A stretch of DNA of 64,000 nucleotides from positions 447,711-511,710 of the forward strand of contig NZ_SOCA01000002.1 in NCBI RefSeq assembly GCF_004364345.1. Reading direction: 5' to 3'. The notes below the pieces were generated by a model that saw only the letters and a program-made list of their open reading frames with translations, was not told where the DNA came from and did no database searches. The position numbers and the translations under genes are program-made. Source of the stretch: Prosthecobacter fusiformis (GTDB lineage Bacteria > Verrucomicrobiota > Verrucomicrobiia > Verrucomicrobiales > Verrucomicrobiaceae). Positions 1 to 64,000 of this stretch are shown here, one piece after another; the stretch's first letter is position 1; each line of letters starts with the position of its first letter.

Positions 1-119
1 GTTCTGCCGCGCGGATTCTTCAGGGTGGCCACTTGCAGGGATATACCTTCCTGCTCGGTCTCGGCGTCCTGCTTGTTATTTATGTGGTCGTTTTTGTCCT
101 GCCCTCTGTGGGCCATTAA
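1..119 (+). CDS. nuoL: NADH-quinone oxidoreductase subunit L, C-terminal end (partial)
   Basis: Only the last 38 codons are in the window, read in the third frame to a TAA at 117-119. They encode a hydrophobic helix preceded by the segment RILQGGHLQGY, which matches the end of the antiporter-like NuoL subunit of complex I. It lies 12 bases before nuoM in the canonical L-M-N order, which supports the call more strongly than the short sequence does. The 5' part is outside the window. Confidence 0.85.
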   Translation, partial: SAARILQGGHLQGYTFLLGLGVLLVIYVVVFVLPSVGH

Positions 120-131
120 TGGAGGAATGGA

Positions 132-1628
132 ATGAGCGTTCTCGAAATCGTCATCCTGCTGCCAATCGTCGCTGCCTTAGCCATCTGGCTCGGGGCACCG
201 GTCCGTGCCACCTCGGTGGGTGCGGCCATCATCAATCTGCTCATTGTCTTGGGGCTTTTGTTCCAGTTCAAGTCCGCCTCAGTCGAGGCTGGCGGCATGG
301 CTTTCACCAAGGCCCGTGTGGTGCTGGAAAATCCGGCCATCACCTTTGGTGTGGGTGCAGACGGCATGTCACTGATCCTGGTGTTGCTGACCGCACTCGT
401 CACTTTGGCGGCTGTCTGGCAGATCGCCAAAGACAAGCCCGCGATCTACCACATCGCTTCCTTGCTGATTGCCGGTGGCGGTTTGGGGGCCTTCCTTTCG
501 ACCGATGTCTTTTTCATCTATGCCTTCCATGAGCTGGCTCTGATTCCGACCTTTCTTATGATCGGTCTTTATGGCCATGGCGAAGATTCGCATCGTAAAG
601 CCGTTGCCTGGAAAACCACTATCTACCTTGGTGCCGGCAGTTTGATTCTGCTGGCTGGCTTGGCCTGGCTGGTCCTGGAATACAGTGGCGGGCAGAAGTT
701 GACCTTTGATCTGAATGCTCTTCGTGCCCAGGCTGCTAGCACACCGCTGCCTGTGGAAAAGCAGGGCATGATTTTCTTCGTCCTCTTGCTTGGATTTGGC
801 ACCCTCGTCAGTCTCTTTCCTCTCCATAGCTGGGCCGCTCCTGCGTATGCCACAGCACCGACACCAGTCGCCATGCTGCATGCCGGCGTTTTGAAAAAAT
901 TCGGCCTTTATGGTCTCATTCGGATCGCTCTTCCGCTTCTCCCGCAAGGAGCACAAGTGGAGTGGGTACAGCAGGCCCTGCTTTTCATGCTGCTGGGGAA
1001 CATCCTCATCATGGGTTTTGTCACCATTGCCCAGCGTTCTCTGGACCAGATTTTGGGCAATTCTTCCGTCATGCACATGGGATATATCTTCCTCGGCATC
1101 GCAGCCGGAACGGAAATCGCCCTTCAAGGTGCGGTCCTGCTGATGTTCGCTCATGGCATCTCCATCGCTCTTTTGTTTGCCCTGGCAGGCCGGATGCGGA
1201 ACCAACTCGGCACGCTTGAGCTTAGTAAACTGGGCGGTCTCGCCTCTCATGCCCCAGTCTTCACCGTTCTATTCGCGTTTGGTACCTTTGCTTCCATTGG
1301 TCTGCCAGGTCTGGCCAATTTCGCGGGTGAACTGATGGTCTTCCTCGGAGCTTTCGGTGGTGGCGGCAGCAGCACGATCGGTCCCCTTCAATGGACCGTT
1401 ATTTTTGCCCTCTGGGGTGTTGTGATGTCTGCTGTTTACATGCTGCGTGCTTACCGTTCCATTTTTCAGGGCACTGCCAGTGCAGGCCTGTTCATGAATG
1501 ACCCGGCTCTCAGCCAGCGCATCCCTTTGATCCTCCTCGCCGCAGCCCTGCTCATCGTCGGCTGCTGTCCCTGGCTTCTGCTCGGTCTGCTGAAGTCCCT
1601 GGCTGCCGCTCCGGTGGCTGCGATGTAG
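132..1628 (+). CDS. nuoM: NADH-quinone oxidoreductase subunit M
   Basis: 498 residues, the usual length for NuoM, with about 14 hydrophobic segments. It is one of the three antiporter-like proton-pumping subunits in the membrane arm of complex I. The proton-channel glutamate is in FHELALIPTF (about E134) and the central lysine is in the GVLKKFGLYG helix (about K255). A GGAGGA ribosome-binding site at 121-126, five bases before the ATG, fixes the start. It is co-transcribed with nuoL upstream and nuoN, which begins 21 bases downstream. Confidence 0.97.
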   Translation: MSVLEIVILLPIVAALAIWLGAPVRATSVGAAIINLLIVLGLLFQFKSASVEAGGMAFTKARVVLENPAITFGVGADGMSLILVLLTALVTLAAVWQIAKDKPAIYHIASLLIAGGGLGAFLSTDVFFIYAFHELALIPTFLMIGLYGHGEDSHRKAVAWKTTIYLGAGSLILLAGLAWLVLEYSGGQKLTFDLNALRAQAASTPLPVEKQGMIFFVLLLGFGTLVSLFPLHSWAAPAYATAPTPVAMLHAGVLKKFGLYGLIRIALPLLPQGAQVEWVQQALLFMLLGNILIMGFVTIAQRSLDQILGNSSVMHMGYIFLGIAAGTEIALQGAVLLMFAHGISIALLFALAGRMRNQLGTLELSKLGGLASHAPVFTVLFAFGTFASIGLPGLANFAGELMVFLGAFGGGGSSTIGPLQWTVIFALWGVVMSAVYMLRAYRSIFQGTASAGLFMNDPALSQRIPLILLAAALLIVGCCPWLLLGLLKSLAAAPVAAM

Positions 1629-1649
1629 AAACCGAAGTTCTTCCGATCC

Positions 1650-3119
1650 ATGTCCGTTTTCTCCGTCGAAATCTTCCTGGTTGTTTTAGGCCTAGCACTT
1701 CTGTGCCTTGAAGCCCTCGTCCCCACCATCAAGCGTCACACGCTTGCTACGCTCAGCATCAGCGGTGTCGCGCTGGCTTTCGTTCTGTTTCTCTTTGCCT
1801 CAAAGTCTGCGGCGGACCTGCCAGCGTTTGTGCAGCCCTTTCATCAACTGGATACCCTGGCGGTATTCTACAAAGGCTTTGCTCTGGTCATCACCTTGCT
1901 GGTGCTCTGGCTCACCGTGGAAAGCTCGGCCTACCTGACCAAATTCACACCCGGTGGCAATTACAGTGAACTCTTCAGTCTGCCAATCATTGTTTGCGCA
2001 GGCATGATGTGGATGGCCTCCGCAAAAGACCTCGTCACCGTCTTTGTTTCTCTCGAGCTTGTCACTGTTTCATTCTACGTGCTGGTCGCTTTTGCCCGGA
2101 AGAGTAATCTCGCTCTCGAAGCCGGTGTCAAATACCTCATCCTGGGTGCTCTCAGCACCGGCGTGCTGATCTATGGTATCGCCTGGGTCTATGGAGCCAC
2201 TGGGGCCATGAGCTTTGAAGGCATCTCTGCTGCCCTGGCCAATACCGCGACCTCCAAGCAGGCCGCTCTTCTTGGCGCAGCCCTTATTCTTGCAGGCCTC
2301 GGTTTCAAAGTGGCTGCCGCTCCCTTCCAAATGTGGGTGCCAGATGTTTATCAGGGCGCACCGATTCCCGTCACCGCTTTCCTTTCCGTGGGGTCCAAAG
2401 CCGCAGGGTTTGTCGTATTGACCCGCACCGTTGAAGCTTTCACTGCCAATGGTTCCATCATCGCCAGTGAAGTTCAGGCCCTGTTGATTGTCGGAGGTTC
2501 TCTCACCATTCTCCTCGGTAGCCTGCCTGCAATTTTCCAGACCAGCATCAAGCGCCTTCTGGGTTATTCCAGCATCAGTCACGCCGGTTACCTTCTTCTC
2601 GCTCTCGGCGCGGGTTCCGCACGCTTTGACCTTAATTCCGGTGGTGTCGTTGCTTTTTACCTCGCGACTTATCTGCCCATGACCGTTCTCGGTTTCCTGG
2701 TTCTCGCCTTGCTTCGTGCCAATGGCGGCGGCGAAGACCTGCGTGATTTCCGAGGCCTCGCCAAGCGCAGCCCCTTACTGGCCCTCGTCATGACTCTTGC
2801 CCTGGCCTCCCTCGCCGGTCTGCCGCTCACTGCGGGCTTCATGGGCAAGCTCTTTGTCTTTATCGGTTTGGTGGACCAGGCCGCCTGGGGTGCTCTTGCC
2901 TGCGCCGTCATTGGAGCGGCTGTCGGCTTTTATTATTACTTCCGGGCCATCCTCGCCATGTACACCAGCGATGCTCAGACTCTTGAGCCAATCAAATTGT
3001 CCCTGGGTACAAAGGCAGGTGCCATCGCCCTGGCTGTAGTCATCGTTGTCGTCGGTGTTTATCCGAAGCCGCTTCAGCAGTTGCTGGCTCCGAACACCGT
3101 CGCCGTGGCAACCCATTGA
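1650..3119 (+). CDS. nuoN: NADH-quinone oxidoreductase subunit N
   Basis: 489 residues, polytopic, with the antiporter-fold signature. The channel glutamate is in VSLELVTVSFYVLVAF (about E136), and the segment GFKVAAAPFQMWVPDVYQG is a hallmark of NuoN. It is the distal membrane-arm subunit of complex I and translocates protons while quinone is reduced. It closes the nuo operon: the next gene is on the other strand, 37 bases away. The men genes elsewhere in the window make the likely quinone substrate. Confidence 0.97.
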   Translation: MSVFSVEIFLVVLGLALLCLEALVPTIKRHTLATLSISGVALAFVLFLFASKSAADLPAFVQPFHQLDTLAVFYKGFALVITLLVLWLTVESSAYLTKFTPGGNYSELFSLPIIVCAGMMWMASAKDLVTVFVSLELVTVSFYVLVAFARKSNLALEAGVKYLILGALSTGVLIYGIAWVYGATGAMSFEGISAALANTATSKQAALLGAALILAGLGFKVAAAPFQMWVPDVYQGAPIPVTAFLSVGSKAAGFVVLTRTVEAFTANGSIIASEVQALLIVGGSLTILLGSLPAIFQTSIKRLLGYSSISHAGYLLLALGAGSARFDLNSGGVVAFYLATYLPMTVLGFLVLALLRANGGGEDLRDFRGLAKRSPLLALVMTLALASLAGLPLTAGFMGKLFVFIGLVDQAAWGALACAVIGAAVGFYYYFRAILAMYTSDAQTLEPIKLSLGTKAGAIALAVVIVVVGVYPKPLQQLLAPNTVAVATH

Positions 3120-3156
3120 TCGAGTGAACGGTGGGTTCTGCTGAACCGCAAAGCCT

Positions 3157-5853
3157 TTATTGATTCATCAAACGCAGTGCCGCCTTTTCTGTGGCAGACC
3201 AGTCACTGCCTGTTGAAACTATCTTTCCCTCAGGATCGATAACGACATAGAGGGGTACGCCACGAATGTCATAGTCCACATTCGAAGTGGCATCCTCCGA
3301 CAGCAGTGCGATGGGGAAAGTATACTCCGGGTGTTTGCTGAGAAATTCGCGAACTTCTTCTTCGGGATAATGAGAACTGCTCAGTGCGATGAACTCCACC
3401 TCATGCTGGTGCTCTTTCCAAAAAGCCTGAACCTTTGGAAAACCAGCCAGACACGGCGCACATTCCATACCCCAGAAATCCAGAATACGCACCTTTCCCC
3501 CTGCCTTAGGAGAAAGGGCTGGACTGTTCAGCCACGCGGTCACCTGGACGGCTGCGGCGGGTCTGCCGATGAGATTGACGGGAGCCAGCGGTAGTTCCAG
3601 ATAAGTTTTGGTCTTGTCGGGCATGACGATGTGGGCCGCCATCATGCCTGTTTTCAGACGCACCCGGTCTTCCACCTTTGTTCCACTCTCATTCGCAAAA
3701 TTCACCTCCGCATTGAACCATCCTTCCGTGATCCCTTGCAGTTCGAACCGGCCTTCCTTGTTCGTTGTTGCTATTCGATCCCTTCCAATCAAGCTCAATT
3801 CCGCCCCCATGATGGGACGGCCTTGATGGTCGGTGATGATTCCCGCCACCCTCCCTGCCGCATTTGGCAGGACGATGCGCACCTCGGCGACCGGTTTCAC
3901 CAGCCGTTTGTATGCCTTGCGGCTAAGCTCGGGCGTGTTTTGCACCGCCGTCAGTGAGACTGAATCCTCAGTGAGCTGGCCAATGTTGAAACGTCCCTGT
4001 TTATCCGTGATGGCCACCTTTGTACTCTGTTGCCTGTCTCCCCCAGCCATGACGCGAACGCCAGGAACCGGCTCGCCTGCACTGTCCACCACGATGCCAG
4101 ATACGATTTGATCCGCCTTTTTCAGAACCACATTCCATTCCAGAACTTGTTCGGGCTTGAGTGTCTGGTCCCGCAGAGCCGCCCCTCCGTAACCCTCTGC
4201 TTGGCAAAATAAGGTTAGACTGCCCAAGCCAGTCCAGAGGCGAGGCACCGCAAAACGGCCTGTCGCATCGGTTTTGACAAATTGAGGAATGGGTCCATTG
4301 CCAGTTGCTGACAGGCTGCCCAGCGAAACTTGGATACGCGCTTCTCGAATCGGTTGGGCCAGCTCGTTCAATACCTGACCCTTGAGATGTGCAAAGCCGC
4401 TGTCCTTTAACTGGAGCGTGACATGACCTCCTGGATGGGCTCGCAGCGGGTCCGCCATCTCATCTTCCTCGTTCCATGCCAGTATCGTCAGCTCTCCCTC
4501 TGGTTTAGTGATGACGATACTGAATTCTCCTCTTTCATTGGTGGTCGCTGGAGGACTGAAATCGTACTCCGAGACTTGCACAGCGATGACCGAAGTTTTG
4601 GATTCAGGCTGCCCATCCACTCCCAGGATTACACCGGTGATCTTATTTTGTGGACGGACACGATGGAGCCGATGCTCCACGGTTTTCTTTTCTCCGGCAC
4701 TGACCGTGACACTGAGCATTTCCTGTCGATCCGGCGGCAGGTATTCGATTGGCGGATAACGATGAAACCGGTAATTCAGTTGGTGGGTTCCGGCCTTAAG
4801 CCGGTAGATGATTGGATCTTCGATGGGAGTTCCTGTCTCGGCATCCACGACCTTTCCAGTCACGATGGCAGCCTGCGAAAGTTTTAAATCGCCCACTTCA
4901 GTGGCCCCGCCTGGGCTGACCAGTAGGCCGGAGATTTCATCGCCTACCCATTCATCCAGCCAGGGCGGCTGGGTTTGATAGGTCAGCTTATAGGTCGAAG
5001 GCGGTATCTGCTTCAACTCAAACTGGCCCTCTTCATTTGCCATCGTCACTGCTCCATAGGCCGTTTGATAAGGGATCATTTCAATCAGCCTGATGAGGCA
5101 CCCTCCTGCCGCCCTTCCATCCGGCAGGGTGATTCGCCCACTTATGCTCCCTGCCGTCACGAGCTTGATCACAGTCTCCTGGCCGCCTGCCTTCGGAGCA
5201 TCCTTGTAGTCTCCAAAATACCGTCCAGATGGCTGGGCCCATTCACCGCCATCATGCACCAGATACAGCCTAGCATTCTTGGGCACCGCACGGATCACGC
5301 CCCGGCCATCTTCATCGGTCATCGTGCTCCACGGGCTGCCAGGTAGTCGTGGCACTGTAAAGGAGTCGGGGAAGCCGGCTGCATTTTTTTCAGGCAGTGA
5401 GCACAGATCTACCCAGACATTGACGCCTGCGGCAGGCGCGCCGTCAGGTTTTAGCAGACGCACCCGGCAGTCTTCGGTCTCGCGCAGCCGGATGCTCACG
5501 GCGGACGCGTTTTTCTTGGGTTCTGAAAAATGGATCGTGGTATGCGAGAACCCGCTTTCCAGATTTTTCGCAATGGCCACCACTGTGAAAGGCCTCACCG
5601 TCCAGTGGACAGGAGCCTTGAGCCAGGCACGGAAGCGGCCTTGCTCATCCGTCTTTCCTTGGGCTACAACGAGTTCATTCAAATAATGATCACCCGAGTT
5701 TGGATGGCAGACATACACCAGTGAATCCACGCTGGGTACTCCTGCGGCAGACACCACCGCACAGTCGAATTCGACCTCCCTCATGACGGGTCCAGGCTCT
5801 GTAGCAGCCCCCAAAACAACCACACTCAAGCCAAGCAAGGCGGCGAATTTCAT
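3157..5853 (-). CDS. Secreted carboxypeptidase-regulatory-repeat protein with C-terminal TlpA-type thioredoxin domain
   Basis: 898 residues. The N-terminus is a signal peptide (MKFAALLGLSVVVLGAA), so the protein is exported. About six to eight Ig-like carboxypeptidase-regulatory-type repeats follow, each opening with a G-x-[IV]-x-[DL]-x2-G-x-P pattern, near residues 235, 330, 405, 490, 585 and 670. The last ~110 residues form a thioredoxin-like fold with a CAPC active site at about C798/C801 and a cis-proline in RGVPLYVV. This resembles TlpA/ResA-type thiol-disulfide oxidoreductases, but substrate and partner are unknown. The ATG at 5853 leads directly into the signal peptide. It is divergent from the DUF1549 gene. 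The repeat fold is inferred from pattern, not from a profile search. Confidence 0.8.
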   Translation of the reverse strand: MKFAALLGLSVVVLGAATEPGPVMREVEFDCAVVSAAGVPSVDSLVYVCHPNSGDHYLNELVVAQGKTDEQGRFRAWLKAPVHWTVRPFTVVAIAKNLESGFSHTTIHFSEPKKNASAVSIRLRETEDCRVRLLKPDGAPAAGVNVWVDLCSLPEKNAAGFPDSFTVPRLPGSPWSTMTDEDGRGVIRAVPKNARLYLVHDGGEWAQPSGRYFGDYKDAPKAGGQETVIKLVTAGSISGRITLPDGRAAGGCLIRLIEMIPYQTAYGAVTMANEEGQFELKQIPPSTYKLTYQTQPPWLDEWVGDEISGLLVSPGGATEVGDLKLSQAAIVTGKVVDAETGTPIEDPIIYRLKAGTHQLNYRFHRYPPIEYLPPDRQEMLSVTVSAGEKKTVEHRLHRVRPQNKITGVILGVDGQPESKTSVIAVQVSEYDFSPPATTNERGEFSIVITKPEGELTILAWNEEDEMADPLRAHPGGHVTLQLKDSGFAHLKGQVLNELAQPIREARIQVSLGSLSATGNGPIPQFVKTDATGRFAVPRLWTGLGSLTLFCQAEGYGGAALRDQTLKPEQVLEWNVVLKKADQIVSGIVVDSAGEPVPGVRVMAGGDRQQSTKVAITDKQGRFNIGQLTEDSVSLTAVQNTPELSRKAYKRLVKPVAEVRIVLPNAAGRVAGIITDHQGRPIMGAELSLIGRDRIATTNKEGRFELQGITEGWFNAEVNFANESGTKVEDRVRLKTGMMAAHIVMPDKTKTYLELPLAPVNLIGRPAAAVQVTAWLNSPALSPKAGGKVRILDFWGMECAPCLAGFPKVQAFWKEHQHEVEFIALSSSHYPEEEVREFLSKHPEYTFPIALLSEDATSNVDYDIRGVPLYVVIDPEGKIVSTGSDWSATEKAALRLMNQ

Positions 5854-6082
5854 AGGTAAAAAGGATCAATCACATTACTGGAAAACCACACGGGGTGTCA
5901 GTACAAAAAATGCGTCCTGACCTTCCAGCACTAAATCTCGTCTCTGCTGAGCTCTGGGTATCCAATTTTTTCCTCATCAGGCGTGAAAGATGCGCTTGCC
6001 CCTATCGTTTCCGCCCATGTCCTGCCCCCCAGGATATCAGCGCGGACCCATGCGCTGGCGCGTAATGTTTAAAAACACTCCC

Positions 6083-8410
6083 ATGAAAAGCACCCTCATT
6101 CAAAAAACTTCGAGCTACCGTTTACCGACGGCGCTGGCTGTCCTGGCCTGTGCGCTTGCGGGACTTGCCCAGGCGAAGGAGATGCCCCTCGAGAGCATTC
6201 AGGAAAAAGCGGGTGAAATCGATCGCCTCATCACCGCCAAGCTGGAGAAGGAAAAGATCCAGCCCACGGCCCCGGTGACCGATGATGTTTTTGTCCGTCG
6301 TATTTACCTCGATATCGCAGGCCGCATCCCCAGCCTGAAAGAGACGACCGATTTCCTGGCCGATAAGGATACCAACAAACGCGCCAAGCTCATTGATGCC
6401 TTGCTGGCCTCGGATGGCTACGTGCAAAACTTCACCAATTACTGGAGTGACATCCTCCGCGTAAAATCAAAACTCACCCAGGGCAACAGCCAGCCTGCGG
6501 GGGAAGCCTATGGCATTTGGTTGCGCGAGTCTCTGAAGACCAACAAGCCTTATGACAAGATGGTGCAGGAGATGCTGACCGCCAGCGGCAAGACCTATGA
6601 AAACGGTGCGGTGGGCTATTACATCCGGGATTATAACATGCCCTTGGATAACATGGCCATGACGACGCAAGTCTTCCTGGGCACCAGCATGGTCTGCGCC
6701 CAGTGCCATAACCATCCTTTCGATAAATGGACCCAGATGGACTACTACCAGATGTCCGCCCATAGCAATGGCATGGTCGGCACCAATGGCCTGTCCAATC
6801 CCCTCCTTGCCGAGGCCTTTTACGGCCGCCCTGGTAAAGGCAAGGCCAAGAAGTCCAAAAAAGCGGATCCTTCCATGGATGGCATGATGATGGGGGATGC
6901 CATGGGCACCCTGACGCGCAAGGACATCTCCCGTGCCATGAGTGAAATCATGCGCCCGTTGCGCTACAACACTGTTTTGGATAACTCAGGTAACAGAGGC
7001 CTGCGTTTGCCAAAAGATTACCAGTATGACGATGCTAAGCCCGGCTCTGTTGTGCAGCCCGTGATCCCGGCCTCATTCTCCAATGATGGCAAAATCGTCG
7101 AGGAAGGCGTCAGCCCCATTCACTCTTATGCCAAGTGGCTGGCCTCCAAGGAAAACCCCCGCTTCACCCTCGTCATCGCCAACCGCCTGTGGAAAAAAGC
7201 CATGGGCATGGCTCTCATCGAGCCTGTGGATGAGATTACGGATTCCACAGTCCCCAGCAATCCTCAGCTTATGACCTTCCTGGAGACCACCATGAAGGAT
7301 CTGAACTATGACATGAAGGAATACCTTCGTATCATCTTCAACAGCGCCACTTATCAGCGTGCTGCTTACAGCAAGGATGTGGAACTGGGTGAGGTCTATC
7401 ACTTCCCAGGCCCGCTTCTTCGTCGCATGAGTGCCGAGCAGATCTGGGACAGCATGGTCACCCTTTACAAGCCCGCTCCAGACGCTCCTAACCTGAACGC
7501 GCGCATCGCCCGTGAAACCGTCATCCGTCAGGTGGAATGGCTGGATCGTTCTCTCAATGCCCTCAGCGCTCAGGAACTGGCAGCAGGTGCCGCCAAAGTC
7601 ATGGCTGTGCAAAAGCAGCTCGCTGCCGATGTCCGCAAAGCTCAGGAAGTCCTGGCCGAAGCCTCAAAAAACAATGATGAAGAAGCCATGCGCGCCGCCA
7701 AACGTGTCGTGTCCAATCAGCGCCGCGCCATTGATGAAGCCGCTGAGGACATCATCTATTCCATGGGCTTCAAGAAATTCGCTGAGTTGATTCGCGAAGG
7801 AAAAATTGAGGAACAAGTAGAAGATGCCGAGTTCGCCAAAGAGATCGCCAGCGTCCTGCGCAACAAGAAAGATGACGACGTGGCCATTGACGACGCCCTG
7901 CGGATCATGGCCAAGCAGCAGAGAGCACGCCTGACCGCCGTCCAGCAGCAGCGTCTGAAGAAAGATGCCGACTTGCTGAAAGCGAATACCAAGCAGGAGC
8001 TCCATGCTCTGCAAACCTGGGAGAGTTTTCGCGATACCTACATGGTCCGTGCCTCTGATCTGCGCAGTCCCGCTCCCAACGGCCACTTCCTGCGTGAGTT
8101 CGGCCAGAGTGACCGCGAGCTTGTCAGCAATGCCAATGGAGATGCCAGTGTTGGCCAGGCCCTCATGCTCTTGAATGGAAAGACCTTCACCCAGCTCATG
8201 AACCCATACACCATGATCTCTCGTGCCTTGCGCCGTGCAGAGACCGCAGAGCAGACGGTGGATACCATCTACCTGTCTCTTTTCAGCCGCAAAGCCACAG
8301 CCGAAGAGAAGGAATTGCTGGCCCCTGTCGTCGAAGGTAACGGCCTCACCGGCAAAGGCGATGCCCTCTGGGCCGCCCTGAATACGCGCCAGTTCTACTT
8401 CATCCAATAA
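6083..8410 (+). CDS. DUF1549/DUF1553 domain-containing secreted protein
   Basis: 775 residues from the chosen ATG. The open frame extends upstream to 5990, but the ATG at 6083 starts a clean signal peptide (MKSTLIQK... then ALAVLACALAGLAQA). The N-terminal half carries the DUF1549 pattern: RRIYLDIAGRIPS, then a CxxCH heme-type motif at about C205-C208-H209 (CAQCHNHPFDKW). The C-terminal half has DUF1553 features (LRRMSAEQIWDS, LNGKTF, LSRKATAEE-type segment). An Ala/Glu/Lys-rich coiled-coil insert lies around residues 505-650. These proteins are expanded in Planctomycetes and Verrucomicrobia and are linked to polysaccharide use. They usually sit beside a DUF1501 gene; here the only DUF1501 gene is 51 kb away. 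Confidence 0.88.
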   Translation: MKSTLIQKTSSYRLPTALAVLACALAGLAQAKEMPLESIQEKAGEIDRLITAKLEKEKIQPTAPVTDDVFVRRIYLDIAGRIPSLKETTDFLADKDTNKRAKLIDALLASDGYVQNFTNYWSDILRVKSKLTQGNSQPAGEAYGIWLRESLKTNKPYDKMVQEMLTASGKTYENGAVGYYIRDYNMPLDNMAMTTQVFLGTSMVCAQCHNHPFDKWTQMDYYQMSAHSNGMVGTNGLSNPLLAEAFYGRPGKGKAKKSKKADPSMDGMMMGDAMGTLTRKDISRAMSEIMRPLRYNTVLDNSGNRGLRLPKDYQYDDAKPGSVVQPVIPASFSNDGKIVEEGVSPIHSYAKWLASKENPRFTLVIANRLWKKAMGMALIEPVDEITDSTVPSNPQLMTFLETTMKDLNYDMKEYLRIIFNSATYQRAAYSKDVELGEVYHFPGPLLRRMSAEQIWDSMVTLYKPAPDAPNLNARIARETVIRQVEWLDRSLNALSAQELAAGAAKVMAVQKQLAADVRKAQEVLAEASKNNDEEAMRAAKRVVSNQRRAIDEAAEDIIYSMGFKKFAELIREGKIEEQVEDAEFAKEIASVLRNKKDDDVAIDDALRIMAKQQRARLTAVQQQRLKKDADLLKANTKQELHALQTWESFRDTYMVRASDLRSPAPNGHFLREFGQSDRELVSNANGDASVGQALMLLNGKTFTQLMNPYTMISRALRRAETAEQTVDTIYLSLFSRKATAEEKELLAPVVEGNGLTGKGDALWAALNTRQFYFIQ

Positions 8411-8430
8411 AGGATTACCCTTCAGGATAG

Positions 8431-8464
8431 AAAAACGGCGGCCCGCAAAGGTCGCCGTTTTTTT
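8431..8464 (+). terminator. Rho-independent terminator of the DUF1549/1553 gene
   Basis: A perfect inverted repeat AAAAACGGCG...CGCCGTTTTT with a 12-base loop is followed by a T-run, 20 bases after the stop codon. This is a textbook intrinsic terminator and marks the end of the transcript from 6083. Confidence 0.85.
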
Positions 8465-8547
8465 ACGTCCACACATCCAGAGTCAAACGATTCATTGTGA
8501 CAAAGTCGCCAGATGGTAGTAGCCTGGCGAAATCTCACGAAGAAAAC

Positions 8548-9381
8548 ATGATCGTAGTTGAATTAGCGGGTGATAGCGGGGTGGGAAAATCAACGATGTC
8601 CGCCATCGTTGCCGAACGTCTCCGCCAAGTGTTGGGCGATGAGGCCGTCGCCGCGCTGCCTGAAAAAAATGTCCCTCGGCGCAGCCGCCGCTGGACTCGC
8701 GTAAAACGTTGGGTCTGGGTAACGACTCACCCGGCTGCATTGCTCACTGCCTGGAAAACGACAGAGAGCAGCATCTGCACCGCGAGCTATTATGGCTGGA
8801 TGCGTTGTTTATCGACGGTTGGTCTGGCTCGTAAAGCCGTCAAACAGGGCGTGCAGGTAGCATTGGTGGACCAGGGCATTCTGCGTCTCCAAGTCCTTCC
8901 ACAGCACATTCATCTGTTGCCCAGGACATCCTTGCCAGATCTCGTTTTACATCTCGTCGCGGATCCCGCTATTCTCGAAAAGCGGCGCATATCCAGATCA
9001 AAAAAGAAGTGCGTGCGTCATCAGGGCGAAGCTCGTATCTCGGCCGCAATCACGAGCCTTCATACCCTCGGGGCGGAAATGGATGAGGCCAAGCGTCGCG
9101 TTTTACTGGATGACTTTGGTCATAAGTTCTGTGATCAGCCTTTTTCCGAAGAGGAAATCACACATATGCTGGCCATGCCCTCCACGCCAGTCACAGCGGA
9201 ATCAAAGCCTGAAGGTCTAAAGGCAGGCCGGTGCCATCCGCAGGTCTGTCAGCTTCTTCAGGCACAGGGCATTCGGTTGGAAAAGCTGGATACTTCTCTT
9301 CATGACCTGGAAACCACAGCCGAAAACTGCTGCCGCGCTATCCTTTCTGTTCTTGGATTCAAAGGCAAATTGGAAGTTTAG
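8548..9381 (+). CDS. P-loop nucleoside/nucleotide kinase-like protein
   Basis: 277 residues from the ATG at 8548, which begins MIVVELAGDSGVGKST. The Walker A motif GDSGVGKST sits at residues 8-16, the expected place for this fold. An upstream GTG at 8497 is in frame but adds a hydrophilic tail with no family logic. Other kinase-like features are VDQGILRLQV (a DR-x-like segment) and LPDLVLHLVADPAILEKRR, which looks like the strand and LID-type basic region of thymidylate or deoxynucleoside kinases. The specific substrate cannot be told. It stands alone after a terminator and converges on the TPR gene. Confidence 0.55.
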   Translation: MIVVELAGDSGVGKSTMSAIVAERLRQVLGDEAVAALPEKNVPRRSRRWTRVKRWVWVTTHPAALLTAWKTTESSICTASYYGWMRCLSTVGLARKAVKQGVQVALVDQGILRLQVLPQHIHLLPRTSLPDLVLHLVADPAILEKRRISRSKKKCVRHQGEARISAAITSLHTLGAEMDEAKRRVLLDDFGHKFCDQPFSEEEITHMLAMPSTPVTAESKPEGLKAGRCHPQVCQLLQAQGIRLEKLDTSLHDLETTAENCCRAILSVLGFKGKLEV

Positions 9382-9436
9382 ACCGGATCCCGTATGATCT
9401 GAAGGTGCTCCCACAGGGGCAGCCGGGAATCCTCCA

Positions 9437-10180
9437 TTACAGGCTTTGTAGCGTCTCTCTGCCACGGCGTTTTGTCTCAGGATCATCCTTTTCGCGGTTA
9501 GGCATGGAAAGACCTTGGTTGATCTCTTTTCTGGCTTCTTCCTTTTTGCCCATTTGAGCATACGTGCGGCCTAACTCAATGTAATGAATCAGCCTGTCAG
9601 GCTTCAGGGAGATCGCCCTCTTCAGGCAGGTCACCGCTTCCTCATTGGATGCAGTCGGCAGTTCCCCATACACCAGTCTGGCGATTCCCCGGGTGATGTT
9701 GTTCATGCCCGCCAGTGCCTGATGCCATCGCCCCAGCAGATGCCAGGCGTAATCGTCCCCGGGATTTAACTTCGTCGCTTTTTCTGCCGCTTCTTTGATC
9801 TTTTTAGACGCCTCGATCTTTTCTCGATTCCCCATTAACGGCGTCATCTTCCCATACACAATCGCGATGGCAAGATGGCCGTCAGCATTGTTCGGGGCTG
9901 CCTTGACCGCCCGCTGTGCATAGCTCAGCGCGGTTTTGGCAGAGCTCATCTTGTCCGCATTCGTCTTGAGATCATCCATGCGAAAAACATACTGCCGGGC
10001 TATTTTGACCAGCAGTGATGCATCCTGAGGCGTTTGCTTTTCTGCCGGCAGATAATGTTTCAAAGCCTCATCCGGTTTGAATAACTGGTCCATAGCATCC
10101 CCCTGACGGACCAGATCATTGGCCAATCCAGAGGAGCACAAAGCGATGCCTGCGATGCAAAAGAGGATGTTCATTTTCAT
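9437..10180 (-). CDS. Exported tetratricopeptide-repeat protein
   Basis: 247 residues with a signal peptide (MKMNILFCIAGIALCSSGLA). TPR-like helices run from about residue 25 to the end, with segments such as DAMDQLFKPDEALKHYLPA, ALSYAQRAVKAAPNNADGHL and DYAWHLLGRWHQALAGMN. The layout resembles the RMD/DUF-type periplasmic TPR proteins of PVC bacteria. It starts 12 bases after the stop of the methyltransferase gene on the same strand, so it may be the last gene of the lipid cluster. Function unknown, probably protein-protein contact in the periplasm. Confidence 0.7.
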   Translation of the reverse strand: MKMNILFCIAGIALCSSGLANDLVRQGDAMDQLFKPDEALKHYLPAEKQTPQDASLLVKIARQYVFRMDDLKTNADKMSSAKTALSYAQRAVKAAPNNADGHLAIAIVYGKMTPLMGNREKIEASKKIKEAAEKATKLNPGDDYAWHLLGRWHQALAGMNNITRGIARLVYGELPTASNEEAVTCLKRAISLKPDRLIHYIELGRTYAQMGKKEEARKEINQGLSMPNREKDDPETKRRGRETLQSL

Positions 10181-10192
10181 ATCCGTGGCGGT

Positions 10193-11230
10193 TTAAGGTT
10201 TCACAAAACGGTAGTGGGAGACCATCCATTCTTCTCCATCGCGGTATCCCCACAGCTCTGCACAGGCCATGTAAAAAATGCGCCAGTAAGCCCACCACTT
10301 CACCGCCTGGTCCTTGCCGTAGGTATCTGCAAATAAAGGCATAATCTCCGCCTTGTGTTCATCCATCTTGGACAGCCAGGCCTCGGATGTCTTGCTGTAG
10401 TGCATCCCGCTCACACACCAGTGATCTTCGATCTTGAGGTCATCTTGGAAATACAGCAGCAGATCATCCGAGGGCATCTGACCGCCCGTGAAAAAGTACT
10501 TCGCCATCCAGTCATCATCGCTCGTCACCTCATAGTGATACGCATATTCACGGTGGGTGAAGATATGCACAAACAACTTGCCGCCTGGTTTTAACCAAGT
10601 GGATACCCGTCGCAGAAGCTCTTGGTAATTCTTCATGTGCTCAAACATTTCCACCGAGACACAGCGGTCGAAAACGCCCTCACCCACTCCCTCGAAATGA
10701 ATCATATTGGCGGTGACGACCGTTAGGTTTTTGAGACCTCTCTGTCTTGCTTCAGCGTCGATGAATTCTTTCTGCGTGCGTGAATTGGAGACGCTGGTGA
10801 TCTGAGCTTTCGGATAATGCTCCGCCATCCATAGCGACAGAGATCCCCACCCGCAGCCCAGCTCTAGAATATGCTGTCCATCTTGCAGTTCCGCACGCTC
10901 ACAAGTCATCTTCAGCATGATCGCTTCAGATTCGTCAAAGGTCGTTGTCGGCTCCGGCCAATAGCCGCTGCTATACTTCAAATGCTTGCCCAGGCATAGC
11001 TGGTAAAAGCGCGTCGGCACTTCGTAGTGCTGCTCATTCGCTTCATCGGTAGCGATGGCCACCGGACTTTTCTTCAGACCTTCCACATGCTGCATCAGCG
11101 CCGCCTTTTGATCTTCAATGTTAGGCTGCTTCTGCTTGCGGAGTGTGTTAGCCAGGCGTTGCCGGATGCCAAAGCGGATGGCCGCATCCGGCAGGATGTC
11201 TTTCGCGAGGAGGTCGTTGAGATTGAGCAT
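10193..11230 (-). CDS. CFA-synthase-family SAM methyltransferase, coclaurine-N-methyltransferase-like
   Basis: 345 residues from the ATG at 11230 (MLNLNDLLAKDILPD). The frame stays open to 11848, but that extension overlaps the DUF1295 gene and has no family similarity. SAM motif I is HILELGCGWGSLSLWMA. The C-terminal half (VSVEMFEHMKNYQELL, DDDWMAKYFFTGGQMPS, LLLYFQDDL, YWRIFYMACAELWGY, GEEWMVSHYRF) closely follows plant coclaurine N-methyltransferase and its bacterial homologues, a branch of the cyclopropane-fatty-acid-synthase family. The substrate could be an unsaturated fatty acyl chain or an amine. It is the second methyltransferase of the cluster. Confidence 0.8.
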   Translation of the reverse strand: MLNLNDLLAKDILPDAAIRFGIRQRLANTLRKQKQPNIEDQKAALMQHVEGLKKSPVAIATDEANEQHYEVPTRFYQLCLGKHLKYSSGYWPEPTTTFDESEAIMLKMTCERAELQDGQHILELGCGWGSLSLWMAEHYPKAQITSVSNSRTQKEFIDAEARQRGLKNLTVVTANMIHFEGVGEGVFDRCVSVEMFEHMKNYQELLRRVSTWLKPGGKLFVHIFTHREYAYHYEVTSDDDWMAKYFFTGGQMPSDDLLLYFQDDLKIEDHWCVSGMHYSKTSEAWLSKMDEHKAEIMPLFADTYGKDQAVKWWAYWRIFYMACAELWGYRDGEEWMVSHYRFVKP

Positions 11231-11268
11231 AGGATGGAAAATTTTGCGCGTAAGTCCAGTCGCCAGAT

Positions 11269-12036
11269 TCACTTTTTTGGAAACCACGGCACAAAGGCGC
11301 TCGTGGTTCGCTGATATTCCCGGAAGGAATCTCCACGCTTTTCCAGCGACAGTTTTTCCGTGAGGGGAACCCCCGTCACGTTTAACAAGAAGTGCAGCAT
11401 CGCTGCGGGTGCCACGATGGCGGTCCAGCCCCAGGGCGCAGGCAGTGCCATCAAAAACAGCCCCCACCAGAGCAGCGACTGGAAGAAATAATTCGGATGT
11501 CGGCTGTAGTGCCACAGCCCCACTTGGCAGACGGCCTTGGCATCCTTGTTGGTTCTCTTGAATCCCGCCAGTTGGGCATCCGCAATGGCCTCGCCCGTGA
11601 GGGCCAGGAACCATAAGCCTAGTCCTGCATATTCCAGCGGGTGAAACGCCTCTGCATCCTGTTGGGAAATGAGATGCACTGGCAGCATCAGCAGCCAGAC
11701 CAGCAGCCCTTGCATCAGGAAGAAGGCCAGGAAAGCCCTCTCTCGGTTCTTCTTCCATTTTTCCCGCAGCACCGCATAGCGCGGGTCTTCCTTCGGATGA
11801 TGGCTGGCCACCCGTTTCCATAAATGCACCCCCAGTCTCAGGCTCCACGCCGCCACCAGCACAGCGATGGCCACCCTACGCGGCATCCATCCGTCGTTTG
11901 CAAATGCATACCAGGCGGCCACTGGAGCAAAGGCCAGTGACCACGTCACATCCACGAAGGAGTAGTTATCCAATCGGAGGCTCAGCCACCAAGTCAGGAA
12001 AAACAGGGTCAGCAGGATGAGTGCGGCGACAGTCAT
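11269..12036 (-). CDS. DUF1295 membrane protein (steroid 5-alpha-reductase-like fold)
   Basis: 255 residues with about six membrane segments. The C-terminal signature LWHYSRHPNYFFQSLLWWG is the conserved motif of DUF1295 and of the 3-oxo-5-alpha-steroid 4-dehydrogenase/isoprenylcysteine methyltransferase superfamily, where it helps bind NADPH or SAM. Such proteins often accompany CFA synthase and DUF1365 genes and may reduce or modify lipid chains. The start codon lies inside the end of the DUF2062 gene (4-base overlap), so translation is probably coupled. Confidence 0.88.
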   Translation of the reverse strand: MTVAALILLTLFFLTWWLSLRLDNYSFVDVTWSLAFAPVAAWYAFANDGWMPRRVAIAVLVAAWSLRLGVHLWKRVASHHPKEDPRYAVLREKWKKNRERAFLAFFLMQGLLVWLLMLPVHLISQQDAEAFHPLEYAGLGLWFLALTGEAIADAQLAGFKRTNKDAKAVCQVGLWHYSRHPNYFFQSLLWWGLFLMALPAPWGWTAIVAPAAMLHFLLNVTGVPLTEKLSLEKRGDSFREYQRTTSAFVPWFPKK

Positions 12037-12527
12037 GGTGTGGATGGGCGTAATGGATTGCGTGTGGCCAGATGCTCAATGAGCGGCTTCGAACTGAAAT
12101 AGATCACGGCCATAAGAACCGGGGCCACCAGACACCAGACCGCGATGCCATACAGAGCCGTCATTCCATAGTCCTTGAAGAAGGGGATGGGTTCGGCAAA
12201 GAAACGCTCGATCATGCTTGGGATGTGAATGCTCACATGCGGTGCATTGAAGAGCCATTCACCCGCCCGGTAAAAACCCAGGATCAGCGCCCATTGCAGC
12301 GGATAAGCCAGGGTTTTGAAAGCCTGCAAGATCGGCTGGTTCAGCTTCAATGGAACACCCGCTAGCAAGGTCAGCAGCGTGTTGGATCCAATGATGGGGA
12401 AGATTCCCAGCGTGATGCCATAGGCGATGGCCTGGGAGATCTTCGCCGGCGTTGTGCCCTGGGTGAGTTGCTGCATGATGGGATTCACCACCCAGCGCCT
12501 CCATGGGCCAGTCTTCTTTGGGGTCAT
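12033..12527 (-). CDS. DUF2062 membrane protein
   Basis: 164 residues. The segment AKISQAIAYGITLGIFPIIGSNTLLT and the following helices (LKLNQPILQAFKTLAYPLQWAL) match DUF2062, a small family with two to four membrane segments found beside glycosyl- and lipid-modifying enzymes. It overlaps both neighbours by four bases (ATGA junctions), placing it firmly in the operon. Role unknown, possibly a lipid-handling membrane partner. Confidence 0.82.
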   Translation of the reverse strand: MTPKKTGPWRRWVVNPIMQQLTQGTTPAKISQAIAYGITLGIFPIIGSNTLLTLLAGVPLKLNQPILQAFKTLAYPLQWALILGFYRAGEWLFNAPHVSIHIPSMIERFFAEPIPFFKDYGMTALYGIAVWCLVAPVLMAVIYFSSKPLIEHLATRNPLRPSTP

Positions 12528-12859
12528 GCCTTCCTCCTCAGCAGCACCTCTTCCACCTTACCGTTCATAGGCACCTTGAAGAGCTGGATCAGGGCATACA
12601 CCGCCATCGCAATGTTTCCCAGAAGCAGGACTGCAATCAGCCATGCCCCGCGGGCCACCCATGAAACTTCCTTGTACGCGATCCAACAGTAAAAAGTGAG
12701 GAATCCCCAATACGCATCAAACAGCGTCGCGATCCACCATGGATGCGTCCATGTTTCATAGGGAATCTTCCACAAAGTCACCTGCGTGCTGGCCCAGGTT
12801 GTCACGGCCAGCATGGACAGCAGGACCACAATGAAAAATAGACGCAGGATGAGGATCAT
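12524..12859 (-). CDS. DUF1475 small membrane protein
   Basis: 111 residues from the ATG at 12859, with three hydrophobic segments. The order TTWASTQVTLWKIP, PWWIATLFDAYWGFLTFYCW and LLGNIAMAVYAL matches DUF1475. A GTG at 12898 would add 13 residues and overlap the upstream TGA as GTGA, so coupled initiation there is a real alternative; the ATG fits the family's short N-terminus better. It sits between the cyclopropane synthase and DUF2062. No biochemical role is known. Confidence 0.78.
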   Translation of the reverse strand: MILILRLFFIVVLLSMLAVTTWASTQVTLWKIPYETWTHPWWIATLFDAYWGFLTFYCWIAYKEVSWVARGAWLIAVLLLGNIAMAVYALIQLFKVPMNGKVEEVLLRRKA

Positions 12860-12894
12860 GACTTTGATAGGTTGAGTTTTATTTGTCGATATTA

Positions 12895-14184
12895 TCACCA
12901 GGTTCGGTGAAGTTGTTCATTGTTAGGCCGCGTATAGACAGCCTGAACCACGCTGATGTTGCGAGTGGCAAAGGCCGCCTCACAGTATTGAAGGTAATAG
13001 TTCCACTTGCGGATAAAGGTTTCGTCAAAGCCCAGTTCTTTCACTTCATCCAGTCGGGCATTGAAGCGCTCAAACCATAACCGCAATGTCTTCGCATAGC
13101 CGGCCCCCAGGTCCTCCAGCCCATGTAGAAAGAGATCACCCGTCTTATTGATGGCTTGATTCACCCGCGCCATGCTCAGCAGCAGAGAACCAGGAAAAAT
13201 GTGCTTCTGGATCCAATCCACACCTTGCACCAAATTCTTATATCGGCAGTCCGGCACAGTGATCACCTGAAAAGCCAGCAACCCCTGTGGTTTCAGCACC
13301 TCCTGGCATTTCGCGAAGTATCCATCCACATACGCCTCACCCACCGCCTCCAGCATTTCGATCGAGGCGATCTTATCATACTGCCCCGTCACCAGCCGGT
13401 AATCTTGCAGACGGATCTCCACCAAATGGTCCAGGCCCTCCCGCTTCACCCGCGCCGTTGCATAATTGTGCTGCTCTTGGGAGATCGTCACCGCCGTCAC
13501 CCGGCATCCGTATTCTCTCGCCGCATGCGTGCAGAAGCCGCCCCATCCGCAGCCGATCTCCAGTACATGATCAGTCGCCTTCAGTTCCAGCTTCTGGCAC
13601 AGCGCATCATATTTGCCAAACTGTGCTTCTTCCAACGGCTGGCCTTCATGCTCAAAACGCGCCGCAGAATAAGTCATCGTCTTGTCCAGCCAGAGCGCGT
13701 AAAACTCATTCCCCAGGTCATAATGTTCTGCGATATTCCTCCGGCTTGTCTTCAGGCTGTTAGGTCGCAGTAGATGCAGAGCTCGGTTGTAAGCCCGCAG
13801 CAGATTCATCCCTCGCAGCTTAGTGGATGAGGCGGCACTTCCTTGGGTCGCGTGGATGTTTTGGATAAACCATCGGATCACCCCGGCCACATCCTCCGCA
13901 TCCCAGTCACCATGCACATAGGCTTCACCAAAGCCGATGTTACCATAGAGCGCGCATTGGCGGAAGAACTCCACATGATGCACGCGCATTTCCAGCATGT
14001 CTTCCGCATCAGGATTTCCCAGCCGGTGTTCGCGACCGTCCGGCAGCACCATGCGCAGGCCGCCCACAGGGAAGCTTCGCAGGGTGCTCATCACCAGCCT
14101 TTCATAAAAACATGCCCGCTGAGCTTTGGCGGTGGAAGTGGAGACAACTTCGGTATCTTCGAGGCTGAGCGTAGTCGGGTTCAT
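12895..14184 (-). CDS. cfa: Cyclopropane-fatty-acyl-phospholipid synthase
   Basis: 429 residues, normal for the family. It transfers a methylene group from S-adenosylmethionine to the double bond of unsaturated acyl chains in membrane phospholipids. Visible hallmarks are NIGFGEAYVHGDWD near residue 90, AEHYDLGNEFYALWLD before the SAM site, the SAM motif HVLEIGCGWGGFCTHAA, and GVDWIQKHIFPGSLL toward the C-terminus. It overlaps DUF1365 by four bases. The FAD oxidoreductase-DUF1365-cfa order recurs in many bacteria and in Proteobacteria is often tied to oxidative or singlet-oxygen stress; no such regulator is visible here. Confidence 0.95.
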   Translation of the reverse strand: MNPTTLSLEDTEVVSTSTAKAQRACFYERLVMSTLRSFPVGGLRMVLPDGREHRLGNPDAEDMLEMRVHHVEFFRQCALYGNIGFGEAYVHGDWDAEDVAGVIRWFIQNIHATQGSAASSTKLRGMNLLRAYNRALHLLRPNSLKTSRRNIAEHYDLGNEFYALWLDKTMTYSAARFEHEGQPLEEAQFGKYDALCQKLELKATDHVLEIGCGWGGFCTHAAREYGCRVTAVTISQEQHNYATARVKREGLDHLVEIRLQDYRLVTGQYDKIASIEMLEAVGEAYVDGYFAKCQEVLKPQGLLAFQVITVPDCRYKNLVQGVDWIQKHIFPGSLLLSMARVNQAINKTGDLFLHGLEDLGAGYAKTLRLWFERFNARLDEVKELGFDETFIRKWNYYLQYCEAAFATRNISVVQAVYTRPNNEQLHRTW

Positions 14185-14981
14185 GGCTTGATGGGAGAAA
14201 TGGAGCGATGGGGGCGGAAGACGCCGCGTTGCAGGTCCGGCTGATCCGCTTTCCGATGCACGCGCAGGCCCTTCATCCAGAGCCTGAGTGCATGCCAGTG
14301 AATGAGGAAAATCACCCGCAGCGTCAGCAGTGGATACTTGAATGCACAGGCTAGCAGCGCCGAGTCCGTCAGTGGCCGCCGATGGCCTGTCAGGCTGGTG
14401 AGCATCACCCGCTCCCCCCCTTCACGGTCATCCACATGGATCTCCAGATGCTCCGTCGGCAGGCGCAGTTTGAAATCAAAGTTCAGTTCCAAGCCAAAGA
14501 ATGGCGATACATAAAAATGCTTGGGAGTCGTCAGCCGGAAGCGGTCCCCCTCATGCCGTGTCAGCACATAAGGCTTCTGCTCATGAAAGGTGTTTGTCAC
14601 CTCCGCCACTGAACATACCGGCTGACCCTGGGCATCGTAGCAGTAATAAAAGCAGACCGGATTGAAAATATACCCCATGACCCGAGGGAAGGTCAGCAAC
14701 TTCACCTTGGCGATGATTGAAGCATCCACGCCAGCTTCCTGGATCGTCTGCAAAACATTCGCCTTCGTCTCCTTCGCATCTCTCACGATGTGATCTTCAT
14801 CATAGAAGGAGAACAGCGCCCACCTGTTCCGTTTAAAGAATCGCAAATGGTTGGATAGCTCATCCAGTTCATCCAGGTCCAGCCATAGATAAAACAGCCG
14901 ATAGCTGAACCGGTGCACCTTCGGCTTCAGCCGGTGATGCATCACCTCGCATTCGTAAATGGCGGACGCTGCATTCACCAT
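14181..14981 (-). CDS. DUF1365 protein
   Basis: 266 residues. It starts SAIYECEVMHHRLKPKVHRFSYRLFYLWLDLDEL, the diagnostic DUF1365 opening, and continues with FPRVMGYIFNPVCFYYCYD and HVDDREGG. The family almost always lies between an FAD-dependent amine-oxidase-like protein and CFA synthase, as here. It is thought to take part in acyl-chain modification, but the reaction is not established. It overlaps the oxidoreductase by 7 bases and cfa by 4. Confidence 0.92.
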   Translation of the reverse strand: MVNAASAIYECEVMHHRLKPKVHRFSYRLFYLWLDLDELDELSNHLRFFKRNRWALFSFYDEDHIVRDAKETKANVLQTIQEAGVDASIIAKVKLLTFPRVMGYIFNPVCFYYCYDAQGQPVCSVAEVTNTFHEQKPYVLTRHEGDRFRLTTPKHFYVSPFFGLELNFDFKLRLPTEHLEIHVDDREGGERVMLTSLTGHRRPLTDSALLACAFKYPLLTLRVIFLIHWHALRLWMKGLRVHRKADQPDLQRGVFRPHRSISPIKP

Positions 14982-16252
14982 GGCTCCTCCCCTAACAGGT
15001 CACGGCACAGGTTCACCGCCGACATGAATCCGTCTTCATGAAAGCCGTAGCGGAACCAGGCCCCGCAATAATAAGTCGTCTGGTCTTTGGAGATCTGGTT
15101 TAGCTCAGGCAGTCTTTTTTGCGCTGCCGTTGCTTTCACATCAAAGAGCGGGTGCTCATAAGAAATGCGTTTGATGACCTTGGTCGGGTCAATGGCATCC
15201 TCCCCGTTGACGCTCACAAAGTAGTTCTTTTGATCGGATACGCCCTGCAGCAAATTCATCCAGTAATGCGTGCTTGGCTGGATGACTCCGTTAGCGTCAA
15301 ATTCGATGTGATAGTTCCACGACGCCCAGCACTTCCTCGTTCTCGGCATGAACCGGTCATCCGTATGCAACGTCGCGATGTTGGACTGATATTTGAAATG
15401 CGGCAGCAACTCCAGTTCCAGTGCCGTTGGCTCCGCCAGCATCTTAAGGCTCGTCGGCGCATGGGTGGCCAGGATGACCTTGTCAAAAACCTGAGGTTCG
15501 TGACCCTTCACATACACCTTCACCTCTCCATCATGTCGCTCAATTCGTTCCACTGGTGAGTTCAGATGAATACGTTCCCGAAACGGAGCCACCAGCTTAC
15601 GCACATACTGCCGGGAGCCATCCACCACCGTCCACCAGGGGTGCCGGGTTTCCATGCCCAGGAAGCCATGGTTGAACCAAAAGTGCATCAACGTCCTTGC
15701 CGGAAAATCCAACATCAATTCCGGTGGCGTGGACCACACCGCGCTGCCCATCGGCAGGATGTAAAGATCCAGAAAATCCTGCCCATACCCCCGCGCCTCC
15801 GCATACTCCCGCAACGTCATGTGCTCAAACTGCGGATCATTCATCGCTGCCACCGTCTCTTCGTTGAAGCGTTTGATCTTCAGCAGGAATTTCCAAAAAC
15901 GCGGGCTTAGCAGATTGCTGCGCTGGCCGAAAATGGTATCCAGGTTTTTGCCATTGTACTCATAACCAGTCGGCAGATGCCGCAGACTAAAGGACATGTC
16001 CGTCCTCTTGGTCTCCACCCCCAGTTCTTTAAACAACCGGCAGAGCAGGGGATACGTCTGGTGATTGAAGACCATGAATCCCGTATCGATGGGCAGCCTT
16101 CGGCCATCCTCAGTCACTTCCACCGTATTCGTATGCCCGCCAATATAGTCTGCTGCCTCGTATAATGTGATGTCGAACTTTTTGTCTAAAAAATAGGCGC
16201 ATCCTAAGCCGGAAATACCGCTCCCGATGATGCATAGACGTGGTTTTGACAT
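14975..16252 (-). CDS. NAD(P)/FAD-dependent oxidoreductase (amine-oxidase/desaturase-like)
   Basis: 425 residues from the ATG at 16252, which directly precedes the dinucleotide-binding strand RLCIIGSGISGLGCAYFL. The longer frame to 16300 only adds a hydrophilic leader. The second FAD motif TGFMVFNHQTYPLLCRLFKEL and the C-terminal YYCGAWFRYGFHEDG fit the COG2907-type oxidoreductases found in DUF1365/CFA clusters. It is the first gene of the operon. Likely role is oxidation or isomerisation of acyl chains before or after methylation (inference). Confidence 0.88.
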   Translation of the reverse strand: MSKPRLCIIGSGISGLGCAYFLDKKFDITLYEAADYIGGHTNTVEVTEDGRRLPIDTGFMVFNHQTYPLLCRLFKELGVETKRTDMSFSLRHLPTGYEYNGKNLDTIFGQRSNLLSPRFWKFLLKIKRFNEETVAAMNDPQFEHMTLREYAEARGYGQDFLDLYILPMGSAVWSTPPELMLDFPARTLMHFWFNHGFLGMETRHPWWTVVDGSRQYVRKLVAPFRERIHLNSPVERIERHDGEVKVYVKGHEPQVFDKVILATHAPTSLKMLAEPTALELELLPHFKYQSNIATLHTDDRFMPRTRKCWASWNYHIEFDANGVIQPSTHYWMNLLQGVSDQKNYFVSVNGEDAIDPTKVIKRISYEHPLFDVKATAAQKRLPELNQISKDQTTYYCGAWFRYGFHEDGFMSAVNLCRDLLGEEPW

Positions 16253-16413
16253 GGGCGTGTTTAATATTTTGTCGAATTCACCCAGTTCTTCGACTGCCAC
16301 CGCCGGGTGGATTCATCTCCTTTTAAAGGACCGCCATAAAAGTACCTGTTCCCGTCATCCGGTGCCGAGACACGGGGATGCCAGACACGTTGGTAGTAAG
16401 GATACCCTCCCGC

Positions 16414-19400
16414 ATGAAACACTTTCTCATCCTCACCCTCGGGCTTTCGGTCGTCGCCTATGCCGCCCCCCCGCCTGCGGATGGCATCAAGTCCAAGACC
16501 ACCTATGCCGCTGCTTATGGCCCCACGAACAATGAGGCCATGGTGGACCCTGCCAAAGATTTGCCCCGCTATCCCGCCGTTGCACCCAAGGACGCGGCGG
16601 CTACCTGGCAGGTAAAAACAGGCTTCCGGCTGGAACTCGTCGCCCATGAGCCTCTGGTCCGTGATCCCATCGCGGTTTGTTTTGATGAGCGTGGTCGCAT
16701 GTTCGTCTGTGAAATGATCGACTATTCAGAGATGCGTGACGTCACCCCTCACCTCGGTCGCATTTCCATGCTGGAGGACAAAGACGGAGATGGCTTCTTT
16801 GAAACCAGCCAGGTCTTTGCCGATAATCTCCCCTGGCCCACCGGCCTCATCTGGGCCAATGGCGGTCTTTACGTTGGAGCCACGCCAGACATCTGGCGCT
16901 TCGAGGACAAGGATGGCGATGGCACTGCTGAGGTGCGTCAAAAGATCTTCACGGGCTTTGGCACCGGATTGAAAATCCTCAATGTCCAAGGCCTCATGAA
17001 CAGCTTCCAGTGGGGACAGGACAACCGTATCCACATCCTCGCCGGTGGTGGCAACCGGGGGGCGATCCAATGTCTCCTCCGACCGGAACTGCCTGCGCAG
17101 GAACTCGGCGGTAAGGATTTTTGGTTCGATCCCCTTACTCACGAATTTGGCCTGGAAGGTGGAGGTGCCCAGTATGGCATGAGCTTTGATAACTATGGGC
17201 GCAAGTTCGGCTGCTCGAATTCAGACCACCTTCAATACTGGGTCTATGACACCAAGTATGCAGCCCGGAATCCCTACTACTCGATGCCTGCTGCCCGCAC
17301 AAGCATCGCGGCGGATGGCGGTGCTGCCGAGGTATTCCGCCTGAGCCCGGATGAACCCTGGCGCATCATCCGCACCCGCTGGCGTGTTGCTGGTGTGGTC
17401 AAAGGTGCCGTGGAAGGGGGCGGTCGCGTCAGCGGTTACTTTACCGGCGCTACGGGCACCACCATCTATCGTGGGGATGCCTATGGCCCTGACTTTTTAA
17501 ACAACAGCTTCACGGGCGATGCCGGTGGCCAGCTCATCCATCGCAAAATCATTCGTTATGCCGAAAACGGCATCGACCTCGTTGGCGAGCGTCCCGCGGA
17601 TGAACACGGGATCGAATTCGCCGCCAGCGATGACACCTGGGTCCGCGTGGTCAACTTTGCCAATGCCCCCGATGGTCACCTCTATGTCTGTGATATGTAT
17701 CGCGAGATCATCGAGCATCCCTGGAGCGTACCTGACGAAATCAAAAAACATCTCGATCTAAACAGTGGCAATGACCGTGGCCGCATCTGGCGCATCGTCC
17801 AAACCGGCGCGAACAAGCCCGCCACCTATCGCACCCGGCCCGCTCTGGACCAAGCCTCAACCGATAAACTCGTCCAGACCCTCGCCCACCCGAATGGCTG
17901 GCATCGCGATACCGCCACCCGTCTTTTGTATGAAAAGAAACGACTGTCCTCCATGCTTCCTCTCCAGGACATAATGGAAGGCGACACCGACCCTGTGGCC
18001 AAGCTTCATGTTATGCAGGCTCTTCAGGCCATCGGTCAGCTCACTGAAGACATACTTCTCATCGCCCTCAAAGACAAAAACCCTTTCGTTAAGGAGCGGG
18101 CACTGACTTTGCTGGACAGTGTTTACCCGGATGCTCAATACCCCGCTGAGGTGATGAAGGTAATCACCCATTATTCATTCAAATCTTCCTCTCCAAGGGT
18201 CGCATATCAACTGGCGCTCACCCTGGCCGGCCTTCCAGCAGGCCATGATGCCGTCAGCGAATTGCGTTCTATAGGCAGAAAGCCACGTCTTGTCGAAGCG
18301 ATTGCCAGCGGTCGGCCAGAACACGCCTTTAGACTGCAAAAGGAAATGGAGCGACCTGCAGGAAAAGTGGGGCACCCCCACGAAGTCCAGCTTGCTTTGA
18401 TTGACATCATCGGTGCACGCAATGAAAGCGCAGAAGTCCAGGAGCTGCTTCAATTGTGGACACGCGATGACAGCCGTCTTCAGGCTGACAAACTCGCTGC
18501 CCTCGGCACCGGGCTTCGCCGCGCAGGCACCACCCTGGCCAAAGTGGATAAGGAAGGCAAACTCACCGCCGTTTTCACCAAAGCCGTAGCGACTGCCCAG
18601 GACGCCACCGCCGAAGAGCGATCCCGGCTCGAAGCCCTCAGCCTTCTTTCCCTAGCCACCCCAGATCAAGCTCAAGAAGCCTTGGAGGCCTGCCTGAAAT
18701 CGGACCAGTCCGCCGCCATCCAAACGGCTGCCGTGATGGCGCTCAAAGACCTGACCCCAAAAGGCCTCGCTCATCTCTTGCTCACAGCTTGGCCCGGCCT
18801 GAAGCCCAAGGCCCGTGATACCGCCCAGGCTGCTGTATTGGCACGGGATGACAGCGTGCTTGCTCTTCTGGAATCCATGGGAGCGAATACTCCAGTCCTG
18901 AAACCGGCTGACCTCAGCGCCTCACAGGTCCAGGCTTTGGCGAAGCATAAGAACGACAAGGTTTCCGCTCTTGCCAAAACCGTTCTCGCTTCCGTCATCC
19001 CACCGTCGCGTGAGGAGGTCGTGAAGAAATTCCAGCCCGCTCTCAGCCTGAAAGGCGATGCTGCCGCCGGCAATCAGGTCTTCATGGCCCGCTGCTTCGC
19101 CTGCCATGTTGCCAACGGCCAGGGGATCGAAGTCGGCCCCGGCTTCACCACAGTCAAAACTCGCGGTAAAGAAGGCCTGCTCACTGCCATCCTCGAGCCT
19201 CATAAGGAAGTCGCCTCCCAATACATCGCCTACACCGTGAATACCAAAGACGGCCAGACCCTCAGCGGCATCATCGCCAAGGACGATGCCAGCAGCATGA
19301 CCCTCAAGATGATGGGCGGTGCCGAAATCACCGTTCAGCGCTCGAACATCCAGGGCAGCACTTCCAATGGCCAAAGCCTCATGCCCGAAGGCCTGGAGCA

Positions 19401-19458
19401 AGGCATGACCGTCCAGGAAATGGCGGATCTCATCACCTTCATTGAGACCGCAAAATAA
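16414..19458 (+). CDS. PVC-type heme-binding protein with beta-propeller, HEAT-like repeats and C-terminal cytochrome c domain
   Basis: 1014 residues from the ATG at 16414, which begins a signal peptide (MKHFLILTLGLSVVAYA). The frame reaches 16378 but that adds no plausible leader. Residues ~60-460 form a glucose/sorbosone-dehydrogenase-like propeller (AVCFDERGRMFVCEM, HLYVCDMYREIIEHPWSVP). A helical-repeat section (~480-860) follows. The C-terminus has a c-type heme site CFACH at C894-C897-H898 and a distal segment LEPHKEVASQYIAYTV. This architecture is typical of Planctomycetes and Verrucomicrobia. Probably a periplasmic electron-transfer or sugar-oxidising protein; the substrate is unknown. 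Confidence 0.88.
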   Translation: MKHFLILTLGLSVVAYAAPPPADGIKSKTTYAAAYGPTNNEAMVDPAKDLPRYPAVAPKDAAATWQVKTGFRLELVAHEPLVRDPIAVCFDERGRMFVCEMIDYSEMRDVTPHLGRISMLEDKDGDGFFETSQVFADNLPWPTGLIWANGGLYVGATPDIWRFEDKDGDGTAEVRQKIFTGFGTGLKILNVQGLMNSFQWGQDNRIHILAGGGNRGAIQCLLRPELPAQELGGKDFWFDPLTHEFGLEGGGAQYGMSFDNYGRKFGCSNSDHLQYWVYDTKYAARNPYYSMPAARTSIAADGGAAEVFRLSPDEPWRIIRTRWRVAGVVKGAVEGGGRVSGYFTGATGTTIYRGDAYGPDFLNNSFTGDAGGQLIHRKIIRYAENGIDLVGERPADEHGIEFAASDDTWVRVVNFANAPDGHLYVCDMYREIIEHPWSVPDEIKKHLDLNSGNDRGRIWRIVQTGANKPATYRTRPALDQASTDKLVQTLAHPNGWHRDTATRLLYEKKRLSSMLPLQDIMEGDTDPVAKLHVMQALQAIGQLTEDILLIALKDKNPFVKERALTLLDSVYPDAQYPAEVMKVITHYSFKSSSPRVAYQLALTLAGLPAGHDAVSELRSIGRKPRLVEAIASGRPEHAFRLQKEMERPAGKVGHPHEVQLALIDIIGARNESAEVQELLQLWTRDDSRLQADKLAALGTGLRRAGTTLAKVDKEGKLTAVFTKAVATAQDATAEERSRLEALSLLSLATPDQAQEALEACLKSDQSAAIQTAAVMALKDLTPKGLAHLLLTAWPGLKPKARDTAQAAVLARDDSVLALLESMGANTPVLKPADLSASQVQALAKHKNDKVSALAKTVLASVIPPSREEVVKKFQPALSLKGDAAAGNQVFMARCFACHVANGQGIEVGPGFTTVKTRGKEGLLTAILEPHKEVASQYIAYTVNTKDGQTLSGIIAKDDASSMTLKMMGGAEITVQRSNIQGSTSNGQSLMPEGLEQGMTVQEMADLITFIETAK

Positions 19459-19523
19459 TCCGGCCACCACATCCGGCCATACAACACATTTGATCTCCCC
19501 TCAGCCCCCGCCATCATGAGGGC

Positions 19524-20495
19524 ATGAATCTGCCCATCCGGCCACGCCGCAACCGCCAGTCACCCGCCATTCGTGACCTGGTCCGCGAAACCGTCCTCAC
19601 TCCTGGCAATCTCATCTACCCCCTGTTCATTCAGGAGGGGGATGAAAACACACCCATCGCCGCCATGCCCGGCTGCCAGCGCTGGTGTTTGGCAGACTTG
19701 GTCAAAGAAGCCGGTGAAGCACACGCCCTCGGCATCCCCGGCGTCGTCCTTTTCCCCCGCATCCCTGATGAACTCAAAACCCCGGGTGCTGAAGAATGCC
19801 ACAACGATGCAGGCCTCGTTCCTCGTGCCATCCGTGCTCTCAAAGCTGCCCATCCCACTTTGATGGTCATCACCGATGTCGCCCTGGATCCCTACAACAG
19901 CGACGGTCACGATGGTCTCGTCGCTGCCGATGGCCGCATCCTCAATGATGAAACCGTCACCGTGCTCTGCCAGCAGGCCCTTTGCCATGCCCGCGCCGGT
20001 GCGGATATCGTCGCCCCCAGCGACATGATGGATGGCCGCGTCGCTGCCCTTCGTGCTGCTTTGGATTCCGATGGGTTTACGCAAGTATCCATCATGAGTT
20101 ATACCGCCAAGTACGCCAGCGCCTACTATGGCCCCTTCCGGGGTGCTCTGGATTCCGCTCCCAAGGCTGGAGATAAAAAGACCTATCAGATGGATCCCGC
20201 CAATACCATTGAAGCCCTGCGCGAAGCCGCCCTCGATGAATCCGAAGGGGCGGATATTCTCATGGTCAAACCCGCCGGTCCATATCTGGACATCATCACC
20301 CGCATTCGTGATGCCAGTACCCTCCCCATCGCCGCGTATCAGGTCAGTGGAGAATACCTCATGATCAAGGCCGGTGCCGCCGCAGGTTGGCTGGATGAGG
20401 ACAAAGTCGCTCTGGAATCCCTCCTCGGTATTCGCCGTGCCGGGGCCAATATGATCCTAACATACTTTGCCAAAAAAGTCGCCGCCGTTCTCTGA
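19524..20495 (+). CDS. hemB: Delta-aminolevulinic acid dehydratase (porphobilinogen synthase)
   Basis: 323 residues, full length. It condenses two 5-aminolevulinate molecules into porphobilinogen in heme biosynthesis. The RPRRNR start, YPLFIQEG, TDVALDPYNSDGHDG and the two active-site lysine segments SYTAKYASAYYGPFR and ILMVKPAGPYLD are all present. The metal-site region DVALDPYNSDGH lacks the cysteine triad of zinc enzymes, so it is probably of the magnesium type. The gene is followed after 4 bases by the uracil-glycosylase gene and may be co-transcribed with it. Confidence 0.97.
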   Translation: MNLPIRPRRNRQSPAIRDLVRETVLTPGNLIYPLFIQEGDENTPIAAMPGCQRWCLADLVKEAGEAHALGIPGVVLFPRIPDELKTPGAEECHNDAGLVPRAIRALKAAHPTLMVITDVALDPYNSDGHDGLVAADGRILNDETVTVLCQQALCHARAGADIVAPSDMMDGRVAALRAALDSDGFTQVSIMSYTAKYASAYYGPFRGALDSAPKAGDKKTYQMDPANTIEALREAALDESEGADILMVKPAGPYLDIITRIRDASTLPIAAYQVSGEYLMIKAGAAAGWLDEDKVALESLLGIRRAGANMILTYFAKKVAAVL

Positions 20496-20499
20496 TTCC

Positions 20500-21234
20500 A
20501 TGTCCACCTCTGCCCGCCTCATCCAGGCCGCCCGCACTTTGAGCGATGGCCTCCGCTCCCTCACTTTCGCCCCGCCCACAGCATACGTTTACTGCCCGCT
20601 CGATTACGCGCGTGTCCCTCATGAGCTCTACCTCAGCCTTTATGGCGAAGGGAAAAAGCGAGTCGTCTTCGTCGGTATGAACCCCGGACCTTTCGGCATG
20701 ACCCAGACAGGCGTGCCATTTGGAGAGATCGCTTCCGTTCGCGACTGGATGAAGATCGAGACCCCCGTCGGCCATCCTGAAAAGGAGCACCCTAAACGCC
20801 GCGTCACCGGCTTTGCCTGCAAAAATTCAGAGGTCAGCGGTCGCCGTCTCTGGGGCCTCTTTGCTCAGCGTTTTGGTGCGGCTGAAAACTTCTTTAAAGA
20901 CCACTTTGTCGCCAATTATTGCCCTCTCGTTTTCATGGAGGAAGGCGGCCGCAATCGTACTCCAGACAAACTTCCGGCCAACGAAACCGATGCCATGGAA
21001 AGTCTTTGCGATGCTCATCTCCGCGATGTCATCACCACCTTGGACCCGGAATGGGTCATCGGCGTTGGAGCTTTTGCTGAAGCCCGTGCCCAGCGTGCCA
21101 AGGATGCCCTGGGCAGCAGTTTCAAAGTCGGCCGCGTCCTTCACCCCAGCCCTGCCAGTCCCCTGGCCAATCGCGACTGGCCCGGTGAAGCCACCCGTCA
21201 GATGGTCAAACAGGGCGTTTGGTCTGCTGATTGA
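20500..21234 (+). CDS. SMUG1-type uracil-DNA glycosylase
   Basis: 244 residues from the ATG at 20500, four bases after the hemB stop. The frame extends back to 20467 but only into hemB. The active-site block VGMNPGPFGMTQTGVPFGE followed by VRDWM is the SMUG1 signature, and the C-terminal HPSPASPLANRDWP holds the catalytic-side histidine and intercalating loop. SMUG1 removes uracil and oxidised pyrimidines such as 5-hydroxymethyluracil from DNA. It is common in animals but sporadic in bacteria. Confidence 0.88.
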   Translation: MSTSARLIQAARTLSDGLRSLTFAPPTAYVYCPLDYARVPHELYLSLYGEGKKRVVFVGMNPGPFGMTQTGVPFGEIASVRDWMKIETPVGHPEKEHPKRRVTGFACKNSEVSGRRLWGLFAQRFGAAENFFKDHFVANYCPLVFMEEGGRNRTPDKLPANETDAMESLCDAHLRDVITTLDPEWVIGVGAFAEARAQRAKDALGSSFKVGRVLHPSPASPLANRDWPGEATRQMVKQGVWSAD

Positions 21235-21243
21235 GCGGTGAAA

Positions 21244-21969
21244 TCAGGCCTGCTTTGCCACCAGAATATCCGTGGCTGTCGGCGGATCTCCCAGCAGGTC
21301 AGCCATTGTGAAGGTCTTGATCACGCCCGCCTGATTTGCCTGCACGAATTCTCCGGTCGTCACGTCCAGGCAGGTCAGCCATCCTTCTCCATAGGCCCAC
21401 GTATCCAGGCAGATCGCCTGCGGCTTCAGCGCCGGGATGCCGTTTTTTTGCGCCGTATGACCGCAGACCATCATCTTTCCTGAAACATGCGGAAAGCTGT
21501 CGTCAAATCGTGTCCAGAACAGCCAGTCATCACTTTGCTCACTCAATGGAAAAACCGAGTTTGCATTCGCATGCACAAAAAGATGATGCTCCGTCTCCCA
21601 GTGACGCAGACAGCGCTCGCTGAGAAACTCCACATGGGCAGGAGTCACCTGTCGCCAGTCCATGACGGTGGCTTCCGGTGCATACGATATCAGAGTCTCC
21701 CTGCCTCCCACTCTCAGCCATGCCTCGGGGTCCACCTGTCCTGCCATGGCATCCAAAAATAGGATTTCATGATTGCCCGTCAATGGCTTCAGTTGCGTCG
21801 TCTTCTCCAGCTCCAGCAGAATGTCCAGCACCCCCTTTGAGTCCGGTCCCCGGTCCACATAATCACCCAGGGTGATGACGATATCATCGCTCCCGGGCTG
21901 CACCGTATTCAACAGTGTCCGAAGAGCGATGGAGCAGCCGTGCACGTCACCGATAGCCAGGATTCGCAT
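21244..21969 (-). CDS. PPP-family metallophosphatase
   Basis: 241 residues. The metal-binding motifs are all visible: GDVHG at residues 7-11, GDYVDRG near 40, GNHE near 66, and a late VCGHTAQ histidine. This is the PPP family (serine/threonine protein phosphatase, or ApaH/PrpE-type dinucleotide polyphosphatase). The short length and compact C-terminus suit either, so the substrate is open. It converges with the SMUG1 gene (9 bases between stops) and lies 37 bases after the M48-like gene on the same strand. Confidence 0.85.
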   Translation of the reverse strand: MRILAIGDVHGCSIALRTLLNTVQPGSDDIVITLGDYVDRGPDSKGVLDILLELEKTTQLKPLTGNHEILFLDAMAGQVDPEAWLRVGGRETLISYAPEATVMDWRQVTPAHVEFLSERCLRHWETEHHLFVHANANSVFPLSEQSDDWLFWTRFDDSFPHVSGKMMVCGHTAQKNGIPALKPQAICLDTWAYGEGWLTCLDVTTGEFVQANQAGVIKTFTMADLLGDPPTATDILVAKQA

Positions 21970-22006
21970 CAGCCCACCTTTGCGCGTCCTGGCGCAGGCG
22001 TAAACA

Positions 22007-24253
22007 TCATTTTACAGGCAAACGCGTCTTCGGTGCCAGGGGTTGCTGCTCGTGCATCTTGGCAAATTCTTCCGGGATCAGCAGTTCCGTTTCACTGCCA
22101 AAGCTCATCGGCCCCAGAAAGTGCATCTCCGTCAGTTCCGCAGATTCTGCCAGCCAGGCATACGCCTTATGATACAATTGCAGAAACCGGTCCACAAACG
22201 GCGCGATCACATCTGCCGCGTCTGCCGCCATTTTGGCGGACATAGCCTTCGTATCCACCACGGCCCCCGGGTTCATGGAGATGCTCACCGGCTCCGGCAG
22301 TTTCCCCCTCAGCAGATGTTCGTGCAGCGGGATTTTCCTTTTGTTGGAGGCGAAGGGGTACATCGCCCCATCCATAGTGGACAGGATCTGGCGTATCAGG
22401 TTGGTCATCTTCGGTACCACCGCTTGCAGGGCCTGGAAGGAGTCTCCCGTATCATGCAGCCCGGTGTATCGGGCACCCAGCGTTTGAAAGGCAAAAAAAG
22501 TGGTCAGCAGTTCACGGAAGCTCGGCAGCCCGCCAGCCATGGCTTCATAAATAGATACCCACGCAGGCAGTTCATCCCGCCGTGCCCTCAGCACATCATC
22601 CAGTTGCTCCTTCTCCACCCACCACAGCAGCCCCAGCGCTGCGGCGAACCGGCTTTCCATCTTCGCCTCATAGGTCGCCAGCGTGGTCTCCATATGCTCC
22701 ATGAGCATCCGTTGCCTCGCTGCTTCGTTCTTGAGCGATTGCGGCGTCGTATCATCCGTCCCAAACTGAATTCGCGAGATGGTGAAACCCGCCAGGCTCA
22801 GCAGCGCGGCTGACTCCAAATCCCGCCGCCTCTGCCACGCCAGATTCCATTCCTGCAGCGCCAGCTTTAGCCGCCCGCCCCATTCGCGAATCTCCTCCCG
22901 CACCCGCAGGATCTCATCCTGCAAATGCAGCTTTCCAGGTGAAATTTGATGCGTGCCGCCCAGCCCACACATCGCCCGCTCTGGATGCGCTAGCCCACCA
23001 AAATAGCGTCGGATCGTCACTAGCGATTCATCTTCCCGCCGGTTTTGGTGGATCACCTCCTCATCCGCCACCAGCCGGTTTTCATGCAGCCCGATCCCCA
23101 GTTCATGCTGGTAATAAAAGCACGTCACCTGCCGGGAGAGGTCCACAAAACCGCGGATCATCGTCGCTGCCGGCGCATCCACTGCCAGCTCCTCCACGAT
23201 CACCGTCGCCGCGTGCCTCTTTCTTTTTTCCGCTCCAGTCACCGCAACGCCTGGCGGCTTGCTCGCCCGCGCCACATGCCGCGCCAGCAGCAGGGATAGA
23301 TTTTCAGGCAGCCTGTGCTGTCCGATACCTCGTTGGATTTCCGTCCGCGCCGTCTCCCAGGCCGTTTGCAGCAGCCCCACTTTTTCATTCACCCCGCGCC
23401 ATTCCTCCTTGCCGATCACATTCACCGCCGCCCGGTCTGCTCCCGCTGCCAGCCGGGCCAGCGCCACCGCACTGATTAACCGCGCAGAAACCACAAACAA
23501 ACCAAAAGGCACCTTGGCGATCTCCATCCAGATCCAGGTGATCACGCGCACCAGCCGCTGACTGCCCGTTTCCTTTTTCCGTCGTGTCCGCAACTCCAGT
23601 TCCCACGGATCCCGCTCATGCAGCGCACGGTAAAACCACGTATTCAGTTCCCTCACCAGATGGGAAAAAGTCGTCCCCAGCCCCCCCGCGTTCATCGCCA
23701 ATTCTCTCGTCAGCAGCGCAGTGAATTCACGCGCATTCATCACGGAGACAATGGGCAGCCCGATGTGTAAAATCAGCTCTCCCCCCGCCACTCCCAGCAT
23801 CCCGTCCTTGACGGATGACCGGATGCCAGTCGTTGTATCCAGCCAGATCTCCTCCGGCGGCTCCAGCCTCAGGTGCCAGCAGATCTCATCCACTTTTTCA
23901 AACAGTTGCGGCTGGCTGGATGGCGTGACTTGCAGCGCCACATGAATGGAGGGCGGCTTCGTCATCAGAGGTCGCAGCATGAAAATCCACGTCACCGTTC
24001 CGGCCACAATCGTGGCCACAGGCATCGCGTCCTTCCACTGCCATCTCTCCGCCAGCGCCAGGGAGGTCACCCATTCAAACCCGATCCACCCCACAAAAAA
24101 ACCCAGCACCACCACCGTTAGCACATACACCAGCGGCAGCATCAGCGTCAGGCTGCTCGTCACCAGCATCAGCAGAAAATGCAGCGGCCCACGCCACGGC
24201 GTCAGGCGCACGCGCTTCTTCGGCTTGAGGGCAGGTAAATCAAACTCAGACAT
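22007..24253 (-). CDS. Large membrane protein resembling an M48 (HtpX/Ste24-like) peptidase without zinc ligands
   Basis: 748 residues. Two to three membrane helices (residues ~25-110) precede a region laid out like M48 peptidases: LILHIGLPIVSVMNAREFTALLTREL, then a linker with FYRALHERDPWE, a second helical pair (KVPFGLFVVSARLISAVALARL) and AAGADRAAVNVIG. In active M48 enzymes the corresponding sites are HExxH and a downstream Glu before AD. Here they read RELAM and AAGAD, so all three zinc ligands are gone. About 450 residues of helical, charged sequence follow, with no family I recognise. The M48 link is my reading of the pattern; the protein may be a scaffold or regulator. Confidence 0.55.
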   Translation of the reverse strand: MSEFDLPALKPKKRVRLTPWRGPLHFLLMLVTSSLTLMLPLVYVLTVVVLGFFVGWIGFEWVTSLALAERWQWKDAMPVATIVAGTVTWIFMLRPLMTKPPSIHVALQVTPSSQPQLFEKVDEICWHLRLEPPEEIWLDTTTGIRSSVKDGMLGVAGGELILHIGLPIVSVMNAREFTALLTRELAMNAGGLGTTFSHLVRELNTWFYRALHERDPWELELRTRRKKETGSQRLVRVITWIWMEIAKVPFGLFVVSARLISAVALARLAAGADRAAVNVIGKEEWRGVNEKVGLLQTAWETARTEIQRGIGQHRLPENLSLLLARHVARASKPPGVAVTGAEKRKRHAATVIVEELAVDAPAATMIRGFVDLSRQVTCFYYQHELGIGLHENRLVADEEVIHQNRREDESLVTIRRYFGGLAHPERAMCGLGGTHQISPGKLHLQDEILRVREEIREWGGRLKLALQEWNLAWQRRRDLESAALLSLAGFTISRIQFGTDDTTPQSLKNEAARQRMLMEHMETTLATYEAKMESRFAAALGLLWWVEKEQLDDVLRARRDELPAWVSIYEAMAGGLPSFRELLTTFFAFQTLGARYTGLHDTGDSFQALQAVVPKMTNLIRQILSTMDGAMYPFASNKRKIPLHEHLLRGKLPEPVSISMNPGAVVDTKAMSAKMAADAADVIAPFVDRFLQLYHKAYAWLAESAELTEMHFLGPMSFGSETELLIPEEFAKMHEQQPLAPKTRLPVK

Positions 24254-24599
24254 TGCAGAAATCCCGGTTTAATGAAAATAGCGTAAGGTTATGGTAATTA
24301 CACATTCTTTTTGCCCTACGCGGTAAAAAAATATCTCTTCACCTCGGGAATGGGCAAACCGCGAAGTCAAAAAGGGCACTGGGTGAGTTGCCAAAGGCAA
24401 ATCCTCCGCACTTTCCACAGCCTCTCGTTAAAATTGATCGTCAATGCTTTACTGCAACGTCTCCTGAACCCAACTTGCCACATGAGTTCAAACTGTCCTA
24501 TGATGCTTTGATGGCATCGAGTGGTCTCGACGAAACTCTGCACATTTTGTTGAGGATAGGTCAGGCCCAAATTAGCTCGTTGTTCACAGATCCAAATTC
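24254..24599. other. Gene-poor intergenic region before the GreA-like gene
   Basis: 346 bases separate two divergent genes and should hold both promoters. It is more AT-rich than its surroundings. A short open frame (24388-24603, TTG start) ends with its TGA overlapping the ATG of the GreA-like gene, but its residue content is unremarkable and I do not support it as a gene. Confidence 0.5.
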
Positions 24600-25058
24600 A
24601 TGACCAAAACTGCCGTACTCACCGCCCTTCAAATCGTCCTTGCTGAAGAGCTAGAGGTATTGACTCGCGGTGCCCGCGCCTCATTTGCTGCTGCTACGGA
24701 CCCTGACAGCAAGGCGGAAAACAAGTACGATACCCGCACGCTTGAGGCGTCCTACGTTGCCCGCGGCCAGGCGCAGCGCGTAGCGGAGCTCCAGGAGGCG
24801 GTGCATCAATTTCAGGCTTTAGCCCAACAACTGACTGAGAGTGCCACCATTCGAGTTGGCTCGCTCGTCACCCTCAATGACGAGTTTCTGCACTTCCTAG
24901 GTCCCGCTGCGGGTGGAACGGAAGTAACCATCGAAGGTCAAGAGATCCTCGTCATCACCCCAGCCTCCCCCTTGGGGCAAAAGCTAATGGGCAAGCAAGC
25001 AGGAGACACCGTCGAAATCGGCGGCGGCCGCTCCTTTCGTGTCTCCGCTGTCGTATAG
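24600..25058 (+). CDS. GreA/GreB-family transcription factor-like protein
   Basis: 152 residues. The C-terminal half carries the GreA/GreB FKBP-like domain pattern, including ITPASPLGQKLMGKQAGDTVEI, the conserved SPxGxxLxGxxxGDxV motif. The N-terminal half is helical (ENKYDTRTLEASYVARGQAQRVAEL) and much shorter than the full coiled coil of GreA, so it resembles the stand-alone Rnk/GreA-like proteins that bind RNA polymerase. Whether it stimulates transcript cleavage cannot be told: the acidic tip residues of GreA are not obvious. Confidence 0.75.
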   Translation: MTKTAVLTALQIVLAEELEVLTRGARASFAAATDPDSKAENKYDTRTLEASYVARGQAQRVAELQEAVHQFQALAQQLTESATIRVGSLVTLNDEFLHFLGPAAGGTEVTIEGQEILVITPASPLGQKLMGKQAGDTVEIGGGRSFRVSAVV

Positions 25059-25175
25059 CCCCCTCTTCAACTTGCTAACCCCCTGCTTGTGAAAGGCCGA
25101 CTTATGAACGATGTTAAACAATGTTTTATCATTCGCTCTAAATGGTTCTCCTTCCATTCCCTTTTCCCCATCGGC

Positions 25176-25190
25176 TTCCCCAATGGGGAA
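25176..25190. promoter_or_regulatory. Inverted repeat TTCCCCA-A-TGGGGAA, possible operator
   Basis: A 15-base palindrome with arms TTCCCCA and TGGGGAA and a one-base centre, about 330 bases before the DUF1080 fusion gene. A close relative lies 51 bases downstream and another at 48966. No regulator is identified, so the operator role is inference. Confidence 0.35.
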
Positions 25191-25240
25191 TTTCTTCCCC
25201 CTTTGTAACCTGCTGATAATGAATGTTTTACAGCATAAAA

Positions 25241-25254
25241 TCCCCAGATGGGGA
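25241..25254. promoter_or_regulatory. Inverted repeat TCCCCA-GA-TGGGGA, possible operator
   Basis: A 14-base inverted repeat with a two-base centre. It differs at one centre base from the site at 48966-48979, which lies in another long intergenic region before the tol operon. Its flanks are AT-rich (AAAA before, AAAATTT after). Confidence 0.4.
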
Positions 25255-25515
25255 AAATTTTCACTTCTCCCCATTCCCCATTCACCGCTAAAACAATTCA
25301 CCTGGTCGCGAAAACCATATTCACTGAGAAAATATTTATGGAAATTTGAATCTCCTTTCCCTTATATCACCAACGCCCTGATCCAATCTCAGGGTGAAAT
25401 TTTTCTACCCTCAATCTTTTTACCCATCACTTCAAACCCGGAGCCACCTCAGTCGGAGGCACCGTTCCCCGATAGAATCACCCCTGGGTCCTCGTTTTCT
25501 GCGGGTTCAATCATC

Positions 25516-27873
25516 ATGCGCTTTTCCTTTTTTCTGGCCCTCAGTTTGTTTGGCACCGTCCACGCTGCCGATAAAAAGAAAGAGCAGCCCATGACCCCTG
25601 GTGGAGTCTATCGCGCGCATGATATGAATAGGCCTCGGCCGCCGGTCATCACGCCGCCAAGCTTCGGCACTCAGGAAAAAGCAGGCACGCCGCCATCCGA
25701 TGCCATTGTCCTTTTTGACGGCAAGGACCTCTCCCAGTGGAAGCGCGAGCCCCGCAAGGACTCCCCTCCCGGTGATGACAAACCCCAGTGGAAAATTGAA
25801 AACGGCTACATGGAAATCGTTGGCCGCAGCGGCAGTATTCGCACCCGTGAAGCATTCAAAGGCGATTACCAGCTCCATCTCGAATGGGCCACTCCGGCCG
25901 AGGTCGTCGGCAATGGCCAGGGCAGGGGAAACAGTGGTGTCTTCATCGCAGGTTTTCCGGAAATCCAGGTCCTCGATTCCTACCAAAACGATACTTACCC
26001 CGATGGTCAGGCCGCAGGTTTATACAGCAGTTATCCCCCCATGGTGAATGCCAGTCGCAAGCCCGGCGAATGGCAGACCTATGATATCTTTTTCGAGCGC
26101 GCCAAAAACGGTGGCAAGGCAAAACTCACCATCATCCACAATGGTATCGTGGTGCAGTACATGCGCGAATTCGACAGTACCGTTCAGGAAGGTGACCTGC
26201 TCCTTCAGGACCACCTCAACCCAGTGCGCTATCGCAATATCTGGCTACGCCCGCTCTTGGTTGATTCGGACAAATCCGGCACACCGCCCCTGGCAAAACC
26301 TTCCGCAACGCCTCAGCCTGTCAAAACTGCAGCACCCTCTGCGCCTCCTGCGTCAAAAGCTCCTACAGCCAAGGCCCAGGTCATTCGTCTGAAGACCATG
26401 ACCGCACAGATGAAGTATGACCAGACAGAGTTCACTGTCCGTCCAGGGCAGCCTGTGAAAATCATCTTCGAAAACGGCGACGACCTTCCCCACAACATCG
26501 TCTTTTGCCAGCCCGGCACCGATACCGCCACCATGGCCATCAAGCAGATGGAAAACCCTGAGGCCGCCCTCAAGCGCAATTGGCTGCCGGATGATCCCCG
26601 CATCTGGCTCCACTCGAAGATGCTCAATCCGCATGAGACTGACACCCTCACTTTTTTAGCCCCAGAAAAAAACGGTGATTATCCCTTCGTCTGCACATTC
26701 CCCGGTCATGCTTTGACCATGAATGGCAGGATGAAAGTCATGCCCATGGGAGAAGGCCTGAAGGATCTCAAATATGCCCTGTATCTGGGTGCTTGGGACA
26801 AGTTGCCCGATTTCTCCACACTCACACCTCATCGTGAAGGTGTGGTTGAGGACAACCTCGTCCAGATCAAGCTGGACGATTATAAGAACGAGTTCGGCAT
26901 TGTCTTCACCGGCCAGCTTCATGCGCCGAAGACAGGCAGCCACCGTTTCTACATCGCCGGGGATGACGGCGTCAGACTCAAGATTGATGGCAAGACGATT
27001 GTCGAGCATGACGGCATTCACCCCACGGAGATCAAGGAGGGTAGCACCCAATTGGACGCCGGTCCCCACGAGTTCCGTCTCGAATACTTCCAGGCCCAGG
27101 GTGACATCGCTGTCTTCGCTGCCTGGAAAGGCACCAACTTTGACGTCACACCCCTTTCTACCTGGATGCCCAAGGGCTGGGAAAAAGGTGCCAAGGGCAG
27201 GAAGAAAAACGACTTTGATCCTATCCCCCTTGTCGTGAAGGAAGCGCCGATTGTTTACCGCAATTTCATTGCCGGTGCGGGAAATCGTGGCATTGCCGTC
27301 GGCTACCCCGGTGGCGTCAGCATTGCCTGGAGCGCAGAGCAGATGAACCTCGCCCTTCTCTGGCGCGGTGCCTTTATGGATGCGTCCAAGCACTGGAACA
27401 GCCGTGGCGGCGGATATCAGCCTCCTTTAGGTTATGATGTCCTCAGCCCAGCATTCGGCCAGCCACTAGCCGTTCTAGCCTCGCCGGATGCCCCCTGGCC
27501 AGCCCTCCAGGAACGTGCTTCTGGTTATGCCTGGAAAGGTTATCGCCTGGATACCCAAAGACACCCCACCTTCATGTATGAATGGAACGGCCTGAAGGTG
27601 GAGGACCATAGCACCGCCGCGAAAGACCAGTTACAGCGCACCCTGAAGCTCACCGGTTCCATCCCTGCAAATACCTACCTCCGCCTTGCCACTGGCAAGA
27701 TCGAAGCCAAAGACGACCGTTTCCTTGTGGACGCCGGTAAGCTCGACCTCGCAGGCCGTGGCTTTGAAAACAAGCTTCAGATCACCGCCCCCGGTGCCCG
27801 TATCATCGGCGAAAATCTCCTCCTCCCCGTCACCGGCAACGCGATCACCATCACCTACTCCTGGCCACAGTAA
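25516..27873 (+). CDS. Secreted DUF1080 - cupredoxin - PA14 fusion protein
   Basis: 785 residues from the ATG at 25516, which starts a signal peptide (MRFSFFLALSLFGTVHA). Domains in order: DUF1080/3-keto-disaccharide-hydrolase-like (about 63-250; IVLFDGKDLSQWK, NSGVFIAGFPEIQVLDSY); a type 1 copper cupredoxin (about 295-412) with ligands H326, C393, H398 and M402 (C-x4-H-x3-M); a PA14 domain (about 450-541; FYIAGDDGVRLKIDGK); and a C-terminal beta-rich part of unknown family. Probably periplasmic or surface-exposed, combining glycan binding or cleavage with electron transfer. The combination is unusual in one chain, though each domain is common in PVC bacteria. Confidence 0.85.
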   Translation: MRFSFFLALSLFGTVHAADKKKEQPMTPGGVYRAHDMNRPRPPVITPPSFGTQEKAGTPPSDAIVLFDGKDLSQWKREPRKDSPPGDDKPQWKIENGYMEIVGRSGSIRTREAFKGDYQLHLEWATPAEVVGNGQGRGNSGVFIAGFPEIQVLDSYQNDTYPDGQAAGLYSSYPPMVNASRKPGEWQTYDIFFERAKNGGKAKLTIIHNGIVVQYMREFDSTVQEGDLLLQDHLNPVRYRNIWLRPLLVDSDKSGTPPLAKPSATPQPVKTAAPSAPPASKAPTAKAQVIRLKTMTAQMKYDQTEFTVRPGQPVKIIFENGDDLPHNIVFCQPGTDTATMAIKQMENPEAALKRNWLPDDPRIWLHSKMLNPHETDTLTFLAPEKNGDYPFVCTFPGHALTMNGRMKVMPMGEGLKDLKYALYLGAWDKLPDFSTLTPHREGVVEDNLVQIKLDDYKNEFGIVFTGQLHAPKTGSHRFYIAGDDGVRLKIDGKTIVEHDGIHPTEIKEGSTQLDAGPHEFRLEYFQAQGDIAVFAAWKGTNFDVTPLSTWMPKGWEKGAKGRKKNDFDPIPLVVKEAPIVYRNFIAGAGNRGIAVGYPGGVSIAWSAEQMNLALLWRGAFMDASKHWNSRGGGYQPPLGYDVLSPAFGQPLAVLASPDAPWPALQERASGYAWKGYRLDTQRHPTFMYEWNGLKVEDHSTAAKDQLQRTLKLTGSIPANTYLRLATGKIEAKDDRFLVDAGKLDLAGRGFENKLQITAPGARIIGENLLLPVTGNAITITYSWPQ

Positions 27874-27914
27874 GTCCCTGCTGGAGAAAAGCCCTGCACG
27901 TATTAAATTGTCCC

Positions 27915-28181
27915 ATGGAAACCCAAACGGAAATCAACGAATTGGCTGATGCCATCTACCGGGATCGTGTTTTGCGCGCCCGCGCGGAAGATCCGTGTGA
28001 AAAACTTGTGGATGGATTCCGCCTTTTTGAATACGCGCTGGGCATTACAAAGATGGGTGTACAGGCCGAGCTCAACACAATGGATGAGGAGGCTGTAATG
28101 AAGGGTGTTCAGAAACGCTTTGATATGGTGCGCAAAGTTCGGGAAAAGGGACTTTATCAGCCTTGGAAACCTGCGGCATGA
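27915..28181 (+). CDS. Small hypothetical protein, partner of the nucleotidyltransferase
   Basis: 88 residues, charged and mostly helical, of no family I recognise. It starts METQTEINELADAIYRDRV and has a conserved-looking core KLVDGFRLFEYALGITKMG. Its TGA overlaps the ATG of the next gene as ATGA, the arrangement of a two-gene module such as an antitoxin/toxin or substrate-adaptor pair. The base composition of the plus strand shifts from C-rich to G-rich at about this gene. Confidence 0.65.
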   Translation: METQTEINELADAIYRDRVLRARAEDPCEKLVDGFRLFEYALGITKMGVQAELNTMDEEAVMKGVQKRFDMVRKVREKGLYQPWKPAA

Positions 28182-28738
28182 GTACTCTCGAACAAGCGGC
28201 TGTCCTTATGCTCAAGGCTCTGCATGAGACGGGCATTCCTCATATGCTGGTAGGCGGATTTACCACCAATTATTACGGTATCGCACGTTCAACCAAGGAT
28301 GTGGACATCGTGGTCGAACTTCCTTCCCGTGCACCTTTGTTAGAAGTGGAAAAGCGCTTGCCATCCACTTTTGAATTCGATTCGCAAATCACATTTGAAA
28401 CCATCACGGGAAACCTTCGCCACATCGTTCACATCAAAGGCACACCTTTTGTTATCGAGCTTTTTGAACTGCGAGATGAACCTTTTCAGAAAGAGCGATT
28501 TCATCGGCGCAAGGAACTTTACGTTCCTCAATTAGACATCGTGGTTACCATTCCCACGGCCGAGGACGTGGTCATTCAAAAGCTCCGTTGGGGGCGCTCA
28601 AAGGACATTGATGATGCCCGTGACGTTCTGGCAGTTCAGGCGGACAGACTTGATTACGCCTACATTGAAGACTGGTGTCGCAAGCTGGGCCGGTTTGAAA
28701 CTTACCAGCAGGTCCGTGCCACGGTGCCTAACATTTGA
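28178..28738 (+). CDS. Nucleotidyltransferase-like protein (AbiEii/DUF6036-like)
   Basis: 186 residues from the ATG at 28178, which overlaps the upstream stop. The N-terminal block HMLVGGFTTNYYGIARSTKDVDIVVEL follows the nucleotidyltransferase pattern G-G/S...R-x-T-x-D-x-D, with the two metal-binding aspartates in TKDVDIVV. A late EDVVIQKLRWGRSKDIDDARDVL matches the C-terminal helix of AbiEii-like and DUF6036-type proteins. Such enzymes act as toxins or RNA/protein modifiers in toxin-antitoxin and phage-defence pairs. A third catalytic acid may lie in FVIELFEL. Activity is not proven. Confidence 0.7.
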   Translation: MSTLEQAAVLMLKALHETGIPHMLVGGFTTNYYGIARSTKDVDIVVELPSRAPLLEVEKRLPSTFEFDSQITFETITGNLRHIVHIKGTPFVIELFELRDEPFQKERFHRRKELYVPQLDIVVTIPTAEDVVIQKLRWGRSKDIDDARDVLAVQADRLDYAYIEDWCRKLGRFETYQQVRATVPNI

Positions 28739-28744
28739 TTATCC

Positions 28745-30247
28745 ATGAAATCTGCCGTTCTCTTATCTCTTCTTGCAGTTGTTCCCCTTTTCGCCGCTGA
28801 TCCGGTGGAGGCGGATTTTTACAAGATCACGACCTTCACCACGCCCACTGAGACTGCAATGGAAGTGGGCTCCGTGGAACTGCTGCCAGATGGCAAGCTC
28901 GCCTTGGGCACTCGCCGTGGGGAGATCTGGATCGTCTCCAATGCCCAGCAGTCCGATCCGGCAAAAGTGGAGTATAAGCTCTTTGCCTCCGGCCTTCATG
29001 AAGTGCTCGGCCTCGGGTATAAGGAAGGAGCACTGTATGCCACCACGCGCTATGAGATCACTCGCATCAAGGATGTAGATGGAGACGGCCGGGCGGATGT
29101 ATTCGAAAATTTCAATGATGGCTGGGGCGTCTCCGGTGACTATCACGAATACGCTCTCGGCAGCCGCTTTGACAAGAATGGCGACCTTTGGGTCACCCTC
29201 TGCCTCACCGGTTCATTCACCAGCAAAGTACCTTTCCGCGGCTGGGCATTGCGAGTGAAACCCGATGGCACCTTGGTTCCGACTGCCAGCGGCATTCGGA
29301 GTCCAGGCGGTGTGGGTTTCGATGCCGATGGCGAGGTTTATTATGTGGACAACCAGGGCCCCTGGCATGGTTCCTCTACTCTCCAGCATCTCGTTCCCGG
29401 CTCATTCCAGGGCCATCCTGCGGGCAATGAATGGTATTCCATCGCGCCTAACATGGGGCCGCGTCCTCTGGATCCGGTTAAAGAAGCCTTCATCGGTGAT
29501 CGCAAACGGGGTCAGCCGAATCCCGCAGGAGACAACGACCGGATGGTCATGGAACGCAAGCGCATCAAGGAACTCCTGCCGCCCGCCGTTTACCTCGTCC
29601 ATGCCAAGATCGGCAACTCACCCACCTTCATCATCTGTGATGAAAGCCAGGGTAAGTTCGGGCCCTTTCAGAGCCAGCTTTTCATTGCCGACCAGAGTCA
29701 CAGCAACGTCAGCCGCGTCTTCCTGGAAACCGTCAATGGCATCAAACAGGGCGTCGTCATCCCTTTCAGGGGCGAGTTCTCTAGCGGCCTGATTGGTGGG
29801 CGCATGGATGCAGAGGGTAAACTTTATACCGGTGGCAGTGATCGTGGTTGGGGTGCCCGTGGGGGGAAGCCCTTCTGCTTTGAAAAGCTCGAATGGACTG
29901 GCAAAGTGCCTTTCGAAATCCATGAGATGCATGTCAAACCGGATGGCTTTGAACTCACCTTCACCCAGCCCGTCGATGCAAAGACCGCAGGCGATATCGC
30001 CAGTTACTCAATGCGCGAATTCACCTATGCTTATCGCGAAGACTACGGCGGTCCTGAAGTAGATGAGATCATTCCCAAGATCACTTCAGCCAAAGTCGCA
30101 GCCGATGGCAAGTCCGTTTACCTCACCCTATCCCCTTTGACCCAAGGTCATGTCCATGAGTTGCACCTGGATGGCGTCAAGAATACCCAAGGCCAGCCCA
30201 TCCTTCATCCCGTGGCCTACTATACTCTCAACGAGATTCCCAAGTGA
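28745..30247 (+). CDS. Exported beta-propeller protein of the PVC sorbosone-dehydrogenase-like family
   Basis: 500 residues with a signal peptide (MKSAVLLSLLAVVPLFA). The propeller strands include VGSVELLPDGKLALGTRRGEIW, YATTRYEITRIKDVDGDGRAD, GWALRVKPDGT and GGVGFDADGEVYYVDNQGPW, with D-x-D-G-D calcium-type loops. It resembles the N-terminal part of the cytochrome at 16414 but has no CxxCH motif. It ends with an Ig-like domain (FELTFTQPVDAKTAGDIASYS). Probably a secreted carbohydrate-related protein. The start lies 6 bases after the nucleotidyltransferase stop. Confidence 0.78.
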   Translation: MKSAVLLSLLAVVPLFAADPVEADFYKITTFTTPTETAMEVGSVELLPDGKLALGTRRGEIWIVSNAQQSDPAKVEYKLFASGLHEVLGLGYKEGALYATTRYEITRIKDVDGDGRADVFENFNDGWGVSGDYHEYALGSRFDKNGDLWVTLCLTGSFTSKVPFRGWALRVKPDGTLVPTASGIRSPGGVGFDADGEVYYVDNQGPWHGSSTLQHLVPGSFQGHPAGNEWYSIAPNMGPRPLDPVKEAFIGDRKRGQPNPAGDNDRMVMERKRIKELLPPAVYLVHAKIGNSPTFIICDESQGKFGPFQSQLFIADQSHSNVSRVFLETVNGIKQGVVIPFRGEFSSGLIGGRMDAEGKLYTGGSDRGWGARGGKPFCFEKLEWTGKVPFEIHEMHVKPDGFELTFTQPVDAKTAGDIASYSMREFTYAYREDYGGPEVDEIIPKITSAKVAADGKSVYLTLSPLTQGHVHELHLDGVKNTQGQPILHPVAYYTLNEIPK

Positions 30248-30255
30248 TAGAGTAA

Positions 30256-30286
30256 GACGGGGTATACGCTCAAATGCGGCCCCGTC
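30256..30286. terminator. Bidirectional hairpin between convergent genes
   Basis: The inverted repeat GACGGGG...CCCCGTC has a 17-base loop and lies between the stops of the propeller gene and menB. It has no long T-run on either side, so termination is likely but not certain. Confidence 0.5.
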
Positions 30287-30293
30287 TATAACC

Positions 30294-31106
30294 TCATGGA
30301 ACTCGCGGGAACTGGCTGAAGTCTGGCTTCCGCTTTTCCACGAAGGCATTCTTGCCCTCCTTGGCCTCTTCGCTCATGTAATAGAGAAGAGTGGCATTGC
30401 CAGCGAGGTCAAGCAGGCCCATCTGGCCATCACAATCGGCATTCAAAGAAGCCTTCAGACAGCGCAGCGCCAGAGGGCTGTGCTCCAGCATCTCACGGCA
30501 CCATTTGACGGTCTCCTCTTCCAACTTGTCCAGTGGTACCACGGTATTCACCAGACCCATGTCCAGCGCCTGCTGGGCATCGTATTGACGGCAGAGATAC
30601 CAGATCTCCCGTGCCTTCTTCTGGCCGACAATGCGCGCCAGATAGCTGGAGCCGAGTCCACCATCAAAGGAACCCACCTTGGGGCCTGTCTGACCGAAGC
30701 GGGCATTGTCCGCAGCAATGGTCAGGTCGCAGACGACATGCAGCACATGACCACCGCCAATGGCGTATCCCGCCACCATGGCGACGACCGGCTTCGGCAG
30801 CGTGCGGATCTTGCGCTGCACATCCAGGATGTTCAGCCGTGGAACGCCATCATCACCAATGTAACCGGCATCTCCTCGCACCTTCTGGTCACCACCAGAG
30901 CAAAAGGCCAGGGGACCTTCGCCGCAGAGAATGATCACTCCCACCTCACGGTCCTCATGCAGAATGTCCAGGGCGATGAGCATCTCCTTCACCGTCTGCG
31001 GGCGGAAGGCATTGCGCACCTCCGGCCGGTTGATGGTGAGCTTGCCGATGCCGTCGGCGGTCTTTTCAAGCTTGATGTCCTGGAAGGTCTGGATGGTGTT
31101 CCACAT
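30294..31106 (-). CDS. menB: 1,4-dihydroxy-2-naphthoyl-CoA synthase
   Basis: 270 residues, a crotonase-fold enzyme closing the second ring in menaquinone biosynthesis from o-succinylbenzoyl-CoA. Diagnostic segments are [67 protein letters not shown] and the [13 protein letters not shown] turn. Together with menA, menC and menE at 42-45 kb it covers the later steps of the pathway. It lies 37 bases after the PfkB kinase gene on the same strand. Confidence 0.97.
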
Positions 31107-31143
31107 GGGGAGGTCGATGGGTTAAACTCGGTTCAGCTGGGAG

Positions 31144-32064
31144 TTACGCCACGAAGTCCGTGTAAAGCTTCAGTTCATTGAGGCGGGCGGTCACGTCCTC
31201 CTTGGTGACGGTCTGCAGCTTGTGGGTGCTGAAGGCTTCACAGGTATAGCTGGCGGTGACACTGCCATGGACCACAGCGGTCTTCAGGTCGGCAAAGGTG
31301 GGCTTGGTCTTGCCATTGGCGGAAAGCCAGCCTGCCAGACCTCCGAGGAAGGAATCTCCGGCACCGGTCGGGTCGAACACGGAACTGAGAGGATAGGCGG
31401 CGCAGGCAAAGAAATCCTCCGGCTTTTCTCCGAAGAGGAAGCTGCCATGCTCACCACGCTTGACGATGACAAACCGCGGGCCTTTGGCCTGGAGGCGACG
31501 GCCAGCTTCGACGAGGTTGGTGGTCTGGGCGAATTCCTTGGCCTCACCGTCATTGATGACCAGGAGGTCGATCTTCTTGAGGACGTCATGCAGACGGTCA
31601 TTGGCGATGCTGATCCACAGGTCCATGGTATCGGCTGTGATGAAGTCAGCTCCTGAGCACTGTTCCAGGGTCTGCATCTGGTTGTCCGGGCTCATGTTGG
31701 CCAGCACGGCGATCTTGGCAGCGGCTCCGGCAGTGGAAAGCTTCGGAGTCCAATGCTCCAGGACGTTGATGGCCACATTGTGAGTGGTGCGGCTGTTCAT
31801 GTCGTCATGGTATTCACCACTCCAGGTGAAGGATGCACCTTCGCTGCGCTCCACGCCGTCCAGGGAGATGCCCTTGCTGCTCAGAAGATTCAGGTGAGCT
31901 TCAGGAAAGTCGTGGCCGATGATGCCGACAAGGTGTACTTCCGGGGTGAAGATGCTGGCGGCCAGGGCTGCATACGAGGCGGATCCGCCGAGCAGATTCT
32001 CCTGGGCATCCTGAGGAGTCTTGACGTTGTCCAGGGCGACGGTTCCGGCGATGATAACAGACAT
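31144..32064 (-). CDS. PfkB-family carbohydrate/nucleoside kinase
   Basis: 306 residues. It has the ribokinase-type N-terminal GG motif (LLGGSASYAALAAS) and the C-terminal catalytic signature DPTGAGDSFLGGLAGWL with the base aspartate and anion hole. The family phosphorylates sugars, fructose phosphates or nucleosides with ATP; nothing here fixes the substrate. The nearby menB is pathway-unrelated. Confidence 0.9.
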   Translation of the reverse strand: MSVIIAGTVALDNVKTPQDAQENLLGGSASYAALAASIFTPEVHLVGIIGHDFPEAHLNLLSSKGISLDGVERSEGASFTWSGEYHDDMNSRTTHNVAINVLEHWTPKLSTAGAAAKIAVLANMSPDNQMQTLEQCSGADFITADTMDLWISIANDRLHDVLKKIDLLVINDGEAKEFAQTTNLVEAGRRLQAKGPRFVIVKRGEHGSFLFGEKPEDFFACAAYPLSSVFDPTGAGDSFLGGLAGWLSANGKTKPTFADLKTAVVHGSVTASYTCEAFSTHKLQTVTKEDVTARLNELKLYTDFVA

Positions 32065-32195
32065 GGGATAGTTGAGCGTGTGGAATAGTTCTTGCGACGC
32101 TGCGCCTGACCTCGGTAGAGTCGGTGCAGATGGCGGCGGAGTATCCGTTGGCCCTCCCCTGTGTCAATGTCCTTCATCCCTGGCCTTTTTCTCCC

Positions 32196-33446
32196 ATGAG
32201 ATTTTCCATCTTCCTCATTACCCTGGCTTTGCTGCCCATGGTGATGATTTTGCATGGATGGACCTATACCGAAAAGCAACTTCCTGGTCTGCGTGATCAG
32301 GCGATTACCGCGCTGCGTGACCAGGGTATACGGTCCGTGGTCGTGGATATTCGTTATCTGGATCTGCGGATTGCCGGCGATGCACCCGATATGATCTCTT
32401 TGGAGAAGGCGCGGGCCGCCGTACGCGCCATTGGACCTCTGCGTGTGGTGTCGGATGAGCTCAATATTCCTGCCAATTTACAGGCTCAACAGGATGCAGA
32501 CTCCCTCGTTATCAAGGGGTGGCTACCTACTGAAGATAATACGCATGAGGTGACCCAGCTCATCCGCAAGCTGCGTCCGGATCTGAACTTGAACACAGAG
32601 GAGCTTCGATCCAGTCCCATGGTTCGCTGGCCGGATGGCGAAAAAGCACCGCTGACAGCAGACAGCATCCTCATGATCCCCATTGTGGAAAAGCTGCGGG
32701 TCAGCCCCTGGCTGGACATCACGCAGGATGCGATGGGGCTTCGCCTCAAAGGTCTGCTTCCCGCCAATGGGCTCAGATCCGCTTTGGTTTCGGCGCTGAA
32801 CGGTGAATCCGTGGAGACCCTGCTGGAGAGCACACATACGATTCCCTCAGCCTTTGCTGATCCGGCCACACTGATTCCCTTTGTGAAATACTTTTTCGAT
32901 GGGACCTCCCAGCGTCGTTTTGCCATCAATGATCAGGGGGAGCCGTTGATCGAAGGAGCGGCGACACGGTCTTTGGAAAGTGAATGGTTAGCCCTTTTAC
33001 GCCCCGTCACGGGTGGAAAAAAGGTGACTTCTAACCTCACCTTTTATCCTTCAGAACTGCATTTCCCAGGGCGTCAACTCGCCAGCCCACTGGTAGCTCA
33101 GCAAGCGGAGGCTTTGAAAGCGGCGCTCGCGGAGCAACTGATCAGCTTTGAGCCAGGTAGCTCGGTTTTGAGCTCGGGTGAACAGGCACGGCTTGCGGCG
33201 ATGACCCCGCTTTTGTTGACTGCCGGCCCTGCGGTGCGTCTGGTCATCGGTGGCCATCCAAGCCCGGATGACAGTTCTGCGCGGCAGGAGAACCTGGCCA
33301 AAACGCGTGCAGAACAGGTCTATTCATTCCTAGTTGAACAGGGCCTGCCTGCCAGCGATGTACAAATTGTCGCTTTTGATTCAGTCCCGGCTGGCACGCC
33401 GGGCGCTCCTGGCCAGAGTGATAGTGTTGAGATATTGCTTCGTTAA
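32196..33446 (+). CDS. Membrane-anchored BON-like/OmpA-like protein
   Basis: 416 residues from the ATG at 32196, which begins a hydrophobic anchor (MRFSIFLITLALLPMVMIL). The frame extends to 32124 without a better start. Residues ~40-260 contain two or three BON-like units (GIRSVVVDIRYLDLRIAGDAPD; DSLVIKGWLPTEDNTHEV; GLRLKGLLPANGLRSALV). The last ~110 residues look like an OmpA peptidoglycan-binding domain (ISFEPGSSVLSSGEQARLA; LAKTRAEQVYSFLVEQGLP), though the usual ND-R pair is only partly kept. The layout recalls the OmpATb type. It probably links membrane and cell wall. It is followed after 10 bases by the HhH-tailed membrane protein. Confidence 0.65.
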   Translation: MRFSIFLITLALLPMVMILHGWTYTEKQLPGLRDQAITALRDQGIRSVVVDIRYLDLRIAGDAPDMISLEKARAAVRAIGPLRVVSDELNIPANLQAQQDADSLVIKGWLPTEDNTHEVTQLIRKLRPDLNLNTEELRSSPMVRWPDGEKAPLTADSILMIPIVEKLRVSPWLDITQDAMGLRLKGLLPANGLRSALVSALNGESVETLLESTHTIPSAFADPATLIPFVKYFFDGTSQRRFAINDQGEPLIEGAATRSLESEWLALLRPVTGGKKVTSNLTFYPSELHFPGRQLASPLVAQQAEALKAALAEQLISFEPGSSVLSSGEQARLAAMTPLLLTAGPAVRLVIGGHPSPDDSSARQENLAKTRAEQVYSFLVEQGLPASDVQIVAFDSVPAGTPGAPGQSDSVEILLR

Positions 33447-33456
33447 TTCCCTCTGA

Positions 33457-34440
33457 ATGAAGTTCGAGTTCACATCCCTTGAGTCCGGACCGCTGGTGTA
33501 TTTTTTAATGCACAGCGGAGCCTTCGTCATCGGCATGGCTCTTTTGTTTTTCATGCTGGGTCTGTGGTTTGGGGCTCTGACCTGGGGACGCTACCGCCGT
33601 TATAACCGCCGTCTTCAGGAGGAAGGCAATACTCTGCGGGAAGAGATCGCCGGGTTGAAAAGAAAACTGGCTGAGCAGGCTGTGCGCCCTTTGACGTCGG
33701 CTCCGCCGCCTCCCGTAAATCTGCTGACGGAGGTGCTGCCCTCTCCTGCGACGATCTTTCCAGAACGAGCGGCTGCCAAGATCACGATTCCCGAGAAAAC
33801 GGAGGAAGCTGCGCCAGTCATTCCGTCTATCCCGGTAATTCCTGAGACGCTTTTACCCACCTCTGAGTTTCTTGGTGAGGCCGAGTCTCCACCAGCAAAG
33901 TCTAAACCTTCGCCCCGGTTGTTCATGCACCTTCCTGCCCCCCACACGAAGGATGTTTCCCATGAGCCTGTGGAGCCCTTTTCGTTCCTGCTGCCTGATG
34001 ATGTGGATGTGCCTGTGGAAGAGTCGGAACCTGCTACGGAAGCGAAGGACGATACGAAAACTGAAGATTCTGAGCTGATGGGGATTGGCCCCGAGATCGG
34101 TTTCATGATGGATTCTGATGAGACTGATCTTGAGGACTCGGCTTCGGCTCCGTCACCTGTGATCCCGGAAAATGATCCGGCCCTGGGCTTGATTTTTAAA
34201 GAGCCGCCGCCGGATGCGGATGACCTGACGCGACTGCAAGGCATTTCACCGGCTTTGCAAATTCGGCTTCAGGAAATGGGCGTGTACCGGTTTGAGCAGA
34301 TTTCGACATGGAATCAGTCGCAGGTACGGGAGTTCTCCCGACGGCTAGCATTCAAGGATCGCATTGAGCGCGAGCGCTGGGTGGATCAAGCGCGGCGATT
34401 GTCGGACGCGGGCAGCGAGAAGGTTTTTTTGCAGGGCTAG
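33457..34440 (+). CDS. Single-pass membrane protein with C-terminal helix-hairpin-helix
   Basis: 327 residues. One membrane helix (about 20-45), a short coiled coil, then a long Pro/Glu-rich disordered segment (about 75-250). The C-terminus (DDLTRLQGISPALQIRLQEMGVYRFEQISTW...) is a helix-hairpin-helix module of the kind attached to NuoE, ribosomal L21 and other proteins in many bacteria, ending IERERWVDQARRL. It is paired with the OmpA-like gene upstream. Function unknown. A degraded copy of its last ~25 codons lies at 39750-39830, beyond the accessory island that starts right after this gene. Confidence 0.7.
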   Translation: MKFEFTSLESGPLVYFLMHSGAFVIGMALLFFMLGLWFGALTWGRYRRYNRRLQEEGNTLREEIAGLKRKLAEQAVRPLTSAPPPPVNLLTEVLPSPATIFPERAAAKITIPEKTEEAAPVIPSIPVIPETLLPTSEFLGEAESPPAKSKPSPRLFMHLPAPHTKDVSHEPVEPFSFLLPDDVDVPVEESEPATEAKDDTKTEDSELMGIGPEIGFMMDSDETDLEDSASAPSPVIPENDPALGLIFKEPPPDADDLTRLQGISPALQIRLQEMGVYRFEQISTWNQSQVREFSRRLAFKDRIERERWVDQARRLSDAGSEKVFLQG

Positions 34441-34717
34441 CCGGTTCTCGTTTCCGGGCACTGAGACGTGGTTGAATAAGGATTCCTTCGACTTTTATGG
34501 TTTTGGCAAGCAACGGCTTCTTTCATTTTGGAGTAAGTGGGGAAACATACGAGTGGCGGGTGTCGAGGTTGCACCAAGTTCACAGCCTGATAACAATGTG
34601 AATAGATACGGAATGGATTTTTGGAATGCGTTTGCTTGCCTCCAACGGGAAAATTGATGCAAACTTTAATATTTGCGATTTTATCAAAGATTTAGACACT
34701 ATTGTGGAAAGTTAAGT
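34441..34717. other. Left edge of the accessory island, no supported gene
   Basis: Composition drops to AT-rich immediately after the stop at 34440. An open frame runs to 34657 (ending ...FWNAFACLQREN) but it begins inside the previous gene in another frame, and I see no family or start signal. It may be a decayed fragment. Confidence 0.4.
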
Positions 34718-35044
34718 ATGAAATCAGATAGACTCCGCCGATTTCTTATTGAGTTGGCAGTTATTGTTGTGTCTAGCTTGTGGTTGATTGCAATGGGTGG
34801 ACGACTTAATGACACTTTACTATCGAGTTGGTTTTTGCCAGCGATCATCCTGGACACAGTCAAAGAGGATATGAACTTCTCATTAAATGCATTTCCGTGG
34901 CTTTTTATCTTCCCTGTCTTCACGATATTGACACTTTGGATAGGAAGTAAAAATCGAACTGCCGCCATTTTTGTAACGTTTTGGTTTTTGCTAAACATTT
35001 TTTTTGGCATATCTTTCTTACTGAGATATGACGGGCACTCCTAA
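34718..35044 (+). CDS. Small membrane protein, unknown
   Basis: 108 residues from the ATG at 34718. Three hydrophobic helices are clear (LAVIVVSSLWLIAMG; FPWLFIFPVFTILTLWI; AAIFVTFWFLLNIFFGISFLL). AT-rich and lying in the RHS-associated island, it could be an immunity or orphan membrane protein, but no family is recognised. An upstream in-frame start at 34673 is possible. Confidence 0.5.
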   Translation: MKSDRLRRFLIELAVIVVSSLWLIAMGGRLNDTLLSSWFLPAIILDTVKEDMNFSLNAFPWLFIFPVFTILTLWIGSKNRTAAIFVTFWFLLNIFFGISFLLRYDGHS

Positions 35045-35114
35045 AAGCAGCTATCTTTATCCATGAGCAAGGCTATGAGCTTTCGGCCATGGAAAAGATG
35101 CCAGTCATGAGTGC

Positions 35115-35218
35115 GTGTTGAGTTGTACTTGTCACCCCATGTTTTACACCTTCTCAGACGGCCTAAAATCAACGATCCCCTGCCTTAACTGAGTGCCATT
35201 CATGCCTGACATCTTTTT
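35115..35218. repeat. Direct repeat, copy 1 (about 104 bp)
   Basis: This segment recurs with roughly 85 percent identity by eye at 36400-36505. Both copies contain TTTTACACCTTCTCAGA, AAAATCAACGA and CTTAACTGAGTGCCATTCAT and end in a T-run after a GCCTGRCA core. The copy ends just before the first 157-aa gene and may act as its 5' border or as a terminator of the preceding transcript. Confidence 0.7.
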
Positions 35219-35223
35219 CACCC

Positions 35224-35697
35224 ATGAATCAACGAACAATAGCAACTTTGAATGAATTGAGGCACCTTGAATGGTTCACGAAATGTGGTGTCCATGATGT
35301 GCAGTCGGCTATTATTTTAACATCATGGAAGGAAGCCATTGCTTCGTGTGCAAAGTTGGAATGGCAAAATTTGCGATTAGAGATGTCTAACAAGCTTTCT
35401 GAAGGTATTGCTAAAAAGGCACCAGACCAATTTCAAAAATGGAATGAATCAGTTCGCGAAATTAAGCCACTAGTTGAAGAGTTAATTGAAATTAAAACTC
35501 ACAACGTTGTTGCGCAGAATAATTTGCCATCAGTTTTTATAAACGTTGTAAGATGGGATATTCTTAGCCTAGCGCTGGAAGCGGAATTCGCGGATGTTAT
35601 TCCAGGGTCTTTTTATACGGGACACTCTTTTTGGTATGCTAAAGGTCATTTCCCTTGTGGTTGGGACTTCGAAAAAAAATTAATTATGATTTATTGA
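35224..35697 (+). CDS. Twin hypothetical protein, copy 1 (157 aa)
   Basis: 157 residues of no recognised family, starting MNQRTIATLNELRHLEWF and ending GHFPCGWDFEKKLIMIY. It is soluble, helical at the N-terminus, with a Trp/Phe-rich C-terminus. A second copy at 38163-38636 differs at only four residues (all after residue 125), while I count about ten synonymous changes, so both have been under selection or were recently exchanged. Its setting beside RHS remnants and its small size suggest an orphan immunity protein, which is inference. The duplication begins at about the CACCC before the ATG. Confidence 0.7.
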   Translation: MNQRTIATLNELRHLEWFTKCGVHDVQSAIILTSWKEAIASCAKLEWQNLRLEMSNKLSEGIAKKAPDQFQKWNESVREIKPLVEELIEIKTHNVVAQNNLPSVFINVVRWDILSLALEAEFADVIPGSFYTGHSFWYAKGHFPCGWDFEKKLIMIY

Positions 35698-35977
35698 AAG
35701 GTAATGATTATGGGGATTTTTCTGCCTTTGTATTCAAAGTGAGTAACTCAATCCGAATAAGATGCCCGGCGAAAAGTAAAGATGGCAGGCACGTGGAGCC
35801 CTAATCAAGGATAATAATGCCAATAGATGTGATCATTTGGATAAAGCTGCATACAAAACAAATTTTCCCGATTGTCGCAAATGTCCTTAAACGGGCGATT
35901 TTTTGGGGCTCTAGACCATCTAAGTAAGCCCAGGCCGATTCCACTCAGCAAACAATTCGCCTCGTGAAAATGACCCG
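35698..35977. other. AT-rich remnant sequence with a repeat-core copy
   Basis: No open frame of quality. It contains a diverged copy of the ATAAGATGCCAGGCGAA core at 35757-35777 and one half (35817-35828, ATGCCAATAGAT) of a 12-base inverted repeat whose other half is at 36017-36028 within the transposase remnant. Confidence 0.4.
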
Positions 35978-36376
35978 CTAATCAAACTCTGCCGCACCTT
36001 GGGAACCCAAAAAAAAATCTATTGGCATGCCAACATCTTTTTTGCCAGGCTTTACCTCCTTGCCTTGGTGCTGGGAGAGCCGCCAGCAGCGCAATCTGGA
36101 GACGACCTCCTGGCAGGCCATGTCTGGGTTTAGCACTTGGTAAAGGAAGGCCCAGAAGACGGTGACCGGAGGCAGCAGGCGCACCCGTCTGACCTTCGCA
36201 CCCGGAGCTTTGGCAAAGAAGGCATGCGGCAAAAACGCAGCTAGCAGCGAGGAGAGATCCGGCAGCGCGAGCTGGCGCAGATCCTGTAAACCGGAAGCAA
36301 GGCGGGAGGCATCAGATCTCTTGGTGCGCCCTGGAGCAAGCGGGGGAAGTTAGGCAGGAAACAGGTTTTAAGAGCC
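35978..36376 (-). pseudogene. IS4-like transposase, N-terminal remnant
   Basis: The frame ending at 35978 reads SGLQDLRQLALPDLSSLLAAF..., then RLLPPVTVFWAFLYQVLNPD and MACQEVVSRLRCW, the conserved N-terminal block of IS4-type DDE transposases. Its beginning (MALKTCFLPNFPRLLQGAP, from 36376) is in another frame, so there is a frameshift near 36320-36350. The catalytic DDE part is missing: the frame stops about 35 residues after the block. No intact ends are seen. It is more GC-rich than the surrounding island. Confidence 0.6.
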
Positions 36377-36399
36377 ATGCTTCTGCAACCCGGAAACCT

Positions 36400-36505
36400 G
36401 TGTTGAGTTGTACCTGCCACCCCCATATTTTACACCTTCTCAGAGGGCTCAAAATCAACGACTATCTGCCTTAACTGAGTGCCATTCATGCCTGGCACCT
36501 TTTTT
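36400..36505. repeat. Direct repeat, copy 2 (about 106 bp)
   Basis: Second copy of the 35115-35218 repeat, directly after the transposase remnant and before the small membrane gene on the other strand. It ends GCCTGGCACC followed by seven Ts, so read on the plus strand it could also terminate transcription. Confidence 0.7.
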
Positions 36506-36540
36506 TAAAATGCACCCTATCCAGAGGTGCCCTATAGGCA

Positions 36541-36771
36541 TTATTTGTTCAGTTCCTCTTTCTTGTTACGTTTTCGACCAGGTAAAATTGAGTCGTGGTG
36601 CATATAGTGGGGGAGGAGTAGGGTGAATAAGGCGAAAAACACACCAGCTTGATAAAATATAGGATTTTTGATCTCGAATAATTCGGCAACTTTTAGAGTG
36701 CCTAGAATAATTAACCCGGACTCTATCGCCTTAAACGTGAATAAGAAAAGTAGCCGTAAAATTCTCGTCAT
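36541..36771 (-). CDS. Small membrane protein, unknown
   Basis: 76 residues starting at an ATG (36771). Two hydrophobic helices (SGLIILGTLKVAELF region and YQAGVFFALFTLLLP) flank a short loop, and the tail is strongly basic and acidic (PGRKRNKKEELNK), suggesting an inner-membrane protein with a cytoplasmic tail. It lies downstream, on the same strand, of the RHS remnant, where an immunity gene would be expected. No family recognised. Confidence 0.45.
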   Translation of the reverse strand: MTRILRLLFLFTFKAIESGLIILGTLKVAELFEIKNPIFYQAGVFFALFTLLLPHYMHHDSILPGRKRNKKEELNK

Positions 36772-36807
36772 AATAAGGGGATAAAATGCCAGGGAATAGT
36801 CTTTTAT

Positions 36808-36848
36808 TTTTTGTCAGGCTGGCACGGGTGACGTGCCTGCTATGTGTT
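36808..36848. repeat. Hairpin-forming short repeat, copy 1
   Basis: AGGCT followed by a perfect stem GGCACG-GGTGA-CGTGCC and TGCTATG. The same unit occurs at 37311-37350 with a changed stem (GGCATG/CGTGCC) that still pairs through a G-T wobble. Confidence 0.6.
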
Positions 36849-36925
36849 GTCACTGTTCTCAATACCGATCACACGGAAAGTCTGAATAATCAATATTGAC
36901 GACTACTTTAAGGATAGCTACCTCA

Positions 36926-37010
36926 ATAAGATGCCAGGCGAATAGTCTTCCAAGCTTCTGACATTCCTTGAAGCGCAAGGTTAAAGCACTATATGCCTGG
37001 CATCTTTTTC
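36926..37010. repeat. Stem-loop element with 12-bp inverted repeat
   Basis: AAGATGCCAGGC at 36928-36939 is exactly inverted as GCCTGGCATCTT at 36995-37006, followed by T-rich sequence. The left 25 bases (36926-36950) are identical to 38066-38090. The loop is 55 bases. It could be a terminator-like or MITE-like unit. Confidence 0.65.
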
Positions 37011-37310
37011 TTTTTCCTGATCCGGTATCATAACATGGGCCGCATACATATTCCTGAAGCCCAAGGTAATACTTGTTATTTAAAGTGTTGTTAACGGGTG
37101 CTGAAAAGCGCGGAGGGAGAGAGGGGTTTTGGATGCCAGCGGAGCGGAGCCCAACGGGCAAACCTGCGGGGAGCAGGCGAGCCAAACAAATGCTGGATGG
37201 TGGAGGGGCCGTGCATTGACGCGTTCGGAGGGTAAGGTTGCAAGCTCACTTGGGCCTTTGCACCGAGTTAGCGAAGCCCGACGCAGGAGGAACCTCGCTG
37301 CGGAGTTTTA

Positions 37311-37350
37311 ATTTTTGTTAGGCTGGCATGGCAACGTGCCTGCTATGGGT
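37311..37350. repeat. Hairpin-forming short repeat, copy 2
   Basis: Second copy of the 36808-36848 unit, with stem GGCATG-GCAA-CGTGCC. The two copies bracket the GC-rich block. Confidence 0.6.
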
Positions 37351-37535
37351 TTCACGTTTTTTGAAATGATCGATCATTTTTTCATCATATAATATTTAAT
37401 TCATAAGAGTGTGAAAAAAATTATGCATATAAAAACAATTCCTTTTATATGAAGTTTATCACGATACAGAACCATCAACACAACTATAAACAGAAGGGAG
37501 ATAAGTATAGAAAGTTTCACTCGTTAAATACTATA

Positions 37536-38065
37536 TTAATTTAAAATTTTATCTTCAAGTTTTCTCAGCCGTTCTTCCAAAGCTTTTATTTCATCTTTCA
37601 ACCCCTGTATCTGGTCGGCTTTCTCTTGGTCCACTCCTGTGCAAGTAGCCAAGGCAGCGTCACATGCTTGGTAAGTTCCCCATATTCCTGCGGCACATGC
37701 TAAACACTCAGCGATATCACCAATGATAAGAGCCTCTCCAGGAATGAGACAAGATGCACATACCACAGTCGTTGCGGCACTGGCCGCAAAAGCAGTTAAA
37801 TACGCACCAAGGCAATCGCAAATTGATCCAAAGTCGGCTAACCCTAAATAATCATGTTTTAAATTAGGGTTGTTTAGAACAAAACAATAAATTCGGTCAA
37901 TTAAATGAGCTTTTTGATAAAATGGGTAGTTGATTTTTGTATTAAGGTAATTTCTTGCCTACTTTGAGCTTTGCCTGAAAACTTCTTCCCCAATCGGATC
38001 CCTCGACAGCCACCGCCCCAGCTCCGGTGAGTAATACCGGTAGCCGTAATTGTAGTAACCAGAGG
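37536..38065 (-). pseudogene. RHS-repeat core and C-terminal tip, interrupted by one amber codon
   Basis: Read on the minus strand from 38065, the frame gives SSGYYNYGYRYYSPELGRW then LSRDPIGEE, the RHS-associated core signature. It meets a TAG at 37961-37959 and continues in the same frame through DRIYCFVLNNPNLKHDYLGL, the usual end of the core, into a tip of about 95 residues. The tip has eight cysteines in close pairs (CDC, CASC, CLAC, C-x6-C), hydrophobic stretches and a C-terminal coiled coil (DEIKALEERLRKLEDKILN). The RHS barrel upstream is missing: similarity ends exactly at the 25-base repeat 38066-38090. The part from a GTG at 37766 could still be made as a 76-aa protein. Confidence 0.65.
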
Positions 38066-38090
38066 ATAAGATGCCAGGCGAATAGTCTTC
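38066..38090. repeat. 25-bp repeat identical to 36926-36950
   Basis: Exact copy of the left part of the stem-loop element. It marks the point where RHS similarity stops and is about 70 bases before the second 157-aa gene. A matching right-hand end (ATGTCTGGCATTTTTTTT) lies just after that gene at about 38646-38662. Confidence 0.7.
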
Positions 38091-38162
38091 TGGTATCAGC
38101 GGGATTGAAGGGCGGCACACATTTCCTGGCAGAATAATCAAAAGAAGTTATAACCCTCACCC

Positions 38163-38636
38163 ATGAATCAGCGAACAATAGCAACTTTGAATGAATTGAG
38201 GCACCTTGAATGGTTCACGAAATGTGGTGTCCATGATGTGCAGTCGGCTATTATTTTAACATCATGGAAGGAAGCCATTGCTTCCTGTGCAAAGTTGGAA
38301 TGGCAAAATTTGCGACTAGAGATGTCTAACAAGCTTTCTGAAGGTATTGCCAAAAAGGCACCAGACCAATTTCAAAAATGGAATGAATCAGTTCGCGAAA
38401 TTAAGCCGCTAGTTGAAGAATTAATTGAAATTAAAACTCACAACGTTGTTGCGCAGAATAATTTGCCATCAGTTTTTATAAACGTGGTAAGATGGGATAT
38501 ACTTAGCCTAGCGCTGGAAGCGGAATTCGCGGATGTTATTTCAGTGTCTTTTTATGCGGGACACTCTTTTTGGTATGCTAAAGGTCATTTCCCTTGTGGC
38601 TGGGACTTCGAGAAAAAATTAATTATGCTTTATTAA
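38163..38636 (+). CDS. Twin hypothetical protein, copy 2 (157 aa)
   Basis: Same length and 153/157 identical residues to the copy at 35224. The four changes are in the last 35 residues (IPGSFYTGH to ISVSFYAGH, and the penultimate I to L). The upstream flanks of the two copies differ except for about five bases before the ATG; downstream flanks differ too. This copy lies between two halves of the GCCTGGCATC repeat family, as though carried by it. Function unknown; an immunity or orphan effector-associated role is inferred from the RHS setting only. Confidence 0.7.
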   Translation: MNQRTIATLNELRHLEWFTKCGVHDVQSAIILTSWKEAIASCAKLEWQNLRLEMSNKLSEGIAKKAPDQFQKWNESVREIKPLVEELIEIKTHNVVAQNNLPSVFINVVRWDILSLALEAEFADVISVSFYAGHSFWYAKGHFPCGWDFEKKLIMLY

Positions 38637-38726
38637 AGCACTGTATGTCTGGCATTTTTTTTCATTTTTTTCTTTTTTGTGAGGGATATATTGACATTCA
38701 GCCAATTTTGTGGTTCACCAAGATAA

Positions 38727-39590
38727 ATGTCGGCTAAAATAGCTAAATGCGGATTGTGCGATGAGGAAAGGGCTTTGAATCACTCTCATGTAGTTCCCGA
38801 CCTATTTATTAAACTAGTAGAAAGTGACCGTGTCACTGGCGCTGCCGGTCAAACTAAACCTCACGTTATTTTAGCGACTACTGGGGAAAGCGGTAAAAAG
38901 AAGGGAGTGTATCCAGCTCAGAGAGGATCATGGGAGTCAAAGATTGGTATTAAAGAGTATCTTTTCTGTGCGAAATGTGAGAGCAAACTCAGCGTTTGGG
39001 AGACATACGCGCGAGACGTCCTATATGGTAATTCGCCAGCACCTTGTCCTAAGCTTGAACTTGGCGTAAGCATCATTGATCGAGTTGATCCTCGGCTGAG
39101 GCAAAGTGCTCAATTACATGATCTAAGATCAGTGAAGGATATAGAATATAAAAAGTTTAAGTTATTTCAATTGTCACTCCTTTTCAGGGCGGGTATAGCA
39201 AATGCCAAACAATTCTCTGCGGTCAATTTGGGGGATAAACACATTCAGAGACTGAGAGGTATGTTGCTGAACGATGATCCAGGCGATGTTCTTCAATATC
39301 CATGTATGATGATAAGCCTCATTGAGGGATCATGGTCCTTTGAGGATTTAATTATGGATCCAGTTGGAGGAAGGGATAAAATTGCCGGTCTTTTTTCTTA
39401 TCACATGACCCTGGGAGGCTACATATGGATCTTTGAAGTCAGCAGTCATAAGGCTAGTTCAGAAGCTTCATATGCGCTCAATCTTTCAGGAGATATGCTT
39501 ATACCGGTGATGTCGGGAGCGCGTGTAATTCAAAGAGCCTTGAGTGCTCTACCAATGATTGATGGTAACTGGCGCTCCAAAATGCTTTAA
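38727..39590 (+). CDS. Zinc-knuckle protein with HNH-like CxxC...SHxxP motif
   Basis: 287 residues. It opens AKCGLCDEERALNHSHVVPDLFIKL: a CxxC, then SHVVP, a pattern seen in HNH/McrA-like zinc-binding proteins of unknown function. A second CxxC (YLFCAKCESKLSVWE, about residue 90) would complete a four-ligand site. The remaining two thirds is a mixed alpha/beta region I do not recognise. AT-rich composition matches the island. A nuclease or nucleic-acid-binding role in defence is plausible but unproven. Confidence 0.6.
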   Translation: MSAKIAKCGLCDEERALNHSHVVPDLFIKLVESDRVTGAAGQTKPHVILATTGESGKKKGVYPAQRGSWESKIGIKEYLFCAKCESKLSVWETYARDVLYGNSPAPCPKLELGVSIIDRVDPRLRQSAQLHDLRSVKDIEYKKFKLFQLSLLFRAGIANAKQFSAVNLGDKHIQRLRGMLLNDDPGDVLQYPCMMISLIEGSWSFEDLIMDPVGGRDKIAGLFSYHMTLGGYIWIFEVSSHKASSEASYALNLSGDMLIPVMSGARVIQRALSALPMIDGNWRSKML

Positions 39591-40364
39591 TGAATTTTAA
39601 ATTTAACTTTTCACGCTTTTAACCAAGGGCCGGGAATGATGTTAGGCAACGTTAGCTGCTGCGCTTAGCCTGTTTCTGCTTCACTCCTTTTTCTGGATCT
39701 TCGATGTGCTGAACTGGCAGCCCGATAATGTTGGAGGAAGGGGCAACCTGCGCAAGCATTGAGCGCGAGCGCTGGATAGATCGAGCGCGCGGACTGACGG
39801 ATAGAGGGAGTGAAAATGTTGATGGCATGCTATCACAATGCCATATTGATCGCATAAATCCCTTAGGCCCTGAAGGTCCGCATTGCATTTCAGCGGGATC
39901 GTCACGGGAATTGTGGGCGGATGTTTAAAATTAAAAATGTCTGAAGCAATTAGCAGGCACTCACGACCGGACATTGTCGAGACATTTGCAATTGCCTTTC
40001 CAAGAAACAGACATCTGCCTATCGGATTCGATACACTACTTAAACTGATATTAATGTTTTCATTCACGCGATAAACAAATCCTATTGATAAGTGAAATGG
40101 AAAGGTTGGATGCCCCCGAAGTTTGAGCCACTTTTAAGTGGTGTCGTGCAGTGTTAATTTGGTGAGAGAGCTAGCTCGTGCCCTGCTGCTACAAGTTGTC
40201 GTTATTGAATGCTCGTCGTATCTTAGAAGGCGGACAGAGGGTATTACGTGGACAAGCCGACGCGCAAAATGGCCGCAGTCGCTGGACAGACGAGTGCACT
40301 TCAGGGCAGCCAGGAGTGCCCACCGTACTTAAGTGAGGAGTCTAAGTGAGGAGTCGCTCTGAGC
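39591..40364. other. Right edge of the island: remnants, no complete gene
   Basis: 774 bases without a gene I can support. It contains a degraded fragment of an HhH-tail gene (39735-39830). The rest has short open frames with no family similarity. Composition rises back to the chromosomal level toward 40100-40364. Confidence 0.5.
39735..39830 (+). pseudogene. Fragment similar to the 3' end of the HhH membrane-protein gene
   Basis: Bases 39756-39775 are identical to 34361-34380 (20 of 20). Translation gives SIERERWIDRARGLTDRGSENV against RIERERWVDQARRLSDAGSEKV at the end of the gene at 33457-34440. The similarity covers about 22 codons and then stops. It may be a duplicated target sequence or the relic of a paralogue. 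Confidence 0.6.
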
Positions 40365-41795
40365 TTACCGCTCTTTGGAGGAGGGGGCGTTGAGGAATTT
40401 GCGGACTTCGTTGAAGAAGCCGTCGGGGGATACTTGCTGGGCGTGGTCGCGGACGCCTTCAAACCAGCTTTGGGTGCTGGGGGTGTGGCTGAGGGCGACG
40501 TTGAGGAGCAGCTCCATGGTGATGGGCACGGGCTGGCCGGTGTGGATGGCGGCGGAGAGGGCGAGCTCGGCAGCGCGATCGAATACCCAGCCCATGTCGG
40601 CTCCGGAGAAACCGGCGGTGGCTTCGACGAGGGCGTCCACATTCAGATTTGAAATGGGCTTGTCCTTGGCCAGGAGGGTGATGATCTGGGCGCGGGCTGC
40701 GGCATCCGGTGGCTGCACGAAGATGGCCTGATCAAAGCGGCCAGGGCGGCGGAAGGCGGGGTCCAGGGACCAGGGCTGGTTGGTGGCACCGATGACGAGC
40801 ACGCGCTGGTTTTCACGCAGGCCGTCCATTTCATGGAGGAACTGGTTCACCAGATTGCGGAGCTGGCTTTCGCGCACGTTGCGGCGGTCTTGGGCCAGGG
40901 AATCGAGGTCGTCAAAGACGAGCACGCATGGGGCATTGGCACGCGCGGTTTCGAAGATTTGGTGGAGGTTGCGCTCGGTGCTGCCGAAGTAGGGGTCAAA
41001 AATTTCGTGCAGGCCGACGGAGAGGTAATTGCACGGGACTTCGCCAGCGACTGCGCGCAGGACGAGTGTTTTTCCACAGCCTGGAGGGCCATAGATGAGG
41101 ATACCGCCGCCAGCCCGCCTGCCGTAGGCTTTATAAAGGTCTGGGTATTGCAGGGGGTAGATGATCTTCAGGCGGATCTCTTCCTTCAGTTCGTCCATAC
41201 CGCCGACATCGGCAAAGGTGGTTTCGAACCGGTTGGGATCACCTGGGGTGAAGAAGGTTTCTGGCCGCCAGTCATAGGGGGGCTCATCAAACGGATCGTC
41301 ATAGAACTCCTGGGAGGATTCGCCATCTTCCAGGGAATCTCCGCTGCTGGCCGGTGGCTCGGGAGTGGAGGGGGCAGGGGAGGTGCGGCGGGCATCGCGG
41401 GCGGTGCGGCCGAGTTCGCGTTCCAGGGCAGGGTCGCTCATGGTGCCGTCGATCTGGGCGGCACGGTCAAAATGTTCGATGGCCTTGGAGCGGTCGTTTT
41501 CGCTCAAATAGACGCGGCTGAGCAGCAGATGGGCGGAAGCGTTGTCAGGCTCCTGAAGGAGGACACGTTCAGCGCGGACGGCGGCACCGGAGGCATCACC
41601 TTCCATAAAAAGGACACGGGCGACGCCGAGCTGGGCATCGGTATGGTCAGGATCAAGCGCCAGCACACGCTCGAAGGCGTCGCGGGCATCTTCCAGATGC
41701 AGGAGCTCCATGCTGGCGCGGCCAAAGAGCAGAAGGAGGGAGACGTTATCGGGCGACTGCTCGAGAGCGTCACGGATGGCCTGGAGTGAAGACAT
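40365..41795 (-). CDS. TPR-AAA ATPase (VCP/Cdc48-like)
   Basis: 476 residues from the ATG at 41795 (MSSLQAIRDALEQSPDN). Residues 1-130 are TPR repeats (DARDAFERVLALDPDHTDAQ; AIEHFDRAAQID). An AAA module follows, with Walker A GPPGCGKT at about 236-243, Walker B VLVFDDLDSL, sensor VLVIGATNQPWSLDPAFRRPGRFD and the arginine-finger region intact. The C-terminus (WFEGVRDHAQQVSPDGFFNEVRKFL) resembles the last helix of VPS4/Cdc48-type ATPases. No protease domain. Probably a substrate-remodelling ATPase with TPR-mediated recognition. It is divergent from menA. Confidence 0.85.
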   Translation of the reverse strand: MSSLQAIRDALEQSPDNVSLLLLFGRASMELLHLEDARDAFERVLALDPDHTDAQLGVARVLFMEGDASGAAVRAERVLLQEPDNASAHLLLSRVYLSENDRSKAIEHFDRAAQIDGTMSDPALERELGRTARDARRTSPAPSTPEPPASSGDSLEDGESSQEFYDDPFDEPPYDWRPETFFTPGDPNRFETTFADVGGMDELKEEIRLKIIYPLQYPDLYKAYGRRAGGGILIYGPPGCGKTLVLRAVAGEVPCNYLSVGLHEIFDPYFGSTERNLHQIFETARANAPCVLVFDDLDSLAQDRRNVRESQLRNLVNQFLHEMDGLRENQRVLVIGATNQPWSLDPAFRRPGRFDQAIFVQPPDAAARAQIITLLAKDKPISNLNVDALVEATAGFSGADMGWVFDRAAELALSAAIHTGQPVPITMELLLNVALSHTPSTQSWFEGVRDHAQQVSPDGFFNEVRKFLNAPSSKER

Positions 41796-41976
41796 AACCT
41801 TTGTAAAAGGGGGGGACGGCACAGGGGTGGCGTCGCAGGGTCAGTTAAAAGCGGCTCTGGACAGGATGCGAGAGATTTCTTTCTCGTTTCAAGGGTTCTA
41901 CGTTCACAGTTGAAAAGCGGTTCACCTTGTCTCTTGATGATCACGCCCAGGCCCTTTTACCTTTTCTTTTACCTTC

Positions 41977-42867
41977 ATGCTCTTTGACTGGATCGCCGCC
42001 GCCCGCCCGAAGACTCTCGGTGCCGCCATTGCCCCCGTAGTTGTTGGTTCTGTGCTGGGGTGGAAAATCAGCGGGCAGTGGAGCACCTGGCTGCTGCTTT
42101 GCACCCTCGGCAGCACCATCGCCCTGCAAGTGGCCACGAACTGGTTCAACGATGCCCTGGATTTCATGAAGGGGGCGGATACGAAGGCACGCGTGGGGCC
42201 ACGCCGGATCACGGCTGCGGGGGTGATGTCTCCTGGGGCGGTAATGACCGCTGCCTGGCTGATGCTGGGAGTGGCCACTGCCCTGTCTCTGCCCCTGATC
42301 CAGGATCGGGGAATGGCCATTGTGGTCATTGGTATTCCTTCCTTATACTTTTGTTATGGATATACAGGTGGCCCCATGCCGCTGGCGTATCGGGGGCTGG
42401 GAGAGCTTTTTGTGATCTTGTTTTTTGGTTTCGTGGCTGTGCTTGGCTCGGCTTTTGTGCAGTCCGGGGAATGGCTGGAAGGCGGTGTGGTGGCGGGTTT
42501 TCAAGTGGGCTGTCTGTCCACGGTGCTCATTGCCATCAATAATCTGCGGGATCAGGCGGAGGATCGTACGACGGGAAAAAGGACGCTGGCCGTACGCTTT
42601 GGCACCACCTTTGCCAGGATGGAAATCACCTTGCTCATCGTGCTGGCACATCTGGCAGGTCTATACTGGTGGGAGAATGATTTTCCCCGCGCATTCACGG
42701 TGCCTCTGGCGGTGGCTCCGGTGGGGTTGTTTTTGATCCTGCGGATCTGGTCGCAGCCTCCAGGGCCAGGATACAACCGGCTGCTGGCGCTGAGTGGCAT
42801 GCAGCTTCTCTTGTTCGCCGGATTGTTCTGCTGGGGCGTATCCAGGACAAACATCATCCCCTTGTGA
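41977..42867 (+). CDS. menA: 1,4-dihydroxy-2-naphthoate polyprenyltransferase
   Basis: 296 residues, UbiA family, with eight to nine membrane helices. It attaches the polyprenyl tail to dihydroxynaphthoate in the membrane. The first prenyl-diphosphate-binding motif is in NWFNDALDFMKGADTKARVGP (NDxxDxxxxxD) and the second in NNLRDQAEDRTTGKRTL (NxxRDxxxD). The TGA overlaps the GTG of menC. First gene of the menA-menC-menE operon. Confidence 0.95.
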   Translation: MLFDWIAAARPKTLGAAIAPVVVGSVLGWKISGQWSTWLLLCTLGSTIALQVATNWFNDALDFMKGADTKARVGPRRITAAGVMSPGAVMTAAWLMLGVATALSLPLIQDRGMAIVVIGIPSLYFCYGYTGGPMPLAYRGLGELFVILFFGFVAVLGSAFVQSGEWLEGGVVAGFQVGCLSTVLIAINNLRDQAEDRTTGKRTLAVRFGTTFARMEITLLIVLAHLAGLYWWENDFPRAFTVPLAVAPVGLFLILRIWSQPPGPGYNRLLALSGMQLLLFAGLFCWGVSRTNIIPL

Positions 42868-43838
42868 GTCTGGACGCGCCCATTTACATCTATGAATACC
42901 TGCTGCGCAGTGGCGTGGCGCTGAATTCGGCCTCGCACCGGAGAGTCTTTCCTGGGGCGCTGCTGCGGGTGGGGGCTGGTTATGGCTGCGTGCATCCCTG
43001 GCCGGAATTTGGCGATGCGCCGATTGAGGAGCAATTGCGTCTGCTGGCGCAGGGCGTGACGACTCCGGTGACGGCGATGGCGCTGCGCTGTGCGGAGGTG
43101 GATGGCGCGGCTCGTGAGGCGGGGGTCAGTTTGTTCGATGGCCTGGAAATCCCACGCAGCCATTATTCGTGGAGTTTTGCGCAGGATACGATGCCGCAGT
43201 TTGAACGGGTGCTGTCTGAGGGCTGGCTGGCGATCAAGGCCAAGGGGTATGCCAACTATGGCGAAACGACGCGCTTTCTGGAAAACTGCGCGCGCATGTC
43301 CGACGATCGAGAGCTGCGATTCAGGGTGGATTTCAATGGCTGCCTAACCGCGGATTCGTTTCAAAAGTTCGTCGAGTTCATGCCCGTGCGTGTTTATCGG
43401 CAGCTCGATTTTGTGGAGGATCCGTTTCCTTATGATGCGGAACTGTGGACCGCCTGCCAGGCTAAATGGGGAGTGAAGCTGGCGCTGGACAAGGGGTGGC
43501 GGGATGGAAGCTCAGGCTATGAGGCGGTGGTGGTGAAACCGGCCCGGCGCGACTGGCGGACGGTGGCTGAAAGGCATCCGGAAACACCGCTGGTCCTCAC
43601 ATCTGCGATGGATCATGGACTGGGGCAGATGTTCGCCGCCTATGAGGCGGCGGTGGCGAGGAAGGAACATGGGGAGAGGATCGGTCTTTGTGGGCTGAGC
43701 ACCCAGCATCTCTTTGAGCCGGATGCTTTTTTTGAGCGTATCCAGGTTACGGGCGGCTGGATGACGCCGGACATCAGCGGCGGCGGACTCGGATTTGGAG
43801 ATGTGCTGGAAAAACTGCCTTGGAGGCCATTGATATGA
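42864..43838 (+). CDS. menC: o-succinylbenzoate synthase
   Basis: 324 residues, enolase superfamily. It dehydrates SHCHC to o-succinylbenzoate. Starts at a GTG overlapping the menA stop (GTGA). The catalytic lysine is in LAIKAKGY, metal ligands lie in FRVDFNGCL, DFVEDPFPYD and further on, and the second lysine lies in KLALDKGW or VVVKPARR. The unusual length and start suit the shorter bacterial MenC branch. It overlaps menE by four bases. Confidence 0.9.
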   Translation: MSLDAPIYIYEYLLRSGVALNSASHRRVFPGALLRVGAGYGCVHPWPEFGDAPIEEQLRLLAQGVTTPVTAMALRCAEVDGAAREAGVSLFDGLEIPRSHYSWSFAQDTMPQFERVLSEGWLAIKAKGYANYGETTRFLENCARMSDDRELRFRVDFNGCLTADSFQKFVEFMPVRVYRQLDFVEDPFPYDAELWTACQAKWGVKLALDKGWRDGSSGYEAVVVKPARRDWRTVAERHPETPLVLTSAMDHGLGQMFAAYEAAVARKEHGERIGLCGLSTQHLFEPDAFFERIQVTGGWMTPDISGGGLGFGDVLEKLPWRPLI

Positions 43839-45001
43839 TCGACATGGACTGGTTCAGCTCCACCAACCACATCGCGGTCAACCCGGCGCAGGCTGAGGCG
43901 GCTGCGGGGCTGGAGGATTTCCTAACATCACAAGCGCTGAAAGGGCTGTGTCTTTTCCAAACCTCGGGCAGCGAGGGAACCCCGAAGTGGGTGGGGCTAA
44001 CCAAAAATGCGTTCATGATTTCAGCGGAGGCGGTGAATGCGCATTTTGAGGTGACGGCGCAGGATCACTGGCTCATCGCGCTGCCGCTGCACCATGTGGG
44101 CGGTTTTTCCATCCTGGCGCGTGCCCACCTCAGCGGCAGCCGGGTGACTGAAAGTGCCGCGAAATGGAATCCGCAGGAGTTTGCCAGCCTATGCGAAACA
44201 GAGGGCATCACGCTGGTCTCGCTGGTGCCGACGCAGGTGCATGATCTGGTGCAGGCGCGGGTGGTCTGCCCGGACCCTTTGCGTGCGGCCATCATTGGCG
44301 GAGGTGGCATGACCCAGGCGCTGGCGGCTGCGGCGATGGAGCTGGGCTGGCGGGTTTTCCAAAGCTATGGCATGACGGAGGCGGCCTCGCAGATCGCGAC
44401 GCAGCCTTACAACCCCTTTGGTTCGGTCTTCGATGTGAAGTCACTGGAGGTGCTGCCGCATTGGCAGGTGGCGACGGATGAAGGGGGGCACCTGGTGCTG
44501 AGCGGATCCGCTTTATCGCCTGGCTATGCGCGACAGGACAAAGAGGGGGAATGGACCTGGGAGGCGATCCCTGCGGAGGGACTGCGAACCCGTGACCGGG
44601 TGCGCCTGTGGATGCATGGAACGCGGCAGTACCTGGAATTTCAGGGACGGGATGCGGGTTATGTGAAGATTCTCGGGGAACTGGTGCATTTGGCGCCTTT
44701 GCAGGAGCAGATTGAGAATCTGGCGCGGGAGTCAGGATGGGGGGCGCTGCCTGTTCTCCTCGCCCTCCCAGACCCCCGCGCCGAAACCCAACTCCTCCTC
44801 ATCACTGAGGCCGCCCACCCCGACCCCGCCCCCCTCCTCACCGCCTTCCATGCGGCCAGCCCCCCCTGGCTCAAAATCACCCGCACCGTCCAGGTAAAGT
44901 CCATCCCCCGCACCCCGCTCGGCAAAGTCCGCCAAGAGGAGCTGCGCCAGCAAGTAGCTCAGTTGGGCCCCCCAAAAACTCAATCCCATTCCCGTTTTTA
45001 G
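43835..45001 (+). CDS. menE: o-succinylbenzoate-CoA ligase
   Basis: 388 residues from the ATG at 43835, overlapping the menC stop as ATGA (a TTG at 43820 is the alternative). AMP-forming ligase family: the phosphate-binding loop is in CLFQTSGSEGTPKWVGLT, the adenine motif is VFQSYGMTEAAS, and the C-terminal catalytic lysine is in RTPLGKVRQEEL. Slightly shorter than typical acyl-CoA ligases, as is usual for MenE. The last ~240 bases are extremely C-rich on the coding strand while the rest of the gene is G-rich. Confidence 0.92.
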   Translation: MIDMDWFSSTNHIAVNPAQAEAAAGLEDFLTSQALKGLCLFQTSGSEGTPKWVGLTKNAFMISAEAVNAHFEVTAQDHWLIALPLHHVGGFSILARAHLSGSRVTESAAKWNPQEFASLCETEGITLVSLVPTQVHDLVQARVVCPDPLRAAIIGGGGMTQALAAAAMELGWRVFQSYGMTEAASQIATQPYNPFGSVFDVKSLEVLPHWQVATDEGGHLVLSGSALSPGYARQDKEGEWTWEAIPAEGLRTRDRVRLWMHGTRQYLEFQGRDAGYVKILGELVHLAPLQEQIENLARESGWGALPVLLALPDPRAETQLLLITEAAHPDPAPLLTAFHAASPPWLKITRTVQVKSIPRTPLGKVRQEELRQQVAQLGPPKTQSHSRF

Positions 45002-45143
45002 GATAAACTAAGGGGGAGGAAGGCACGCCTGTCGGGCGTGAAACTGGGATTAACCACGGGCAAGGATGAACGCGTATCGGGACTGAAACCGAACTCTGGC
45101 ATGGAAGAGGATCATCGAGCGACCCTGGCCAAATGATTTTTTG

Positions 45144-45443
45144 TCAAAAGTCGCAGCCTGAACCCGTTTCCCTGAGGTGTTGCGATGCCATGGACTGCTC
45201 CAGCACCTCGTAGAGCCAGTGCCAGTTCATGGAGGCTTCAAAGACAATGCGCGGGTTGGGCCAGCGCTTCACCAGTGTGGCGAAGTCGTGAGGTGAATGG
45301 TGTTCGATGCGGCCCTTGCCGAGGTCGGTTCCCGCCGCATCAATGGCGTGCCAGACGCTGTATTTTTTGTGGTAGTCGACACCGATGAATGTGGCGGCTT
45401 CGGTGCTTATGGCGGGTGACGATGTTTGGATTGGAGTGCTCAT
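45144..45443 (-). pseudogene. IS110-family transposase, N-terminal remnant
   Basis: 99 codons read from an ATG at 45443. FIGVDYHKKYSVWHAID carries the first catalytic Asp of the DEDD (RuvC-like) transposase, and VFEASMNWHWLYEVLE the Glu. The frame is truncated after about 85 real residues and ends in unrelated sequence, so the C-terminal serine-containing domain is lost. ACCCCGTTTTC/ACCCCGTTTCC words repeat just beyond both sides (45163, 45518, 45537), possibly element ends. Confidence 0.75.
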
Positions 45444-45615
45444 GACACCGCCACTATAGCAAACGCCTTTTACCCAGGGAATACCGCTGGAACCCTTGAT
45501 TTATCAGGCTTCATGTCGCCTGACCCCGTTTCCCCTGACCCCGTTTTCTCAAGGAGGAGGTGTATGACGCAGAAAACGCAGGCAGAGGGACCCTGGGACA
45601 GGCCACAACCTGAAT

Positions 45616-47601
45616 CTAACTGCCGGATTTCCATCTGCGGTAGGCTTTTTCAAAACGGTGTTCGCTTGGAAGCAGCTCGATGGCCTTCTGATAGGCCGCG
45701 TGAATATCCCCCACCGGCCTTTGGAGCCATTCAGAAACCTTGGCTAGGTCAAACCAGCACCATGCTGAGCGAATGTTGCTATCACTGCTTTGGAGTGCGG
45801 TCCGAAGCAATTCTTCAGCCTCCCTGTTTAGTCGCTGCCTTACTTCACGGCCTTGAGGATTTCTAGTGGAGCGGTAGCGACTCGTCAATTTCATTTTTGT
45901 CTGCGCGAACTCATGAAGGAGTTTGGAGTCATCTCGACGTAACGCGATCGCTTGAGCAAACAGGCGATGGGCATCTTCGTAGTCTTCTGATCGCTTCCTG
46001 AGAAGAGCTGCCTCTACTAAATCAAGATAGTTAGAACTGGGGGGGAGCCTTTTCAAAACTCCTCGCGCCTGCTCAATCTGCTGCCGGTCCAACAAAAGTC
46101 GTGCCAAGGTCAGGTAAGGCAACTGGACTTCTGTCCGGCTTTTTTGCTTTTCGAATTCATCCAGTGCGCCAAGTGCGCGTTCCGTATCATTTGCAGCTAC
46201 ACAGTACTCAATGAACTGGCCCACCAGCGCACCGGAGCCGGGCTGGCTCGCCTTGGCACGTGCCAGACTGGCGATTGCCTGATCCTTGGCTCCTGTAGCC
46301 CACAGATGAGCGACTTCACGTAACGCATGAATAACCTGATAACGCGGGTGAACAGGCAGGCTGACCCGAAAAAAGGACCGTGGTTCATCAAAGTCAAACG
46401 CAGGTGGAGGCGAACCATTCTCTTCCATTTTCCGCTTGATCTTAGGAATGCCAGTCCCCCTGCTTTCGCATAAACGGAGTTCCTTTAGAAGTTCGCCAAT
46501 ACGGCGGTTCCTTGCGGGAACAGGAGGAAGAGTCCTGCCACTCAAAAAATGTTCCGCTGATATTCCCTGTACAGGTCCTGGATAACTGATGATTTCCAGC
46601 CGGTCCGGGTATAGGTAAACTTTTATGGGTTCAGGCTCATTGTCATAACTGCGATGATAGACTGCGTTAACCAGGGCTTCCTCCATCGCGGCGTAAGGAT
46701 AGGCTACGGTGCGCTCAACCTCAGCCTGCTTCGATGTTTTTTGAAGAAGCCTGCCACCCAAACTATCAAGATAGTCTAAAGTTGATTTTATTTGAAGGGG
46801 AAGAGGCCCTTTGAACGTCCGTTCTTCAATTAAATCACCGCCTGCCCCGTCTCCAAACTGGACGACCTCGATCCGGCTGCCAGGGAAGAATGTGTCTGGA
46901 TTTTCATTGAAAAACATCAGGGCAACATTTTTGGGAACCTTGTGGCCATTGACCGGCGCAAGCAACCTCAACTGGTCATAGAGCAGCAAGTCATCAACCT
47001 GCTGCCCTGTGCTGGCCAGATCAGAGCGGACATCGGCGAGAAAGCGTCTGACTAATATTGATGAAATATCTTCAATTCGTGAAGACAGATTGCGCCTGTC
47101 GTCAAACGGGATTCGGGCGGTTTGCTCAATAAGCTGGCGATGAATGTCATCCTGAGCCTCGGCCGTTTGCGATCCAATCCGAACGAAATACGCCTGCTTT
47201 TGATTGCGGTTTTGAGTGGAATAAGGACGATTATCGCCACCCGGTGCGTAAATAATCAGCAGGTATTTGCCCTCGAACATTACCGGATAAAAAAGAGGCT
47301 GATATTCAGGTGTCAGCAAGCGTTTGCAATCCCCTCTTATCTCTTTTTGAAGCAAATCGAGTCTGTCTTCAGGGATGCCGCGAGGAGGCAGGACGGCTAT
47401 CCCGTCCTGTTCTTCGATGCCGATAACAACATACCCGCCATTAAGGTTTTGAAGATCATTGGCAAAAGCTGAGATCGTTTTCACTACTTGATCCCGGTTT
47501 GTATCGTCACAGACCGCCTTAAACTCCAAGCGTGCGTGTTCAACAGACCGCAAATGAATGATGTCTTCGACGTTTAAAGGAGGGGCAATTAAATGGGGCA
47601 T
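45616..47601 (-). CDS. AlbA_2 (Schlafen-like) - HATPase_c_4 - TPR protein
   Basis: 661 residues. Residues ~15-150 form an AlbA_2 domain (SVEHARLEFKAVCDDTN; ISAFANDLQNLNGGYVVIGIE), which in the Schlafen family binds or cuts nucleic acid. Residues ~290-400 match the GHKL-type HATPase_c_4 (AMEEALVNAVYHRSYDN; RNRRIGELLKELRLCESRGTG). The C-terminal ~250 residues are TPR-like helices (ALGALDEFEKQKSRTEVQ; LLRKRSEDYEDAHRLFAQAI). The first two are a common pairing in RecG-like putative regulators; the TPR tail is less usual. The IS110 remnant and isolated position suggest an acquired gene, possibly for defence. Confidence 0.75.
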   Translation of the reverse strand: MPHLIAPPLNVEDIIHLRSVEHARLEFKAVCDDTNRDQVVKTISAFANDLQNLNGGYVVIGIEEQDGIAVLPPRGIPEDRLDLLQKEIRGDCKRLLTPEYQPLFYPVMFEGKYLLIIYAPGGDNRPYSTQNRNQKQAYFVRIGSQTAEAQDDIHRQLIEQTARIPFDDRRNLSSRIEDISSILVRRFLADVRSDLASTGQQVDDLLLYDQLRLLAPVNGHKVPKNVALMFFNENPDTFFPGSRIEVVQFGDGAGGDLIEERTFKGPLPLQIKSTLDYLDSLGGRLLQKTSKQAEVERTVAYPYAAMEEALVNAVYHRSYDNEPEPIKVYLYPDRLEIISYPGPVQGISAEHFLSGRTLPPVPARNRRIGELLKELRLCESRGTGIPKIKRKMEENGSPPPAFDFDEPRSFFRVSLPVHPRYQVIHALREVAHLWATGAKDQAIASLARAKASQPGSGALVGQFIEYCVAANDTERALGALDEFEKQKSRTEVQLPYLTLARLLLDRQQIEQARGVLKRLPPSSNYLDLVEAALLRKRSEDYEDAHRLFAQAIALRRDDSKLLHEFAQTKMKLTSRYRSTRNPQGREVRQRLNREAEELLRTALQSSDSNIRSAWCWFDLAKVSEWLQRPVGDIHAAYQKAIELLPSEHRFEKAYRRWKSGS

Positions 47602-47988
47602 CTGCTTACACTCACATTAAAACGTGATAAGGGTATGGTTTCAAGCGGTGGTTTGAACTGCCTCTTGCGTTGCACAAATGGATTGCACCCACTGGACGAA
47701 TGCCAGGGCAAGCCTTAAGGACAGGGCAACGCCGGGGGGGACGGGGTCAGCGGGGACTATAGGCGTGGTATCTCTTCTTCTTTTCCTTGGCAACTCTTCC
47801 TTTCGACGTTCTCCACCGAGATCGTGCGGGCCAGGTTGCTCGGGTGAGGCGAGGCCTCGGTTAAGAACGGGGCAGCGATTTCAGGGGTTTCCCGAAATCC
47901 ATACGCCCACCTCCCGCGCTCCGGCGAATCCAGGATAAGGCCACGCCCGGGGCGCTCGCTCTCCTAGATCTTCAACCCTTTAAGAATC
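47602..47988. other. Intergenic region, nothing recognised
   Basis: 387 bases between divergent genes. One open frame (47678-47938) has an atypical composition and no family likeness. The promoters of both neighbours should be here, but no convincing elements were found by eye. Confidence 0.4.
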
Positions 47989-48339
47989 ATGAAACCGATC
48001 CCCACTTCTGTTCACGGCATGCTGGATTATCCTGTCGGGCTGCTGCTGTTGGCCGCTCCTAATCTGTTTGGATTCGCCGACCAAGGCGGTGCCGCGGTTC
48101 TCGTCCCGCGTCTTATCGGCGTGATTGTCATCGTGCAGAGTCTGATGACTCGTTATGAAGCCGGGGTCATCAAGGTGCTCCCCATGAAAATTCATCTGAT
48201 GAACGATTATCTGGCCGGCGCGTTGCTGCTGTTTTCACCCTGGCTCTTCGGGTTCGCGGACTCGCCCGTGAATGTTTGGGTGCCGCATGTGGCCGCCGGT
48301 CTCGTCGTGCTCATTAAAAAGATGCCAGGCAAATTATGA
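47989..48339 (+). CDS. SPW-repeat membrane protein
   Basis: 116 residues with four hydrophobic segments in two similar halves, each ending in a motif of the SPW family (LAAPNLFGFAD and FSPWLFGFAD). The family is of unknown function in bacterial membranes. The last seven codons (KKMPGKL) and the stop are supplied by a dispersed repeat, AAAAGATGCCAGGCAAAT, so the C-terminus may have been re-cut by the repeat. Confidence 0.8.
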   Translation: MKPIPTSVHGMLDYPVGLLLLAAPNLFGFADQGGAAVLVPRLIGVIVIVQSLMTRYEAGVIKVLPMKIHLMNDYLAGALLLFSPWLFGFADSPVNVWVPHVAAGLVVLIKKMPGKL

Positions 48340-48353
48340 CGACGTGCCTTTAA
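48316..48353. repeat. Dispersed AAGATGCCAGGC-family repeat
   Basis: Begins AAAAAGATGCCAGGC and continues ATGACGACGTGCCTTTAAA. A diverged copy with the same 36-base layout is at 48633-48668. The core matches the repeats of the island 10 kb upstream. Confidence 0.6.
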
Positions 48354-48632
48354 ATCGTTGCTGACCAACCATTAGCATAGGCATCTCGATCCCTCACAGC
48401 CGCGCGACTGCTCCCTGTTACCCCCATCAGTCCTCTGCATCATCGGCTGTGCTCCGGCTCGGTTTGAGGCGCTCCCTCAATGCCGATGAGATCGCTCGCG
48501 GCCTCTCGCGGGGAACTGCTCTCCGCCTGATCCCATCCGTGCCCTCTGTGTCATCTGTGGTTAAAATAGGCTCACTCTCGCCACTGGACCCTCGATTACC
48601 TGCCCATTGTCGATGAATGGGGCCTGTGGTGG

Positions 48633-48668
48633 AAAAGATACCAGACGAATGATGACGACATGCCTTTA
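48633..48668. repeat. Dispersed AAGATGCCAGGC-family repeat, diverged
   Basis: AAAAGATACCAGACGAAT then GATGACGACATGCCTTTA. Same arrangement as 48316-48353, differing at a few positions. Not within a gene. Confidence 0.55.
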
Positions 48669-48965
48669 CTCGGCCCGGGTGAGGATACAGGGCTTGGGAT
48701 GATCGTCGTCACTGTCGCAGGGTTCGGCATGGCTCGTCCAAACTCATTGCTTATTCCCTATTTTAGAATATCATAAAACAATGATCCATAACACGACGCT
48801 CCTTGGCCTAGCGTGTCAAAAATCACCCTCACGCATTTCCTTTCATCACTTGTGGTTTTTATAATCCAGTAGGCCGCAAAATCCCCACGCATCCCCCCGT
48901 GGGGAAACGTATCCCCACGAAATCCCCATCGCTAAAAGTTGAAAATCAACGGATAACGCCTGAAA

Positions 48966-48979
48966 TCCCCAAATGGGGA
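48966..48979. promoter_or_regulatory. Inverted repeat TCCCCA-AA-TGGGGA, possible operator
   Basis: A perfect 6+6 inverted repeat with a two-base centre, about 260 bases before tolQ/exbB. Several single half-sites (ATCCCCA) surround it at 48881, 48911, 48922 and 48992. It matches the site at 25241-25254 except for one centre base. Confidence 0.4.
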
Positions 48980-49235
48980 GAAAACGAAATTAATCCCCAT
49001 CCGGTCCTTGAGCCTGCCATTTTAGAACCTCTCGCCTCACCATAAAAACCATGATTCACTTTTCGGCAGAGGGGCGGCATAGAAGTGTCACGTGCCAAGT
49101 CCGCGAGGCGTCTCTGGCATGATGAAAGAGCGTCCTGCCACCCTCTCTGTCCAGCCCCTAACGACCTTGATCAGGTTTGAATCTCATGTTGACGCCAGAC
49201 ATTCAAGATCGTTTAACTACGTAACTTTGTTTCCG

Positions 49236-50081
49236 ATGCATTTGTCTCCTCTCGCTGCGGTGTCCGGCCTTCAGTTTGGGCTAGAAATTATTTCTGTGCC
49301 CAGCCTCGTCATCGCAGGTCTGCTGGCCTTATTTTCAATGATCAGTTGGACGGTACTGCTGGTGAAGTGGCATCTGCTGGCGCAGGCGAGGCGGGCGAAC
49401 AATGTTTTCATGGGGAAGTTCCGTGAGAGCGCGCATCCGCTGGCGCTTTACCTGACGCGGGAACGAGTGGCGCTGTCCCCGATGTATCATGTGTATCATG
49501 AGGCCAGCCGTGAGCTTGCGTTTTATCTGGTAGGTGAAGAGGAGCCAGGCCGGACTTTCAACAGCAGGCTACAAGGGGCGGGGCGCATCACCTCCTCGCA
49601 AATGAGTGCGGTACAGAATGCAATGGAGCGGGCAGTGGTGACAGCCGCCACGCATGCGGAGGCCAAGCTGGGACTGATGGCGACGGCTGTGGCGGTGGCT
49701 CCTTTTCTGGGGCTGCTGGGAACGGTGTGGGGGCTGCTGGATGTCTTTGCCCTGCTGGCGCAGACGGAGGGGGAGGCGACGATGACGGATCTGGCTCCGG
49801 GAGTTTGCTCAGCCCTGCTGACCACGTTGCTGGCGCTGTTTGTGACGATACCCAGCCTGCTGGCCTATAATTTCCTGGTCGCGAAGATTCGCAGTCTGAT
49901 CATCCGGCTGGATAACTTTGCCAATGAACTGAGCGGGGTACTGGACCGGCAGTTTGTGGATCATCGCAGCCCGGATGAGGGGCTGCCAAGTCTCGGGGCG
50001 ATGGGGGCACCGACGATGCCTGGCTTTAGCAATCCGCCGACCCAATCCCTGGTGCCCGCGAGCAAATCCTCCATCCCATGA
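49236..50081 (+). CDS. MotA/TolQ/ExbB proton-channel protein
   Basis: 281 residues from the ATG at 49236 (MHLSPLAAVSGLQFG). Three membrane helices fit the family: about 15-45, then a pair after GLMATAVAVAPFLGLLGTVWGLLDVF and ALLTTLLALFVTIPSLLAYNF. The long cytoplasmic loop lies between the first and second. It uses the proton gradient to drive the Tol-type partner proteins across the cell envelope. It overlaps exbD/tolR by four bases (ATGA). The operon context favours tolQ over exbB. Confidence 0.9.
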   Translation: MHLSPLAAVSGLQFGLEIISVPSLVIAGLLALFSMISWTVLLVKWHLLAQARRANNVFMGKFRESAHPLALYLTRERVALSPMYHVYHEASRELAFYLVGEEEPGRTFNSRLQGAGRITSSQMSAVQNAMERAVVTAATHAEAKLGLMATAVAVAPFLGLLGTVWGLLDVFALLAQTEGEATMTDLAPGVCSALLTTLLALFVTIPSLLAYNFLVAKIRSLIIRLDNFANELSGVLDRQFVDHRSPDEGLPSLGAMGAPTMPGFSNPPTQSLVPASKSSIP

Positions 50082-50503
50082 AGCGTGCCTCTCAGCGGCA
50101 TCTGCCGCTTTACATGAGCCAGGTGAGCATCACCGCCCTACTGGATCTGGTGCTGGTGCTGCTCCTTGTTTTCGTGGTGGCGGTGCCCATTTTTCGGCGT
50201 GAAAAACCGGCCGGATCAGCCGACGTCCAGACTGTATTGCCCACGGAACCCAAGGGGCCTGCGACGCAGGTGGAACTGAACATTCAGCCGGATGAAAGCA
50301 TCCTGCTGGATGGACGAAAAGTAAGCGGGGCGGAACTGCTTCCGGAGTTGAAGAAGCTTCTCGTGGCTCAGCCGGAATTAGGGGTGGTGGTGAAGATGCC
50401 TGCGAACTTTGCAGCAGGTCCTCTAGCCCGGCTGATGGATGAAATGAACCGGGCTGGTGTTCGTCATACGGCCGTGGAGGTGGTGGACGCCAAGAAACCC
50501 TGA
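50078..50503 (+). CDS. ExbD/TolR biopolymer transport protein
   Basis: 141 residues with one N-terminal helix. The conserved aspartate lies in the helix SITALLDLVLVLLLVFVVAVPIF, and the periplasmic domain has the QVELNIQPDESILLDGRKVS pattern. It forms the stator with the TolQ/ExbB-like channel. It starts inside the channel gene's stop codon and is followed after 14 bases by the TonB/TolA-like gene. Confidence 0.92.
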   Translation: MKRASQRHLPLYMSQVSITALLDLVLVLLLVFVVAVPIFRREKPAGSADVQTVLPTEPKGPATQVELNIQPDESILLDGRKVSGAELLPELKKLLVAQPELGVVVKMPANFAAGPLARLMDEMNRAGVRHTAVEVVDAKKP

Positions 50504-50517
50504 GGTCCTTTCTGCGT

Positions 50518-51345
50518 ATGCCACTCGCCCCCAAGCAACCGCCCCTGGAACCTGTCGCCGCTGTGTTTTTCGGCGTACTGTTGCTTCATGGACTGGGTGG
50601 GGCGCTTATTTGGGGCATGCTGCCATTGTGGCAGATGGAACGACCTCATCCAGAACCTGTGGGGCTGCCACAGGATGGGCGATACTGGTTTTCCCCGGCG
50701 GATTATCAAATGCCGAGCTTGAAACTGGAGGCTCCATCGGAGGTGACTGGCACAACAGTTCCTCCACCTGCGGCTTCTCCCGTCCCGGCTGCGGCGGCTG
50801 TACCTGCGCCTGTAGTTGCAAAAGAGGAGCCTAAACCGACTGCGGTGAAAGATGTGCCGAGCCTGCTGGCGGATACACCGCTGGTGCATCCGGCTGGCCC
50901 GACGGTGGAAACCCGGGCCACGAGTAAAGTGATCACTCTTTCTCCCATGCACGATACCAGAGATGGTCTGAGCCCGAATGGCGATACAGCGATGACGATG
51001 ATGGACGTGGTGAAGCAGAAAAAATCGGAAGCAGAGGCGAAGCAGGCTGCAGGGGGCGCGGACATGGATCCGGTATTGAAAGCTCTCCAGGCTGGTTTGA
51101 ACAAGCAATGGAATGCGCCGCTGATCAGCGAAGTGCCGGTGCTGCAACGGGATGCGCGGCTGGCCATCAGCATTGGCCGCGATGGGGGAATCCTGGAGAC
51201 AAAGATGACCAAATCCTCCGGTTCGACCCTTTTAGATAAGTCCGTCATGGCGGCGGCGGACGAATTAAAAAAGATTTCAGAGTCTCTTCCTGCAAGTTTC
51301 CCAAAAGACCGCTACACTGTGGAAGTAAACTTCCACATCGAGTAA
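50518..51345 (+). CDS. TonB/TolA-like energy transducer
   Basis: 275 residues: N-terminal helix (PVAAVFFGVLLLHGLGGALIW), a proline/alanine-rich spacer (about 80-130), and a C-terminal TonB/TolA-like domain (LKALQAGLNKQWNAPLIS; DARLAISIGRDGGILETKM; SGSTLLDKSVMAAADEL). It spans the periplasm to link the TolQR motor with TolB/Pal. Its stop abuts the tolB start (TAA directly followed by ATG). Confidence 0.8.
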   Translation: MPLAPKQPPLEPVAAVFFGVLLLHGLGGALIWGMLPLWQMERPHPEPVGLPQDGRYWFSPADYQMPSLKLEAPSEVTGTTVPPPAASPVPAAAAVPAPVVAKEEPKPTAVKDVPSLLADTPLVHPAGPTVETRATSKVITLSPMHDTRDGLSPNGDTAMTMMDVVKQKKSEAEAKQAAGGADMDPVLKALQAGLNKQWNAPLISEVPVLQRDARLAISIGRDGGILETKMTKSSGSTLLDKSVMAAADELKKISESLPASFPKDRYTVEVNFHIE

Positions 51346-52542
51346 ATGACCGGCCCGCGTATCCTTATCATAGTCCTCCTGCTGTTTTTGCAGCCAACGG
51401 TCTATGCCGTGACGTGGCCATCTTGGTTGAGCACGTCCAGGGGTAAAAAGCAGGTAGTGTCGCTGCCGCAGCGCAAGCTGCAACTGGGGGATTTCACCGG
51501 AGGAACGGGTGCGAGTGCCAAAAAGACGCTGGGGGCTGAGCTTACTAGTTCGCGTGAATTTCAACTGACGGAAGAAGGGGCCGAGTATGCCGTAAGCGGC
51601 TCCTCCGTGGGTGGGCGCGTTACGGGACGACTCACACGGGCAGATGGGAAACTGGTTTTTGAGCGTACCTATGCAGCTCCTGGACTGGATGAAAATCTGA
51701 GTGCCCTGGCGGACGACATCATCTTTGCGGCCACAGGAAAACCGGGGCTTTCCACCAGTCGGCTAGTGTTTGTGAGTGATCGCTCCGGCACGAAGCAGAT
51801 TTACCGCTGTGATGTACAGGGCAAGGAGATCCAGCAGATCACGCATCACCCTTACGGAGCGGTTTCGCCCAGCTTGTCGCCAGATGGAGGAGCTATCGCA
51901 TACACGGCTTATCAAGCTGGTTTCCCCATCGTGCAGGTGCTGGATCTGGGGCTGGGATGGGAGCGCACGGTGACGGATACCGCTGGGACCAGCTTTGGTG
52001 CCTCCTTTTCCCCAGATGGGCAACGATTGGCGCTGGTAATGAGTTTTCTAGGCAATCCCGAGATCTTTGTGACGGATCTGGGTACGAACACGGCGGGGTG
52101 TATCAGCGATACTTTGGGAGCGCCCAGCAGCCCCTCCTGGCATCCGGACGGAAAGCAGATCATCTTTGCGGATGACCGGGGCAGGGGACCCCGGCTGTAT
52201 GTGGCTGAGGTGCCTGAAAAGGAGAAGACGGAGGCGAAGCTCTTTCTGTGGCGTGCAGGTCCCTCCTTTTGTACCGATCCTGAATTTTCTCCCGATGGGC
52301 GCATGGTAGCCTTCACGGCAGGACGGGGAGAGGATGCGGCTGTCATTATCAAGGATTACCCCCAGGGGAAGTCACAGGTCATCCAGTCCGGCGGTGCCCA
52401 GCATCCGTCCTGGAGCCCAAACGGCCGCTACCTGTGCTATACCCAGCATGATACTCTGTATGTGCATGACCTGCATACCTCCCAGCGCCGTGCGGTGCTG
52501 ACGCGATACGGTGCTATTTCTGAACCCCGATGGATGCGATGA
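51346..52542 (+). CDS. tolB: TolB-like periplasmic beta-propeller protein
   Basis: 398 residues with a signal peptide (ILIIVLLLFLQPTVYA). The N-terminal domain precedes a six-bladed propeller made of WD40-like PD40 repeats: SRLVFVSDRSGTKQIYRCD, AVSPSLSPDGGAIAYTAY, GTSFGASFSPDGQRLALVM, APSSPSWHPDGKQIIFADD and CTDPEFSPDGRMVAFTAG. TolB binds Pal and maintains the outer membrane during division. It overlaps the pal-like gene by four bases. Confidence 0.92.
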   Translation: MTGPRILIIVLLLFLQPTVYAVTWPSWLSTSRGKKQVVSLPQRKLQLGDFTGGTGASAKKTLGAELTSSREFQLTEEGAEYAVSGSSVGGRVTGRLTRADGKLVFERTYAAPGLDENLSALADDIIFAATGKPGLSTSRLVFVSDRSGTKQIYRCDVQGKEIQQITHHPYGAVSPSLSPDGGAIAYTAYQAGFPIVQVLDLGLGWERTVTDTAGTSFGASFSPDGQRLALVMSFLGNPEIFVTDLGTNTAGCISDTLGAPSSPSWHPDGKQIIFADDRGRGPRLYVAEVPEKEKTEAKLFLWRAGPSFCTDPEFSPDGRMVAFTAGRGEDAAVIIKDYPQGKSQVIQSGGAQHPSWSPNGRYLCYTQHDTLYVHDLHTSQRRAVLTRYGAISEPRWMR

Positions 52543-52997
52543 GATCTGCCTTAATCTATAGCATCGCCGGGGCGCTCACCCTGTGCAGTTGTACGACAGT
52601 GACCTCCGTTTTTCAGGAAAAGGAGGCGGACATCGTCTTTGCCCTGGGTTCACGAGAGGGATTCGTCAGCCCGATGACGGCCTCTTTAAAACCGGTGTGT
52701 CCGGCGCTGGAATTTTCCGGGACGAGCTATTCGCTTCATGGGGCGCATCAAAGGACACTCCAGGGGCTGGCTACGGCCTGGCCGGAGAGCAAACCGCGAT
52801 TTTTGATCGCCGGATATGCGCCGCATGACTTGCCTGAAGACTATGCCCGTGCGCTCTCTGAACGCCGCGCACAAGCAGTGCGGCAGGTCCTCATTGAGGC
52901 GGGTGTCGAAGCTGCCAATCTCCAGACGATTGGTTTTGGAAACGACTCTGCACCCTCCGGCCCCAGCACAGGAGTCGTGGTGATCTACAAGCAGTGA
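52539..52997 (+). CDS. Pal-like OmpA-domain lipoprotein
   Basis: 152 residues from the ATG at 52539 that overlaps the tolB stop (ATGA); an ATG at 52530 would add three residues. The signal ends in a possible lipobox, LCSC, giving Cys17-TTVTS. The C-terminal half looks like a reduced OmpA domain (RALSERRAQAVRQVLIEAGVEAANLQTIGFG), the helix-and-strand end that binds peptidoglycan. The N-terminal half is atypical for Pal and has no clear Pal motif. Position at the end of a tol operon is the main support. Confidence 0.75.
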   Translation: MRSALIYSIAGALTLCSCTTVTSVFQEKEADIVFALGSREGFVSPMTASLKPVCPALEFSGTSYSLHGAHQRTLQGLATAWPESKPRFLIAGYAPHDLPEDYARALSERRAQAVRQVLIEAGVEAANLQTIGFGNDSAPSGPSTGVVVIYKQ

Positions 52998-53002
52998 GGT
53001 AA

Positions 53003-53593
53003 TCAGGGCTGGAATCCAACGCGGTCTGCTTCGGTGACTTCGCGCAGGACTTCACAGGGGACACCTGCTGCGATGACCCGGGGCGGGATGTCATGAGTGA
53101 CGACGCTGCCGGAGCCGATGATGGCTCCATCGCCGATAGTCACGCCTGGATTGATCTGGCAGCCGCCGCCGACCCACACGTCGTTGCCAATTTTAACAGG
53201 TTTTGCCACGCACCCTCCGCTGGCGCGCTCGTTGGCGTCAAAGGCGTGGTTGGAGGTGTAGATGCCAACACGTGGGCCTAACAAAACGTTATCTCCGATT
53301 TCGACAAGGCCTCCATCCAGGATGACACAGTCGAAATTGGCATAAAATTTGTTACCGATGCGGATGTTAAAGCCGAATTCGCAGCGGAAGTCAGGCTCGA
53401 AGTGGACCCCGGTGCCTATTTGACAAAGGAGGGTGCGGAGGAGGGCCTCACGGACGGCCGCAGGCTGACCGAAACTGGCATTGTATTCCTTCGAGGCCAG
53501 GATGGCGTTTTCCCTGGCCTGGATGAGTTCAACCGTGAGATCGTTATACATGTGCCCTTCGAGGATATACTGGCGCTGTTCTTCGAGGGTCAT
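53003..53593 (-). CDS. Maltose/galactoside-type O-acetyltransferase
   Basis: 196 residues of left-handed beta-helix hexapeptide repeats (IRIGNKFYANFDCVIL; VEIGDNVLLGPRVGIYT; VKIGNDVWVGGGCQINPGVTIGDGAIIGSGSVVT). The loop with catalytic His is SNHAFDANERASGG. The N-terminal RxYI-x-G-H-MYND-type segment (QRQYILEGHMYNDL) is the Maa/LacA opening. It acetylates sugars from acetyl-CoA. It converges with the pal-like gene. Confidence 0.92.
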   Translation of the reverse strand: MTLEEQRQYILEGHMYNDLTVELIQARENAILASKEYNASFGQPAAVREALLRTLLCQIGTGVHFEPDFRCEFGFNIRIGNKFYANFDCVILDGGLVEIGDNVLLGPRVGIYTSNHAFDANERASGGCVAKPVKIGNDVWVGGGCQINPGVTIGDGAIIGSGSVVTHDIPPRVIAAGVPCEVLREVTEADRVGFQP

Positions 53594-53741
53594 GGGGAGA
53601 ATGGGGGATCAAATGCTTTATGGGGTTCGGGCGGTGGTGGGTATCCGGCTGCATGAGACCTCTGGGGAACGTCATAACGTCATGAGAAAAGCTGAAGACG
53701 GATGATCCTTTCCTTCTCGAAAATCCGCAGGATGATTTGCC

Positions 53742-53936
53742 ATGAATGATTTTATCCACTCCGTCTTTAATAATCGCGCCAGAGCTTTGCTGAAGCTGGG
53801 CCTGTCCCTGACTGTTGGGGTGGGATCGGTGCTAATGTTGATGAGTTGCAGCAGTGCCAAAAAGGAGGCTCAAAAACGGCAGCAGGAGATGGAATTGCAA
53901 ACCTGGCAGGCAGGGTCATGTCTCCCGGAGATCTAA
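53742..53936 (+). CDS. Short putative lipoprotein
   Basis: 64 residues with a long signal and the lipobox LMSC-SS (LMLMSCSSAKKEAQ), followed by only about 30 charged residues. Small lipoproteins of this shape are common in gram-negative genomes, but no family is recognised. It lies 70 bases before the histidine kinase. Confidence 0.45.
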   Translation: MNDFIHSVFNNRARALLKLGLSLTVGVGSVLMLMSCSSAKKEAQKRQQEMELQTWQAGSCLPEI

Positions 53937-54007
53937 CGAGCGGGGGATAAATAAGATCCGTCCTCACAGGGTATTTGACGAACGGACGCTACCGACGACG
54001 ATGGCGG

Positions 54008-56050
54008 ATGCTGGAACTCTCCAAACTCTTCGACACCACAGGCTTTCCGCCCCGCTGGCATTGTGGGAGCTGGAGTGATTTCCATGGCTGGGTACATGTC
54101 GTTTCTGATCTGGCGATTTTTGGCGCTTATGCGGCCATTCCTATTTCCATCACGTCCTATGTGATGCTGAAAAAGCAGGATGTGGCCTTCCCCCGGCTAT
54201 ACTGGCTTTTTGCGGGATTTATTCTTTCCTGTGGGCTGACGCATTTGGTGGAGGCGACGCTGTTCTGGCATCCCTGGTATCGCTTTTCGGGATTAATGAA
54301 GGTGATCACGGCCGGCGTTTCATGGTTCACGGTCGTGGCAATGATCCGTGCTCTGCCAATGGCGATGACGATCCCGGGGGCGGCGAAGTTGAACCGGCAG
54401 CTCAGCGCGGAAATCGTGGAGCATAAGCGCGCCGAGGTGGCGCTGCAGGCGGCATCGGCCCGGTTGGCGCTGGCGATGGACCATTCGGGTCTGGGTAACT
54501 GGAACTGGGATGCGGAATCGGATGCGTGTTATTTTTCCAGGCGTGCGGCAGCCATTTTTGGCATGCCTGCGGAGACTGCAATCCCATGGAATCAAGTGCT
54601 GGAGCACATCCATGGGGAAGACAGGGAAGGAGTAAACGAAGGATTGCGCAAGGCGGTGGCGCAAAGGGCCATTTTTGACTGTGACTTCCGCTTTCAACGA
54701 TCTGGAGGCACCGAGGTATGGGTCTCGGCCAAGGGGCGTGCGGAGGACGACGGGCAGGGCGGGCCTATCCATGTCAGCGGCATTATCGCTGATATCACAG
54801 AGCGAAAAACGGGGGACAAAATCCGTGAGGAGCTACTGGTGCGCGAGAGCCAGGCCCGGCAGGAGGCCGAGGATGCGAACCGGATGAAGGATGAATTTTT
54901 AGCGGTGCTATCCCATGAACTGAGGACACCGCTGAATGCGATCTTGGGGTGGGCCGGAATGTTGCGGGCCAGCCACATGGATGAGGGTGAACTGACGGAG
55001 GGGCTAGAGGTGATCGAGCGCAACACGCTGGCCCAGGCAAAGCTGGTGGAGGATCTGCTGGATATGAGCCGGATTATCGCGGGCAAGGTGCGGCTGGATG
55101 TGCAGACGGTGGATCTAAGTGCGATCATCAATGCCTCCATAGATGCGGTCAGGCCGCAGGTGGAAACCAAGAATCTGAACATCGTCAGCATCCTGGATCC
55201 CATGGCCGGACCCGTGCGGGGAGATCCGGCGCGGCTTCAGCAGGTGCTTTGGAATCTGCTGACCAATGCGGTGAAATTCACCGAGCGTGGCGGCAAGATC
55301 GAGGTGGCATTGGAGCGGGTGAATTCACATGTCGAAATCACGGTCAGTGATAACGGTGTTGGCATTGAGCCGGATTTCCTGCCGCATGTATTTGACCGCT
55401 TCAGGCAGGCGGATTCCTCCATGACGAGACGGCACGGTGGCCTGGGTTTAGGCTTGGCGATCGTGAAAAATCTTGTGGAACTGCATGGCGGCACGATCAA
55501 TGCCAAGAGCGGCGGTCGAAACCGTGGCACAAGTTTCCGCATCGCCTTGCCCCTGCCTATTACCCATGGTGGTTCACACTCAGCCACTGGCATTCATCCG
55601 GCCACGGTGGTGCCGACGGAGTTGTCCGAATTTGAAAATCCAGATTTGACCGGGATTCACATTTTGGCGGTGGACGATGAGCGCGATAGCCTGGAGATGG
55701 TCCGCCGCCTGCTGGAAAACAAGGGCGCAGAGGTGACCATGGCCAGTTCTGGGGAGGAAGCTTTGGAAAAACTGGCCAAGAATCCTGCCTTCGATCTGAT
55801 GATCAGCGACATCGGTATGCCGGTGATGAATGGCTATGAACTCATCACGACAATCCGTGGAATGAAGCCGAATGAGGGAGGTCAAATCACAGCCATTGCG
55901 CTCACAGCTTTTGCTCGTTCTGAGGATCGGAGACGTGCGATGACAGCGGGCTTTGACACTTTTTTATCCAAGCCCGTGGAGACGAATGAACTGCTGGCCG
56001 TGGTGCATCGTTGTGTGACTAGACACCGTCAAAGCGGCAGCGTGGAATAA
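54008..56050 (+). CDS. Hybrid histidine kinase with ethylene-receptor-type sensor
   Basis: 680 residues from the ATG at 54008 (MLELSKLFDTTGFPP); a TTG at 53975 is less likely. Order: three membrane helices (about 25-125), PAS (about 155-280), HisKA with the phosphoacceptor H303 (LSHELRTPLNAILGW), HATPase_c (about 400-515; GLGLAIVKNLVELHGG) and REC with phospho-Asp D601 (LMISDIGMPVMNGYEL). The sensor matches plant ETR1: D34, Y41, I44 and P45 with the spacing of D25/Y32/I35/P36, and C75 and H79 (CGLTH) in the place of the copper ligands C65/H69. It may bind copper and ethylene or another small ligand. No dedicated response regulator is adjacent. Confidence 0.92.
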   Translation: MLELSKLFDTTGFPPRWHCGSWSDFHGWVHVVSDLAIFGAYAAIPISITSYVMLKKQDVAFPRLYWLFAGFILSCGLTHLVEATLFWHPWYRFSGLMKVITAGVSWFTVVAMIRALPMAMTIPGAAKLNRQLSAEIVEHKRAEVALQAASARLALAMDHSGLGNWNWDAESDACYFSRRAAAIFGMPAETAIPWNQVLEHIHGEDREGVNEGLRKAVAQRAIFDCDFRFQRSGGTEVWVSAKGRAEDDGQGGPIHVSGIIADITERKTGDKIREELLVRESQARQEAEDANRMKDEFLAVLSHELRTPLNAILGWAGMLRASHMDEGELTEGLEVIERNTLAQAKLVEDLLDMSRIIAGKVRLDVQTVDLSAIINASIDAVRPQVETKNLNIVSILDPMAGPVRGDPARLQQVLWNLLTNAVKFTERGGKIEVALERVNSHVEITVSDNGVGIEPDFLPHVFDRFRQADSSMTRRHGGLGLGLAIVKNLVELHGGTINAKSGGRNRGTSFRIALPLPITHGGSHSATGIHPATVVPTELSEFENPDLTGIHILAVDDERDSLEMVRRLLENKGAEVTMASSGEEALEKLAKNPAFDLMISDIGMPVMNGYELITTIRGMKPNEGGQITAIALTAFARSEDRRRAMTAGFDTFLSKPVETNELLAVVHRCVTRHRQSGSVE

Positions 56051-56082
56051 GGTGGCGAGTACAGCCACGGGACGCTTGATTT

Positions 56083-56460
56083 TCAGGGCTTTCCATGATC
56101 TACATCTGAAGGCTCCAAGTCAGTGACTGCTGTCTTCTCATGAGCCTCAACAGCTTTGATGATAAGGGCGATCAGTTCCTGGAAGGCCTTGTTCTCATCT
56201 CCCTTATTTCGAGATAACAGCACATCAAACCAGCCTACGCCGTTTCCGTCCGGGGTAAGCTCCTCTCGTCCGATATACCGTGACAGATCTGCCAAGATTC
56301 GAGGCAGGGTGTGAAATTGATTTTGCTCAAAGAAAGCCGCCCATTTCAGCCCTTCTGCGAATGCCTGGATGCGGTGCAATACATGGCTATCTTGAGCAAG
56401 GTACATCCCAGGTCTTTGAGCGATGCCTTCAAGCCACTGAATTTCTTTAAGGTCAGACAT
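56083..56460 (-). CDS. Hypothetical protein
   Basis: 125 residues, soluble, no family recognised. N-terminal part KEIQWLEGIAQRPGMYLAQD resembles the GMYL-type opening of some uncharacterised proteins, and the tail is acidic. It lies between a kinase gene on the other strand and the rpmF terminator. Low expression or an orphan gene is possible. Confidence 0.6.
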   Translation of the reverse strand: MSDLKEIQWLEGIAQRPGMYLAQDSHVLHRIQAFAEGLKWAAFFEQNQFHTLPRILADLSRYIGREELTPDGNGVGWFDVLLSRNKGDENKAFQELIALIIKAVEAHEKTAVTDLEPSDVDHGKP

Positions 56461-56506
56461 TCAGGGGGGTATATTTTAATGTCGAGTTGGATGCGCTACG
56501 ATAGGC

Positions 56507-56542
56507 AAAAACTCAACCCCGCCCGGTTTCCCAGGCGGGGTT
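56507..56542 (-). terminator. Terminator of the coaD-yceD-rpmF operon
   Basis: On the minus strand a 9-bp stem AACCCCGCC/GGCGGGGTT with a 10-base loop is followed by GAGTTTTT. It lies 27 bases after the rpmF stop, which identifies it as the end of that operon. Confidence 0.8.
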
Positions 56543-56569
56543 GGAAAGGTGAGCGCAGGCTCGAGGCGA

Positions 56570-56755
56570 TTACTCGCCAGCAGTGATGTTCAGCACCTGG
56601 CGGCCTTTGTAGTAGCCACAGGAAGGGCAGGCCACATGGCCGGGAACGGATGTGCCGCACTCAGGACAGGTCTTGAGGACGGGTGCGCGCCAGCGGTTAG
56701 CTCCCTGACGGAGGCGTTGGCGGCTCTTGGATTGTCTGCGTTTTGGATTGGCCAT
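56570..56755 (-). CDS. rpmF: 50S ribosomal protein L32
   Basis: 61 residues, MANPKRRQSKSRQRLRQGANRW start, with the four-cysteine zinc ribbon (CPECGTSVPGHVACPSCG) of the zinc form of L32. It follows the yceD-like gene by 15 bases, the usual yceD-rpmF pairing, and ends at a clear terminator. Confidence 0.97.
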   Translation of the reverse strand: MANPKRRQSKSRQRLRQGANRWRAPVLKTCPECGTSVPGHVACPSCGYYKGRQVLNITAGE

Positions 56756-56770
56756 GTTCGGAAGGGGTCG

Positions 56771-57247
56771 CTATTTCAATTGATCGAGGGCATTCCAAAC
56801 TCCGCCGTCAGCACCAGGTTCTTCGGTGACCAGAGGCTCGTCGCTTGGTTCGAATTTTCCTTGAGCAGGACAGTCGCGCAGTTCAACGTTGCCATCTTCA
56901 CAGCGCGGGAAGTTCGGAAGGGTTAGCAGAATGTCTTCTCTAATAAGGTCTGTCAAGTCCATCGTTGTTTCCTTTTCAATTGGTACTTCGGCCTCGTATT
57001 CTGGCAGGTCCACCTGGATCTGGAACCGCTCCAGGCAGCGGCCGCATTCCATACTGAAGGTGGCATCCAGGCTGCCGGTGACGATGATGTCCTTGTCATC
57101 CTTGATGAAATTCAGATCATAAATCAGAGGTGATTCGGCTTTGACGGTGTCCGCTTCAGGCAGATTAAAGAAAGAGGCGGGAAGGGTGCCCGTGATCTGT
57201 TTTCCCTCCACAGGGAGGTTGCGGGTATCGAATTGAAAAGGTTTCAT
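56771..57247 (-). CDS. yceD: DUF177/YceD protein
   Basis: 158 residues with the DUF177 pattern, including the CGRCLERFQIQVDLPEYEAEVP segment and the end motif LPNFPRCEDGNVELRDCP. In many bacteria YceD sits immediately before rpmF and is needed for 23S rRNA maturation or stability. Its position here supports the same role. Confidence 0.93.
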   Translation of the reverse strand: MKPFQFDTRNLPVEGKQITGTLPASFFNLPEADTVKAESPLIYDLNFIKDDKDIIVTGSLDATFSMECGRCLERFQIQVDLPEYEAEVPIEKETTMDLTDLIREDILLTLPNFPRCEDGNVELRDCPAQGKFEPSDEPLVTEEPGADGGVWNALDQLK

Positions 57248-57289
57248 GGGATAAGGTGCGGTAAAAAGTGTGGGAGGAGCTTCCGAAAT

Positions 57290-57769
57290 CTAGGCTGCCT
57301 GCTTCTTTTTCAAGGCAACGACAACGTGAGGCGGGACAAATTGATTTACGTTTCCACCCAGGCGGGAGATCTCTTTGACGAGGCGGCTGCTAATGTAAGT
57401 GAGTTCCTCGCGCGGCATGAGGAACATGGTTTCGAGATTGGGCTCGAGTTTCCGGTTCATCAGAGCGAGCTGAAATTCGAATTCAAAATCGCTGACGGCC
57501 CGCAGACCGCGGACGAGTGCCACGGCGGACTGCTGCTTGGCGAAATCCACCAGAAGACCCTGAAAGGGCATGACGCGGAGGTTGGGGATGTGTTCCGTGG
57601 CACCGATGAGCAGTTCCACACGCTCCTCCAGGGTGAAGAGGCTTTGTTTGGCATTGTCCTGGGCGACGGCGACGATGAGCTCATCAAAGAGTCCGGCCGC
57701 GCGCTGGAGCACGTCGAGGTGGCCATTGGTGATGGGATCAAAACTTCCGGGATAGATGGCGCGGCGCAT
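57290..57769 (-). CDS. coaD: Phosphopantetheine adenylyltransferase
   Basis: 159 residues, normal length. The nucleotidyltransferase motif is [16 protein letters not shown] (T/HxGH), with [21 protein letters not shown] and [10 protein letters not shown] downstream. It makes dephospho-CoA from 4'-phosphopantetheine and ATP. First gene of the coaD-yceD-rpmF group, 42 bases before yceD. Confidence 0.97.
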
Positions 57770-57880
57770 AATGGTAGTCCCATTGGTTACTCGTACAGAC
57801 AGGGAGAGAAAAGCGATTGCTCAGGAAAGTTGCAATGCACTGCTGATTCTTATAACGGGAGAGGCAACCCATACGCCCCC

Positions 57881-58315
57881 ATGAATGATGAAACAACCAC
57901 GATCGAGACGCGCGAGGAAGTCATGTTTTTTGACACAGACATCGGTGGAGTGGTGCACAACATCGCCTACCTGCGGATGATCGAGACAGCACGGACACGG
58001 CTGGCTGCAAAGCTGGGCATGAAACTGCGGGATATGGCGCAAACGCAAGTTTATCCGGTGGTGGTAAGAACGGAGATCGACTATCGCAAACCGGCGACGC
58101 TGGGAGATGAACTGGTCATCAGCGGACGGCTGGACAGCGTGGAGCGGGTGCGTTTTTGGGTGGCGTTCGAGATCCGCCGGGCAGGGGAGGAAACCGTGCT
58201 CATCACCTGCCGCCAGTCACTGGCACTGGTGCAGATGCCTGAGGGTAAACCCCTGCGGCTACCGGAGGACTGGGCGGTGAAGTATGCCCATTTGTTTTTG
58301 AAGAAACGCCGGTGA
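57881..58315 (+). CDS. 4HBT-family acyl-CoA thioesterase (YbgC-like)
   Basis: 144 residues from the ATG at 57881 (MNDETTTIETREEV). The frame stays open upstream across coaD, but only this start gives a normal hotdog domain. The catalytic segment is MFFDTDIGGVVHNIAYLRMIE (Asp in TD-x-x-GVVHN). Members hydrolyse short-chain or 4-hydroxybenzoyl-type CoA esters and are often near tol genes. The substrate is unknown. Confidence 0.88.
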   Translation: MNDETTTIETREEVMFFDTDIGGVVHNIAYLRMIETARTRLAAKLGMKLRDMAQTQVYPVVVRTEIDYRKPATLGDELVISGRLDSVERVRFWVAFEIRRAGEETVLITCRQSLALVQMPEGKPLRLPEDWAVKYAHLFLKKRR

Positions 58316-58391
58316 TCCCGTGATGGAGAGGTGGCTTTTCCAAATCATGGCGACTTGAACGGATGGCTGCTGTGGGCGATGAAACCGGGTC

Positions 58392-59063
58392 TTGAAAACC
58401 AAGCTTCATCATCCCACCCAGCTTAACCTCATCCGTCATGGTGAGGTGGAGGAGCGTTATCACAATGTCTTTGGCGGCAGCCGTATCGACATGGGCCTGT
58501 CTCCCCTGGGCAGGCAGCATGCACAGGCGGTGGCAGCTTGGCTGGCGGAGACGCCGCTGGATGCCATCTATGCTAGCCCGATGCTGCGTGTGCAGCAGAC
58601 GCTGGCCCCGCTGGCGGAGGCGCGGGGACTAAAGCCCATCATCATCCCGAGTCTGCGTGAGGTGGATTTCGGCGACTGGACAGGCTACCGCTGGGAAGGA
58701 GTGCAGGAGCACTTTGGCGTGAGCTCTTTTGACTGGCTGGAGATCATCGGCAGCGTTGGCATTCCCAATGGTGAAACGGCCACGGAGCTGGCAGACCGCG
58801 TAGAGCCTGCCCTGCTGAAGATCCTGCAGGACAATCCGCATAAGCGCGTGGCCGTCTTCTGCCACGGCGGCATCATCCGGGTCATCCTGGCGCTGATGCT
58901 CAGCCAGCCGCTGAAGCACATGGCGCATTTTAATATCCAGTATGGAAGTATCAGCGTCGTCGAAGTGCAGCCTGAACGGAAGCATGCCTTTGAAATCGAA
59001 CTGCTGAATTTCTGCCCGCCCTTCCCGGTGGTTGTTGAGGCACCGCTGGTCAAGGATGACTGA
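58392..59063 (+). CDS. Histidine phosphatase (phosphoglycerate-mutase-like)
   Basis: 223 residues from a TTG start (MKTKLHHPTQLNLIRHGEVE). The phosphohistidine motif is RHGE, with the second histidine in VFCHGGIIRVILAL. Contacts GLSPLGRQHAQ and YASPMLRVQQTL fit the alpha-ribazole-phosphatase/broad phosphatase branch. The substrate cannot be determined. It converges with the DUF1501 gene. Confidence 0.88.
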   Translation: MKTKLHHPTQLNLIRHGEVEERYHNVFGGSRIDMGLSPLGRQHAQAVAAWLAETPLDAIYASPMLRVQQTLAPLAEARGLKPIIIPSLREVDFGDWTGYRWEGVQEHFGVSSFDWLEIIGSVGIPNGETATELADRVEPALLKILQDNPHKRVAVFCHGGIIRVILALMLSQPLKHMAHFNIQYGSISVVEVQPERKHAFEIELLNFCPPFPVVVEAPLVKDD

Positions 59064-59084
59064 CCTGTTGTATTGAATCTTTGG

Positions 59085-60575
59085 TTAGGCAATCCATTCC
59101 TTGATCACCCTTCCGGCCACGTCCGTGAGCCGGAAGTCACGGCCCTGGAAACGGTGAGTGAGGCGCAGGTGATCAAAGCCGAACTGATTGAGCAGCGTGG
59201 CGTGAAAGTCATGCATGTCCACGGGATCCCGGACGATGCTCCAGCCGATCTCGTCCGTCTCGCCATAGATCTGGCCACCTTTGATGCCGCCGCCAGCCAT
59301 GAGCATGGTGAACGCGAAGGGATGGTGGTCGCGACCGGAAACGTTGTCCCTGCCGCCCCGGTTTTCCCCCAGCGGAGTGCGCCCGAATTCACTGCCCCAG
59401 ACGATGAGGGTATCCTCCAGCAGACCGCGTTGTTTGAGGTCCTTGAGCAAAGCGGCGATGGGCTGGTCCGCCATGCCGGCGTTGTATGAAAGTTCGTTAT
59501 CCAGGTTGGAGTGGTGGTCCCAGCTCGCGTGCATGATGCTGACAAATCGTACACCGCGCTCCACCATGCGGCGGGCCAGCAGGCAGTTAGTGGCAAAGGA
59601 TTTGTACTGTCCTGGGGCGCCTCCGCGCTGGGCTTTAATGGGCGGATCTTTGCGGTCCACGCCATACATTTCCAGCGTTTTTGGGTCTTCGTCCTTCAGG
59701 TCAATGAGTTCGGGCGCGGCGGATTGCATGCGGAAAGCCAGCTCATAGGCAGCGATGCGGCTGGCGATTTCAGGGTCGCGAAACTGGTCGTAGCGGCTCT
59801 GATTGAGCTGCATGAGGGTATCCAGACCCTGGCGCTGAAGTTTCATCGGCAGGCCCGGCGGATTTTTCAAATTCAACACCGGTTCTCCCTGGTTGCGGAA
59901 AAGTACACCTGCATACGAACTGGGCAGGAAGCCACTCTGCCACAGGGAGGCCCCGCCGCTGGTGCCGCGCCCGGCGCTGAGAACCACGTAACCAGGCAGG
60001 TTGCTGGAGGTGCTGCCGAGTCCGTAATTGAGCCAGGAACCGACTGTCGGCAGGCCGAACTGGGCGCGACCACTGTGCAGGACGAGCTGGCCCGGATGAT
60101 GGTTAAACTGGTCCGTGTGCAAGCTGCGGATCATCAGCCAGTCATCGGCCGTTTTGGCCATGTGCGGCAGCAAGTCGCTGAAGTCCATGCCGCTTTGACC
60201 GTGCTTGGCGAACTTGCGCGGGCTGCCCATGAGACGTGCCGTTTCTTTCTTGATGAAAGCGAAGCGGACGTTTTTGGTCATGCTCTCCGGCAATGGCTGG
60301 CCGTGCAGTTCATTGAGCTTCGGCTTGGGATCGAACAGATCCATCTGGGAGGGGGCACCCTCCATGAAGATGAAGATGCAATTTTTCGCCCGAGCCGGGA
60401 AATGCGGCGCACGCTGGGCCAGGGGATCCATCCCGGGAGGCAGGGCGGCGGTGGCAGGGGTGATGAGGCCTTCCTGGGTGAGCATGGCACCCAGCGCTAG
60501 CGCACCGATGCCATTGGCGGAGGTGGTGAGAAACTCGCGACGAGTTTGCAAAATCTGGTGCTCGACGGGATGCAT
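59085..60575 (-). CDS. DUF1501 secreted protein with Tat signal
   Basis: 496 residues. It starts with a Tat-type signal (TRREFLTTSANGIGALALG). DUF1501 motifs are visible: CIFIFMEGAPSQMDLFDPKP, HHPGQLVLHSGR, YGLGSTSSNLPGYVVLS, VWGSEFGRTPLGENRGGRD and GGIKGGQIYGETDEIGWS, with several metal-site histidines and aspartates of the alkaline-phosphatase-like fold. The family is expanded in PVC bacteria and usually pairs with DUF1549/1553; here they are separated. Likely a sulfatase-like enzyme, activity unknown. Confidence 0.92.
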   Translation of the reverse strand: MHPVEHQILQTRREFLTTSANGIGALALGAMLTQEGLITPATAALPPGMDPLAQRAPHFPARAKNCIFIFMEGAPSQMDLFDPKPKLNELHGQPLPESMTKNVRFAFIKKETARLMGSPRKFAKHGQSGMDFSDLLPHMAKTADDWLMIRSLHTDQFNHHPGQLVLHSGRAQFGLPTVGSWLNYGLGSTSSNLPGYVVLSAGRGTSGGASLWQSGFLPSSYAGVLFRNQGEPVLNLKNPPGLPMKLQRQGLDTLMQLNQSRYDQFRDPEIASRIAAYELAFRMQSAAPELIDLKDEDPKTLEMYGVDRKDPPIKAQRGGAPGQYKSFATNCLLARRMVERGVRFVSIMHASWDHHSNLDNELSYNAGMADQPIAALLKDLKQRGLLEDTLIVWGSEFGRTPLGENRGGRDNVSGRDHHPFAFTMLMAGGGIKGGQIYGETDEIGWSIVRDPVDMHDFHATLLNQFGFDHLRLTHRFQGRDFRLTDVAGRVIKEWIA

Positions 60576-60726
60576 GATAGGTTCTTTGAAAGAAACGTTA
60601 GTACTGGCATGCCTTTTGCATCTTTAGGGAGAACAGAGCCGGTTTCTTCACGGGGCGGACCTGTCACTGAAAAAAATACAGCACAACGTTGACACTCAAG
60701 TCGCAGGACCACTATAGTACTAAGCC

Positions 60727-61260
60727 ATGCTCAGGCAAATCATCGGACAACCCACAGAAGGGCAAAAGGAAACAGGCCGCGCTGAGGCCCCCGCACCGGC
60801 TTCAACAGCCGATCGTGGACCCAGCTTCTCCGCACCCGTTCCCGCTGCACAACCCCAACGCGCATCAAACTCTTACAACATGACTTCCAGCAAAAACGTT
60901 CTCGCGAACGACGTCGAAATTAAAGGTTCAATCAAATTCTCCCACGACCTCATCATTGATGGGAAAATCGAAGGCGAAGTCCAGTCCGATGGCAGCCTGA
61001 CCGTGGGTGAAAACGCCCTGATCAAAGGGGAGATCAAGACACGTTCCGTGATCATCTTTGGCAAGGTCGAAGGCAACATCACGGTGCTTGAGCGCTGCGA
61101 GCTGAAAAGCAATGCCATCCTGGTGGGTGACATCGAAGCAGGTACGCTCTCCATCGAAGAAGGCGCAACCTTCATGGGTGCTTCCAAAGTGGGCCGCAAG
61201 CCTGAGCCAGCCAAGCCAGCTCCGCTGGGTGGCAATCGCCCTGCACCAGCACAACCCTAA
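60727..61260 (+). CDS. Bactofilin
   Basis: 177 residues. A flexible Pro/Ala-rich N-terminus (1-50) is followed by the bactofilin beta-helix (NDVEIKGSIKFSHDLIIDG; GSLTVGENALIKGEI; SVIIFGKVEGNITVLE; NAILVGDIEAGTLSIEEGA), about residues 60-160. Bactofilins polymerise into filaments that place cell-wall or stalk machinery. It is followed after 17 bases by the second bactofilin-like gene. Confidence 0.95.
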   Translation: MLRQIIGQPTEGQKETGRAEAPAPASTADRGPSFSAPVPAAQPQRASNSYNMTSSKNVLANDVEIKGSIKFSHDLIIDGKIEGEVQSDGSLTVGENALIKGEIKTRSVIIFGKVEGNITVLERCELKSNAILVGDIEAGTLSIEEGATFMGASKVGRKPEPAKPAPLGGNRPAPAQP

Positions 61261-61277
61261 ACTAGAACCACCGCTGA

Positions 61278-62519
61278 GTGTTTCGGGGTCTATTCGGCTC
61301 TAAAAGTGACCGGCCAGTCCCACCGAAGAATCAAATCGAGGTGGTCTGTCCGGCTTGCGGCGCGGCTCAATACGAGCCGCGTCTTGTTGTATCCACATTT
61401 TGTAAAAAATGTGGCGTGCATCTGAGCATCCAACGCAAGAAGGTCACCGCCTCCAGTGTGACCCGCTCTGGCGTGGGCATGCCTGATCCCTGGGCTGATT
61501 CCAATCTGGCTCATAAGCCTGCCCCGGCGACCACTCCAACGACGGCTAAAGAGCCTGAGATTGAGATTCCTGATCTGAAAGCGGATCCACTGGCTGCCGA
61601 GATGATCCAGCCTGTCTCTGACGAGGAAGCGGCCGAAGGAGGATTCGGGGTGTTTTTGAAGCAACAGGCGAATCCTGTTCCGGAGCCTGTGCCTGCCAGT
61701 GAAAAACCTCCTGTAGAAGATAAACCTGCTGAATTGCCAGCAGCCATTTCTGAAAAAGTCGAAGAAGCTAAAACGGAGCGGGAGCCAGTAGCGGAGACAC
61801 CTCCTGCAGCTTCAGTGGTGGCTCCTGTACCCACTGCCCGCCGCACGGGACCGTTGCCGCCCCGGGATGCGGATGATGAAGGCGCGAGTGTCGTCAAACG
61901 TCCCCAGTCCAATTCCCCGCCACCCACTCCCGCACCTGCGCCCATGAGCGCCAGCACGCTTCAGAAAATGAAGAGTGAGGGGATGTACCGGAACCAGTAT
62001 TTTAAAGATGCTGACTGCTTTGAGTGCGATCACTCCTTTAAAGTCAGCCGCTCGACGCGGTCCACCCATTGTCCTTCCTGCGGTGCCCTCATCGCTCTGG
62101 ACGATGTGGAGGTAAACATGCCTTCCGGCGATTCGATCAAGACCCGTGGGGACGTGCTCATCCGCAAACGTGGCCAAGTGTCAGCCGAAAGCATCATGTG
62201 CAAGGATCTCCGCTGCCAGGGGATCTTGGAAGCCAACGTCAAAGCGAGCGGCGACGCCATTTTCCGTGCCACGGGCAACATGATCGGTGAAGTTCACTGC
62301 CGGCGTTTCATCATCGAAAAAGGTTCCGATGTGGTCTTCCTCAATGGAATCCACGCGGAAGAAGTCGAAGTGCAGGCACGAGTCACAGCGACCATCTTTT
62401 CCAGCGGGTCCTTGGTCATCGGACCGAATGGTTCCGTTAATGGAGATGTGACAGCGCGCTCCGTATCGATTGAACCCGGTGGCGAGATCAATGGTGCGAT
62501 GAATATCGTGCGCAAGTAG
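61278..62519 (+). CDS. Zinc-ribbon bactofilin-like protein
   Basis: 413 residues from a GTG (VFRGLFGSKSDRP). A first zinc ribbon (CPACGAAQYEPRLVVSTFC then KKC) at about 24-45 is followed by a long Pro/Glu/Ala linker, a second ribbon (DCFECDHSFKVS...HCPSCGALI) at about 255-277, and a C-terminal bactofilin-type beta-helix (SIKTRGDVLIRKRGQVSAES; GILEANVKASGDAIFRATGN; VVFLNGIHAEEVEVQARVT; GSLVIGPNGSVNGDVTARS). It may cap or regulate the filament of its neighbour. Zinc-ribbon bactofilins are known but uncommon. Confidence 0.85.
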   Translation: MFRGLFGSKSDRPVPPKNQIEVVCPACGAAQYEPRLVVSTFCKKCGVHLSIQRKKVTASSVTRSGVGMPDPWADSNLAHKPAPATTPTTAKEPEIEIPDLKADPLAAEMIQPVSDEEAAEGGFGVFLKQQANPVPEPVPASEKPPVEDKPAELPAAISEKVEEAKTEREPVAETPPAASVVAPVPTARRTGPLPPRDADDEGASVVKRPQSNSPPPTPAPAPMSASTLQKMKSEGMYRNQYFKDADCFECDHSFKVSRSTRSTHCPSCGALIALDDVEVNMPSGDSIKTRGDVLIRKRGQVSAESIMCKDLRCQGILEANVKASGDAIFRATGNMIGEVHCRRFIIEKGSDVVFLNGIHAEEVEVQARVTATIFSSGSLVIGPNGSVNGDVTARSVSIEPGGEINGAMNIVRK

Positions 62520-62530
62520 TCTGGCCCGTG

Positions 62531-62558
62531 AGGCAGGCGGAGATGCTTTCCCCTGCCT
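62531..62558. terminator. Hairpin between convergent genes
   Basis: AGGCAGG...CCTGCCT, a perfect 7-bp stem with a 14-base loop, lies 12 bases after the bactofilin-like gene and 50 bases before the phoU stop. No T-run, so termination is only suspected. Confidence 0.45.
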
Positions 62559-62607
62559 GCTGTTAGGTGACAGTCACGCTAAATCTCGTGACGGCGGGAA
62601 ACGTTTG

Positions 62608-63303
62608 TTAGGTCGGCGTTGCCTGGCCCTGACGCTTGTTTTTGTCGAAGCGGATGTCTTCCGCACGCTCGATGAAGATGGTGTCTTCACAGATGTTTTT
62701 GGCGTGATCTCCCACGCGTTCGAGGAAACGGGCGATGAAAATGAGGTGTAGGTATCCTTCCAGCGGAGCCTGACGGGCCTCCATGACGCGAAGCAAAGCC
62801 TGGTCCACGGATTTTTCAGCAGCGTCCAGCTCTTTGTCCAGCAGGCGGCTGGCAGCGGCGGCATCCGCATCAGCATCGGTGAAGGCCTGGATACTGGTTT
62901 CCAGATTGCGGGCGCAAAGGTGATAGACAGGCTGGATCAACGTCAGTTCTGGAATCTCGGGCAGGAGATTGATGGAACGTGCGCGTTTAGCGATGCTGCC
63001 GGCTTGGTCTGAAATGCGCTCAAGATTGTTTGCCACGCGGATCGTGCCCATGACCTGACGGAGATCGTGAGCTGTCGGCTGGAATTTCAGAAGGATTTGC
63101 ATCCCTAACTGATCAATGTCTTTTTCCAGCTCATTGACATCCTGATCCGCTGCGATGGCAGCATTGCAGAGGTCACTGTTGCGTTCCAGGAGTCCACGCA
63201 TGGCGCTGGCGAGATTTCGCCGGGCCATGCTGGCCATGGTGAGTACCTGCTCACGCAGGCGGTTGAGGGCGTGATCGAATGTGGACAAAATATGCTCTTG
63301 CAT
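62608..63303 (-). CDS. phoU: Phosphate signalling complex protein PhoU
   Basis: 231 residues with two PhoU helical repeats (SAMRGLLERNSDLCNAAIAADQ; LLDKELDAAEKSVDQALLRVME) and metal-binding acidic runs. The central motif RVANNLERISDQAGSIAKRA and the C-terminal ARFLERVGDHAKNICEDTIF are the family signatures. PhoU curbs Pst phosphate uptake and PhoR signalling. No pst genes are in the window. Confidence 0.95.
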   Translation of the reverse strand: MQEHILSTFDHALNRLREQVLTMASMARRNLASAMRGLLERNSDLCNAAIAADQDVNELEKDIDQLGMQILLKFQPTAHDLRQVMGTIRVANNLERISDQAGSIAKRARSINLLPEIPELTLIQPVYHLCARNLETSIQAFTDADADAAAASRLLDKELDAAEKSVDQALLRVMEARQAPLEGYLHLIFIARFLERVGDHAKNICEDTIFIERAEDIRFDKNKRQGQATPT

Positions 63304-63327
63304 CAGTGGCGTAGGCTTGGGCTGAAA

Positions 63328-64000
63328 CTACATGGGCAGTGTGACATTTTCGACACCTAATTTAACGTCCTGATCCACCAATGCGACGACTGCATCGCCC
63401 TTGGGTTCCCGATTGGTGCGTTCGCAGAACTGGTCATAGGTGATGACTTCAAATTCGCCGTTGTCATATTCCAAAATGGCGGTGAGCGATTCCACCCAGT
63501 CCCCCGAATTCAGGTAGTGGGTATCTCCCACAACTTTGTTGGCGGGGCTGTGGATGTGACCGCAGATGATGCCTTTGCAGCCTTTGGCCTTGGCCAGTTC
63601 CTGGAGCTGCTCTTCGTATTTGCCAACAAAGCTGACGGCGGATTTGACCTTCAGTTTGACCCAGCGGCTGAGGGAAAAGCTGTCTTTGCCACGCACTCGG
63701 CGATACCAGTTGTAGGCGCGGTTGACCCGCAGGAGAAGGTTATAACCGATGCCGCCCAGTTTCGCGATCCAGGGGTGGTTGGTGGTGACGTGGTCAAAGC
63801 CATCGCCATGGACGACCAGGTAGTCCCCCCTCTGGGTGTGGTGAATGTGCTCGTCCGTGATGAGGAAATTGTCCAGCCGGATGGGAATGAAACGGTCCAG
63901 AATGTCATCATGGTTACCTCGCAGATAAATAATCTGGGTATTCTCCTTTTCCATCTTCTTCAGCACCGTGCGGATGAAATGGGTATGAGCTTTATTCCAG
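63328..64000 (-). CDS. UDP-2,3-diacylglucosamine diphosphatase-like phosphoesterase (partial)
   Basis: At least 223 codons; the reading frame continues past the window end with WNKAHTHFIRTVLKKM, so the start lies outside. Metal-site motifs GNHDD and VVHGDGFDHV, and the late CGHIHSP histidines, mark a calcineurin-like phosphoesterase. The length and segment ELAKAKGCKGIICGHIH fit the LpxH/YbbF-type hydrolase of lipid A biosynthesis. It ends 24 bases before phoU. Confidence 0.85.
   Translation of the reverse strand, partial: WNKAHTHFIRTVLKKMEKENTQIIYLRGNHDDILDRFIPIRLDNFLITDEHIHHTQRGDYLVVHGDGFDHVTTNHPWIAKLGGIGYNLLLRVNRAYNWYRRVRGKDSFSLSRWVKLKVKSAVSFVGKYEEQLQELAKAKGCKGIICGHIHSPANKVVGDTHYLNSGDWVESLTAILEYDNGEFEVITYDQFCERTNREPKGDAVVALVDQDVKLGVENVTLPM

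Follow-up and report, generated by a model that had tools for sequence, protein, structure and literature searches.

A probable ethylene-receptor-type hybrid histidine kinase of Prosthecobacter fusiformis and its place in the RWxCGxW half of the ETR1_N family

The window, a stretch of 64,000 nucleotides of Prosthecobacter fusiformis DNA, carries at positions 54008..56050 (+) an open reading frame for a hybrid histidine kinase of 680 aa with the Pfam domain order ETR1_N-PAS-HisKA-HATPase-REC, referred to below as the window kinase. It is interpreted, at a probability of roughly 0.7, as a copper-dependent sensor kinase of the ethylene-receptor type, and its residues make the sensing of ethylene likely. 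The bacterial ethylene-receptor family is already known; what is new is the place of the window kinase in a half of this family that is marked by RWxCGxW...HGW.

An alternative TTG start lies upstream at 53975, and aligned relatives favour the ATG at 54008. A profile search of the 5.83-Mb genome at E ≤ 0.001 returned the window kinase as the sole ETR1_N match (E 1.2e-29), and none of 14 control genomes was matched at the same threshold. PF25487 (ETR1_N), the ethylene-binding domain, covers aa 26-121 (54083..54370, +) with an E-value of 8.6e-29 and 100.1 bits against a cut-off of 27, a sequence match far beyond chance. In this profile check, which had been proposed with the original prediction, the ethylene domain scored and no competing Pfam family did so on aa 26-121 at E ≤ 0.001. 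The domain is preceded by the N-terminal motif PPRWHCGSW (aa 14-22; 54047..54073, +), which contains C19 and W22, stands ahead of helix 1 according to sequence, alignment and model, and is presumably located on the outer side of the membrane. Downstream follow a PAS domain (PAS_3, PF08447, E 1e-12; aa 175-260; 54530..54787, +), HisKA (PF00512, E 2.2e-16; aa 293-358; 54884..55081, +) with the phospho-acceptor H303 in SHELRTP, HATPase_c (PF02518, E 1e-32; aa 405-517; 55220..55558, +) with N and G boxes, and REC (Response_reg, PF00072, E 6.4e-25; aa 552-666; 55661..56005, +) with the phospho-acceptor D601 and K655. The key residues of kinase and receiver (H303, the N and G boxes, D601, K655) are intact, and an ETR1-type sensor on a complete hybrid kinase is supported by these matches. 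No GAF match was found in the window kinase with Pfam at E ≤ 0.001, PAS being in its place. The window kinase was also matched by 157 NCBIfam families, and the 25 listed among them are kinase or regulator models, every one under its cut-off.

All seven ethylene-binding residues of ETR1 are present in the alignment, namely D34 (D25 in ETR1), Y41 (Y32), I44 (I35), P45 (P36), I72 (I62), C75 (C65) and H79 (H69). The spacing that had been predicted, D34-x6-Y41-x2-I44-P45 together with C75/H79 and with I72 three residues before the Cys, was recovered at every claimed position. K98 aligns with K91, the output-linked helix-3 Lys of ETR1, and the N-terminal C19-x2-W22 is also present; neither figured in the original prediction, nor did the PAS domain or H303, D601 and K655. 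The one extra residue that had been predicted is there as well: D34 to C75 spans 41 residues, compared with 40 for D25 to C65 in ETR1, and the alignment places it where helix 1 gives way to the loop behind it. The identity of all seven ETR1 residues reportedly goes back to Wang et al. 2006. The seven are described as required for ethylene binding by ETR1 (PMC11819568, PMC6682694); C65, D25 and H69 are named in the excerpt of PMC11819568, where K91 is given as the helix-3 partner of D25. The ETR1_N score alone was rejected as proof of a working site, since L022, at 52 bits, also exceeds the cut-off yet lacks the copper residues; the window kinase passes the residue check that L022 fails.

The sensor was modelled with AlphaFold2 from 21 aligned sensor domains (the window kinase and L028-L047), with a mean pLDDT of 86.2 and a pTM of 0.65. 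Helices in the model span aa 2-8, 24-54, 62-85, 91-120 and 123-150, three long ones (24-54, 62-85 and 91-120) being predicted ahead of the soluble part. By alignment and model, predicted helix 1 (54077..54169, +) holds D34, Y41, I44 and P45, predicted helix 2 (54191..54262, +) holds I72, C75 and H79, and predicted helix 3 (54278..54367, +) holds K98; the helix at aa 123-150 (54374..54457, +; model) is predicted to lead to the PAS domain. The profile match, seven of seven residues, K98 and the three-helix model agree with the intact ETR1-type sensor of the original prediction. On our reading of the model, D34, C75, H79 and K98 would sit 10, 10, 6 and 7 residues from the same-side ends of helices 1, 2, 2 and 3, respectively, and the side that bears them would be the outside if the N-terminus is out. 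This placement agrees with the model of the copper site in ETR1, in which copper stays on C65 and H69 and makes infrequent contacts to D25 (PMC6586836). Comparisons with solved structures were uninformative: at E ≤ 10 a phmmer search with the sensor yielded just two TrkH matches, each with an E-value of 0.12, and Foldseek of the model against the PDB gave nothing at E ≤ 0.001.

Counted at E ≤ 0.001, ETR1_N is present in 24 of 387 genomes of Verrucomicrobiota (23 of them over the cut-off), 25 of 246 of Planctomycetota, 18 of 296 of Bacteroidota and 63 of 244 of the cyanobacterial phylum including Melainabacteria, with phylum labels (e.g. 'Cyano') that follow the named record of each sampled phylum (Gemmataceae, Flavipsychrobacter, Melainabacteria). 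The original prediction had placed such sensors in plants and some cyanobacteria; these hosts stand, but the spread was understated, as AzoEtr1 of Azospirillum binds ethylene and ETR1_N occurs in several phyla. The gene is patchy in distribution. It was found in 14 of 68 genomes of the host's family, and any ETR1_N match in 8 of 48 genomes of its genus (counted from the family list), with the window's type in G000, G187, G196 and G405 and the other type in G404, G409, G417 and G428. G196 has a full-length orthologue with REC at 61% identity, and three genomes of another genus, among them Verrucomicrobium sp. BvORR106 and BvORR034, have such orthologues at 49-54%; the orthologue of Prosthecobacter VE4, also with REC, is split over two reading frames (61% and 55% identity), and that of BvORR034 is likewise broken into two frames. 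Among plasmids, 18 records contain ETR1_N, 7 of them from Azospirillum, and no match was found in the phage collection; plasmid carriage is a possible route for the scattered distribution. The ETR1_N proteins L048, L049, L052, L053 and L055 are located on large plasmids of cyanobacteria and alphaproteobacteria, and the plasmids of L049 and L053 were typed as conjugative.

The family is divided into two halves. A domain tree was built from 126 rows after omission of seven long-branched rows (L078, L106, L111, L016, L051, L004, L094), six duplicates and five rows that were weak or partial; one of its branches, supported at 100/99, separates precisely the 58 rows that have Gly at position 20 from all others. 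Almost the same partition, at support 98, came out of a quick tree with 135 rows, and the split survives deletion of columns 8-28, motif included, with 96 and 92 on the two nearest branches. Finer branching is unsure because the domain offers only 115 columns, and the tree, being unrooted, does not tell which half is older. For the counts the halves were defined by Gly at position 20 and identical rows were counted once, which gave 131 distinct rows, 59 in the window's half and 72 in the other; by this rule L106, put in the window's half by the 135-row tree, went to the other half, and L015, which lacks the full motif, went to the window's half. The weak or partial rows L022, L101, L102, L107 and L124 and the duplicates L064 and L075-L077 were left out of the 135-row tree and the counts, and L023 and L024 were not recovered by our own profile.

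The window kinase belongs to the half marked RWxCGxW...HGW; it carries RWHCGSW and lacks the HGxC[YFL]xW motif typical of the other half, which holds the AzoEtr1 orthologue (L048, L055), the 33 cyanobacterial rows sampled and the row of ETR1. L048 of A. brasilense was taken as the orthologue of AzoEtr1 because residue numbers agree, and it is 38% identical to the window kinase sensor over 117 residues. The exact combination R16 W17 C19 G20 was observed in 23 of 40 rows of Verrucomicrobiota, 22 of 31 of Planctomycetota and 10 of 23 of Bacteroidota, as well as in one Melainabacterium and one unclassified bacterium; it occurs in none of the 33 other rows of the cyanobacterial phylum (30 of the 33 being loci of best-scoring matches, with weaker copies unsampled) and in none of five Pseudomonadota rows. 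At 14 positions (D9, T10, P14, R16, W17, G20, H26, G27, position 31, A83, F86, R92, W106 and V109) one residue is found in more than 70% of the window's half and less than 20% of the other. Ile is typical of the window's half at position 31, where the window kinase has Val, and V109 aligns with A102 of ETR1, the A102T change of which is the etr1-2 allele. No paper on ethylene receptors of Verrucomicrobiota or Planctomycetota was found in the literature search, earlier mention, also of the two halves, being possible in surveys, and a biochemical test of any member of the window's half was likewise not found in the literature. It is conceivable, if rather unlikely, that the RWxCGxW...HGW half, whose members come from Verrucomicrobiota, Planctomycetota, Bacteroidota and one Melainabacterium, represents another major branch of copper gas receptors, as deep as the cyanobacterial/plant branch and with its own outer-face motif and pocket residues, hence with a different ligand preference or sign of signalling.

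The well-supported split (100/99), the 14 distinguishing positions including V109 at ETR1 A102, and sampled hosts that include no cyanobacterium save one Melainabacterium are also consistent with the same fold and copper site serving another physiological ligand, in that the RWxCGxW half would sense a different small molecule that binds Cu(I), such as acetylene, CO, NO or another alkene, and would respond to ethylene, if at all, incidentally. Such a change of ligand is unlikely, however, given that all seven binding residues are retained by 50 of 59 distinct rows on the window's side of the split (55 of 72 on the other side) and given AzoEtr1, which is already far from plants and still binds ethylene (PMC11819568).

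C75 and H79 are both kept in 57 of 59 rows of the window's half and in 72 of 72 of the other, and C19 in 55 of 59 and 69 of 72, while W22 is present throughout the window's half (59 of 59) and in 63 of 72 rows of the other. At position 98, 49 of the 59 rows of the window's half have K, and 57 have either K or R. In this half the seven residues all rank among the 26 most conserved of 109 columns, and their rank sum was matched by 19 of 200,000 random column sets (0 of 200,000 in the other half), a descriptive result because the columns depend on one another and the family profile itself served to find most of the rows. The sensor domain of ETR1 binds Cu(I) very tightly, with a Kd of 1.3e-15 M (PMC6586836), and this value and the conserved C19, a Cys before helix 1, would suit a Cu(I) or redox sensor in which the C75/H79 site would signal copper or oxidation state without any gas being sensed in nature. 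Y41, I44, P45 and I72, which serve ethylene binding in ETR1 and are not named copper ligands, are however comparably conserved, and no copper gene is present among the nine neighbouring window proteins scanned, which makes a sensor of copper or redox state alone quite improbable.

One or more of the seven residues are missing in nine rows of the window's half (among them L015, L078 and L116) and in 17 of the other (among them L026, L027 and L140). The substitutions are H79 to Y in L015, C75 to S and H79 to Y in L078, and D34 to N in L116. Losses of this kind in relatives, the presence of a PAS domain and the patchy distribution could point to a sensor that was inherited but is disused, with the kinase answering through PAS alone; the window kinase has all seven residues, however, as do the full-length orthologues at 49-61% identity, and disuse is accordingly regarded as very improbable. 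D34 is also changed to N in L026 and L027, and these two, together with L015 and L078, are natural candidates for ligand-blind sensors, judging from the loss of the D25 or copper-ligand equivalent. In L058, L059, L061, L062 and L065 (other half, same genus/family) Pro is changed to Ser at the ETR1 P36 position and the other six are kept.

The genome has 90 REC matches, and the only one inside the window, C2:503371-503715 (window 55661-56005), is that of the kinase itself; the original prediction of a hybrid kinase with its own REC domain and no adjoining regulator was therefore correct. The nearest further REC matches downstream on the contig, C2:513289 and C2:516530, lie outside the window, and the nearest regulators downstream of the window each adjoin a kinase of their own, as read by eye from the ORFs. 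The sole Hpt match of the whole genome lies in a 682-aa ORF with REC that reads as a CheA-like protein, of which the Hpt and REC parts rest on profile matches; for this reason the Hpt profile revealed no classical hybrid phosphorelay partner. In the window's half, at least 47 of 59 proteins have HisKA, at least 47 HATPase_c and at least 12 REC, and in the other half at least 59 of 72 have HisKA, at least 55 HATPase_c, at least 18 REC and at least seven GAF, these being lower bounds because the 3' end of the frame lies inside the locus in only 46 of 59 and 33 of 72. By a crude motif scan, the next gene is receiver-like in 11 of 38 testable loci of the window's half (one of the 11, L028, being the kinase's own REC in another frame) and in 3 of 20 on the other side. 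G187, a genome of the same genus as the window, encodes a non-hybrid ETR1_N kinase of 389 aa that overlaps a REC-only gene of 145 aa, an arrangement comparable to that of AzoEtr1 with its downstream regulator gene. Planctomycete ETR1_N ORFs without kinase were seen at L038:5998-6570 (+), L091:1240-1851 (-) and L095:607-1179 (-); their frames end in a common REERMIELKREVNALLxELGR-like helix, and an ORF with PAS comes after each, in L038 also with HisKA and HATPase_c, an arrangement that is perhaps a two-protein receptor.

No ethylene or copper function was detected with Pfam among the nine neighbouring window proteins. When 15 window proteins were compared with 14 loci, several of them two fetches of one place, the matches beyond the kinase were scattered (ExbB-like, 36% over 86 aa in L156; bactofilin, 48% over 94 aa in L160; DUF1501, 36% over 176 aa in L032), so no gene partner can be inferred, and the gene arrangement of the window is absent around the full-length orthologues compared. 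An ORF of 64 aa with a lipobox-like LMSC (53742-53936, +) ends 71 bases before the kinase start, has no Pfam match and is possibly co-transcribed with the kinase. Genes for MotA_ExbB, ExbD, TonB_2, a PD40 beta-propeller (TolB-like) and OmpA (Pal-like) stand in a row at 49092-52997 (+) and are, from their domains, a Tol-Pal-like operon. One Cu-type P1B ATPase of the genome scores over its model cut-off and is a possible copper supplier; the support is weak because such an ATPase is over the cut-off in 13 of 14 control genomes.

If the window kinase is a copper-dependent sensor of the ethylene-receptor type, two copies would form a dimer in the inner membrane, the N-terminus lying outside and C19 perhaps serving as the link. 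Each copy would hold one Cu(I) on C75 and H79 of helix 2, residues that together with D34 and K98 would make up a polar network in the membrane's outer half, and a small unsaturated gas, most likely ethylene, would bind to the copper. The change would travel from helix 3 through the following helix and PAS to the HisKA/HATPase core and, whatever the sign of the response, would alter autophosphorylation of H303. Phosphate would then pass from H303 to D601 of the kinase's own REC, which might either hand it on or tune transfer to a regulator encoded elsewhere as the putative downstream partner. The half-specific residues at 14 positions, the patchy gene, the lack of ethylene or copper neighbours and of a phosphorelay partner in the searches described above speak against this explanation. 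Ethylene is a gas made by plants and many microbes, and the usual account treats its sensing as a trait that plants inherited from cyanobacteria. Should ethylene binding prove true, Prosthecobacter-type bacteria would also read this gas, as, by extension, would some planctomycetes and bacteroidetes, and any account of the receptor's origin would have to take in a second family branch.

Arabidopsis ETR1 has the same seven residues and K91, and like the window kinase a three-helix copper site. It is also a kinase with a receiver domain (PMC4972365), and has GAF where the window kinase has PAS. Two N-terminal Cys, C4 and C6, link the ETR1 dimer (PMC6586836), whereas SynEtr1 of Synechocystis and GeiEtr1 and GeiEtr2 of Geitlerinema have one Cys near the N-terminus (PMC6682694), as does the window kinase. 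Plant receptors signal mainly by a kinase-independent route and SynEtr1 by histidine kinase and phosphotransfer (PMC11819568). All seven residues are stated to be conserved in GeiEtr1 and GeiEtr2, as they are in the window kinase, and the domain accompanying the sensor differs, with a cyanobacteriochrome domain in SynEtr1, GAF in GeiEtr1, and PAS and PAC in GeiEtr2 (PMC6682694). All 33 sampled rows of their phylum besides the Melainabacterium are in the other half, the SynEtr1 and GeiEtr sequences themselves being outside the comparison.

Proteobacteria and cyanobacteria are spoken of in PMC7700396, and putative receptors are stated to occur in 'other bacterial phyla' (PMC11819568); receptors of fungi and other eukaryotes are treated in PMC5285503, PMC10452086 and PMC6944256, the available excerpts of which do not report Verrucomicrobiota or Planctomycetota. 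AzoEtr1 of Azospirillum brasilense binds ethylene, for which its first 130 residues suffice, and shares with the window kinase the order ETR1_N-PAS-histidine kinase (PMC11819568). Its D35/C75/H79/K98 (PMC11819568) correspond to D34/C75/H79/K98 in the window kinase, and one N-terminal Cys is found in both, at C20 in L048 (own count) and at C19 in the window kinase. No REC is described for AzoEtr1 in the excerpt of PMC11819568, where a separate regulator gene of 135 aa lies just downstream, whereas the receiver of the window kinase is fused. AzoEtr1 has the motif HGVCLFW and the window kinase RWHCGSW, and the two belong to opposite halves of the tree.
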